NCBI GenBank assembly: GCA_027365415.1
Contig: DAHXNK010000008.1
Coordinates: 1 to 42,467 of the forward strand
Source: Acidobacteriaceae bacterium
GTDB lineage: Bacteria > Acidobacteriota > Terriglobia > Terriglobales > Acidobacteriaceae
Direction: 5' to 3'
DNA: 42,467 bases
The notes beneath the pieces were generated by a model. It was given only the letters and a program-made list of their open reading frames with translations. It was not told where the DNA came from and ran no database searches. A program made the translations under genes and the position numbers. This document shows positions 1-42,467 of this stretch, in pieces. Position 1 is the first letter of the stretch. Each line of letters starts with the position of its first letter.

Positions 1-1
1 G

Positions 2-1864
2 CTGTCGATTTGTATTGTCTTCGTGCCCATGTTTTTTCTGGGCGGAGTTGCGCGCTATCTTTTCGTGCCGCTGGCCGAAGCGGTTGTCTTCGCCATGCTG
101 GCCTCATATTTTCTCTCGCGCACCGTAGTGCCGACAATGGCCAAATATATGCTGCGGGTGCATGAGGAAGGGCATCTGGAGCATCGCCGCGCCAGCTCCA
201 GCCCACTGGTGCGCTGGCAGATGAAGTTTGAAGATGGCTTTGAGCGCATTCGCAATGGATACCGCGATCTGCTGACGGTCTGCCTGGAGTATCGTGGCAC
301 ATTTGTTGCAGGATTTTTTGCCGCCTGCGCCTTGTCGATTGTGGTGCTCTATCCGTGGCTGGGGCAGGATTTTTTCCCTGATGTGGACGGCGGCCAGTTC
401 AAGCTGCATGTCCGCGCGCAAACCGGCACGCGTATTGAGGAGATGGCCCGACTCTGCGACCAAGTGGATCAAACCATCCGCCAAACGGTTCCGCAAAAGG
501 AGATGGGGGCCATCATCGACAACATTGGCGTGCCCTACAGCGGAATGAATCTTGCCTACAGCAACTCGGCAACCATCGGTTCGTGGGACGCGGATATTTT
601 GGTTTCTCTGGCGCGCAAGCATCGCCCGACGACGGAATATGTGGCGCAGTTGCGGCGGGTGCTGGCCGACAAATATCCCGGTGTCACGTTTTATTTTCTG
701 CCCACGGACATGGTGAGTCAGATTTTGAACTTTGGCCTGCCTGCACCGCTCGACATTCAGATAGTTGGCAACAATATCGTCGCCAACCATGCCTTTGCGG
801 AAAAAATGATGGCGCAGGTGCAACAAATTCCCGGCACAGTCGATGTGCGCATGCAACAACCATTCAACGAGCCAGAATTTACAGTGAACGTGGATCGCAG
901 TAAAGCGCAACAAGTTGGCTATCAGCAGCGCGATGTGGCGGAAAGCCTTCTGACGGCACTCAGCGGGAGCTTTCAGACCGCTCCGAATTTTTGGCTGGAT
1001 TGGCACAACGGCGTCAGCTACAACATCGCCGTACAGGAGCCGCAATACACGATGGATACGCTCCAAGACTTGGAGAATATCCCCGTGGCCAACAGCAGCG
1101 GCGCGCAGCCACAGATTCTTGCAAACGTGGCCAGCCTGCAACGCGGAGCCGAATCGGGAACCGTCAGCCACTACAACGTAATGCCAGTCATCGACATTTA
1201 CGGCGCAGTGCAAGGCACGGATTTACGCAGCGTCGCGAATCGGATCGACCGCATCGTCAAGCAAGACACCAAAAACCTGCCACGCGGATCGAGGATCATG
1301 ATTCGCGGCCAAATTTTGACCATGCGGCAATCCACCGTCGGATTGATCGGCGGACTGCTTTTTGCCATTGTGCTGGTCTACCTGCTGATTGTCGTCAACT
1401 TCCAAAGCTGGCTGGATCCGTTCATCATTGTCGCGGCATTGCCAGCGGCGCTGGCTGGAATTGTCTGGTTCCTCTTCCTCACGGGAACGCACATCAGCGT
1501 GCCAGCGCTGACGGGTTCCATTATGTGCATGGGGGTCGCCACGGCCAACAGCATTCTAGTGGTCAGCTTTGCGCGTGAGCAACTCGTGCAGGGACACGCC
1601 GCGCTGGAATCTGCCTTAACTGCCGGGTATACGCGCTTCCGCCCTGTGCTGATGACGGCGCTGGCGATGATTATTGGCATGGTGCCGATGGCGTTGGGCC
1701 TGGGCGATGGCGGAGAGCAAAATGCGCCGCTGGGTCGCGCCGTGATTGGCGGACTGGTTTTTGCCACAGCGGCGACATTATTTTTTGTGCCCGTCTTCTT
1801 CAGTCTCTTTCACCAGAACAAACAGCCGCTGCACGCGGATATTTTGCCGGAGGATGTCGCATGA
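2..1864 (+). CDS. RND efflux pump permease, C-terminal part (5' end outside window)
   Basis: Inner-membrane proton-driven pump of the HAE/AcrB-like RND superfamily. The frame is open from base 2 and no start is visible; about 620 residues remain of a family length near 1040. The fragment begins in a membrane segment (FVPMFFLGGVARYLF, then LAEAVVFAMLASYFLSRT). A large periplasmic porter domain follows, then the last membrane bundle from about residue 445 (VGLIGGLLFAIVLVYLLIVV) with the family signature around GLGDGGEQNAPLGRAV near the end. The stop overlaps the next start as ATGA, so it is co-transcribed with the adaptor and outer-membrane factor. The substrate cannot be told from sequence; a multidrug or organic-compound pump fits better than a metal pump because no Met-rich metal relay was noticed, although the N-terminal half is missing. 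Confidence 0.93.
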   Translation: MSICIVFVPMFFLGGVARYLFVPLAEAVVFAMLASYFLSRTVVPTMAKYMLRVHEEGHLEHRRASSSPLVRWQMKFEDGFERIRNGYRDLLTVCLEYRGTFVAGFFAACALSIVVLYPWLGQDFFPDVDGGQFKLHVRAQTGTRIEEMARLCDQVDQTIRQTVPQKEMGAIIDNIGVPYSGMNLAYSNSATIGSWDADILVSLARKHRPTTEYVAQLRRVLADKYPGVTFYFLPTDMVSQILNFGLPAPLDIQIVGNNIVANHAFAEKMMAQVQQIPGTVDVRMQQPFNEPEFTVNVDRSKAQQVGYQQRDVAESLLTALSGSFQTAPNFWLDWHNGVSYNIAVQEPQYTMDTLQDLENIPVANSSGAQPQILANVASLQRGAESGTVSHYNVMPVIDIYGAVQGTDLRSVANRIDRIVKQDTKNLPRGSRIMIRGQILTMRQSTVGLIGGLLFAIVLVYLLIVVNFQSWLDPFIIVAALPAALAGIVWFLFLTGTHISVPALTGSIMCMGVATANSILVVSFAREQLVQGHAALESALTAGYTRFRPVLMTALAMIIGMVPMALGLGDGGEQNAPLGRAVIGGLVFATAATLFFVPVFFSLFHQNKQPLHADILPEDVA

Positions 1865-3171
1865 AACCTACGGAACATCTCGCATCGTCGGACATGAACG
1901 CAGTCGAAAGCGCGACGCGCCCAGCGCTGCACGCCTCGCTACAGGCCAAGCGGCGGATGCGAACACTGCTGATCGTCCTTGCGATTGTCGCCGTGCTGAT
2001 TACCATCGGCGGTATTTTGCCGCGCATTCGCGCCCGCGCCGCGCTCCGCGCCCAGACCGAGCGCATGGCCATTCCGACGGTTGCCGTGACCACGGCGCAA
2101 CCGGGAGCGCCCACCCGCGAGCTGGTGCTGCCGGGAACCATCCAGGCATTTCTGGACGCGCCAATTTATGCCCGCACCAATGGCTACGTTCGCGTCTGGT
2201 ATCACGACATTGGCTCGCATGTTCGCCGGGGAGAATTGCTGGCCGTCATCGAAACGCCAGAACTGGATCAGCAGGTGAAGCAGGCCCGCGCTGATGTTGT
2301 GACAGCACAAGAAAATCTGAAGCTGGCGCAAATCACAGCGCAACGCTATCAGGGTTTGGTAGCCACAGACGCGGTCTCCAAGCAATCCACGGATGCAGCC
2401 AATTATTCCTCCAGCGCATTGCAGGCAACCGTCGCCTCTGCCAATGCCAGCCTCGATCACCTACTGGAGTTGCAATCCTTCGAGCGCGTCTATGCGCCCT
2501 TTGACGGCGTAGTAACAGCGCGCAACACCGATGTCGGCCAACTGGTGGCCTCTGGCAGCAACGGCGGAACAGGCAGCGCCTCCGGTTACAGCGGCAATGC
2601 CACGATGGGCAGCGGGGCAGCGTATGGAGGCGCCACGCCGCGCGAACTCTTTCATGTTTCCAGCACGCGCATGCTACGCATCTTCGTCAACGTGCCGGAG
2701 CAGTACGCGCCCACCGCTCGCCCCGGTGTCAACGTTGGCCTCACGCTGGCCGAGTATCCGGGCCGCGTCTTCACGGGAAAAATTGTGCGCAGCTCGGAGG
2801 CTATTGATCTGAACACGCGCACGTTGATGGCGGAGGTGGACATCGACAACCGCAAGGGAGAGCTGCTGCCCGGAGCATACGCGCAGGTGCATCTCAAGCT
2901 GCCGATGAATCATCCGGCGCTTATTATTCCGGTGAGCGCGTTGCTCTTCCGCGCCGAGGGTTTGCGCGTGGCCACGCTGGACGACAACAGTCGCGCTCAC
3001 TTGGTTCCGCTGACGCTGGGCCGCGATTGGGGAACCCGCGTAGAGGTTCTCGTTGGCCTGCAAGCTGGAGAGCGCATCATTGACAGCCCGCCGGATTCCA
3101 TTGTGGATGGAGAAGAGGTGCGCGTGGTCAGCGGAGTTACGACACGCGTTGCCGGAGGGGGGCATCTATGA
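1861..3171 (+). CDS. RND efflux periplasmic adaptor (membrane fusion protein)
   Basis: HlyD/AcrA-type adaptor of 436 residues linking the inner-membrane pump to the outer-membrane factor. Residues about 35-52 form one hydrophobic anchor (LLIVLAIVAVLITIGGIL). A biotinyl-lipoyl-like half follows (IYARTNGYVRVWYHDIGSHV), then an alpha-hairpin rich in Gln and Ala (about 130-200), the second lipoyl half (VYAPFDGVVTARNTDVGQLV), and beta-barrel and membrane-proximal domains. A Gly/Ser/Ala-rich stretch at about residues 231-258 sits between the lipoyl half and the barrel and is longer than usual. The start overlaps the pump stop and the stop overlaps the next start, both by ATGA, so translation is probably coupled. 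A cytosolic leader of about 33 residues precedes the anchor. Confidence 0.93.
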   Translation: MKPTEHLASSDMNAVESATRPALHASLQAKRRMRTLLIVLAIVAVLITIGGILPRIRARAALRAQTERMAIPTVAVTTAQPGAPTRELVLPGTIQAFLDAPIYARTNGYVRVWYHDIGSHVRRGELLAVIETPELDQQVKQARADVVTAQENLKLAQITAQRYQGLVATDAVSKQSTDAANYSSSALQATVASANASLDHLLELQSFERVYAPFDGVVTARNTDVGQLVASGSNGGTGSASGYSGNATMGSGAAYGGATPRELFHVSSTRMLRIFVNVPEQYAPTARPGVNVGLTLAEYPGRVFTGKIVRSSEAIDLNTRTLMAEVDIDNRKGELLPGAYAQVHLKLPMNHPALIIPVSALLFRAEGLRVATLDDNSRAHLVPLTLGRDWGTRVEVLVGLQAGERIIDSPPDSIVDGEEVRVVSGVTTRVAGGGHL

Positions 3172-4616
3172 GGCACGCTGCGCGCTGCGCGCCGATATTG
3201 TCTCCGCTGCTGGCTTTGTTGTTGGCTTCGGTCGTGTTGACCGGCTGCATGATTGGGCCAAATTACAAGCGGCCCTCCGCGCCCACGGCCCCAGCCTTCA
3301 AGAGTGTCGCTGGCTGGCAGCCCGCGCAACCAGAAGATTCTCAGATTCGCAGCGACTGGTGGAAGGCATATCACGATTCCGATCTGGATGCGTATGAAGC
3401 GCAAATTGAAGTCTCCAACCAAAATCTGAAGCTGGCCGTCACGGAGTTCACCCAGGCGCGCGCGACCATTCAGATCAATCGCGCCAATCTCTTTCCGTTT
3501 ATCGGCGCTGGTATTGGCGCGACGCGGCAGCGCGGTTCTTACAATCGTGCCATATATTTTAGCGGCATTAAAAACGAATACAACGATTTCAATCTGCCGC
3601 TCGACGTAAGCTGGGAGCCGGATTTCTGGGGGCGCGTGCGACGTTCCGTTACGCAGGCCAAGGCGAATGCGCAGGCCAGCGCTGCCGATGTCCAGAATGT
3701 TCGCTTGAGCCTGCAAGCCGAGCTGGCCACGGATTATTTTCAACTGCGCGGACTGGATGCACAGCAACAGATTCTCGATCAAACCGTGACGGCCTTTCAG
3801 AAATCCATGCAACTGACGCAGAATCGCTACGCGGGCGGCTTGAACTCACAACTGGACGTGGCGCAGGCGCGTACCTTGCTGGAGACGACGCAGGCGGAGG
3901 ATCAGGATATTGGCGTGGCGCGTGCGCAGTATGAACACGCCATCGCCGTGCTGGTAGGGCAGCCTGCTTCGTCTTTCACCATCGCGCCGCGTGTTCTTGC
4001 CACGGTGCCGCCGCCTATTCCTGTCGGGCTGCCCTCGCAATTGCTGGAGCGCCGCCCGGACATTGCCTCCGCCGAGCGCGCGATGGCCGCAGCGAATGAG
4101 CAGATCGGTATTGCTCGCACCGCCTACTATCCAACCTTTGCGCTGACTGGCCTCGGTGGTTTTGACAGCGGACATCCCGGCAACTGGTTCACTGGGCCGA
4201 GTTCGTTCTGGTCGGCTGGACTGTCTGCGTCGGACACCCTCGTCGATTGGGGGCAGCGTCACGCAGTGGATGTGCAGGCGCAGGCCGCGTATGACGGCAC
4301 CGTCGCCGCATATCGGCAAACCGTGCTGACGGCGTATCAAGAGGTCGAGGACAATCTAGCCGCGCTGCGCATTCTGCACGACGAGACCGCAACGCAGCGG
4401 GAGGCTGTGGTCGCGGCGCAGAAGCAACAAGAGATTGCCACGAGCCGCTATAAGGGCGGCATCGACAATTATCTGAATGTCATCACGGCGCAGAGCATCG
4501 AGTTGTCCAATGAACAAACGGCTGTGCAGATATGGACGCGCCAGATGACCGCAAGCGTCCTGCTGATGAAGGCCTTGGGCGGTGGATGGGACGCAAAACA
4601 ATTACCGAAGTTCTGA
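3168..4616 (+). CDS. RND efflux outer-membrane factor, NodT/OprM-type lipoprotein
   Basis: TolC-like outer-membrane channel of 482 residues that completes the tripartite pump. The N-terminus is a lipoprotein signal ending in the lipobox LTGC with the lipidated Cys at residue 27, followed by the family hallmark MIGPNYKRP. Two OEP repeats of long amphipathic helices follow, with the conserved RRPDIASAERAMAAANEQIG motif opening the second. The C-terminal repeat carries the typical SRYKGGIDNYLNVITAQ pattern. Length matches the NodT family (about 470-490). ATG at 3168 overlaps the adaptor stop by four bases. Confidence 0.94.
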   Translation: MRHAARCAPILSPLLALLLASVVLTGCMIGPNYKRPSAPTAPAFKSVAGWQPAQPEDSQIRSDWWKAYHDSDLDAYEAQIEVSNQNLKLAVTEFTQARATIQINRANLFPFIGAGIGATRQRGSYNRAIYFSGIKNEYNDFNLPLDVSWEPDFWGRVRRSVTQAKANAQASAADVQNVRLSLQAELATDYFQLRGLDAQQQILDQTVTAFQKSMQLTQNRYAGGLNSQLDVAQARTLLETTQAEDQDIGVARAQYEHAIAVLVGQPASSFTIAPRVLATVPPPIPVGLPSQLLERRPDIASAERAMAAANEQIGIARTAYYPTFALTGLGGFDSGHPGNWFTGPSSFWSAGLSASDTLVDWGQRHAVDVQAQAAYDGTVAAYRQTVLTAYQEVEDNLAALRILHDETATQREAVVAAQKQQEIATSRYKGGIDNYLNVITAQSIELSNEQTAVQIWTRQMTASVLLMKALGGGWDAKQLPKF

Positions 4617-4642
4617 TGCGATACAGCGTCAATCAAAAGGGT

Positions 4643-4690
4643 GTCCGTCTGAACGGGGCGTAGCGAAGGAAAAATCCAGAGAATCTTCGC
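4643..4690. repeat. Dispersed intergenic repeat copy
   Basis: Diverged copy of a repeat seen elsewhere in the window (7959-7990, 26338-26400, 32326-32366): a CTGAACG block, a GCG-AGCGAAG block and an AATCCAGAGAAT block in the same order. It fills most of the gap between the outer-membrane factor and the GntR gene. Function unknown. Confidence 0.5.
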
Positions 4691-4724
4691 CCAGCAAGAA
4701 TGGAATTGAAAGAGGGGGAATCGC

Positions 4725-5468
4725 ATGACTCACATGGAAGAACCACGAGAGAACGCAGCATTCCTGCCGGAACGTCCGGCGGCGGGCAGCGGCATTCTAG
4801 ATCGCAACTGCATGCACGATCGCATCTGCTGGGCGATTCTGGATCGCATCTCCGACGGAACCTATCAGCCCGGCGACCGACTGAAGGAGCTGATTCTGGC
4901 CCGCGAATTTCAAGTGAGTCAAGCTCCCGTGCGCGAGGCGCTGCGTAAGCTGGAGGCCATCGGCGTGCTGGAGTCAGAACCCTATCGCGGCACGCGTGTT
5001 CGCGCCATCACGCCGCAGGAGCTACGCGACACCTATCAACTGCGCGGTATTCTGGAGCAGACGGCGACGCAATATATCCGCGACTTTACCGCAGAGGACG
5101 TGGACATGCTGGAACGGGAGTTTGCCGCAATGCAGGCCGCTGTTCTTGCCGGAGATATGCAGACCGTCGCGGTTCACAATAAAAATTTTCATTGCCATAT
5201 TGTGCTTTGCTGCGACAACAAAGAGGTGGTGCGCGTCTGGAAGTCGCTTGGGGTTGGATTTATCTCGCGTTTGAATATACAGCGTCTGGCCGCGTCTGGT
5301 CAGCTACCTGCAGCGGTAGCTGCGCACAGGAAGATCATCGATGCTTTCCGCTCCGGGGATTTTCCGCAGGCTGGCAATTTGCTCCGCGAGCATTCCTTCC
5401 AATTCATTGCCAATATCGACGAGAGTACCCTCCCGCATACACGCGAGCTAACGGTGGCGGCTCGATAG
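4725..5468 (+). CDS. GntR-family transcriptional regulator, FadR/VanR subgroup (FCD domain)
   Basis: Regulator of 247 residues. The N-terminal winged helix-turn-helix spans about 28-92 (DRISDGTYQPGDRLKELILA, then SQAPVREALRKLEAIGVLES), the standard GntR signature. The C-terminal half is the all-helical FCD effector domain, with the metal-ligand-type His residues visible in NKNFHCHIV, AAHRKIIDAF and LREHSFQF. FCD regulators usually respond to acyl-CoA or small organic acids. ATG at 4725 has a purine-rich site (AGAGGGGG) about six bases upstream; a second in-frame ATG lies three codons in. It follows the efflux operon by 108 bases on the same strand, so it may control that operon, but no operator was identified. 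Confidence 0.9.
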   Translation: MTHMEEPRENAAFLPERPAAGSGILDRNCMHDRICWAILDRISDGTYQPGDRLKELILAREFQVSQAPVREALRKLEAIGVLESEPYRGTRVRAITPQELRDTYQLRGILEQTATQYIRDFTAEDVDMLEREFAAMQAAVLAGDMQTVAVHNKNFHCHIVLCCDNKEVVRVWKSLGVGFISRLNIQRLAASGQLPAAVAAHRKIIDAFRSGDFPQAGNLLREHSFQFIANIDESTLPHTRELTVAAR

Positions 5469-5793
5469 ATGATTCCCTTCGAGGCTGGAGCGCCCTGAGG
5501 AGAGAAGCCTAGCCCAGACAACACGCCGCGGGCTGACAGCGTAGCGCTAGAGCGTTTCTAATTTAAGTATTTGCATTTATGTGAGAATGCTCCTGCCGGG
5601 AGAGCGGGCGGGGAAAAAAGCGACGCGATCATCCCGCGTCTTGGAAATAGATACAACCGATTTCCACTTTCGTGCCTCCCCTACGACGATTCTTTCTTTC
5701 TCTTCATAAGAGGAACAACGTCTTGAAAGATCACCGATGTCCGAGGTCTCGATTCCGAGACCTCGGAATTACAAGACTTTCCATATGAGCCGT
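5469..5793. other. Intergenic region without a recognisable gene
   Basis: About 325 bases between the GntR gene and the 3' end of typA. Apart from the perfect hairpin at 5740-5767 no coding or RNA feature is recognisable. Confidence 0.6.
5740..5767. terminator. Perfect 12-bp stem-loop downstream of typA (candidate bidirectional terminator)
   Basis: Arms TCCGAGGTCTCG and CGAGACCTCGGA are exact complements around a 4-base loop (ATTC). The hairpin lies 27 bases beyond the typA stop and about 270 bases beyond the GntR stop, where it could end both transcripts. Neither side has a clear U-tract, so intrinsic termination is uncertain; it may instead protect the 3' end or be a protein-binding palindrome. 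Confidence 0.45.
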
Positions 5794-7614
5794 TTAGGTT
5801 TGCAGTGCGGCGGCGTTGCGGCGTGGCCTGCGGTTGGCCTGCAAGATTTTCTTGCGGATACGCAAACTCTTCGGCGTCACTTCGACCATTTCATCGTCAG
5901 CGATGAACTCGATGGACTGCTCCAGATTCAAGGGCCGGAACGGTACTAGGCGAACGGCTTCATCGGCAGACGAAGCGCGCATGTTGGTCAGCTTCTTTTC
6001 GCGAATCGCGTTTACGTCCAGATCGTTGTCGCGAGAGTGCTCGCCAACAATCATACCCTCGTAAACTTCAACGCCCGCGCCCACAAATAGGACACCGCGT
6101 TCCTGCAAGCCATCCAGAGCGTGGGTTGTCGTCGTTCCGGTGCGATCCGAAATGAGCGCGCCACTCTGGCGCTGCGGAATCTCTCCCTGATGCGGCATAT
6201 AGCCATCAAAGAGCGTGTTCATGACGATGGTGCCACGAGTTTCGGTGAGCATTTCGCTGCGCAGACCAATCAATCCGCGGCTGGGAATGCGAAAGGTGAG
6301 ACGGACGCGGCCATAGCCATGATTGTTCATCTTGACCATCTCGGCCTTGCGCGGCCCCAGGCGTTCCATCACCACGCCGACAAAATTTTCAGGAATGTCG
6401 ACGGTGAGTTCTTCGACCGGTTCCATCAGCTTGCCATCTACGCGGCGCGTCACAATCTCCGGACGCCCCACCGATAGCTCAAAGCCTTCGCGGCGCATCA
6501 TTTCAATCAGAATCGCCAGTTGCAATTCGCCGCGTCCAAGCACCTTAAAGCTGTCTGGGCTACCTGAGTCTTCCACGCGAATCGAAACATTGGTCAGCAG
6601 CTCTTTGTCCAGCCGATCGCGGATATTCCGCGAGGTGACGTACTGGCCTTCGCGTCCGGCGAAGGGCGAGTTGTTGACAGAGAACTGAATGGCGATGGTC
6701 GGCTCGTCAATGGTAATGGTCGGCAAGGGTGCTGGATTTTCGACGCTGGTGATGGTCTCGCCGATGGTGATGCCCGGAATGCCGGCCACGGCGATAATGT
6801 CGCCTGTTTCGGTCTCTTCCGTATCGGTGCGCTTCAATCCACTAAAGGTAAAGAGCTTGGTAACTTTGGTTTTTTCTAACGAACCATCGCGCTTGGAGAT
6901 GGCTACTTCATCGCCGGTGTGCAGCGTGCCGTTAAACACGCGCGCAATGGCCAGACGCCCCAGGTAGTCGGAATAGTCGAGATTGGTGACCAGAATTTGC
7001 AGCGGGCCGTTTGGATCGCCTTTGGCTGGTGGAATCGTCTCAATAATCTTGTGGTAGAGCGGCTGCAGATCGGTGCCAGGAACCTTCAGATCCATGGTCG
7101 CCGTGCCCAGCTTGCCGTTGGTGTAGATGACTGGAAAGTCAAGTTGATCTTCGGTTGCGTCCAGATCAATGAACAGGTCATAGACCTCGTTCAGCACCTC
7201 TTGCGGGCGCGCATCCGGGCGATCAATTTTGTTGATGACCAGAATCGGCAGCAGCTTGGCTTCCAGCGCTTTGGAGAGAACATAGCGCGTCTGCGGCAGC
7301 GGGCCTTCGCTGGCATCGACCAGCAGCATGACCCCATCTACCATCTTCAGTGCGCGTTCGACTTCGCCGCCAAAATCGGCGTGGCCCGGCGTATCGACAA
7401 TGTTGATCTTGGAGTCTTCAAAAAATATGGCCGTATTTTTGGCCAGAATCGTAATGCCGCGCTCACGCTCCAGGTCGTTGGAGTCCATGACGCGATCCAC
7501 CATCGTTTCATTGGTGCGGAAGGTTCCGCTTTGGCGGAGCATGGCATCAACCAGTGTGGTCTTTCCGTGATCGACGTGGGCGATAATGGCGATGTTGCGA
7601 ATGACACGAGACAC
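5794..7614 (-). CDS. typA: Ribosome-associated translational GTPase TypA/BipA
   Basis: Full-length 606-residue EF-G-like GTPase that binds the 70S ribosome and assists 50S assembly and stress or low-temperature growth. G-domain motifs are all present: [10 protein letters not shown] (residues 12-21, P-loop with K18), RGITI (switch), [12 protein letters not shown] and NKIDRPDAR. Domain II, the EF-G-like domains and the BipA-specific C-terminal domain follow; that last domain includes [23 protein letters not shown] and ends in a basic tail. The start is GTG at 7614, giving [10 protein letters not shown], which lines up with the usual family start; an AGGAA lies about 12 bases upstream. It is a single gene, convergent with the GntR gene. 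Confidence 0.97.
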
Positions 7615-7847
7615 GATGCGTTCGGTTCCTAACTTGAAAGATTTTCAATTGTGATTGTGAAGACAGATTCACGCCGCCGTAGAAGGAGCGGGGAAATTCC
7701 AGCACACGTCTTAAGTTTACCGCAGAATGCCGGAATCGCGCTGCCAAAATGAGAAGGATGTTGCTGCGCGTTCCCGATCCTCGCGTTACGCAAAGGACGG
7801 AACTCCCATGCAAGAGCAGGAATCTCCGTGATAGCCTCGTAGAAGAT
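7615..7847. other. Promoter region between typA and tRNA-Arg
   Basis: 233 bases between the divergently read typA and tRNA genes. It should hold both promoters. No confident -35/-10 pair, repeat or ORF could be assigned. Confidence 0.5.
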
Positions 7848-7924
7848 GCGCCCGTAGCTCAGATGGATAGAGCGAACGCCTCCGAAGCGTTAGGTCACAA
7901 GTTCGAATCTTGTCGGGCGCACCA
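7848..7924 (+). tRNA. tRNA-Arg, anticodon CCG
   Basis: Complete cloverleaf of 77 bases with encoded CCA. The acceptor stem GCGCCCG pairs with CGGGCGC and the discriminator is A. The D arm is GCTCAGATGGATAGAGC. The anticodon stem AACGC/GCGTT holds the loop CTCCGAA, giving anticodon CCG, which reads CGG (Arg). The T loop is TTCGAAT. Short reading frames across it on both strands are translation artefacts. Confidence 0.97.
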
Positions 7925-7958
7925 GAATTTCCTTCAAACAAGAAATTCCGAGTAGGCT

Positions 7959-7990
7959 TGTCCTTCTGAACGAAGCGCTGCGGAGTGAAG
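7959..7990. repeat. Dispersed intergenic repeat copy
   Basis: Copy of the family found at 32326-32366, with a shared TTCTGAACGAAGCG block followed by TGCGGAGTGAAG. It is partial, because the usual AATCCAGAG end is replaced. It lies just downstream of the tRNA. Confidence 0.6.
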
Positions 7991-8120
7991 CGAATGCTGG
8001 AAACATAGACGAAGCAGAAACCATCTGAATTCTTCGGTCGCTGGAGGGGATTCCGCTTTTTCTTCAAATTTTCATCTTCTACTCATCCCCTGTTTTCGAC
8101 CCATGCTGCATATATGATGC

Positions 8121-8957
8121 ATGGGAAGTCCACTCCATCCGACGATCCCCGGCACGATTCATGACACGCTGATCCTGTCGGATGTGCATCTTGGTTCCGA
8201 GATGAGCCGCGCCCAGGCTGCGCTTGACGTGCTGCAAGCGGAGCGTTATCGTCGGTTGATTCTGCTGGGCGATATTTTCTCCGATCTCAACTTCCGTCGC
8301 CTCACCAGCGAGCATTGGAAGTTTCTCTCCTGCATTCGCAAGCTTTCCAACCCCAAGCGCAAGATCGAAGTGGTCTGGGTGGAGGGCAACCACGACCACG
8401 GCTTGGCCGATCTGATGTCGCATCTGGTCGGCGTACCCGTCTATCAGCGCTATGTGTGGGAGTACGAAGGCAAGCGCCATCTGGCGATTCACGGCCATCA
8501 GTTCGACCGCTTTGTCAGCCGCAATCTGCTCATCAGCCGGATCGGCGAGCAAATCTACTATCAGATTCAGAAGATCGATTCCAAGGCCAAGCGGTTTTCG
8601 CGCTGTCTAGATCGCATCAACACGAGATGGCTGCGGCTCTCTGACAAGGTGGCTCAGGGCGCGATTGCCTATGCGCGGCAGGGCGATTGCGCACGCGTTT
8701 TTTGCGGCCATACGCATGCCGCGCTCTCGCTCAGGCACGAAGGCGTTGAATACTACAACACTGGCTCATGGGTCGATGCGCGCGCCACCTACATCACCGT
8801 GGGCGAGCAGGGTGTCCGCATCCACGAATATCCCGGAGGAGCGGCCAGTCAATTTCAACGCGAAGAACCCGCGCCGGAATTGACCTCGGCTCCGAGCATG
8901 TTTGTGCCGGCAGCATTACCCGCAATGACTGGGTACAAGAGCCTGCGCTGTGGGTGA
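8121..8957 (+). CDS. LpxH-like UDP-2,3-diacylglucosamine pyrophosphatase family metallophosphoesterase
   Basis: Calcineurin-like phosphoesterase of 278 residues. The complete two-metal set is visible: DVH (21-23), GD (50-51), GNHDH (89-93), HGHQFD (124-129) and GHTH (196-199). Spacing and the HGHQFD block resemble the LpxH/COG2908 group, which cleaves UDP-2,3-diacylglucosamine to lipid X in lipid A synthesis. It is about 40 residues longer than the enterobacterial enzyme, mainly at the C-terminus after EYPGG, where the tail is Pro/Ala-rich. The start at 8121 is the first ATG that keeps the metal-binding core intact; no strong ribosome site precedes it. No other lipid A gene is adjacent, so the substrate is inferred from family only, and a relative acting on another pyrophosphate is possible. 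Confidence 0.8.
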   Translation: MGSPLHPTIPGTIHDTLILSDVHLGSEMSRAQAALDVLQAERYRRLILLGDIFSDLNFRRLTSEHWKFLSCIRKLSNPKRKIEVVWVEGNHDHGLADLMSHLVGVPVYQRYVWEYEGKRHLAIHGHQFDRFVSRNLLISRIGEQIYYQIQKIDSKAKRFSRCLDRINTRWLRLSDKVAQGAIAYARQGDCARVFCGHTHAALSLRHEGVEYYNTGSWVDARATYITVGEQGVRIHEYPGGAASQFQREEPAPELTSAPSMFVPAALPAMTGYKSLRCG

Positions 8958-9013
8958 GAAATCCAGCGCATAGAGGTTCTGTATCCGTCCCATTTCCTGC
9001 AAGTTTCCCTTGT

Positions 9014-9025
9014 TAAAACGTTTCA
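9014..9025. promoter_or_regulatory. CG-centred palindrome, LacI-family operator-like
   Basis: TAAAACGTTTCA contains the perfect 8-bp palindrome AAACGTTT (9016-9023), with 10 of 12 positions symmetric. LacI-family operators typically have an A/T-rich palindrome with a central CG. It lies 123 bases before the fucosidase start. A LacI-family gene is present at 29232, but no direct link is shown. Confidence 0.3.
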
Positions 9026-9147
9026 TCTTGTCAATGAAATCCGCAAGGAGTAATCTTCGTATTGCCACGTTGGGCCTACACCGCGATTGCGGCGGGAATA
9101 GCGAATGGCCGAGTAGGAATATTTTTATCTTCGGAGGTGGGTGCGGC

Positions 9148-10797
9148 ATGGCTCGATTCTGTAGAAATTTAGGGATTTTCATTTTTGCAATGGTCACGAT
9201 TTGTGGCTGCGGAGCGCTGCTGGCGCAGGCGAAGAGTCCAACTGCGCCGACAGCGGGCACCGACCCTGCTGCTCTGGATCGGCAGTGGCAGGCGGCCAGC
9301 AGTAAGTACGATGCGCGGCGACATGCGCTCCTTCAGGATGTAGATCAGATCGATCATGCCGGGCCGTTTCGACCGGACTTTGAATCTCTGGATACATACA
9401 CGGTTCCGGATTGGTACAAAGACGCGAAGTTTGGAATCTTCATCCATTGGGGAGTGTATTCCGTTCCGGCGTATGGAAGCGAATGGTACGCCCGCAATAT
9501 GTACATCAAGGACAGTGATGTGTACAAGCATCAAATTGCCACTTACGGCCCACTCAACAAGTTTGGCTACAAAGACTTTATTCCCATGTTCAAGGCCCAG
9601 CATTTTGATCCACAAGCCTGGGCGCTTCTGTTCAAAGAAGCTGGCGCCAAATATGTTATTCCCGTTTTTGAGCACCATGATGGATTTTCCATGTACGACA
9701 GCAGCCTTTCTGACTGGACCGTCGTCAAAATGGGGCCACATCGCGACACTTCGGGCGAGTTGGCAAAGGCAGTGCGCGCGGAGGGAATGCATTTCGGAGC
9801 CTCATTCCATCGCGCCGAGCATGATTTTTTTCTTGGAGAAGGACGCAAGCTGGACTCTGATGTCAATGATCCCAAGTACGCTGCGTTTTATGGGCCAGCC
9901 CACGCCTGGCTGGAAAACAAAGACAAAACTCCGCTGAACAATGACTTTACATATCTCTCGTCGGCCTATAGCAACGACTGGCTCGCGCGTTCTGCGGAGA
10001 TTGTAGAAAAATATCATCCCGATGTTATGTTCTTTGACTGGTGGGTGGGGCAGTCGAACCTACGCGATCAACTTACAAAATTCACCGCGTTTTATTACAA
10101 CGAATCTCTCCGTCGCGGCGGCCCGGTGGGTGTCATCAACTACAAGTTATACGCGCTGGACGAGCACTCTGCGGTGCTGGATATGGAGCGCGGCCAGCTT
10201 GCAGACATTCGTCCGCTGTACTGGCAGTCGGAGTCATCCATCAGCTATAAATCCTGGGGATACATCCACAACGCCACCTTCAAAACTCCAGAATTTATTG
10301 TTCTTCGTCTCGTTGATACTGTCAGCAAAAATGGAAATTTTCTGCTCAACATTGGCCCACGTTCCGACGGTACCATTCCAGAAAAAGTGCAACAAGAACT
10401 GCTGGATATAGGTGGTTGGCTGAAGATGAATGGAGATGCGATTTATGGAACGCGGCCCTGGAAGATTTATGGGGAAGGGCCAACGCAGGTCGTGAGTGGT
10501 CTCTTTAGCGACTCATCTCCTACTCCATACACGCCGCAGGATTTCCGCTTTACGACCAAGAATGGCATCTTATACGCCGTGGAGATGGGTTGGCCGACCA
10601 ATGGAGAGGCCGTGATTCATGCTTTGGGAACCAAGGCCAGCACTACGGAAAAAGTCCTGTCCGTCGCGCTTCTTGGCTCTGCGGGGAACTTAAAGTTCCA
10701 ACAGGGAAGCGATGGACTCTCGATCCAGTTACCCGCGAAAAATCCTGGCAAATATGCCTATGCCTTTCGCATCGAAACGGCAAAACCGACGCAATAG
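9148..10797 (+). CDS. Secreted alpha-L-fucosidase, GH29
   Basis: Retaining glycosidase of 549 residues releasing L-fucose from glycans. ATG at 9148 is preferred over earlier in-frame starts because GGAGGT lies nine bases upstream and the product then begins with a signal peptide (ARFCRNLGIFIFAMVTICGCG, probable cleavage after LLAQA). The catalytic domain starts near PDWYKDAKFGIFIHWGVYSVP and runs through EHHDGFSMYDS. The nucleophile is most likely Asp297 in DVMFFDWWVG, which sits where the family nucleophile lies. The NFLLNIGPRSDGTIP motif closes the barrel, and a C-terminal beta-sandwich follows. It faces mqnA tail to tail across a strong hairpin, and the GH3 enzyme at 24006 is a second secreted glycosidase in the window. 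Confidence 0.94.
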   Translation: MARFCRNLGIFIFAMVTICGCGALLAQAKSPTAPTAGTDPAALDRQWQAASSKYDARRHALLQDVDQIDHAGPFRPDFESLDTYTVPDWYKDAKFGIFIHWGVYSVPAYGSEWYARNMYIKDSDVYKHQIATYGPLNKFGYKDFIPMFKAQHFDPQAWALLFKEAGAKYVIPVFEHHDGFSMYDSSLSDWTVVKMGPHRDTSGELAKAVRAEGMHFGASFHRAEHDFFLGEGRKLDSDVNDPKYAAFYGPAHAWLENKDKTPLNNDFTYLSSAYSNDWLARSAEIVEKYHPDVMFFDWWVGQSNLRDQLTKFTAFYYNESLRRGGPVGVINYKLYALDEHSAVLDMERGQLADIRPLYWQSESSISYKSWGYIHNATFKTPEFIVLRLVDTVSKNGNFLLNIGPRSDGTIPEKVQQELLDIGGWLKMNGDAIYGTRPWKIYGEGPTQVVSGLFSDSSPTPYTPQDFRFTTKNGILYAVEMGWPTNGEAVIHALGTKASTTEKVLSVALLGSAGNLKFQQGSDGLSIQLPAKNPGKYAYAFRIETAKPTQ

Positions 10798-10818
10798 GAG
10801 CTTATTTTCTGCATAGCG

Positions 10819-10858
10819 GCCAGCTTCTTCCGGCCAGCGCTGGGGGGAAGAAGCTGGC
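10819..10858. terminator. 13-bp inverted repeat between convergent fucosidase and mqnA genes
   Basis: Arms GCCAGCTTCTTCC and GGAAGAAGCTGGC are exact complements around a 14-base loop that itself contains the palindrome CCAGCGCTGG. The right arm ends on the first base of the mqnA stop codon, and the left arm begins 22 bases after the fucosidase stop. The position fits a bidirectional terminator or RNA-end stabiliser. There is no clear U-tract on either strand. Confidence 0.55.
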
Positions 10859-11769
10859 TACAAAAAACGCAGCGGCGGGGCCGGAGGCAACACGCCCAGC
10901 TCGGCGGCGTAGCGATAGAACAATCCAAGCCCAGCCAGGCAATTGTCGTCCAGCGTGTAGTGAATGTTGTTTTTCAGATAGGCGCGGATGACCGCAGATG
11001 GCACAGCGGGCGGGCCGATCAGTCGGGGTGTCCACTCCGCGACGATCTCCTCCAAATGCGCCATGCCATGATCGCGAGAGCGTTGAAAGTCGCTCGTTAC
11101 CGCTGCCGCGCTCAAGCCGGATGCCTGTATCGCCTCTGGACGTGCGGCCCAGAAGGCTGAGACCCAGGGCAGCCCGGTGTGCTGCTTCCATTCGTGGGCC
11201 AGGTCGATGTACTCCAGTTGCTCGCCAGTGCGGTTTGCGCGGGCCGCCCGATCTTCGAGCGCCAGCAGCGCTGGATCACCGATGAGCACGGCGGCATCGC
11301 AGTCGGCAAGCATGGCATCCAGATCGCCCGCAAGGTTAATCGCGCGCGGGACAAACTCCGGCACAGCCCCATAGAATTTCCGCAGAATCACCTGTGCGTA
11401 GGCATTCGAGCTGCGCGAGGCCGGGTCTGCCGCGATGCAGCGCAGGCTGCTCATTCCGTTCGGCTGCCGCATCACCAAGAGGATGGAGCGGACATGATCC
11501 AGCGAAGCAATCGCACAGCCGGGGATGACGGCTAGTCCCGGCGTGGTGGCATAGGCTGCGGCTGGCACCAGACCGATATCGGCGCGACCAGCGGCCAACT
11601 CGTCGGCGCACTGCGCGGGCAGTGTCGCGTGAATCTCATAGCGCTCAGCCAGGCGGTTCTGTTCGGGAGGGTGTTCAAAATCCCACATCAGCGGCGCGGG
11701 ATTGAGATATTGAATGGCGGAGATGCACAGCTTTCGGGTCACAGAGGATGTCACAGACAAGTGTAACAA
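10858..11769 (-). CDS. mqnA: Menaquinone biosynthesis protein MqnA (chorismate dehydratase)
   Basis: First enzyme of the futalosine route to menaquinone, converting chorismate to 3-[(1-carboxyvinyl)oxy]benzoate in the cytosol. The protein has the periplasmic-binding-protein-like fold of the MqnA/MqnD family: an opening beta-strand with ISAIQYLNPAPLMW, then LPAQCADELAAGRADIGLVP, a signature of substrate-cleft MqnA proteins, and DAAVLIGDPAL further on. Length (303 at most) is slightly above the usual 270-290. The coordinate given uses a TTG at 11769; in-frame TTG (11760) and GTG (11754, 11742) are alternatives, and the family core begins only at KLCISAIQ, so the true N-terminus is uncertain. 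Other futalosine genes are not in the window. Confidence 0.87.
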   Translation of the reverse strand: MLHLSVTSSVTRKLCISAIQYLNPAPLMWDFEHPPEQNRLAERYEIHATLPAQCADELAAGRADIGLVPAAAYATTPGLAVIPGCAIASLDHVRSILLVMRQPNGMSSLRCIAADPASRSSNAYAQVILRKFYGAVPEFVPRAINLAGDLDAMLADCDAAVLIGDPALLALEDRAARANRTGEQLEYIDLAHEWKQHTGLPWVSAFWAARPEAIQASGLSAAAVTSDFQRSRDHGMAHLEEIVAEWTPRLIGPPAVPSAVIRAYLKNNIHYTLDDNCLAGLGLFYRYAAELGVLPPAPPLRFL

Positions 11770-11795
11770 TCCTAGCGTGGATTGCAGCGCGGATT

Positions 11796-12251
11796 TTACT
11801 TTGTTTTTGCGATGGCCGCGCAGAGTTCTTCGACAGCGCGCAGGTGGTCGAATGTCTTTTTCAATTCTGCCGTTCCGATTTTGTTTTCAAAGAGTCGTTG
11901 CATCTGATCGAGGATTCCAATAACGCGCATGGCGCGTTTCTTGCCGTGGGGCTTCAGCGATAGATGGAATCCTCTGGCATCCTCTGCGTTGATTTTTCTT
12001 TGCAGCAATCCCTTTGCCTCTAGGGAGGAGATGCAATGGCTCACATTGCCGCGACTGGTCGAAAAGGTCGCTGCAAGCTGAGAGGGATTTACTGGACGGG
12101 ACTCCTCAAAAAAAATGGCCACGAGAACCAGCGACTCAAAAAAACTCAATTCCTCGGATCGCAGGATATGACTCAACTCGGCATCGAGCCGACGCGCAAT
12201 GCGGCTTGCCTCAAAGATGGGGCTTTGTCGCAGGAAGGATTCGATGCGCAT
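11796..12251 (-). CDS. MarR-family transcriptional regulator, divergent from the biotin operon
   Basis: Winged-helix regulator of 151 residues. The central HTH region is visible as VNPSQLAATFSTSRGNVSHC followed by ISSLEAKGLLQRKINAEDAR and a GFHLSLKPHG wing, the typical MarR pattern. Flanking N- and C-terminal helices should form the dimer interface. The ATG at 12251 is supported by TAGGAG seven bases upstream. Only 90 bases separate this start from bioB, and a perfect 11-bp-arm palindrome lies between them with one arm touching this gene's ribosome site. Autoregulation plus control of bioBFDAZ is therefore likely (inference). Known biotin regulators are BirA, BioR (GntR) and BioQ (TetR); I know of no characterised MarR-type one. 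The effector is unknown. Confidence 0.9.
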   Translation of the reverse strand: MRIESFLRQSPIFEASRIARRLDAELSHILRSEELSFFESLVLVAIFFEESRPVNPSQLAATFSTSRGNVSHCISSLEAKGLLQRKINAEDARGFHLSLKPHGKKRAMRVIGILDQMQRLFENKIGTAELKKTFDHLRAVEELCAAIAKTK

Positions 12252-12260
12252 GGGAATCTC

Positions 12261-12289
12261 CTAAATAGTTTTTATTGGAAACTATTTAG
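12261..12289. promoter_or_regulatory. 29-bp palindromic operator between marR and bioB
   Basis: Perfect inverted repeat with arms CTAAATAGTTT and AAACTATTTAG separated by seven bases. It is centred in the 90-base gap between divergent starts, about 53 bases before bioB, and overlaps the ribosome site of the MarR gene. A/T-rich palindromes of this size are typical MarR dimer sites. No second copy was noticed elsewhere in the window. Confidence 0.75.
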
Positions 12290-12341
12290 TACAAGAGTAA
12301 ACCATCTACACAATCTTCGCGGAATCGCGCATGATGGTGGA

Positions 12342-13340
12342 ATGCTATCCAACATTTCCAACCTTGAGCGCGCTGCGGAGTCTTCCGCGCTGGCGCAAAC
12401 CGCCTTGGGGCTGTATCAAAAACATTTTTTTGATCTTCTATATGAAGCGCACGCGGTGCATCGCTCGTTTCATGCGCTCGAAGACATCCAGCGATGTGTC
12501 CTGCTGTCGATCAAGACCGGGGGATGCTCGGAAGATTGTGGCTACTGCTCCCAATCAGCGCACCACAAGACCGGCTTGGAGCGGCGTCCGCTCCTGTCCG
12601 TTGAGGATGTTCGCGCAGCGGTCACGCAGGCGAAGGAAGCAGGGGCGCAACGATTTTGCATGGGGGCGGCGTGGCGGCAAGCTCCAGAGGGCGAGCAATT
12701 CGAGCGGGTTCTGGATATGGTTCGCACCATCAAGTCCTTCGGCTTGGAAGCCTGTACGACACTTGGAATGTTGACGCTGGCTCAGGCGCAGCAACTGAAG
12801 CACGCTGGCCTCGATGCATACAACCACAATCTCGACACCAGCCGCGAGTATTATCCGAAGATCGTAACGACGCGCACCTATGATGACCGCTTGAACACGC
12901 TGCGCGTGGCACGCGAGGCGGGATTGACAATTTGCAGTGGAGGAATCATCGGCTTGGGAGAAAGCATCGAGGATCGATGCGCGATGGTGGCTGAACTGGC
13001 CGCTCTCGATCCGCAACCCGAATCGGTTCCCATCAATCTTTTGATGCCGGTTCCCGGAACGCCTCTGGAAAAGGCTCCCGATGTTGCAGTGACAGACTTG
13101 GTTCGGACGATTGCGGTGGCGCGTATTCTGATGCCGCGATCGCGCGTGCGGCTCTCCGCCGGGCGCGTGCATCTGTCGCAGGAGGCGCAACTGCTCGCTT
13201 TATTTGCCGGAGCCAACTCCGTTTTTATTGGCGAGAAGCTGCTGACGACGCCGAATGCGACGCTATCGGCGGATGAGGAGATGTTTGCCTGCCTTGCCAG
13301 TGGCGATGTACGGGGAAGCGTCTCCGATGCCGGGAACTGA
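12342..13340 (+). CDS. bioB: Biotin synthase
   Basis: Radical-SAM enzyme of 332 residues that inserts sulfur into dethiobiotin. The 4Fe-4S/SAM cysteines are C62, C66 and C69 in the motif GGCSEDCGYCSQ. The family blocks FCMGAAWR, AYNHNLDTSREYYPKI, CSGGIIGLGES and NLLMPVPGTPLE follow, and the conserved Arg of the 2Fe-2S site lies in RVRLSAGRVHL. The reading frame stays open far upstream, across the MarR gene. ATG at 12342 is chosen because the protein then has family length and starts after the shared promoter; no ideal ribosome site is seen, only GGTGGA directly before the ATG. First gene of bioBFDAZ; the next start lies inside its 3' end. Confidence 0.96.
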   Translation: MLSNISNLERAAESSALAQTALGLYQKHFFDLLYEAHAVHRSFHALEDIQRCVLLSIKTGGCSEDCGYCSQSAHHKTGLERRPLLSVEDVRAAVTQAKEAGAQRFCMGAAWRQAPEGEQFERVLDMVRTIKSFGLEACTTLGMLTLAQAQQLKHAGLDAYNHNLDTSREYYPKIVTTRTYDDRLNTLRVAREAGLTICSGGIIGLGESIEDRCAMVAELAALDPQPESVPINLLMPVPGTPLEKAPDVAVTDLVRTIAVARILMPRSRVRLSAGRVHLSQEAQLLALFAGANSVFIGEKLLTTPNATLSADEEMFACLASGDVRGSVSDAGN

Positions 13341-14478
13341 CGCGAACCTGGAATCCAGAATTTGCAATCGGTTGGCGCGGTTACAAGCCGAGGGGCTGTA
13401 TCGAAGACTTCAGCCGCCGACGGGAATCGATTTCTGCTCGAACGATTATCTGCGGCTGGCCGCGCATCCACAGTTGAAGATGCGCATGTCCGTAGCGGTT
13501 TTGGAAGAAGGCTGCGGCTCGACCGGTTCTCGATTGCTGCGCGGCGACCGAGCAGGCTTTTCTGCCATCGAGCGGCGATTCGCGCAGTGGAAAGGAACCG
13601 AGGCCGCGCTCTATTTCGGAAGCGGTTACGCGGCCAATCTTGCCGTGCTTTCGACATTCCTAGAGGAGGGCGATGTTGTTTTCTTCGACCGCCTGAACCA
13701 CGCCAGCCTGATTGATGGCATGAAACTGGGGAAGGCAAAAAAAAATATCTTCCCCCACGCAGATTTGCAGACGCTCCGGCGCTATCTGGAATCCACTCCC
13801 ACGTCGGGGCAGCGATTTTTGGTGACAGAATCCCTTTTCAGCATGGATGGTGACCTGGCCCCGCTGCGCGAGTACGCGGCGCTGTGCAGCGAGGCAGGCG
13901 TTGCTCTGATTGTGGATGAGGCCCATGCTGTCGGCGTGTATGGAGAGCGCGGCACTGGCCTTATTGAGGAAGCCGGAATTACGAAGGATGTTTTCCTCTC
14001 GATCAATTCTGCGGGAAAGGCGCTGGGTGTTAGCGGGGCTTTTGTGGCTGGAGCATCCTGGGCCATTGAATATCTGATGCAGCGCGGACGAACTTTTTTG
14101 TTCTCGACCGCGCCGCCGCCCTCTGTGGCAGCGGCGATGGATGCCGCGTTGGACATTATCGGGCAGGAGCCGGAACGTCGAAGCCAGTTGCACGCGCTGA
14201 CCAAACAATTGCGTTCCCTTCTCGCTGATGCAGGGCTGGAGGTTGCGCGAGATGGGTCGCAAATTATCCCTGTTCTTATCGGGGAAAATACTTGCGCCGT
14301 CCGTGTTGCCACAGCGTTGCAGGCAGAGGGGTTTGATGTGCGCGCCATTCGTCCGCCAACGGTTCCAGAGGGAACGGCGCGGTTGCGGCTCTCCATCAAT
14401 ACCGGGCTGGAGGAAGACGTGCTGCGGCGTTTCTCTACCTGCTTGCATATTGCTCTATCCCACGCGAGGATCGCATGA
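13327..14478 (+). CDS. bioF: 8-amino-7-oxononanoate synthase
   Basis: PLP enzyme of the alpha-oxoamine synthase family, 383 residues, condensing pimeloyl-ACP (or -CoA) with L-alanine. The PLP lysine is K231 in SAGKALGVSGAF; DEAHAVGVYG carries the cofactor Asp and His; FCSNDYLRLAAHP is the N-terminal family block, and GSGYAANLAV and FSTAPPPSVAAA are also present. ATG at 13327 has GGGGAAG eight bases upstream and overlaps the bioB end by 14 bases; an ATG at 13306 is an alternative. The stop overlaps bioD as ATGA. Confidence 0.95.
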   Translation: MPGTDANLESRICNRLARLQAEGLYRRLQPPTGIDFCSNDYLRLAAHPQLKMRMSVAVLEEGCGSTGSRLLRGDRAGFSAIERRFAQWKGTEAALYFGSGYAANLAVLSTFLEEGDVVFFDRLNHASLIDGMKLGKAKKNIFPHADLQTLRRYLESTPTSGQRFLVTESLFSMDGDLAPLREYAALCSEAGVALIVDEAHAVGVYGERGTGLIEEAGITKDVFLSINSAGKALGVSGAFVAGASWAIEYLMQRGRTFLFSTAPPPSVAAAMDAALDIIGQEPERRSQLHALTKQLRSLLADAGLEVARDGSQIIPVLIGENTCAVRVATALQAEGFDVRAIRPPTVPEGTARLRLSINTGLEEDVLRRFSTCLHIALSHARIA

Positions 14479-15146
14479 TCGGCCTATTTGTAACTGGCAC
14501 GGATACAAATATAGGAAAGACATCCGTTTGCGCGGCGCTGCTGCATCGCTACCGACGCATCGCAAGCCTGCGCTACTGGAAACCGGTGCAGACAGGCTCT
14601 CCCGAAGATGACGACACGGCCACCGCGCGCGCGCTTGGCCAATGTTCTGACGCGGAGATTTGCATGGAAGGCGTTCGGCTGCCACGACCCTTGTCTCCGC
14701 ACCTTGCCGCCCGGTTGCATGGAGAAGAAATCCATCTGCAACAACTGCTTGCCCCAGCGGAGAACGCGGATGGGTCGCGTGCCTGGATTGTCGAAGGCGC
14801 TGGAGGAGTGCTGGTGCCGCTGAATGCCTCGTGCCTGATCGTCGATCTGATCGCGGCTCTTGGATTGCCAACGCTGGTCGTGGCGCGTTCCTCGTTGGGC
14901 ACCATCAACCACACGCTGCTCACGCTGGAAGCGCTGCGAGCCAGAGGGCAGAAGATTGCGGGAGTGGTGATGGTGGGAGATCCCAATCCTGAGAATCGGC
15001 GCGCTATTGAGCAGTACGGAAACGTTGCCGTGATCGGCGAGATGCCGTTCTTTTCGTCGCTGACGCCGAATAGTGTTGCCGATTGGGCGCTGCGCGAACT
15101 CGATCCGCAGGGTGTGCTCGAATCCATATTCACGGAGGCGCGTTGA
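14475..15146 (+). CDS. bioD: ATP-dependent dethiobiotin synthetase
   Basis: Cytosolic enzyme of 223 residues closing the ureido ring from 7,8-diaminopelargonic acid, CO2 and ATP. The modified P-loop is GTDTNIGKT (8-16). KPVQTGS supplies the conserved substrate-binding Lys, and VEGAGGVLVPL carries the Glu-Gly-Ala-Gly-Gly motif. Length is standard. ATG overlaps the bioF stop by four bases, and bioA starts two bases after its stop, so the genes are translationally coupled. Confidence 0.95.
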   Translation: MIGLFVTGTDTNIGKTSVCAALLHRYRRIASLRYWKPVQTGSPEDDDTATARALGQCSDAEICMEGVRLPRPLSPHLAARLHGEEIHLQQLLAPAENADGSRAWIVEGAGGVLVPLNASCLIVDLIAALGLPTLVVARSSLGTINHTLLTLEALRARGQKIAGVVMVGDPNPENRRAIEQYGNVAVIGEMPFFSSLTPNSVADWALRELDPQGVLESIFTEAR

Positions 15147-15148
15147 GG

Positions 15149-16537
15149 ATGAATGCTCCACGCAAAACTGTTTCGGCGGGCGAGTGCAACGCGGATGCAA
15201 GCTCCGACTGGCAGCAGTGGGATCGCGCCTATCTCTGGCATCCGTATACGCAGATGCAGACGGCGCCAATGCCCGTGCCGATTATTCGCGGTGAGGGAAT
15301 GTATTTGTATCGGCCCGATGGCACGCGCATTCTGGATGGCATCTCGTCCTGGTGGGTCAACATTCATGGCCATTGCCATCCTTACATCAATGCCGCATTG
15401 CGTAAGCAGGCCGAAGAGTTAGAGCATGTGATGTTTGCTGGCTTCACGCATAGCCCCGCAGCCATTCTTGCCGAACGTCTCGTTCAAGTTCTGCCATCGG
15501 GACTGCGACGCATTTTTTACTCTGACAATGGTTCGACCGCCGTGGAAGTGGCGCTGAAGATGGCGTTGCAGTATTGGCGAAATCAGGGGCAGGAGCAGCG
15601 GCGCGCCTTTGTCATGCTCGACCACGCCTATCATGGCGATACTGTCGGCGCTATGTCCGCCAGCGCCGCCTCGTTGTTTACGGAGTCCTTTCAGCCGCTG
15701 CTCTTTCCTGTAGAGCGCGCGCACGCGCCGTATTGTTATCGCTGTCCCGCGGCGCTCGATCCGGCTCGGTGTCAGATTGACTGCCTGACGAGTCTCCGAA
15801 ATATATTGGAGGCGCAAAGCGGAAAGATTGCGGGCGTGCTGGTGGAACCGATGTTGCAAGCTGCGGGAGGCATGATTATCTGGCCGAAGAAATTCTTGCA
15901 GGGCGTGCGCCAGCTCTGCGACGCGCATGGGACGCTGATGATTGCGGATGAAGTGTTGACCGGGTTTGGCCGCACGGGAAAAATGTTTGCCTGTGAACAC
16001 GCGCAGATCAGTCCTGATTTGATGTGTCTCTCCAAGGCGCTTACTGGAGGCTATCTGCCGATGGGGGTGACGGCGGCAACAGAGGAAATTTACGACGCAT
16101 TCCTCAGCGATGATCGCCGCAAGACTTTTTTTCATGGACATTCCTTTACCGCCAATCCATTGGCCTGCGCCGTGTCCATTGCCAGCCTGGAACTGCTGCA
16201 CAGGGAGAACTCGCTGGCGCGTGTGGTCGCGCTGGAAGCGCTCTTTCACTCCAGAAAAGCGACGTTGCAGGAGCTTCCTTACGTCGGGGATGTTCGCATT
16301 CTTGGCGGTGTGCTTGCGCTGGAACTGGTACGCGACAAACAGACGCGAGAGGCCGGGGGGTATCTGGATCGCGTCGGCCCTGCATTGACGCAAGCATTTT
16401 TGGATCGTGGATTATTGCTGCGGCCCTTGGGAAATGTGCTGTATTTTATGCCGCCGTACATCATTCGCGACGAAGAGGCCCATTGTGTGCTCGACCAGAT
16501 TGAAGACGTGCTGCAACATTGGCAGTGGCCGCAGTAG
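15149..16537 (+). CDS. bioA: Adenosylmethionine-8-amino-7-oxononanoate aminotransferase
   Basis: Class III PLP aminotransferase, 462 residues, using SAM as amino donor to make 7,8-diaminopelargonic acid. The BioA hallmark SSWWVNIHGHCHP separates it from other class III enzymes. The PLP lysine is K296 in SKALTGGYLPMG, and DEVLTGFGRTG holds the cofactor Asp. The N-terminal substrate-site block WDRAYLWHPYTQMQ is present. ATG at 15149 is two bases after bioD and has GGAGG about ten bases upstream; an earlier in-frame start inside bioD was not used. A Cys-rich stretch (PYCYRCPAALDPARCQIDC, about residues 195-213) is of the kind seen in some BioA proteins. Confidence 0.95.
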   Translation: MNAPRKTVSAGECNADASSDWQQWDRAYLWHPYTQMQTAPMPVPIIRGEGMYLYRPDGTRILDGISSWWVNIHGHCHPYINAALRKQAEELEHVMFAGFTHSPAAILAERLVQVLPSGLRRIFYSDNGSTAVEVALKMALQYWRNQGQEQRRAFVMLDHAYHGDTVGAMSASAASLFTESFQPLLFPVERAHAPYCYRCPAALDPARCQIDCLTSLRNILEAQSGKIAGVLVEPMLQAAGGMIIWPKKFLQGVRQLCDAHGTLMIADEVLTGFGRTGKMFACEHAQISPDLMCLSKALTGGYLPMGVTAATEEIYDAFLSDDRRKTFFHGHSFTANPLACAVSIASLELLHRENSLARVVALEALFHSRKATLQELPYVGDVRILGGVLALELVRDKQTREAGGYLDRVGPALTQAFLDRGLLLRPLGNVLYFMPPYIIRDEEAHCVLDQIEDVLQHWQWPQ

Positions 16538-16566
16538 AAACGCATTGCAGAAAGGATCGGACGCGC

Positions 16567-17550
16567 TTGCTCGATATAAAGGTAGCCGGGGTTGGTTCGG
16601 TCGTGCCGCGCACTGGAACCGAGAATGCGGAGATGGAAGCGCGTCTCGGTCTGGAATCTGGCTGGATTGAAAAGCGGACAGGCGTTTGTTTTCGTCCCAT
16701 TGCCGAGGATGTTGTTGCGACCTCTGATCTGGCTGTTCCGGCAGGCCAGCGCGCTCTCGACATGGCCTGTATTCCGCCTGCGGAGATCGGACTTTTGCTG
16801 CTGGCCACCAGCACGCCCGATCATCTTTTGCCGCCGACGGCTCCGTTGGTGGCGCACAGGCTGGCGCTCGCGAATGCGGGAGCGATAGATATGGCGGGCG
16901 CGTGTTCTGGATTTCTCTATGCCTTTGTCATGGGCGCGAGCTTCGCGCAGGCAATGCAAAAGCCCGTGCTGGTGATCGCCGCCAACATTCTCTCGCGGCG
17001 CGTCGATCCGATGGATCGCAATACTGCGACGCTCTTTGGCGATGGCGCAGGCGCGGTTGTTCTTATGCCATCGGGGTCGGATGTGTCGCATCTTCTGGGA
17101 ACGCACTTGGCCGCCGACGGCTCGCAGTACGATGCGATGGGCATTCCTGCGGGTGGCACGCGGGAGCCGCTGACCGCCGCAGGGTTGCACGCGGGGCGAC
17201 ATCGCATGATGCTTCGGGATGGCAAGGGACTCTTCAAGCATGCCTCTGGCATGATGGCGGAAGCGGGTCGCCGCGCTTTGCTGGAAGCGAAGCTGAGTGT
17301 CAAGGATATTGACTGGTGGATTCCGCATCAGGCCAACCTGCGCATGATCCGCGAGACAGGAAGGATTCTTGGCATTCCATCCGAACGCACCGTCACAGTG
17401 ATGGATCGCTATGCAAACAGCTCCGCCGCTACGATTCCCATTGCCTTGGTCGAGGCGGTTGCAGACGGACGCATCTGTAAGGGCGATACGCTGCTTCTCA
17501 CCGCTGCCGGGGCGGGCATGATGTCCGCTGGGATCGTTTTGCGATGGTAG
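16567..17550 (+). CDS. bioZ: KASIII-type condensing enzyme, probable BioZ (pimeloyl-ACP precursor synthesis)
   Basis: Beta-ketoacyl-ACP synthase III fold, 327 residues, with an intact catalytic triad: C113 in AGACSGF, H254 in IPHQAN and N284 in YANSSAAT. FGDGAGAVVL is the family glycine loop. It is the fifth gene of a bio operon in the order bioB-F-D-A-Z, identical to alpha-proteobacterial operons where BioZ condenses glutaryl-CoA with malonyl-ACP towards pimeloyl-ACP (established there). No bioC, bioH, bioI or bioW is seen nearby, which fits. The start is taken as TTG 16567 because AGAAAGGA lies ten bases upstream and only 29 bases then separate it from bioA; TTG 16519 would overlap bioA. 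A housekeeping FabH cannot be excluded by sequence alone. Confidence 0.78.
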   Translation: MLDIKVAGVGSVVPRTGTENAEMEARLGLESGWIEKRTGVCFRPIAEDVVATSDLAVPAGQRALDMACIPPAEIGLLLLATSTPDHLLPPTAPLVAHRLALANAGAIDMAGACSGFLYAFVMGASFAQAMQKPVLVIAANILSRRVDPMDRNTATLFGDGAGAVVLMPSGSDVSHLLGTHLAADGSQYDAMGIPAGGTREPLTAAGLHAGRHRMMLRDGKGLFKHASGMMAEAGRRALLEAKLSVKDIDWWIPHQANLRMIRETGRILGIPSERTVTVMDRYANSSAATIPIALVEAVADGRICKGDTLLLTAAGAGMMSAGIVLRW

Positions 17551-17878
17551 ATATATAATGAACGTTTATGTCGGGAGCGCTTTCCGACAGGTTTCAATCT
17601 GGCCCCAACATATAAAAAACATGCTTTTGTGAGAATTTTCCATCCTTTACGACGTTTTCCTAGCCGGAAATATCCAGGGGTGAGGCCGTTGTAGAAGAAA
17701 GGCTCTCGTAGAAGAGCGCAGAGTTGTTTAACATTAAAGGTACCAAGTAAAAAACAGAGATCCAGCAGGGGATGGCAGGGATGCATCGCCGAGGTTTTTT
17801 ATTTGGAGAATGTCGTCGGATCATCGCGCATTCCATATTTTCTGTACAACCTAAACATTGAAGAGATCGAGGCAAGCA
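17551..17878 (+). promoter_or_regulatory. Intergenic leader between the biotin operon and gltB
   Basis: About 330 bases with no gene. It is visibly A/T-rich, as expected for a promoter region. It contains an imperfect hairpin at 17569-17589 (arms TGTCGG and CCGACA), a possible end of the bio transcript, and a small GCTCT/AGAGC hairpin near 17703. No riboswitch that I can recognise was found. Confidence 0.4.
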
Positions 17879-20800
17879 GTGTCGAGGAATCCTTCCATTA
17901 CCGAACATCCGGCAACGCAGAGTCTGCGGACAGCGCAGGGCCTGCCGACAGCACAGGGATTGTACGATCCGCGCAACGAGCATGACGCCTGCGGCATGGG
18001 ATTTGTAGCAAGCATCCGTGGCGAAAAAAGCCATGACATCATCCTCAAAGGGATTGAGGTGCTCATCAATCTGACCCATCGCGGAGCTTGCGGCTGCGAT
18101 CCAGAGACTGGCGACGGCGCTGGCATTCTGATTCAGATTCCTCATGCGTTTTTCGCGCGCGAATGCGCGACGCTGGGCTTTTCGCTTCCAGCTCCCGGCG
18201 CCTATGCAGTCGGCATGGTTTTTCTGCCCGTGGAAAAGCACAGCCGTTTACAGTGCGAGGGCATTCTGGAGCGCATTGTGCGCGAAGAGGGGCTGGAGGT
18301 TCTGGGTTGGCGCGACACGCCTTGCAATGGAAGCGCCATTGGCCGCGTTGCGCGTGGCTCGCAACCTTATATTGAGCAGATTTTTGTCTCTCGTCCCGAC
18401 GGCATGGATGAAGATGCCTTTGAGCGTAGGTTGTACGTTGTGCGTAAGCGCGCCGAAGCAGAGATTGCAAGCTCCGACGTGCAGGAAAAAGGCACGTTCT
18501 ATATTCCATCCCTGTCCGCGCGCACGATTGTGTACAAGGGGCTGTTGCTGGCTCCGCAGATCGCAAAATTTTACGGAGAGCTTTCTGATCCCGAAGTGGT
18601 CAGCGCGCTCTGCATGGTGCATCAGCGCTTTTCCACCAATACATTTCCCAGTTGGCAACTGGCGCATCCCTACCGCTATGTCGCGCACAATGGCGAGATC
18701 AACACCATGCGCGGCAATGTGAACTGGATGCGCGCCCGCCAGTCGATTCTGGCCTCTCCGCTCTTTGGCGAGGACATCAAAAAGCTGTTTCCCATCATCT
18801 CGCCGGGCGGCAGCGATTCGGCGGCCTTTGACAATGCCGTCGAGCTGCTCTTTCAATCGGGTCGCTCCATGCCGCACGTCATGGCCATGCTGATTCCAGA
18901 GGCGTGGTCAGGCAATCCGCATATGAAGCCGGAGAAGCGGGAGTTTTATGAGTACCATGCCTCGCTGATGGAACCCTGGGATGGGCCAGCAGCAATGGCA
19001 TTTACCGATGGCCGGGTCATTGGAGCGGCGCTGGATCGCAATGGACTGCGTCCCGGACGTTACATCATCACCAAGGATGACTTGGTTGTTCTGGCATCAG
19101 AAGCTGGCGTGCTGGATGTTCCCGCCGAGAACATAAAAAAGAAGGGCCGCTTGCAGCCCGGAAAAATGTTTCTGGTGGATACGGTTGAGAAGCGCATCGT
19201 TCCCGACAAGGAGATCAAGCAACAACTTGTCTCGCGGCAGCCGTATGGGGAGTGGCTCAAGGAAAATCAGGTCACGCTGGATCATCTGCCCAAGCCCCTG
19301 CGCGTGCATGGATCACACCATGAAACGCTGCTGCGTCGTCAACGCGCCTTCGGGTATACCGAAGAAGATTTGAAGATCGTGTTGGAGCCAATGGCAGCCA
19401 AGGGCGAAGAACCCATCGGGTCGATGGGCATTGATACGCCGCTGGCCTGTCTCTCGGATCGGCCCCAGATGCTGTTCAATTATTTCAAGCAGCTTTTTGC
19501 CCAAGTGACGAATCCGCCGATTGATCCCATCCGCGAAGAGATGGTGATGTCGATGATTAGTTACATTGGCACGGAACGGAACATTCTGGAGGAAAGGCCG
19601 GAGAACTGTCACACGCTCAAACTGCCGCATCCTATTCTGACCAACTCGGAGCTGGAGAAACTGCGTCGCGTTTCTCGCGGAGACCTGCTGGCGACCACGC
19701 TACCTGCGTTGTTCCGCGCCGAGGAAGGCGAGCCTGGTCTGAGGCGCGGGCTGGAGGAGTTGTGCCAGCGCGCATCGCTTGCCGTCCGCTCTGGATACAC
19801 GCTGCTGATTCTCTCCGATCGTGGCGTGGATGCGCGCTACGCGCCGATCCCCAGCCTGTTGGCGCTGGCCGCCGTTCATAATTTATTGGTTGGAGAAGAG
19901 ACGCGCACGCAGGTTGCCCTCATCGTCGAGTCGGGTGAGCCGCGTGAAGTGATGGATTTCGCTCTGCTGATTGGCTATGGCGCAAGCGCCGTCAATCCGT
20001 ATCTGGCGATTGAGACGATTCGCGATCTTTCTGTGCGCGACTATCTGCCTGCGGGCGTTACCCCGGAGATTGCCCAGAAGAATTTTGTGAAGGCCATCAA
20101 CAAAGGCCTGATGAAGACCTTCTCCAAGATGGGTATCTCCACGATGCAAAGCTATCGTGGCGCGCAGGTCTTTGAGGCCGTTGGCCTGAACAAAGAGCTG
20201 GCAGAAAAATATTTTGCTGGAACCGCATCTCGCATTGGCGGCATCGGCTTGGATGTGCTGGCGCGGGAAGCGCAGATGAAACACGAGTATGCCTTCCAAA
20301 CACTGACCGAGGATGAGACAGACTTGGCTGTCGGCGGAGCGCATCAGTATCGCGTGAATGGTGAGCTGCATGTTTTGAATCCGCAGACAATCAGCAAGCT
20401 ACAACATGCCGTGCAGCAGGAAAATCCAAAGACGTTCAAGGAATACACCGACCTGCTTGACGACCAGAGTCGCAATCTCTGCACGCTGCGCGGATTGATG
20501 CGCATCAAGTCGTCCAAGGCTCCGGTGCCGCTGGAGGATGTGGAGCCAGCCAGGGAGATTGTGAAACGCTTCACCACTGGGGCCATGTCCTTCGGCTCCA
20601 TCAGCAAGGAAGCGCACGAGACGCTGGCCATTGCCATGAATCGAATTGGTGGCAAGTCCAACACCGGCGAAGGTGGCGAGGACGAAGCTCGCTTTACGCC
20701 AGACGCGAACGGAGATTCTCGCCGCAGCGCCATCAAGCAGGTGGCCTCTGGTCGCTTTGGTGTCACCGCGCAATATCTGGTGAATGCCGACGAGTTGCAG

Positions 20801-22504
20801 ATCAAAATGGCTCAGGGGGCCAAGCCCGGCGAGGGCGGCCAGCTTCCCGGCCATAAAGTGGATGAGGTCATCGCGCGCGTGCGTCATTCCATCCCCGGCG
20901 TGGGATTGATCTCGCCGCCGCCGCACCATGACATTTATTCGATTGAGGACTTGGCGCAGCTCATCTACGACCTGAAAAACGTCAATCCCAAGGCAAGAAT
21001 TTCAGTCAAGCTGGTTGCCGAGGTTGGCGTTGGCACCGTGGCTGCGGGCGTGGCCAAGGCCCACGCGGACTTGGTGCTCATCAGCGGCGATACCGGCGGA
21101 ACCGGAGCGTCGCCCGTCAGTTCGATCCAGCACGCTGGCCTGCCCTGGGAACTGGGCTTGGCCGAGACGCAGCAAGTACTGCTGCTCAACGATCTGCGCA
21201 GCCGCATTCGCGTGCAGACGGACGGAAAACTTCAGACGGGCCGTGACATCACCATCGCCGCGTTGCTGGGTGCCGAAGAATTTGGCTTTGCCACCACGCC
21301 GCTGATCGCGATGGGCTGCATCATGATGCGTAAATGCCATCTGAATACCTGCCCGGTAGGCATTGCAACGCAAGACCCGGAATTGCGAAAGCAATTCAAG
21401 GGGCAGCCGGAGCATGTCATCAACTTCTTTTTCTTCCTTGCCGAGCAGGTGCGCGAGTACATGGCGCAGATGGGCTTCCGCAAGTTCAATGAGATGGTGG
21501 GTCGCGTGGACATGCTGGATACGCAGGCTGCCGCGCATCACTGGAAGGCGAAGGGAATCGACCTGTCTTCCATTTTGTATTTGCCCCCGCTGCCCGCGCG
21601 CGTGGCGCGTCATTGTGTGCAGGCGCAGGATCACGGACTGGAGCTGGCGTTGGATCATCAACTGATTGTCGCTGCCCGTCCGGCGTTGGAGACGCAGACT
21701 CCGGTGAAGGCGAGTTTTGACATTCGCAATGTGCATCGCACGGTCGGCGCCATGCTTGGCGGAGAGATTGCCCGCCGCTACGGATCAAAGGGCTTGCCCG
21801 ATGGGACGATTCAATTTGGCTTTACAGGTTCCGCAGGCCAGAGTTTTGGCGCGTTCCTGCCTGCTGGCGTTACGCTTCGGCTGGAAGGCGAGGCGAATGA
21901 CTACGTGGGCAAAGGGCTTTCTGGCGGACGCATTATCGTATATCCATCTCCGAAGTCCGGCTTTGTTCCAGAAGAAAGCATCATCGTTGGCAACGTTGTT
22001 TTGTACGGAGCTACTAGCGGCGAAGTTTTCCTGAACGGAGTGGCCGGGGAGCGTTTCGCGGTTAGAAATTCCGGCGCGACGGCGGTGGTTGAAGGCGTGG
22101 GCGATCATGGATGTGAGTACATGACCAGCGGTTTGGTTGTCGTGCTGGGTCAATGTGGTCGTAACTTTGCCGCCGGGATGAGCGGCGGAATGGCGTATGT
22201 CTTTGATGAGAGCGGTGATTTTACACAGAAGCGCTGCAACGTTGCCTCTATCGACCTAGAAGCTGTGACCAGTCCGCAGGACGTTGCGATGTTGCGCGAC
22301 CTGATCGCGCGTCATCGCGAACTGACTGGCAGCTCCAGAGCAAACTGGATTCTGGAGAATTGGAACGAGGCATTGCCGCAATTCATCAAAGTATTTCCGC
22401 ACGAGTATAAGCGCGTTCTCGGTGTCAGCCGCGTGGCACAGGCATATATTCCAGTGGCGAAGATCGCATCACAAATCAGCGTTGGGCAGGTGCAGCATGG
22501 GTAA
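17879..22504 (+). CDS. gltB: Glutamate synthase (NADPH) large subunit
   Basis: Large subunit of GOGAT, about 1541 residues, making two glutamates from glutamine and 2-oxoglutarate with the small subunit. Order: N-terminal class II glutaminase domain whose catalytic Cys is C38 (HDACGMGF), exposed after propeptide removal; central domain; FMN-binding synthase domain from about residue 900 ([31 protein letters not shown]); the 3Fe-4S cysteines in [12 protein letters not shown]; and the C-terminal beta-helix (GxxG repeats such as [13 protein letters not shown]). GTG 17879 is chosen because GAGG lies six bases before it; an in-frame TTG at 17858 is possible. The propeptide contains three imperfect hexapeptide repeats. 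It overlaps gltD by eight bases. Confidence 0.97.
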
Positions 22505-23945
22505 GGACACTGGGTTTATGGAATTTCCGCGCGAGTTGCCGGCACGTCGTCCGGTCGAGGAGCGCATTCACGATTGGCTGGAAATTTATCGAGAGCTCCC
22601 GGAAGAAAAGTTGCAGGCGCAAGGCGCGCGCTGCATGGATTGCGGCGTTCCTTTTTGCCACAACGGCTGCCCGGTCAACAACCTCATTCCCGATTGGAAT
22701 GATCTGGTCTATCGGGGTCGTTGGAAGGAGGCCGTGCGCCGCCTGCACGCGACCAACAACTTCCCGGAATTTACCGGGCGAATCTGCCCCGCGCCGTGCG
22801 AGGCAGCCTGTGTTCTCGGCATCACCAGTCCTCCGGTGACGATCAAGCAGATTGAAAAAAACATTGTGGAGCGCGGTTTTGCCGAAGGCTGGATTCATCC
22901 AGAGCCACCGGTCTACGCGACCGGAAAGCGCGTTGCGGTTGTAGGCTCTGGGCCTGCGGGACTGGCTGCGGCGCAGCAGTTGCGTCGGGCCGGACACATG
23001 GTCACGTTGTTCGAGAAAGCGGATCGCATCGGCGGATTGTTGCGCTATGGCATCCCAAACTTCAAGCTGGAAAAACATGTTCTGGATCGCCGCCTGGAAC
23101 AGATGCAGGCCGAAGGCGTCAAGTTTGTCACCAATGCGCATGTGGGCCATAATGTTCCCATCGAAGACCTGCAACGAGACTTTGACGCGATTCTGTTGAC
23201 GGGCGGGGCCGAGCAGCCGAGAGACTTGACTGTCCCTGGCCGCGAACTCAAAGGTATTTACTTTGCAATGGAATTTCTCCCGCAGCAGAATAAGCGTTGC
23301 GAGGGCGATATTATTCCCGATGTCGAAGGCATTCTGGCCACGGGCAAGCGCGTGGTCATCATCGGTGGGGGCGATACGGGCGCAGATTGCTTGGGAACCT
23401 GCCATCGCCAGCAGGCGAAGTCTGTTGAGCAGTTTGAAATTATGCCGATGCCGCCCAAGGAGCGCTCGCCGCAAACTCCCTGGCCGCTCTGGCCCATGCA
23501 ACTGCGCACAGAAGGCGCGCATGAGGAAGGCGGCAACCGCAACTGGAGCGTGGCCACGACGCGCTTTACCGGAGACGCGCAGGGAAATGTGAAGCAACTC
23601 CACGCCGTTCGCGTGGGAGGCGCGCCGAAGTTTGAGCCTGTGGTGGGCAGCGAATATGTGCTTGATGTCGATCTGGTGCTGCTGGCGATGGGATTCCAAG
23701 GCCCAGTGCGCAAGGGAATGATCGAGCAGTTGGGCGTTGCTCTGGATGCGCGCAGCAATATTGCCACGAATGAAAATTACATGTCCTCGGTTGCAGGTGT
23801 CTTTGCTGCCGGAGATATGCGTCGCGGACAGTCGCTGGTAGTGTGGGCGATTGCCGAAGGACGGAAGGCCGCAGCAGCCGTGGATCGCTATCTCCAGACC
23901 CCGGTTGCGCGTGAAGTACGGCACGCCGCCGCTGCGGGCAAATAA
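22497..23945 (+). CDS. gltD: Glutamate synthase small subunit
   Basis: NADPH-oxidising flavoprotein of 482 residues that feeds electrons to GltB. The N-terminal cysteines for two 4Fe-4S clusters are visible in [15 protein letters not shown] and [12 protein letters not shown]. The FAD Rossmann motif is [17 protein letters not shown] (about residue 149), the NADPH motif is [13 protein letters not shown], and the C-terminal [19 protein letters not shown] closes the FAD site. ATG at 22497 overlaps the end of gltB by eight bases and has GGGCAGG upstream, which sets the start; the frame is open further up but inside gltB. Confidence 0.97.
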
Positions 23946-24005
23946 CATTTTGATATCGTGCCAGCAGATCCTGGCAACAGAAACGATGCAAGAGGAGTTG
24001 TGAAC

Positions 24006-26261
24006 GTGCAAAAACGCATACGTCAAACAGGCATACGTGGCTTTGTCGCGATTGGAGTTTGTTGTGCGGCTCTGTCCGCACTCGCGCAAGACGGAGGCGG
24101 CAAGCCTGCGGCATCGGCAAGCCCGTGGATGAATGCATCTCTTTCTCCCGATCAGCGGGCAGACATGGTGCTGAAGCAATTGACGCTGGATGAGAAGATT
24201 TCGCTGCTGCATGGCACCGGCGATCTGGATTCCGCGCAGCTCAGCGCCGCAGGCAAGGCAAGTTCCAATGGTGGAGCGGGCTACGTGGTGGGGATTTCAC
24301 GGCTGGGCATTCCGGGGATACAGATGGCGGATGCGGCCTATGGGGTCACGCGCAGCGGAGTCAATGGGAGATATTCCACAGCGCTGCCGGATGATCTGGC
24401 TGCCGCCTCCAGTTGGGATACGCAGGCTGCTTATACATACGGCGCTCTGATCGGGCGCGAACTGCGCGCGCAGGGCTACAACATGACGCTTGGTGGCGGC
24501 GTGAATCTGGCTCGCGAGCCGCGTGATGGCCGCACCTTCGAGTACATGGGAGAAGATCCCATTCTGGCGGGCACGATGGATGGCGCAGTTATGCAGGGGA
24601 TGCAGGCGCAACACGTCATTAGCGACATTAAGCATTATGCGATGAACGATCAGGAGAGCGGACGCACCGCCATCAATGCCAACATCGGCAAGCGCGCCAT
24701 GCGAGAGAGCGACCTGCTGGCATTTGAAATTGCGCTGCATGATTTGAAGGCGGCTGCGGTAATGTGCTCCTACAATCGCGTGAATGGAGATTACGCCTGC
24801 GAAAATAAATATCTGCTGACCGATGTACTCAAACAGGATTGGAAGTTTCCTGGATTTGTGCTCTCGGATTGGGGTGGGACGCACAGCACCATCAAGGCAT
24901 CGGCTGCGGGACTGGACAATGAAGAGCCAGGAGAAACCTTCTACGGAGCGGCGCTCAAGCAGGCCGTGCTCGCGGGCAAGGTTCCCATGTCGGAGTTGGA
25001 TGAGCACGTCCATCGTATTCTTCGTACGGAGTTTGCCAGCGGGATCGTGGATGATCCGCCAAAGAAGAGCGTGATTGATGTTGCGGGCGATCTGGCCATC
25101 GCGCAGCATCTTGCTGAGCAGAGTATTGTTCTGCTGCAAAACAAAGATGCAATTCTTCCACTCGATGCCGCAAAGATTCACAGCATTGCCATAATCGGCG
25201 CTCATGCTGATGTTGCGATGCTCTCTGGCGCAGGTTCGGCTCAGGTCGATCCGCCGGGAGGAAACGCCGTCGCCCCTCCGGGCAAAGGCGCACCTGCATG
25301 GAAGAAAAATCACATCTGGTTCCCCACCTCGCCGCTGAAGGCGTTGCAGGCGAAGGCTCCCAACGTGAAGATCAGCTACAACCCCGGCACAGACCCGACC
25401 TCGGCGGCTGCATTGGCCAAGACGGCGGATGTCGCCATCGTCTTCGTCTCCCAGTGGGAGCGCGAGGGCATGGATCTCGACAGTCTGACGTTGCCCAATC
25501 ATCAAGACGCGCTGGTGCAGCGGGTCGCGGCGGCCAACGCCCACACCATCGTTGTGCTGGAAACAGGAAGTCCGGCGCTGATGCCCTGGGCCAGTCAGGT
25601 GAGCGGCATCGTGGAAGCCTGGTATGCTGGCAGTCGCGGCGCGGAGGCGCTGGCGAACATTCTCTTTGGCGACGTGAACCCCAGCGCCAAACTGCCGATT
25701 ACCTTCCCGCTGAACGAGGCCGATTTGCCGCATTCTGGTACGGTGAAGCCGCCGCCGCAATCGACCAGAGAGTATTGGGGAGCGGATGCCGACAAAAAAG
25801 AAGCTGCTGGGTTGCCCGCCTTCCAAGTGACATACGACGAGGGATTTCTGGTGGGCTACAAGTGGTATGACGCGAAAAAGAAGCCCGTGCTGTTTCCCTT
25901 TGGCTATGGCCTCTCCTACACCACCTATGCCTACTCTGGATTGAAAGTCACTCCGGGAAAGATTGAGAGAATTCGCTTCACGGTGAAGAATACCGGCTCA
26001 CGCGCTGGGGCAGAAATTGCCGAAGTCTACGCCGCGTTGCCCGCAAGCGCGGGGGAGCCACCCAAGCGCCTCGTGGATTGGAACAAAATGCCGCTCCAGC
26101 CGGGAGAGAGCAGAACGGTAACGATCATGCTCCAGCCGAAGTATCTTTCCATCTTCGATGAGGCAAAAGATGGCTGGCAGTTGGTGCCCGGAGCGTATAC
26201 GTTTTTCGTCGGCGGCTCTTCGCAGGATTTACCGTTACAGCAAACGGTGAACCTGAAGTAG
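24006..26261 (+). CDS. Secreted beta-glucosidase, GH3
   Basis: Glycoside hydrolase family 3 enzyme of 751 residues acting on beta-linked glucosides or related short oligosaccharides. A signal peptide opens the protein (QTGIRGFVAIGVCCAALSAL, cleavage near ALA-QD). The (beta/alpha)8 domain carries GVNLAREPRDGRTFEYMGEDP and the catalytic nucleophile Asp288 in VLSDWGG. The alpha/beta sandwich follows (SIVLLQNKDAILPL, VFVSQWEREGMDLDSLTLP, YAGSRGAEALANILFGDVNPSAKLPITFP) and a fibronectin-III-like domain ends it. GTG at 24006 has GAGGAG eight bases upstream; GTG 24000 is an alternative. It lies 60 bases after gltD with no functional link expected. Confidence 0.95.
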   Translation: MQKRIRQTGIRGFVAIGVCCAALSALAQDGGGKPAASASPWMNASLSPDQRADMVLKQLTLDEKISLLHGTGDLDSAQLSAAGKASSNGGAGYVVGISRLGIPGIQMADAAYGVTRSGVNGRYSTALPDDLAAASSWDTQAAYTYGALIGRELRAQGYNMTLGGGVNLAREPRDGRTFEYMGEDPILAGTMDGAVMQGMQAQHVISDIKHYAMNDQESGRTAINANIGKRAMRESDLLAFEIALHDLKAAAVMCSYNRVNGDYACENKYLLTDVLKQDWKFPGFVLSDWGGTHSTIKASAAGLDNEEPGETFYGAALKQAVLAGKVPMSELDEHVHRILRTEFASGIVDDPPKKSVIDVAGDLAIAQHLAEQSIVLLQNKDAILPLDAAKIHSIAIIGAHADVAMLSGAGSAQVDPPGGNAVAPPGKGAPAWKKNHIWFPTSPLKALQAKAPNVKISYNPGTDPTSAAALAKTADVAIVFVSQWEREGMDLDSLTLPNHQDALVQRVAAANAHTIVVLETGSPALMPWASQVSGIVEAWYAGSRGAEALANILFGDVNPSAKLPITFPLNEADLPHSGTVKPPPQSTREYWGADADKKEAAGLPAFQVTYDEGFLVGYKWYDAKKKPVLFPFGYGLSYTTYAYSGLKVTPGKIERIRFTVKNTGSRAGAEIAEVYAALPASAGEPPKRLVDWNKMPLQPGESRTVTIMLQPKYLSIFDEAKDGWQLVPGAYTFFVGGSSQDLPLQQTVNLK

Positions 26262-26612
26262 CAGTCGGTGGGTTTGAAGCCTTCGACGAGGAGAGTCCCG
26301 AAGGCGTCTATCCAAAAATGGAATCATTCTGAAAAACGGAATCATTCTGAACCCTTCGACTGCGCTCAGGGTAAATTCCGCGCAGCGAAGTGAAGAATCC
26401 AAAAGGTCTGCGCTTCGTCGACGCAGCCAGTATTCTCTGGATTCTTCTCTGCGGTCAGTCGCCACGGCGACCGCCCTTCGCTCAGAATGACGCATTTTCT
26501 AGGGAATCTCAGAACAAGTCTGCCGCCGGGTTCCCCAGAGCCTGCGTCGAGCTTGTCGAAGAATCCAGAATGACTCACTCTGATATTTGAGCCATCCCAA
26601 CCAGAAGATCAT
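26262..26612. repeat. Repeat-filled intergenic stretch after the GH3 gene
   Basis: About 350 bases without a gene. It holds two direct copies of GGAATCATTCTGAA (26320-26333 and 26338-26351), a longer dispersed-repeat copy (26338-26400) ending in GTGAAGAATCC, and a further short copy at 26547-26575 with GTCGAAGAATCCAGAATGAC. All are fragments of one intergenic repeat family. Confidence 0.65.
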
Positions 26613-26835
26613 CTATTCTGCGCGATGTTTTTCCTCGTGCTGGAGCGCCTCCTGCTGCAACGCTTCGTGGATGAGCATCTTTAAGTACGTTTGATACTTC
26701 AAGCCTCTGCGCTGGGCCTGTTCGCGGGCGCGTTCGATATCGCTAGCTGCTGGCGATGGGGTCTTCCTGCCCCGGCCACCAGCGCGCTTCCGCCGATTCA
26801 TCTTGAAATTCAGGAACCTTCAATTTTTCCGCCAT
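26613..26835 (-). pseudogene. Broken CopG-type antitoxin gene (frameshift and internal deletion)
   Basis: Two frames give the two ends of one small protein. From ATG 26835 one frame reads MAEKLKVPEFQDESAEARWW and stops at a TAG near 26743. The frame shifted by one base continues as DIERAREQAQRRGLKYQTYL and KMLIHEALQQEA to the stop at 26613. The N-terminal LKVPEF..EAEARWW block and the RGLxYQTYLKMLxHEAL block are hallmarks of CopG/ribbon-helix-helix antitoxins of type II toxin-antitoxin systems. The linker of roughly 30 residues normally between them is missing. No partner toxin gene is seen. The intact-looking 62-residue frame starting at 26801 is therefore the remnant's 3' part, not a gene by itself. 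A duplicated repeat begins 14 bases upstream of the ATG. Confidence 0.7.
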
Positions 26836-26848
26836 GCGATTTCCCTTT

Positions 26849-26944
26849 CCCACCCTTCGCAAAAACCGCGAAGGATGGGGCACCCCGGCAGTACGAACCT
26901 TCTGGATTCCTCACTCCCGCTGATCGCTCAGAGTGACGCTGCGT
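26849..26944. repeat. 96-bp intergenic repeat, copy 1
   Basis: 96 bases nearly identical (three mismatches) to 27083-27178 in the same orientation. It starts with a hairpin (CCTTCGC, loop AAAAACC, GCGAAGG, flanked by CCCA and TGGG) and ends with a CTTCTGGATTCCTCACTCCCG block and a CGCTCAGAGTGACGCTGCGT block. It has no coding potential. Confidence 0.85.
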
Positions 26945-27003
26945 CGAGGAAGCGTACTTCCTTCCCATACAAAACAAACGGGTGCGGGTGTGGGTGCGGG
27001 TGC

Positions 27004-27030
27004 CCCATCCTTGGCGTAGCCAAGGGTGGG
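27004..27030. repeat. 12-bp stem hairpin between the two 96-bp copies
   Basis: CCCATCCTTGGC and GCCAAGGGTGGG pair over 12 positions (one G-T) around a GTA loop. It resembles the hairpin in the 96-bp repeats (CCCA-CCTTCGC/GCGAAGG-TGGG) with a changed stem top, as in a family of mobile or structured intergenic elements. Confidence 0.65.
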
Positions 27031-27082
27031 AGAAAATCATCGACCAAGAATCCTGTTCGGGTTGGGGAGCACATCCACCGAT

Positions 27083-27178
27083 CCCACCCTTCGCAAAAAC
27101 CGCGAAGGATGGGGCACCCCGGCAGCACGAACCTTCTGGATTCCTCACTCCCGCTGGTCGCTCAGAATGACGCTGCGT
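27083..27178. repeat. 96-bp intergenic repeat, copy 2
   Basis: Second copy of the element at 26849-26944, direct orientation, 138 bases downstream of the end of copy 1. Differences are single bases (GCACG for GTACG, TGGTCG for TGATCG, CAGAATG for CAGAGTG). Confidence 0.85.
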
Positions 27179-27244
27179 GCAATTAATTTTGCTGACCTGC
27201 CTTGGCGGTAGCTCAGTACAACTGCTTGAGTGGGGAAGAATCCG

Positions 27245-27781
27245 TTATTGTTTAAGCGCTGAAATTAAAGTTGCTCCGTTCCCATCATTTTCGTTCAGAA
27301 AAAAGGATGCACCTTGTTGTGCCGCCTGTGTTGCAAATTCCAAGGCAGGTAATGTACATGTTTGAGATCCTGATGGCCTTGTAGTTGAAGAAGTTAGGAA
27401 GATTTTAGCGGTTCCGCTCGCGTTAGCGCTCACGGTGTAGGTACCAGAACCTGTGTACTGGCATGTAAAGCCGCCGTCCGTCCAGTATGTCTCCAAAGAG
27501 ATCGCTGAAATGTTGCCATTTCCGTCAAGCGTTGCGGTTCCAACCCCTGTATTCTCCAGCCCCCCACTATTACCAGGGCTTGCGACGTAACTTATCGAAT
27601 ACGTTCCGCTCAGTGCTGCATTGGAGTACGTGGTTTGTGCGTTCACGGGCGGAGGGTTGGTGATGGGGTTGGAGCCAGTAGTGCTGTTGGTTGCGGAACA
27701 GGCAACGAGAACCACGGGAAAGAGTATGGCTGCAAGGCGAACAGCGCGCATCCATTGAACCTGCGTAGGGTGAACCTGCAT
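27245..27781 (-). CDS. Small lipoprotein of unknown function
   Basis: Predicted secreted protein of 178 residues. A hydrophobic leader (RLAAILFPVVLVAC) ends in a lipobox LVAC with the lipidated Cys at residue 28. The mature part starts with a Ser/Thr/Asn/Pro-rich linker (SATNSTTGSNPITNPPP) and continues as beta-prone sequence rich in Ser, Thr and Gly (LSGTYSISYVASPGNSGG, GTATLDGNGNISAISLETYW, CQYTGSGTYTVSANASGTA). Repeated G-T-x-T/S motifs suggest a beta-sandwich. Two Cys in the mature part could pair. AAAGGAAC lies about eight bases before the ATG at 27781; a second ATG ten codons in is possible. I do not recognise a function; it stands alone, facing the repeat region. Confidence 0.72.
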   Translation of the reverse strand: MQVHPTQVQWMRAVRLAAILFPVVLVACSATNSTTGSNPITNPPPVNAQTTYSNAALSGTYSISYVASPGNSGGLENTGVGTATLDGNGNISAISLETYWTDGGFTCQYTGSGTYTVSANASGTAKIFLTSSTTRPSGSQTCTLPALEFATQAAQQGASFFLNENDGNGATLISALKQ

Positions 27782-27924
27782 GGGGGAGTTCCTTTCTGTC
27801 GCATCCGTTTACAAAATCTGAGGTGTTAAACCAACTTTACTGGAATCAGTACCATCGCACCGAATATACCAGCCCGACATGGAAACACCTTGAACAAAAA
27901 AAAGACATCTTCGGCATACCGACG

Positions 27925-27969
27925 ATAGTAGGGATTCGATTGCCAGTTTAATCCCACCATAGTAGGGAT
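27925..27969. promoter_or_regulatory. Paired direct repeats at the start of the XRE gene
   Basis: ATAGTAGGGAT occurs at 27925-27935 and again at 27959-27969, 34 bases apart, with an inverted AATCCC between them (27949-27954). The second copy covers the first bases of the XRE start codon. Spacing of about three helical turns is compatible with cooperative binding of a small regulator, perhaps autoregulation. Confidence 0.4.
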
Positions 27970-28189
27970 GGCAAGGGATATCTGCATTCTGCTCGGTCTA
28001 CGCATCCGTGAACTACGGATGGCAAAAAACTGGCGTCAAATCGACCTCGCAGAGCAGGCAGGGATCAACGAAAACTATGTATCGGATTTGGAAATAGGAA
28101 AGAAAGAAATCTGCCTTCGGACATTGCAGGCGATTGCCGTTGCATTCGAGTTGACGATAGCGGAGATAATGGAGGGTATCAAAGAATAA
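27968..28189 (+). CDS. Small XRE-family helix-turn-helix regulator
   Basis: Single-domain Cro/CI-type DNA-binding protein of 73 residues. The five-helix HTH_3 pattern is clear: LGLRIRELRMAKNWRQIDLA, then EQAGINENYVSDLEIGKKEI and LRTLQAIAVAFELTIAEIME. There is no effector domain, so it probably acts as a constitutive or partner-dependent repressor. ATG 27968 lacks a Shine-Dalgarno site and the frame upstream is closed, so translation may start leaderless or at a later codon. It lies in an A/T-richer block with repeats and a broken antitoxin gene, which suggests an accessory region. No toxin or phage gene is adjacent. The gene at 28259 is convergent. Confidence 0.8.
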   Translation: MARDICILLGLRIRELRMAKNWRQIDLAEQAGINENYVSDLEIGKKEICLRTLQAIAVAFELTIAEIMEGIKE

Positions 28190-28258
28190 CTCCTATAGCG
28201 AGCATGGGGGGAATCTGCCGCTACAATCATTGAAACCACGGAAGCGCGGCCAAGCCCT

Positions 28259-28816
28259 TTACATCAGTAGCTTGGGTTCATTGGGCTTCGATGGCCCGGC
28301 GGGCAAGATGCGTCGCCGCTCCAGTTCCTTGCGCACCAGGCCTAGGCCATACGCGCAGGCCTCGAAGTTTTCCGCTAGGCGACCAAAGAGCGGGGCCTCC
28401 TGCTCGAACTCAAAAACATTGAACTGCGAGACGATGTAGTAGCTCTCTTTTCCGGCGCGAATCAGCGCGCGCAGTCCATCCTGATGGTTGCGGTGCCGCC
28501 ACTGCGCTGACTCTGGAAACATGCCCGCGAAGAAAAGGCTGAAGTCGCCAATATGCTTGCGTACCTGACGCTCCCGCTCGAAAGAATCGGCATCGCCATA
28601 GACGGGATCGGAGGCGATCAGCATATCGGTCACGTCGCGCAGCGGACGACCGTGCGCGTTGTGGATGCGGTAGAGATGCTCGGTCTCAGAAAAATCGGTG
28701 AGAATGCCCGCGACGTAGCTGGCGAGTTCCTCATCCTCCAGATCGGGGCCGCGACGGTAGCATTCGGTGATGACTTCCTGAAACAACTGCTGGAGCGGGT
28801 TTTCTTTCCGAGTCAT
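28259..28816 (-). CDS. Conserved-looking hypothetical protein
   Basis: Unrecognised soluble protein of 185 residues, without signal peptide or membrane segment. It is highly charged, with predicted helices throughout, a GDFSLFFAGMFPES hydrophobic core segment near the middle (about residues 88-101), an AGKESYYIVSQFNVFEFEQE helix (about 121-140) and a basic RKELERRRILPAG C-terminus. The start ATG at 28816 is preceded by GGAGGGATTGCC, giving a strong ribosome site (GGAGG) about seven bases upstream. Codon use and G+C match the housekeeping genes, so it is very likely expressed. No cofactor, metal or catalytic motif stands out and no neighbour suggests a role. Confidence 0.75.
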   Translation of the reverse strand: MTRKENPLQQLFQEVITECYRRGPDLEDEELASYVAGILTDFSETEHLYRIHNAHGRPLRDVTDMLIASDPVYGDADSFERERQVRKHIGDFSLFFAGMFPESAQWRHRNHQDGLRALIRAGKESYYIVSQFNVFEFEQEAPLFGRLAENFEACAYGLGLVRKELERRRILPAGPSKPNEPKLLM

Positions 28817-29231
28817 GGCAATCCCTCCTTGCCGGTGGGATGCGGCGCCAGATACCTATCTTTGGCGATGACCGCTTTGGGTCTCCCCCCAGCCAGTGCA
28901 ATCGAACCGAAATCGAATTGCGATCGAACAAGGATACAGTGCGTCTACCTTACCGGGAGTGCAGGCCGAATGCCTAGAAAAATCGTGGCAGAGGAACATT
29001 TGTTGACACTCTCCTAGCCTGACTGCGATTTTTTCTCGCTTGCGTGTTCGATTCTGTCCACGCTGCTCCCTTGTATCGGCGGAAACTAACCTTCCCTATA
29101 GGAGCAAAAAAAAGGGAGTATTTGTGTAGGGTTTGTAATAGACTCCAGGAGGAAGGCGGTAAGCGCACTGCCTCCACAGCGGATACTGTTAGGGATTGTG
29201 TGGAGTATTTGTTAAGGGCGCAGTTTTTTGA
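28817..29231. other. A/T-rich intergenic region between divergent genes
   Basis: About 415 bases separating the hypothetical gene (minus) and the LacI gene (plus). It holds helically spaced ATCGAA repeats (28901-28929), a TTGACA box at 29003-29008 without a convincing -10, and a doubtful 63-residue frame ending on the LacI start (29044-29235, GTG-type start). No RNA gene was recognised. Confidence 0.5.
28901..28929. promoter_or_regulatory. Three ATCGAA repeats at 11-bp spacing
   Basis: ATCGAAC, ATCGAAT and ATCGAAC start at 28901, 28912 and 28923, exactly 11 bases apart, so each lies on the same face of the helix. They are in the divergent promoter region before the 185-residue gene and the LacI gene. 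A multimeric regulator site or a bent segment are possible readings. Confidence 0.4.
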
Positions 29232-30323
29232 ATGAAAACGACGCTTATGGTCAAGAAATCAGAAATCCCGGAAAAAGACAAGCCTGTCAGCCTGAAGATG
29301 CTGGCCAAGCATATCGGTCTGTCGCCAGCCACCATCTCGATGGTGCTGAACGATGTTCCCGCAGCCAAGGCAATTCCGGAGCATACTCGGAAGCGCGTCC
29401 TGAAAGGCGCGGAAGAACTGCACTATCGGCCCAATTTTTTTGCGCGCTCCCTGCGCACGCAGAAAAGTTCCTCCATTGGCATCATCATCCCGGAGCCGAG
29501 CGAGGGATCTTTTCCCCTGATTATGAAAGGTGTGGAGCAGCCGCTGGTGAAGGCGGGTTATTTTTTTCTGCTTGCCAGCCATCTGTGGCGCAAGGACTTG
29601 ATGGAGGAGTATCCGCGTCTGCTGATGCAGCGTGGCATTGATGGGCTGATGCTCATCAACACTCCCCTGATCCACGATCTACCCTTGCCTATAGTTGCCG
29701 TTCCTGGCCATCATGCCCGCGAAGGCGTGACCAATATCGTGCTGGATCACATACAGGCAACTTTGCTGGGTATTCGACACCTGCACGGATTGGGCCATCG
29801 TCGGATTGCGTTCATGAAAGGCCCAAGCTTTACGCAGGATGCCAACACCCGCTGGGGGGGAGTGGTCGAAGCAGCGCGTGGTCTTGGGTTGCCCGTACTG
29901 CCGGAACTCTGCGTGAATTTTGAGTCCTCGACGATGGCCCCCGACATGGGCTACTCCGTGATCCGGGAACTGCTCTCTCGAACACGCGACTTTACCGCTA
30001 TTTTTTGTTTCAACGATACGACTGCCATTGGTGCCATCCGCGCCCTGCAGGATGTCGGATTGCGTTGTCCAGAAGATGTTTCTGTTGTTGGATTCGACGA
30101 TATTATTGGCGCGGCCTATCACACGCCAAGCTTGACCACCATTCGGCAGCCGCTACGCGGAATGGGAGCAATGGCATCAGAGATTCTGCTGCAACGCATT
30201 CGCGATCCGCAGGCTCCGTATCCCAGGGAGGTGGTGCTGCTCCCGGAGTTGGTGGTGCGCGAATCCACCAGCCGGGTGCGCCGACTCGCGCCTTCTCGCC
30301 CGCGTAAGGGTACCAAGTCCTAA
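29232..30323 (+). CDS. LacI-family transcriptional regulator
   Basis: Regulator of 363 residues. The N-terminal HTH is VSLKMLAKHIGLSPATISMV followed by LNDVPAAKAIPEHTRKRVL, and the hinge helix is YRPNFFARSLRTQKSSSIGI. The remainder is the periplasmic-binding-protein-like effector domain: INTPLIHDLPLPIVAVPG, GHRRIAFMKGPSF, DFTAIFCFNDTTAIGAIRAL, CPEDVSVVGFDDI and the conserved PSLTTIRQP near the end. LacI proteins with this architecture usually sense sugars, so a role in polysaccharide or sugar use is plausible but unproven; the nearest sugar enzymes are the GH3 and GH29 genes 3 and 18 kb away. ATG 29232 lacks a strong ribosome site; ATG 29247 is an alternative. Confidence 0.93.
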   Translation: MKTTLMVKKSEIPEKDKPVSLKMLAKHIGLSPATISMVLNDVPAAKAIPEHTRKRVLKGAEELHYRPNFFARSLRTQKSSSIGIIIPEPSEGSFPLIMKGVEQPLVKAGYFFLLASHLWRKDLMEEYPRLLMQRGIDGLMLINTPLIHDLPLPIVAVPGHHAREGVTNIVLDHIQATLLGIRHLHGLGHRRIAFMKGPSFTQDANTRWGGVVEAARGLGLPVLPELCVNFESSTMAPDMGYSVIRELLSRTRDFTAIFCFNDTTAIGAIRALQDVGLRCPEDVSVVGFDDIIGAAYHTPSLTTIRQPLRGMGAMASEILLQRIRDPQAPYPREVVLLPELVVRESTSRVRRLAPSRPRKGTKS

Positions 30324-30333
30324 GGTTTCCGCT

Positions 30334-30648
30334 TTACGTCTCCAGATCATCCAGCGCGGCCTGCATCTCGGCGAGCGCGTGCGTGTTGCCGGTGCGTTGC
30401 GCGCTGGCAATCCCTTGGAGGAGGCGCGCTTTGGCCTCAGCCGAGCGTCCGGCCCGCGTGAGCGTTTGCGCCGCCATGAAATATCCGGCGGTGTAATCTG
30501 TGTGTCGCGTCAACAAAAGATCGAATTGCGCGAGCGCGGAGGCGATGTCGCCTTGGTTGGCATACTCCATCGCCAGGCCGTAACGGGCAAAGGCATCGTC
30601 GGGATTCTGCTCCAGAATCTGCGTAAGGGTGGCGACTTTGTCTATCAA
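30334..30648 (-). CDS. Small tetratricopeptide-repeat protein
   Basis: Cytosolic protein of about 104 residues made of two to three TPR helices pairs: LTQILEQNPDDAFARYGLAM, EYANQGDIASALAQFDLLL and TDYTAGYFMAAQTLTRAGRS, with the usual Gly/Ala/Pro positions. TTG at 30648 is preferred as start because AGGAG lies seven bases upstream; the frame is open further to 30786, but that part is Arg/His/Cys-rich and looks non-coding. The protein likely acts as a protein-binding adaptor; no partner is evident. It ends 10 bases from the LacI stop (convergent) and starts 193 bases from the thioesterase (divergent). Confidence 0.8.
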   Translation of the reverse strand: MIDKVATLTQILEQNPDDAFARYGLAMEYANQGDIASALAQFDLLLTRHTDYTAGYFMAAQTLTRAGRSAEAKARLLQGIASAQRTGNTHALAEMQAALDDLET

Positions 30649-30841
30649 TGGATGGCTCCTGCGGTGAATTCTGGCGTGGCAACTACGGTGCGAGACTCTC
30701 TTCTCCACCATACCCGATGACTGGCGGTGCAACACAAGCGGCGTGGCGGCACAGCATCGTTTCTCTGCTCCGTTTCCTGCCTTCATGCAGCGTAGAATAG
30801 GAAGAGAATCCGCTGAGAAACCTTGTTTCAGTCAGGCGTAC

Positions 30842-31372
30842 ATGATGGACTCTGCTACACACTTCAACGAAGCGCGCACCGTCTCTGCATCTCAGTCGGA
30901 GATGACGGAGTTAATTCTACCCAACGATACCAACACAATGGGCAACCTGTTGGGCGGACGACTGATGCACTTCATCGATCTGGTCGGAGCGATGGCTGCC
31001 TATCGACACTCCCGCCGTCCTGTGGTGACGGCTTCGATGGAGCACATCGACTTTATCGCTCCCGTTCATATCGGCGACCTGTTGATTTTGAAAGCATCGA
31101 TCAATCGCGTCTTTAATCGGTCGATGGAAGTCGGCGTTAAAGTCTGGGTGGAAAATGCGATGGTCGGCGTGACCCGGCATGTTGCGAGCGCCTACCTGAC
31201 CTTTGTTGCTATTGACGAGCAAGGCCGCAGCGTTCCGGTGCCTCCCATGCAGATCGAAACCAGCGAAGAGCAGCGCCGCTTTGAGGATGCTGGACATCGT
31301 CGCGAGCAGCGCAAGCGAGAGCAGGATCGCAAGCGCCAGAACGTGATCGAAAAAGCACGCGCTGAAAAGTAG
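30842..31372 (+). CDS. Acyl-CoA thioesterase, YciA/hotdog family
   Basis: Hotdog-fold thioesterase of 176 residues that hydrolyses acyl-CoA. The family block LPNDTNTMGNLLGGRLMHFIDLVGAMAAYRH includes the catalytic-site Asn/Asp pattern, followed by VTASMEHIDFIAPVHIGDLL and the closing VASAYLTFVAID. After about residue 138 a highly charged tail (EEQRRFEDAGHRREQRKREQ and on to RAEK) adds nearly 40 residues that look like a helix or coiled coil. ATG at 30842 begins just before the fold; in-frame codons upstream exist but have no family sequence. It lies 47 bases before the Mrp gene on the same strand, so the two may share a transcript. Confidence 0.88.
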   Translation: MMDSATHFNEARTVSASQSEMTELILPNDTNTMGNLLGGRLMHFIDLVGAMAAYRHSRRPVVTASMEHIDFIAPVHIGDLLILKASINRVFNRSMEVGVKVWVENAMVGVTRHVASAYLTFVAIDEQGRSVPVPPMQIETSEEQRRFEDAGHRREQRKREQDRKRQNVIEKARAEK

Positions 31373-31419
31373 ACGCGCAGAAATAAATTTTAATGCTTCA
31401 GATGAAGGAGAACGCAAGG

Positions 31420-32286
31420 ATGGAACACATGACGGGAAGTCATCCGCAAAATCCGCAAGCACAAAACATGCAGGGACAGGGGCCGCAACCGCTGCCGGGG
31501 ATTCGGCACATTATCGCTGTGGGATCGGGCAAGGGCGGCGTGGGCAAGACCACGTTGTCGGTGAATCTGGCCGTCGCGCTGGCGCGGCTGGGCCATCGCG
31601 TGGGATTGATGGATGCGGATATCTACGGCCCCAATGTTCCCTTGATGATGGGCGCGACCCGCCAACCGCGCGTGCGGGAGAACAATCAGATTGAGCCGCT
31701 GGAGGCGCATGGCGTGAAGCTGATCTCCGTCGGGTCAATCTCGCCCGGCGACAAACCGATGGTGATGCGCGGGCCGATGCTGCACCAGATTATTCGCCAA
31801 TTTTTGCAGCAGGTGGACTGGGGCGAACTCGATTTTTTGATCGTTGATCTGCCGCCAGGCACCGGAGATGTGGTCATCTCCTTGGTGCAAACGGTTCCAC
31901 TGACTGGCGCGGTGGTGATCTCGACTCCCTCCGACGTTTCGTTGCAGGATGCGCGCAAGGCGTTGGAAATGTTTCATCAGGTGAAGGTGGACGTGCTGGG
32001 CATGGTGGAAAACATGAGCCACTTCACCTGCCCGCACTGTCAGCAATCCATCGACATTTTCTCCACGGGCGGCGCGGAGCGGACGGCCAAACAATTCAAT
32101 CTGCCTTTTCTTGGCTCCATCGAACTCGATCCGGAGATTCGCTTTGGTGGTGATCGCGGTTTGCCGGTGGCGCTGGCCGGAGAGTTCTCCGAGCGGGCAA
32201 AGGCGTTTTACGCCATTGCAAGAGCGTTGGCCGAACGCGCCGAGCAACACGCAGCCCAAGATGAAAATATTCTGGAAATCAGCTAA
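31420..32286 (+). CDS. Mrp/NBP35-family iron-sulfur cluster carrier ATPase
   Basis: P-loop ATPase (ApbC/Mrp) of 288 residues that carries and delivers Fe-S clusters. The deviant Walker A is GSGKGGVGKTTLSVNLAVAL, switch I DADIYGPNVPLMMG, and switch II VDLPPGTGDVVISLVQ. The cluster-bridging CPHC motif lies in MSHFTCPHCQQSIDIFSTGG. The N-terminal MIP18-like domain of longer Mrp proteins is absent, replaced by a Gln/Pro-rich leader. ATG at 31420 has AAGGAG nine bases upstream, better than the first in-frame ATG at 31393. Confidence 0.94.
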   Translation: MEHMTGSHPQNPQAQNMQGQGPQPLPGIRHIIAVGSGKGGVGKTTLSVNLAVALARLGHRVGLMDADIYGPNVPLMMGATRQPRVRENNQIEPLEAHGVKLISVGSISPGDKPMVMRGPMLHQIIRQFLQQVDWGELDFLIVDLPPGTGDVVISLVQTVPLTGAVVISTPSDVSLQDARKALEMFHQVKVDVLGMVENMSHFTCPHCQQSIDIFSTGGAERTAKQFNLPFLGSIELDPEIRFGGDRGLPVALAGEFSERAKAFYAIARALAERAEQHAAQDENILEIS

Positions 32287-32325
32287 GGAATCAATAGGTT
32301 GGATCAAAGAGTGTTGTTCAAAGGA

Positions 32326-32449
32326 GTCATTCTGAACGAAGCGCAGCGGAGTGAAGAATCCAGAGAATATGCGCCGCGTATTCATCGCTAAAACCCTCTG
32401 GATTCTTCGCGGAGTTTATCCTGAGCGAAGTCGAAGGGATCAGAACGAC
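32326..32449. repeat. Inverted pair of dispersed repeats between mrp and mfd
   Basis: One copy (32326-32366) reads GTCATTCTGAACGAAGCG...GAAGAATCCAGAG; a second, inverted and diverged copy lies at 32395-32449. Their facing ends GAAGAATCCAGAG (32353-32365) and CTCTGGATTCTTC (32396-32408) are exact complements 30 bases apart, so the transcript could fold into a long hairpin. The element fills about half of the 231-base gap before mfd. Confidence 0.75.
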
Positions 32450-32517
32450 TCTCTCTTTTGATTTTGTATTGCATCTGTTAAGTATTTTTCGAAGAACCAC
32501 CATGCACGACTAAACGC

Positions 32518-35500
32518 ATGATTCTGCCTTTCGTCCGAGATCTCTTTGTCGATCTCGAATCCTCGATCGCATTCACCCGCATCCGGCAGCCACTGGTCGC
32601 CGGGGTGGGGCGTCGTCGCGTCTCTGGTTTGACGGCAACAGCGCGTGCTCTCTACTTGCCGCTGCTGGCTCGCGCTGCCAAGGCTCCAGTCTTTGTGGTG
32701 GTCGCTGACAATCGCGCTGCGGAATCTTTGCAGCTTCTCATCCAGGAGGCCTGCGACCTGACCGGAGCGCTGGATCGTGATTCCATCGTTCGCCTGCCCG
32801 CGCATGATGTGCTGGCCTTTGAAAATCTCTCGCCGCATCCTGAGATTCAGGAGCAACGCGCCGTCGCGCTCTGGAAGATCACCAGCGGCATGGCCCGCGT
32901 CATTGTCCTGCCAATTGAATCGGCCTGCTACCGCATCTTTTCCGCCGAGCATTACGCCAACCTGACCTGCACGGTGCGCCGCAGCGAAGAGGTCGATCCA
33001 GGCACGCTGGTCGCGCATCTGGCAACGGTCGGCTATCAACGTGTCGAAATGGTGGAGATGGTCGGACAGTTTGCCCTGCGCGGCGGCATTCTCGATGTCT
33101 ATCCACCGGAGTCCGACCGTCCGCTGCGTATTGAGTTCTTCGGCGATGAAATTGAATCCATGCGCAAGTTTGATGCAGAGACGCAGCGCTCGGCCTCGTC
33201 TGCCGACGAGGCGATTTTGCTGCCGCTCACAGAAACTCCATTAACCGAGGCGCTGTTGACCCGCGTGCATGTGCGCCTGAGCGGGCAGCGCTTGGAGGGC
33301 GAGACTCCCGCCGTGTTGGAAGCCATTACGGCAGAGGGCGCGCATGTTTTTCCTGGATGGGAGTTTTTTGCGGCAGCGGCCTCTGGCTCGCGCGATACCA
33401 TCTTCGACCTGCTGCCCAAAGCGCGTGTTTTTGTGGAAGAACCAGCAATGGTGCAGAACCAATTGGAACGCTGGTGGAACAAGGTGCAGCAGCGCCATGA
33501 ACGCAGCGGTATTGACACGCTCTTCACGCCGGAGGATGTATATCTTTCGCCGTGGGAGTGGCAGACGCGCATTGCCGCCGCTCCGGGACTGGATTTGGAT
33601 CAGCTTGGCATCGTGGATATTCTCGACACGGACACAACCTCGCTGAGCGAGGCAGATTTTTCCACGCGACCCACGCTGCGCCTACATGGGTCGATCCCCG
33701 CGCTGATCGAGCAATTGCGCGCTCTGTCCGAGCAGGAGACGCACGCGCTGCTTGCCGTTCCGAATCAAGGCGAAGTGGAACGGATGGCCGGAATTCTGCG
33801 CGAGTATGGTATCGCCTATCGCATTGGCAGTCGCAATCCGCATCTGGGCAGCGAGACGCAGTATGACGAATCCAGCTATCTGGGCAGCAATCGGCGCGCT
33901 CCGGTGATTGTGCGCGCGGCCATTGCGAGTGGCGTGGTGTTGCCCGATGCGCGGCTGGTCATCTTTGGAGCCAACGACCTGACTGACGAGGCCGACGTTA
34001 TTGCGGCGCGACCCCGACCCGCGCAGCGGAAATCGAAGACCTCGGCCTTTATCTCCGACTTTCGCGATCTTACCGTTGGCGATTATGTCGTTCATGTCGA
34101 GCATGGCATCGCGCGGTATCTGGGCCTAAAGGAAATTTCGCAGGATGGCCTGAACGTTGAGTTCATGATTCTGGAGTTTGCCGATCAGGCGCGTTTATAT
34201 GTGCCGCTGACCCGGCTGGATTTGATCCAGAAATATCGCTCCACTGAGAGCGCCCCCGCGCCCATTTTGAACAAGCTGGGGTCGCAGCAATGGACGCGCA
34301 CCAAGGCCCGCATCAAAAAAGCGATGGAGGACATGGCCGATGAACTCCTGAAGCTGTATGCCGCGCGCAAAGCGGCGCAGGGCCATGCCTTCACGGTGGA
34401 CAATCAGTTCCAGCACGAGTTTGAAGATGCCTTCGACTTCAACGAAACCGAAGATCAGATCAGCGCCATCGCCGACATCAAGCACGACATGGAATCAACC
34501 ATGCCGATGGATCGACTACTCTGCGGCGATGTGGGCTATGGCAAAACAGAAGTCGCCATGCGCGCTGCCTTCAAAGCCGTGCAGGATGGGAAACAGGTCG
34601 CCGTGCTGACGCCGACCACGGTGCTCTGCTTCCAGCATTTTGAAACCTTCAAGCGTCGCTTTGCCGCCTTTCCTGTCACGGTGGAGATGATCTCGCGCTT
34701 TCGCACGCCCAAGGAGCAGAAGCAGGTACTCGAACAGGTCGAGCAGGGCAAGGTGGATATTCTGATCGGCACGCATCGCATTCTGTCGAAGGACTTAAAT
34801 TTTCAAGACCTCGGCCTGTTGGTCATCGACGAAGAGCAGCGCTTTGGCGTGCGCCACAAGGAGAGGCTGAAGCAGATGCGGCGCGAGATTGACGTGCTGG
34901 CTATGTCAGCAACGCCCATTCCGCGCACGCTGCACATGTCGCTGGTGGGACTGCGCGATATGAGCGTGATTGAAACGCCGCCTAAGGATCGCATGGCCAT
35001 CCAGACCGTGGTGGCCAAGTTCGACGAGAAGCTGATTCGCTCCGCCATCGAAGTGGAGCTGGAACGCGGCGGCCAGATTTACGTCGTGCATAATCGCGTC
35101 GAATCTATCTACGATATTGCCGCGCGCATTCAGGAACTGGTTCCCCCGGCGCGTATCGTCGTCGCTCACGGCCAGATGGGAGAGGTGGAGTTGGAGCGCG
35201 TGATGCTGGCCTTCATGCGCCATGAATATGACGTGCTGGTCGCCACCACTATCATCGAAAACGGCCTGGATATTCCGCTGGCCAATACCATCATCATCAA
35301 TCGTGCCGATCGGCATGGACTCTCGGAACTCTACCAACTGCGCGGGCGCGTGGGCCGCTCCAATCGTCGCGCCTACGCCTACCTGCTGATTCCTCCCGAT
35401 CAGGAGTTGACGGAGATTGCGCGGCGACGACTGGCCGCGCTGAAAGAATTTTCCGATCTTGGCGCAGGCTTCAAAATTGCCGCGCTCGATCTGGAACTGC

Positions 35501-36105
35501 GCGGCGCAGGCAACATGCTGGGCGGCGAGCAGAGCGGCCACATCGAGGCCGTTGGCTTTGAACTCTACACCTCCATGTTGGAGGAGGCCGTGCGCGCGCT
35601 GAAGGGAGAAGATCAGGCCAGCAAGCTCTCCGTGCAGATGAATCTTGGCATCTCTCTACGCATCGACAGCAGCTATATCGCGGAGGAAAATCAACGCCTG
35701 CGCATGTACAAACGCATTGCCGGAGCAGAAAATGAGACCGTGCTGGAGGATATTCGCGTGGAACTGGAAGATCGCTACGGCCCCGTTCCAGAGCCGGTGC
35801 AGCATCTGCTGGCCGCAGGACGCATTCGTGTTCTGTGCGAGCAGTCCGGGATCGCGCAGATCGATCGCAAACGGGAGTTTGTCAGCCTGCGCTTTACGGA
35901 CAATGCCGGGATTGATCCAGAAAAGCTGATGCAGTTGGTGGCCCGCAACGCCAAACGCGGAGCGCAATTCACGCCGCAGGGTGTTCTGCGTTTTCCAGTC
36001 AAAGCCGTCCAACCCACGGAATTTATCGCGGAACTCAACCGCTTGGTTGGAGATTTGCAATCCATTCAGCACGAGAAAACCTTACGCGTGGGAATGCCGT
36101 CTTAG
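32518..36105 (+). CDS. mfd: Transcription-repair coupling factor
   Basis: ATP-dependent DNA translocase of 1195 residues that removes stalled RNA polymerase and recruits UvrA. The N-terminal UvrB-like region is intact ([39 protein letters not shown]). The RNA-polymerase interaction domain follows around residue 520 ([18 protein letters not shown]), then the RecG-like motor with Walker [25 protein letters not shown] (motif II), [13 protein letters not shown] (III), [17 protein letters not shown] (V) and [20 protein letters not shown] (VI). The C-terminal TRCF domain ends the protein. No better start than ATG 32518 is seen, although its ribosome site is poor. galU begins 25 bases downstream. 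Confidence 0.97.
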
Positions 36106-36130
36106 AATAGGAACTTGGGTGCTTGAAATT

Positions 36131-37009
36131 ATGTCAAAGATAAAAATCCGCAAAGCTGTTTTTCCTGCCGCCGGTCTGGGTACGCGCTTTTTGCCGGCAA
36201 CCAAGGCCATCCCCAAGGAAATGCTTCCGGTCGTCGATAAGCCCATCATCCAATATGGCGTGGAAGAAGCCATCGCCGCTGGATGCGAGCAGATCATTAT
36301 CGTCACGGGACGCGGCAAGGCCGTCATTGAAGATCACTTCGACATTAGCTTTGAACTGGAGCACCAGCTTGAATCGCGTGGCAAGCATGATCTGCTGGCC
36401 CTAGCGCGTCAGATTTCCAATCTGGGGAGCATTGCCTACATCCGGCAAAAGGAGGCGATGGGTTTGGGCCACGCCGTGCTGATGGCGCGTGATCTGGTGG
36501 GCGATGAGCCGTTTGCCGTCATCCTGCCCGATGACGTGATCGACGCGACCAAGCCCTGTCTGCAACAGATGATCGAAGTGTTCGATGATGTTCAATCCTC
36601 CATTCTGGCCACGCAGGTGGTGGAGGGGCCAGCCATCTCCGCCTATGGCGTGCTGGATTGCCAGCCAACAGAGAAAAATCCGCGCGTGATGGAGGTTAAA
36701 AATCTGGTGGAGAAGCCGAAAGCCGGAACAGCACCATCAAAGAACGCCATCATTGGTCGCTATATTTTGACACCGCGCATCTTTGACGTGCTGGAGAAGA
36801 CTCCGCTTGGCGCAGGCAATGAATTGCAGTTGACGGATGCCATTCGCAACCTGCTGCAATATGAAAAAGTCTACGGCTACCGCTTTGAAGGCAAGCGCTA
36901 CGATGCTGGAGACAAGCTGGGATTTCTACAGGCGACCGTGCAGTTTGCATTGGAACGCGGCGATCTGGGCCCGGAGTTTCGCAACTGGCTTAAGCAGCTT
37001 CCGCTGTAA
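36131..37009 (+). CDS. galU: UTP-glucose-1-phosphate uridylyltransferase
   Basis: Nucleotidyltransferase of 292 residues making UDP-glucose for polysaccharides and glycans. The N-terminal signature AAGLGTRFLPATKAIPKEML and VVDKPIIQYGVEEAIAAG are diagnostic. LPDDVID binds the metal, LVEKP is the conserved lysine block, and the C-terminal RFEGKRYDAGDKLGFL matches the family. ATG at 36131 lies 25 bases after mfd; the frame is open upstream but inside mfd. Length is normal (about 290-300). Probable operon mfd-galU-bcp. Confidence 0.96.
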   Translation: MSKIKIRKAVFPAAGLGTRFLPATKAIPKEMLPVVDKPIIQYGVEEAIAAGCEQIIIVTGRGKAVIEDHFDISFELEHQLESRGKHDLLALARQISNLGSIAYIRQKEAMGLGHAVLMARDLVGDEPFAVILPDDVIDATKPCLQQMIEVFDDVQSSILATQVVEGPAISAYGVLDCQPTEKNPRVMEVKNLVEKPKAGTAPSKNAIIGRYILTPRIFDVLEKTPLGAGNELQLTDAIRNLLQYEKVYGYRFEGKRYDAGDKLGFLQATVQFALERGDLGPEFRNWLKQLPL

Positions 37010-37039
37010 GCTGCCACAACACTTTCAAGGAGAACGACG

Positions 37040-37510
37040 ATGGAAGTTCACGATAAGGTCGCCAATTTTAACCTGCTGAATCAGGATGGTAAGACCGTCC
37101 AATTGACGGACTTCTCTGGCAAGTCAGTCGTTTTGTTTTTCTACCCCAAAGCGGATACGCCGGGCTGCACCATTGAAGCCTGCGGCTTTCGCGATGCGCT
37201 GACAAGACTCCAGAAGGCCGGCGCGGTGGTGCTGGGCATTTCGCGCGATACGCCCAAGGCTCAGAAGAAATTTCAAGAGAAATACGACTTGCCCTACACG
37301 CTGCTAGCTGATGTGGACGAGACGGTCTGCAAGCAATTTGACGTGCTGCGCGAAAAAAATATGTATGGCAAAAAAGTGATGGGCATTGAGCGAACCACAT
37401 TCCTGATTGGCCCCGATCAGCGACTGCTGCACATTTTTGCCAAGGTTAAGCCGGAGGGCCATGCGGAAGAGGTTCTGGCGATCCTCAAAGAAAATGCGGC
37501 GGCCAAGTAG
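37040..37510 (+). CDS. bcp: Thioredoxin-dependent thiol peroxidase (BCP/PrxQ)
   Basis: Peroxiredoxin of 156 residues reducing H2O2 and organic hydroperoxides. The peroxidatic Cys is C43 in ADTPGCTIEAC and the resolving Cys C48 is five residues on, the PrxQ-alpha pattern. The thioredoxin-fold blocks VVLFFYPKADTPGC and VVLGISRDTPKAQKKF are present, and the conserved Arg is in GIERTTFLI. ATG 37040 has AAGGAG about seven bases upstream and lies 30 bases after galU. Confidence 0.95.
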   Translation: MEVHDKVANFNLLNQDGKTVQLTDFSGKSVVLFFYPKADTPGCTIEACGFRDALTRLQKAGAVVLGISRDTPKAQKKFQEKYDLPYTLLADVDETVCKQFDVLREKNMYGKKVMGIERTTFLIGPDQRLLHIFAKVKPEGHAEEVLAILKENAAAK

Positions 37511-37540
37511 GTAGGCTGCAAGTTGCAGTTGTCCTGAAGG

Positions 37541-37697
37541 GGACGGGTTGAAGCCCGTCCGGTGCCCCCGCGAAACCCCTCTTCGGCTTTAGCCTCTGAG
37601 GGGACGCTGAATAAGTCCTTCGCATAAAGCCACATTCCCTCAGAGGCTGAAGCCCGTGTTGGTTCTGCTCCATGTACGGCGCGGCTAAAGCCGCGCC
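37541..37697. repeat. Cluster of hairpins downstream of bcp
   Basis: Three structures are packed into 157 bases. At 37541-37560, GGACGGG and CCCGTCC flank a 6-base loop. At 37585-37654, GGCTTTAGCCTCTGAGGG and CCCTCAGAGGCTGAAGCC match at 17 of 18 positions across 34 bases. At 37678-37697, GGCGCGGCT and AGCCGCGCC surround AA. They fill the gap between bcp and the panC 3' end, so one or more may terminate both transcripts. A GAAGCCCGT motif recurs twice in this segment. Confidence 0.7.
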
Positions 37698-37749
37698 CTT
37701 TCAAAATACCAACCTGGCAATCCTTTGAAATAGCGAATCGGCCCACATT

Positions 37750-38601
37750 TCAAACAACAGGCGGTAGCACAACATTGTCGATCAGCCGTGTTGCCCCCAC
37801 ATGTGCGGCCACGGCGACCAAGGCACCCGCTTGCGTATCTTCGACGGGCAGCAGTGTGTCGGCATTCACAATTGCCATGTAGTCAATCTTCACTGCTGGT
37901 TCTACAGCGATGATTTTCCGCATCGCGTCAAGCAGGTGCGCGGAGTTGTGCTCTCCACGCATCGCCAGCGCTTCGACTGACTGCAAGGCACGCGACAACG
38001 CCAACGCCTGTAGGCGTTCCTGCTGCGAAAGATAACGATTGCGCGAACTCATCGCCAGGCCATCGGCCTCGCGAACCGTGGGACAGACAGCCAACTCCAC
38101 CGGAAGGTTCAGATCGCGCGCCATGCGGCGCAGCACGGCCACCTGTGCGGCATCCTTCTGGCCGAAGAAGGCAATCTCTGGCTGCACGATATGGAATAGC
38201 TTCGCAACAATGGTCGCCACGCCATCGAAGTGGCCAGGGCGAGAAGCGCCGTCGAGCCGATCGCGAATGCCCTCAACGCAAATGATGGTGCTGGCCCCGG
38301 CGGGGTATATTTCTTCAGCGTTGGGAGCGAAGAGTACATCGACGCGCTCGGCCTCCAACATGCGGCAATCGTCCTCGAATGTGCGCGGATAGCGGGCAAA
38401 ATCCTCATTCGGGCCAAATTGAAGTGGGTTCACAAAAATGGACGCAGCCACAATGTCGCAGCGCGCGCGCGCGGCTTGCAGCAGCGAGCGATGTCCGGTA
38501 TGCAACGCGCCCATCGTCGGCACAAAGCCAACGGCGTGGTTCAGGACACGCCGGGAGCGCAGCGCGACGCGCATCTCGGAGATGGTGCGGGCAATGTACA
38601 T
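37750..38601 (-). CDS. panC: Pantothenate synthetase
   Basis: ATP-dependent ligase of 283 residues joining pantoate and beta-alanine. The nucleotidyl-transferase HxGH motif is in PTMGALHTGHRSLLQ (about residues 29-43), and ASIFVNPLQFGPNEDFARYP and FFGQKDAAQVAVLRRM are strong family blocks. The second ATP motif is MSSRNRYLSQQER. It is of standard length and starts at ATG 38601, 11 bases after the panB stop, so panB-panC form one operon read on the minus strand. Confidence 0.96.
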   Translation of the reverse strand: MYIARTISEMRVALRSRRVLNHAVGFVPTMGALHTGHRSLLQAARARCDIVAASIFVNPLQFGPNEDFARYPRTFEDDCRMLEAERVDVLFAPNAEEIYPAGASTIICVEGIRDRLDGASRPGHFDGVATIVAKLFHIVQPEIAFFGQKDAAQVAVLRRMARDLNLPVELAVCPTVREADGLAMSSRNRYLSQQERLQALALSRALQSVEALAMRGEHNSAHLLDAMRKIIAVEPAVKIDYMAIVNADTLLPVEDTQAGALVAVAAHVGATRLIDNVVLPPVV

Positions 38602-38612
38602 GGGCGGCTCGC

Positions 38613-39548
38613 TTACGCCTTCTTATGTTGCGGCGCGCGATCGAGCGTGTTCTGCTCCATGCGGTCGCGTGCGTCTCGCGGCAGATGGTAGCTCTCGGCA
38701 TCGTTGGGAAATGTTCGCGTGGCGACATCCTGACGATACTGCCCGATGGCCTCGCGCATCTGCGCGGCCACATCGCCGTAGCGCCGGACAAACTTTGCTG
38801 CAGGCGCAAAGGTCAGGTTCAGCAGATCGTGCAGGACAAGAATCTGTCCATCGCATTCTGGGCCGGCGCCGATGCCGATGGTGGGGATAGACAACTCCGT
38901 CGTAATGCGCGCGGCTACTTCACGCGGCATTCCTTCCAGCACCAGCAAGGACGCACCTGCAGCTTCCAGCGCGTGCGCGTCTTCAAACAGATGCTCCGCC
39001 GCAGAAAAGGATTTCCCCTGCACGCGATAGCCGCCCATGCGATGCACCGATTGCGGTGTCAATCCAATGTGTCCGACGACGGGAACCTCGGCATCGACCA
39101 GCGCGTGCACCAGATCCACACGATTGCGCCCGCCTTCGATCTTGACGGATTCTGCGCCTGCTTCCTTCAGAAAGCGTAGCGCGTTGGTCACGCCATCGCT
39201 CACGCTGGCGTGGTAAGAACCATAGGGCATGTCGGCCACCAGCAGCGCGCGTCGCACGCCGCGCCGCACAGCACGGGTAAAGAGCAGCATCTCGTCCACA
39301 GTGACGGGCAGCGTGCTGTCATAGCCCAGCATCACCATCGCCAGCGAGTCGCCGACCAGCACCAGGTCGATGTCGGATTCGTCCACAATGCGAGCCGAGG
39401 CGTAGTCATAGGCCGTCAGGGCAGTGATGGGCGTGTGGTTGCGCTTCTTCTCCTGCAGCGCGGGCAGCGTGACTTTGAACGATATCGTGGATGCTGTGGG
39501 GGGCGAGGATGCGCCGGATTGCGCGCCTTGCGATGGGGTGAGGTTCAT
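38613..39548 (-). CDS. panB: 3-methyl-2-oxobutanoate hydroxymethyltransferase
   Basis: First enzyme of pantothenate synthesis, 311 residues, transferring a hydroxymethyl group from methylene-tetrahydrofolate to 2-oxoisovalerate. Motifs: ITALTAYDYASARIVDES, VLVGDSLAMVMLGYDSTLPV with the metal-binding Asp, KIEGG, VVGHIGLTPQSVHRMGGYRV and SIPTIGIGAGPECDGQILVLHD. ATG at 39548 is chosen because GGAGACAGTC precedes it closely; the frame stays open to 39776, but the additional 75 residues are Arg/Cys-rich and not family-like. About 35 residues before the catalytic core form a Ser/Gln/Ala-rich leader. It precedes panC in the same operon. Confidence 0.96.
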   Translation of the reverse strand: MNLTPSQGAQSGASSPPTASTISFKVTLPALQEKKRNHTPITALTAYDYASARIVDESDIDLVLVGDSLAMVMLGYDSTLPVTVDEMLLFTRAVRRGVRRALLVADMPYGSYHASVSDGVTNALRFLKEAGAESVKIEGGRNRVDLVHALVDAEVPVVGHIGLTPQSVHRMGGYRVQGKSFSAAEHLFEDAHALEAAGASLLVLEGMPREVAARITTELSIPTIGIGAGPECDGQILVLHDLLNLTFAPAAKFVRRYGDVAAQMREAIGQYRQDVATRTFPNDAESYHLPRDARDRMEQNTLDRAPQHKKA

Positions 39549-40001
39549 GACTGTCTCCAGTGCCGTTCCCTTGATTGCTAGCTGAAAACAGCCAGCGCGG
39601 GATACCGCCCGTAATATCTGTAGCCTACGCCGGATGCAATGCAATGAGCAAGCGCATTTGCTCTTTGGGGGGATGCGCCGATTTTTTCGCTCATCACTCG
39701 CATCTTGCCCGGTATGCGTCGCTTCTCGCTTCTTGTATTCGCCCCTACCATCCCGTAGCTGCCGCCCGCGTAGCATGAACCTGCTTTGGAGAAATTTTCT
39801 CTGAGAAGAGTCGAAGTATCCAGAATAGTTCTCAGAATAATTTTAGATACAGGCAGAAATCAATAAGTCGTAATGGCTGCTATAAAAACTATTGATTGGC
39901 ATCTATTTGAAATCCATCATAGCCTGATGAAACAACATCCACTCGTTGTTCGGCAGAAGTTAAATTCATCATGTTGCAAAATCTTTCATCGGAGGAAATC
40001 C
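39549..40001. other. Promoter region between panB and the porin gene
   Basis: About 450 bases without a convincing gene. The porin-proximal half (from about 39830) is strongly A/T-rich and should contain the porin promoter. A fragment related to the dispersed repeat occurs near 39805-39830 (GAAGAGTCGAAGTATCCAGAAT). In-frame extension of the porin upstream to 39873 looks non-coding. Confidence 0.5.
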
Positions 40002-41240
40002 TTGCAAGTATTTACTGTTAAACGTGCGCTTTTTCTGCTGTGTGCTCTATCCTTCTCTGCGGTACAAGCGCAAACATCCACCGCTGCTGCGACTCCGCTG
40101 GCAGCGACGGCACCTTCCGCGCCGCCAGCAACAGCGGCTGCCGCCCCAGTAGATACTGCGGCTGCTCCGCTGGCCATGCCAGCCATGATTGGCCCACTTA
40201 GCACAGCATCGCCTGCAACCTTCGATGCGGGGCCGTTCAGAAAATTGCAGGTTACAGGTATTCTTAGTGGCTTTGGCGACGTGCAGGACAACCATGATCC
40301 GGGCGATCATCCTAAGTTCTCGGATGTGAGTAACGCTCAGGTGTTCCTTCAAAAGACCAGTGGACTTGTGCAGTTTTATTTGCAGGGTGGCGCATACAAT
40401 CTTCCGGCTTTAGGTTCGCCGATACTCTCTACCAAGGAAACAGTCAGTGGCTTCTATGGAGCGTTGCCAATGGGATATATCAAGCTGGCTCCGAAGGGCA
40501 GCTTCTCCTACATTGCAGGAAAATTGCCAACGTTGATTGGCGCGGAAGATACCTTCACCTTTGAAAATATGAACATTGAGCGTGGACTTCTATGGAATCA
40601 GGAAAACGCCGTCAATCGTGGCGTGCAGGTGAACTACAGCAAGGGCAAGATTAGCAGTTCTCTATCCTGGAATGATGGATTTTATTCCAATCGCTATAAC
40701 TGGATTACAGGTGAGGTTACCTACACGCCGAATGCAGCCAATAGCGTGGAATTTGTAGGTGGCGGCAATATTGGAGAAACCGATTATTCAAGTTTCGCCA
40801 CGCCGGTGTATCAAAATAATAGCGACATCTACAATCTTATCTATACCCGCACGGCGAAAAAGTGGGTACTCGAACCGTACATTCAAGTTACTTATGTGCC
40901 CAAGTATACCCAGATTGGGGTTGGACATGAGACCTCCACAATTGGCAGAGCGGTTCTGGGAACTTATACCTTCACGCCGCATATTTCCCTGGCGGCGCGT
41001 GGCGAGTACATTGCCAGCATCGGCAGCACCAGCGAAGGGGCCGTAAATCTTTTATATGGGACGGGAAGCAATGCCTGGTCTTTAACTATAACTCCGACCT
41101 ATCAGGACAAAGCATTTTTTGCTCGCACGGAATTTTCCGTTACCCAAGCTATGAATAGCACGCCGGGAGATGTATTCGGCGCAACCGGAACCAATACAAG
41201 CCAGGTTCGCGGAATGATTGAAGCCGGATTCATGTTCTAA
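40002..41240 (+). CDS. Outer-membrane beta-barrel protein (porin-like)
   Basis: Predicted outer-membrane channel of 412 residues. TTG at 40002 has GGAGG six bases upstream and yields a clean signal peptide (VKRALFLLCALSFSAVQAQ), so it is preferred over earlier in-frame starts. Next comes a flexible Ala/Pro/Thr segment (about residues 25-70), then amphipathic beta-strands from LQVTGILSGFGDVQDNHDPG to the end, finishing MIEAGFMF with a terminal Phe as in outer-membrane barrels recognised by BamA. Blocks such as KLPTLIGAEDTFTFENMNIE and RGLLWNQENAVNRGVQVNYS resemble the BBP2-type porin family (inference). The permease gene starts 72 bases later, which suggests that both serve uptake of one solute class. 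Confidence 0.8.
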   Translation: MQVFTVKRALFLLCALSFSAVQAQTSTAAATPLAATAPSAPPATAAAAPVDTAAAPLAMPAMIGPLSTASPATFDAGPFRKLQVTGILSGFGDVQDNHDPGDHPKFSDVSNAQVFLQKTSGLVQFYLQGGAYNLPALGSPILSTKETVSGFYGALPMGYIKLAPKGSFSYIAGKLPTLIGAEDTFTFENMNIERGLLWNQENAVNRGVQVNYSKGKISSSLSWNDGFYSNRYNWITGEVTYTPNAANSVEFVGGGNIGETDYSSFATPVYQNNSDIYNLIYTRTAKKWVLEPYIQVTYVPKYTQIGVGHETSTIGRAVLGTYTFTPHISLAARGEYIASIGSTSEGAVNLLYGTGSNAWSLTITPTYQDKAFFARTEFSVTQAMNSTPGDVFGATGTNTSQVRGMIEAGFMF

Positions 41241-41312
41241 GGGCTGAAAATCGGTACTTGATGGACACGCAATATCTTCCATAGCTGTACAAATCTCAGA
41301 AGGAGACATGTA

Positions 41313-42467
41313 ATGGCGGAAAATAAATCAGTGGAAATGCAGGCTACTTTGGGTCTGACTGGTCTTACCATGAATGCGATGGCCCTGATTGCTCCGGGAG
41401 CTTTCTTGTGGCTTACGTATGCAATCCAGGCAAATACTGGCGTGACTGGGCCTGCAATGTGGCTTGGAATCGTTCTTGCTCTCTTGCTGTGTCTTGCTAC
41501 CGCTGTTTGCTATGCGGAAATGGCAAAGCTGTATCCAGGGACAGGAAGCTCGTATTATTTTGCCGAACAATCGTTCTTAAACCATGCAAAGGCGTGGAGA
41601 CTGGCTAGGCTCGCCAAGTTTATCGTCGGGTGGGCATCGCACCTATATTACTGGATTTATCCAGGAGTGATGGTCGCAGTTATGGGCGTTCTTTGCGGCT
41701 ATTTGGTAGGTACAATTTGGCCGACATTTATGAGCGCTTCCAACCCTGGGCCTATGTTTATGGCTCTCATTGCGATTGTATTTTCCTTTGCGATCGCCTA
41801 CATTGCGCAGCGAGGGGTGAACGGATCTACTTCGGTCAATATCGCGATCAATATTATTCAGATATCTGCGCTGCTTATCTTTGCCGTGCTTGCTCTTGGA
41901 TATCGCATGAACCATCCTCCCGGAAGTATTGCATTCCAGTTTGATTCTACTTCTGGTCAGGCATATTCCTACCAGTTTGCTACGCAATCGATGACTGCGG
42001 GCGGTGTAACTACGGAGAATATCGTTCGCGATGCGAGCGGCATCCCGCAGCCAATGCTGGATGCTTCAGGGAACCAAGTTCCGTATCACATCAGCTATCC
42101 AGGGCATGATGACAAGGGAGTATTCCTTAGCCATCCGACAGCACGTTCTGTGATTAGCGCGCATAACATGGGATGGGTCTTTGTTCAGGCTACCGTTGCG
42201 ATTTTGATTCTGGTGGGATTTGAATCTGTAACTGCAATGGGAGGAGAAGCGAAGAATCCCAAGCGCGACGTTCCAATTGCTGTTATTACATCCCTCTTAG
42301 TGCAGGGGGCATTCTGCTATCTCATAGAGTATTTTGCTGCAAGTTACTTTTTGAATAGCGGGTATCCCATGCCGTCTGCGTCTGCCTCTGCCGCGCCGAT
42401 TGGGGATATGATGATAGTGGTTGGCGATGCTGTCTTTGGATCTGGGCATGGAAGAGCGTTCATGCTG
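41313..42467 (+). CDS. APC-superfamily amino-acid permease (3' end outside window)
   Basis: The frame is open to the last base, giving 385 residues of a protein expected to be near 500 or more. ATG 41313 has AAGGAG eight bases upstream. The first membrane segment carries the APC block (GLTGLTMNAMALIAPGAFLW); CYAEMAKLYPGTGSSYYFAE is the second family block. GFESVTAMGGEAKNPKRDVP marks the conserved site near TM8. Between predicted TM6 and TM7 an unusually long polar segment of about 88 residues (199-285) is inserted, presumably periplasmic. Such permeases import amino acids or amines by ion symport. It follows the porin gene, probably in one operon. Confidence 0.9.
   Translation, partial: MAENKSVEMQATLGLTGLTMNAMALIAPGAFLWLTYAIQANTGVTGPAMWLGIVLALLLCLATAVCYAEMAKLYPGTGSSYYFAEQSFLNHAKAWRLARLAKFIVGWASHLYYWIYPGVMVAVMGVLCGYLVGTIWPTFMSASNPGPMFMALIAIVFSFAIAYIAQRGVNGSTSVNIAINIIQISALLIFAVLALGYRMNHPPGSIAFQFDSTSGQAYSYQFATQSMTAGGVTTENIVRDASGIPQPMLDASGNQVPYHISYPGHDDKGVFLSHPTARSVISAHNMGWVFVQATVAILILVGFESVTAMGGEAKNPKRDVPIAVITSLLVQGAFCYLIEYFAASYFLNSGYPMPSASASAAPIGDMMIVVGDAVFGSGHGRAFML

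Follow-up and report, generated by a model that had tools for sequence, protein, structure and literature searches.

The window, by which we mean the whole 42,467-nucleotide stretch of Acidobacteriaceae DNA that was analysed, contains a biotin operon whose last gene encodes a ketoacyl-ACP synthase III (KASIII), and the question raised by this locus is whether the gene encodes a FabH of fatty-acid synthesis or a BioZ that would open the biotin pathway. The window makes up contig C191 of a MAG with 2.09 Mb of sequence and 90.3% completeness, and the gene absences reported below for this MAG (~90% complete) rest on profile searches. The KASIII frame is intact, codes for 327 residues, begins 29 nt past the bioA stop and is preceded by AAAGGA about 10 nt upstream of its TTG start. 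Counting from that start, the coordinates and the Cys-His-Asn triad (C113, H254 and N284) put forward in the first-pass annotation were reproduced exactly, as was the order bioB-F-D-A-KASIII, which the family profiles of the four upstream genes confirm (Table 1); the claimed lack of bioC, bioH, bioI and bioW inside the cluster likewise holds at the locus. The operon is compact, with all five genes on the forward strand and joined by overlaps, abutments or short gaps. Scans for sigma-70 promoters and terminators across the operon gave no signal clearly exceeding that of shuffled sequences, and an Rfam search of the window returned tRNA and nothing else. Upstream, on the reverse strand (10858-11769), lies a gene whose product resembles by eye MqnA of the futalosine menaquinone pathway, with no NCBIfam match at E 0.001.

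Table 1. Features of the biotin locus, in window coordinates.
Feature	Position	Strand	Remarks
MarR-type regulator gene, candidate operon regulator	11796..12251	-	Divergent from bioB; weak MarR-family matches; same place in the congener locus (L038)
Palindrome CTAAATAGTTT-N7-AAACTATTTAG, candidate operator	12261..12289	.	Between the MarR gene and bioB; 11-bp perfect arms
bioB, biotin synthase	12342..13340	+	Start inferred, mechanical ORF from 12036; TIGR00433 378.6 bits, cut-off 225
bioF	13327..14478	+	Best family TIGR00858, 393.5 bits, just below cut-off 426.45
bioD, dethiobiotin synthase	14475..15146	+	TIGR00347 133.9 bits, cut-off 83.3
bioA, DAPA aminotransferase	15149..16537	+	Start inferred; TIGR00508 576.4 bits, cut-off 405
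bioZ, 3-oxopimeloyl-ACP synthase (KASIII family)	16567..17550	+	327 aa, TTG start; BioZ clade, best PDB matches, triad, S82/R145/S286

The association of this KASIII with biotin genes is not a chance one, since the same gene order occurs in a second genome of the genus (L038, 92% identical) and since at least one other bio gene was present in the fetched flanks of 76 of 80 related loci that had been found by the KASIII alone. These 80 loci came from a scan of a genome collection with a three-sequence alignment that required the motif LGLE[SA]GW or [TIV][EA]NAE, so that divergent BioZ proteins are missed. They belong chiefly to Hyphomicrobiales, together with four acidobacteria carrying alpha-proteobacterial-type copies, Pyrinomonas, a Fimbriiglobus MAG and the same-genus MAG LSA3.bin29. 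One record, titled Bacillus subtilis SK6B4 (L087), carries an alpha-type bioBFDAZ operon that scores closest to Pseudochrobactrum, and its assembly is probably mislabelled or contaminated.

A housekeeping or secondary FabH that happens to lie beside bio genes, primed with acetyl-CoA or a branched acyl-CoA, would have the same fold and catalytic triad, and beta-ketoacyl-ACP synthase III is indeed the public annotation of such genes. The window protein also passes the general NCBIfam FabH model PRK09352 (305 bits, cut-off 249), although its top-scoring family is PRK05963, a model of narrow scope that appears to stand for alpha-proteobacterial BioZ and whose curated cut-off of 437 the protein, at 391 bits, does not reach. 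In a tree of 67 KASIIIs, which was built without the Rhodothermus and Marinithermus BioZ proteins and without a KASIII-like protein of Granulicella (L147), a single branch with 100/100 support separates all bio-linked KASIIIs, including that of the window, from all FabHs; the grouping with FabH that would have contradicted the BioZ-like assignment of the first-pass annotation was not seen. The excluded Granulicella protein (G155:C6:21423-22304) has Ser in place of the active-site Cys and reads GSRHNS at six checked positions, with the Arg discussed below present.

Comparisons with known structures point the same way. The first three PDB sequence matches of the window protein are BioZ chains (E of about 1e-85 to 1e-86), the best FabH standing at 2e-63, and the top structural match of its AlphaFold2 model (pLDDT 91.5) is Agrobacterium tumefaciens BioZ (AtBioZ) with glutaryl-CoA (Z 50.0 and 49.5, 49-50% identity), with FabHs scoring 47 or less; because the fold is common to all KASIIIs, the sequence evidence is the stronger of the two. 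In AtBioZ, residues S84, R147 and S287 sit where the tunnel ends, and docking and mutagenesis led to the proposal that they neutralise the free carboxylate of glutaryl-CoA; the S84A and S287A variants failed to complement, and R147A left partial activity (PMC8024396). These residues align with S82, R145 and S286 of the window protein. The equivalent of Arg145 was present in every full-length bio-linked KASIII of the aligned set and in none of its clear FabHs, where the position is occupied by I, V, Y, F, L or T, and it alone of the three discriminates BioZ from FabH because some FabHs also have the two serines.

The MAG moreover encodes a second KASIII, a typical acidobacterial FabH fragment cut by the end of contig C162; across 170 alignment columns it shows no difference from the intact FabH of the congener, which has the same operon. 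The window KASIII is thus not the sole KASIII of the genome, a point that the first-pass annotation had left to a genome-wide search, and with a separate FabH available it is therefore not the housekeeping enzyme. Taken together with the linkage to bio genes, these data make a FabH identity very improbable, and the residue and tree comparisons identify the window KASIII as a genuine BioZ.

The explanation that best accounts for these observations, to which we assign a probability of roughly 90% from sequence comparison, is that the gene is a bioZ whose product would provide a glutaryl-CoA-primed start of biotin synthesis in place of BioC and BioH. By homology, the predicted substrate of the window enzyme is glutaryl-CoA: BioZ would load its glutaryl group onto Cys113 and condense it with malonyl-ACP to yield 3-oxopimeloyl-ACP, which ordinary fatty-acid enzymes would reduce to pimeloyl-ACP; the operon's own BioF, BioA, BioD and BioB would then carry this on to biotin. 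Concerning the routes that BioZ would replace, no BioC above the curated cut-off of 185 was found in the MAG or in 59 family members, the MAG's own best match reaching 55 bits and covering the SAM-binding core only. The expectation that bioC is missing elsewhere in the genome hence stands as far as this profile goes, but the profile is weakly informative, because just one of 14 control genomes reaches the cut-off. BioW was found in none of the six acidobacterial BioZ genomes.

The supply of glutaryl-CoA bears on a second alternative, namely that a BioZ-family enzyme uses another dicarboxylyl primer, such as succinyl-CoA or adipyl-CoA, and reaches the pimelate moiety by a different chain arithmetic. 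A. tumefaciens makes glutaryl-CoA from glutarate with CaiB, a type III CoA transferase, and requires biotin once caiB is disrupted (PMC7645780). Members of the corresponding family (PF02515) were absent from the profile matches of the six acidobacterial BioZ genomes (G000, the window MAG; G149, its congener; and G150, G153, G154 and G155), and the same search recovered one member in A. tumefaciens and five in Phyllobacterium. That CaiB-type activation of glutarate went undetected, and that identity to a characterised BioZ is just ~50%, are what another primer has in its favour. Yet the carboxylate-binding residues and the stretches STPDHLLPP and ANILSRR are almost constant across the clade, and bioF implies the usual pimeloyl chemistry, for which a C5 primer and a C2 unit give the pimeloyl chain in a single step; we accordingly see only a slim chance for a primer other than glutaryl-CoA.

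If glutaryl-CoA is the primer, it would come from a source other than CaiB. No glutaryl-CoA dehydrogenase was recognised in the search made for one beside the alpha-proteobacterial CoA transferases. The E1 component of 2-oxoglutarate dehydrogenase was found in all of the searched acidobacterial BioZ genomes except the MAG BWOrgControl, and E. coli E1 reductively glutarylates its own lipoyl domain from 2-oxoadipate at 22 per s, compared to 99 per s with 2-oxoglutarate (PMC5986005). Because E1 is present and its E. coli counterpart takes 2-oxoadipate, the 2-oxoglutarate dehydrogenase complex is, by analogy, a reasonable candidate source of glutaryl-CoA via 2-oxoadipate. The acidobacterial E1 (29013-31304 on contig C33 of the window MAG; also in G149 and G153-G155) is a protein of about 840 residues whose match starts at about model position 150, and it is possibly shortened at its N-terminus; in the window MAG and the congener its gene adjoins a glycine-oxidase-like gene.

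The tree also bears on the origin of the gene, for which the first-pass annotation had left a choice between transfer and older descent. A clade (97/93) that unites the BioZ proteins of the window, its congener, two Pyrinomonas and the planctomycete MAG Fimbriiglobus is sister to the alpha-proteobacterial clade (100/98). In contrast, those of Granulicella S190, Silvibacterium bohemicum, Edaphobacter lichenicola and the MAG BWOrgControl form a group (99/94) inside the alpha clade, near Microvirga, and a constraint joining the window pair with these four was rejected (p-AU 4.8e-5). Sequence comparison thus indicates that BioZ was gained at least twice in the Acidobacteriota, and the choice resolves as both: the window genus has an older non-alpha lineage, and four other acidobacteria received the gene in a separate transfer from alpha-proteobacteria. 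The BioB proteins of these four are nested like their BioZ, in a BioB tree some of whose rows are long-branched, and the alpha-type operon therefore probably moved as a unit. Window BioB groups with that of another family member (G194) and Fimbriiglobus (97/95), in agreement with BioZ for Fimbriiglobus; Pyrinomonas BioB is placed elsewhere, and its bioB thus has another history.

The four alpha-type acidobacterial bioBFDAZ loci (L033, 3264-9058; L041; L042; L044) also differ in their putative regulators. A BioR-like GntR gene is divergent from bioB in three of them and was not found in the Silvibacterium locus, and in Granulicella a TTATCTATAA site lies between the regulator and bioB, as in Agrobacterium, even though BioR has been described as exclusive to certain alpha-proteobacteria (PMC4554459). 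A recent transfer from an alpha-proteobacterium to the window, a course that those four acidobacteria illustrate with their BioZ and BioB nested in Hyphomicrobiales and with the BioR-like genes and BioR-type box just described, is most unlikely for the window bioZ, which is ~50% identical to alpha and alpha-derived copies alike, sits in the non-alpha clade with Pyrinomonas and Fimbriiglobus and belongs to one of two acidobacteriaceal sets that do not form a single clade (p 5e-5).

The BioZ route has been shown mainly in alpha-proteobacteria, and BioZ proteins from outside this class have been published, so the kind is known: those of Rhodothermus marinus and Marinithermus hydrothermalis lie in bio clusters, like that of the window, and were reported to complement E. 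coli bioC and bioH mutants (PMC7645780). With AtBioZ (PDB 6kue, 9j6e and 9w96) the window protein shares its fold (Z 49-50), triad, Ser/Arg/Ser set, 50% identity and last place in bioBFDAZ; unlike AtBioZ, it comes from another phylum and a deep separate subclade, it is accompanied by a MarR gene and a different palindrome with no BioR-type gene or box found, and a CaiB-type CoA transferase was undetected in its genome. Outside the window genus, its nearest relatives are the BioZ of Pyrinomonas methylaliphatogenes K22 (56%) and of the Fimbriiglobus MAG (54%), both with bio genes; Fimbriiglobus bioZ is last, as in the window, whereas the Pyrinomonas order is bioB-F-Z-A with bioD further on. In the Pyrinomonas locus (L032, 2749-9357) a transposase-like gene, IS605-type by eye, lies between bioD and bioBFZA. 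The alpha-type operons of Granulicella sp. S190, S. bohemicum, E. lichenicola X5P2 and BWOrgControl share with the window the family or phylum and the gene order, but Granulicella BioZ is 78-81% identical to Microvirga and 50% to the window, consistent with a separate acquisition. To this known kind the analysis adds an acidobacterial membership, two origins, a CaiB-type transferase that went undetected and a candidate MarR control.

Known biotin repressors include BirA, BioR, BioQ and BioL. BioL was considered for the divergent regulator of the window and ruled out, as it is a MocR-family protein (PMC12915131); a text search showed no MarR-type biotin repressor among the titles and abstracts listed, and the BioR box TTATMKATAA does not occur in the window. 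The arms of the palindrome are kept in the congener (10 bp) with an altered spacer, and the core pattern AAATAGTTTN{5,9}AAACTATTT occurs at one place per genome in both genomes of the genus, its reversed control never occurring. The divergent MarR protein probably controls the operon at this palindrome, and would represent a candidate new class of biotin repressor. In G194, of the same family, a MarR homologue is divergent from a lone bioB (L191, 7525-9003); the window palindrome and a close BioA are absent there, and this bacterium possibly turns scavenged dethiobiotin into biotin. The combined proposal, that acidobacterial BioZ operons draw on a non-CaiB supply of glutaryl-CoA, such as a 2-oxoglutarate dehydrogenase complex that decarboxylates 2-oxoadipate, and that the operon of this genus is under a MarR-type biotin repressor of an undescribed class, is tentative, and we would place it somewhat short of even odds.

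Across 149 sampled Acidobacteriota genomes, bioB scored above its cut-off in 31 and a BioZ-like KASIII (>50% identity) was found in three; within the family, four of 60 genomes have bioB (the window MAG, its congener, G194 and G073). BioZ genes were further found on 71 plasmid records, mainly rhizobial and 17 of them predicted conjugative, which makes plasmids a plausible vehicle of their spread. No paper joining Acidobacteria with a BioZ enzyme was recognised among the titles and abstracts listed, subscription journals being outside the coverage.

BioZ is thus wider than its alpha-proteobacterial home, and probably older, and BioZ-type biotin synthesis is now firmly placed in the Acidobacteriota. 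Because databases label such genes ketoacyl-ACP synthase III, the route is easily overlooked, and one Arg told the two enzymes apart in our set. With a CaiB-type transferase undetected, cultured acidobacteria, among them Granulicella, Edaphobacter and Pyrinomonas, become systems in which the origin of glutaryl-CoA for biotin can be tested. Few genomes of the phylum and of the family carry bioB, so the pathway gives the impression of an escape from apparent biotin dependence that is patchily distributed and has been acquired repeatedly.
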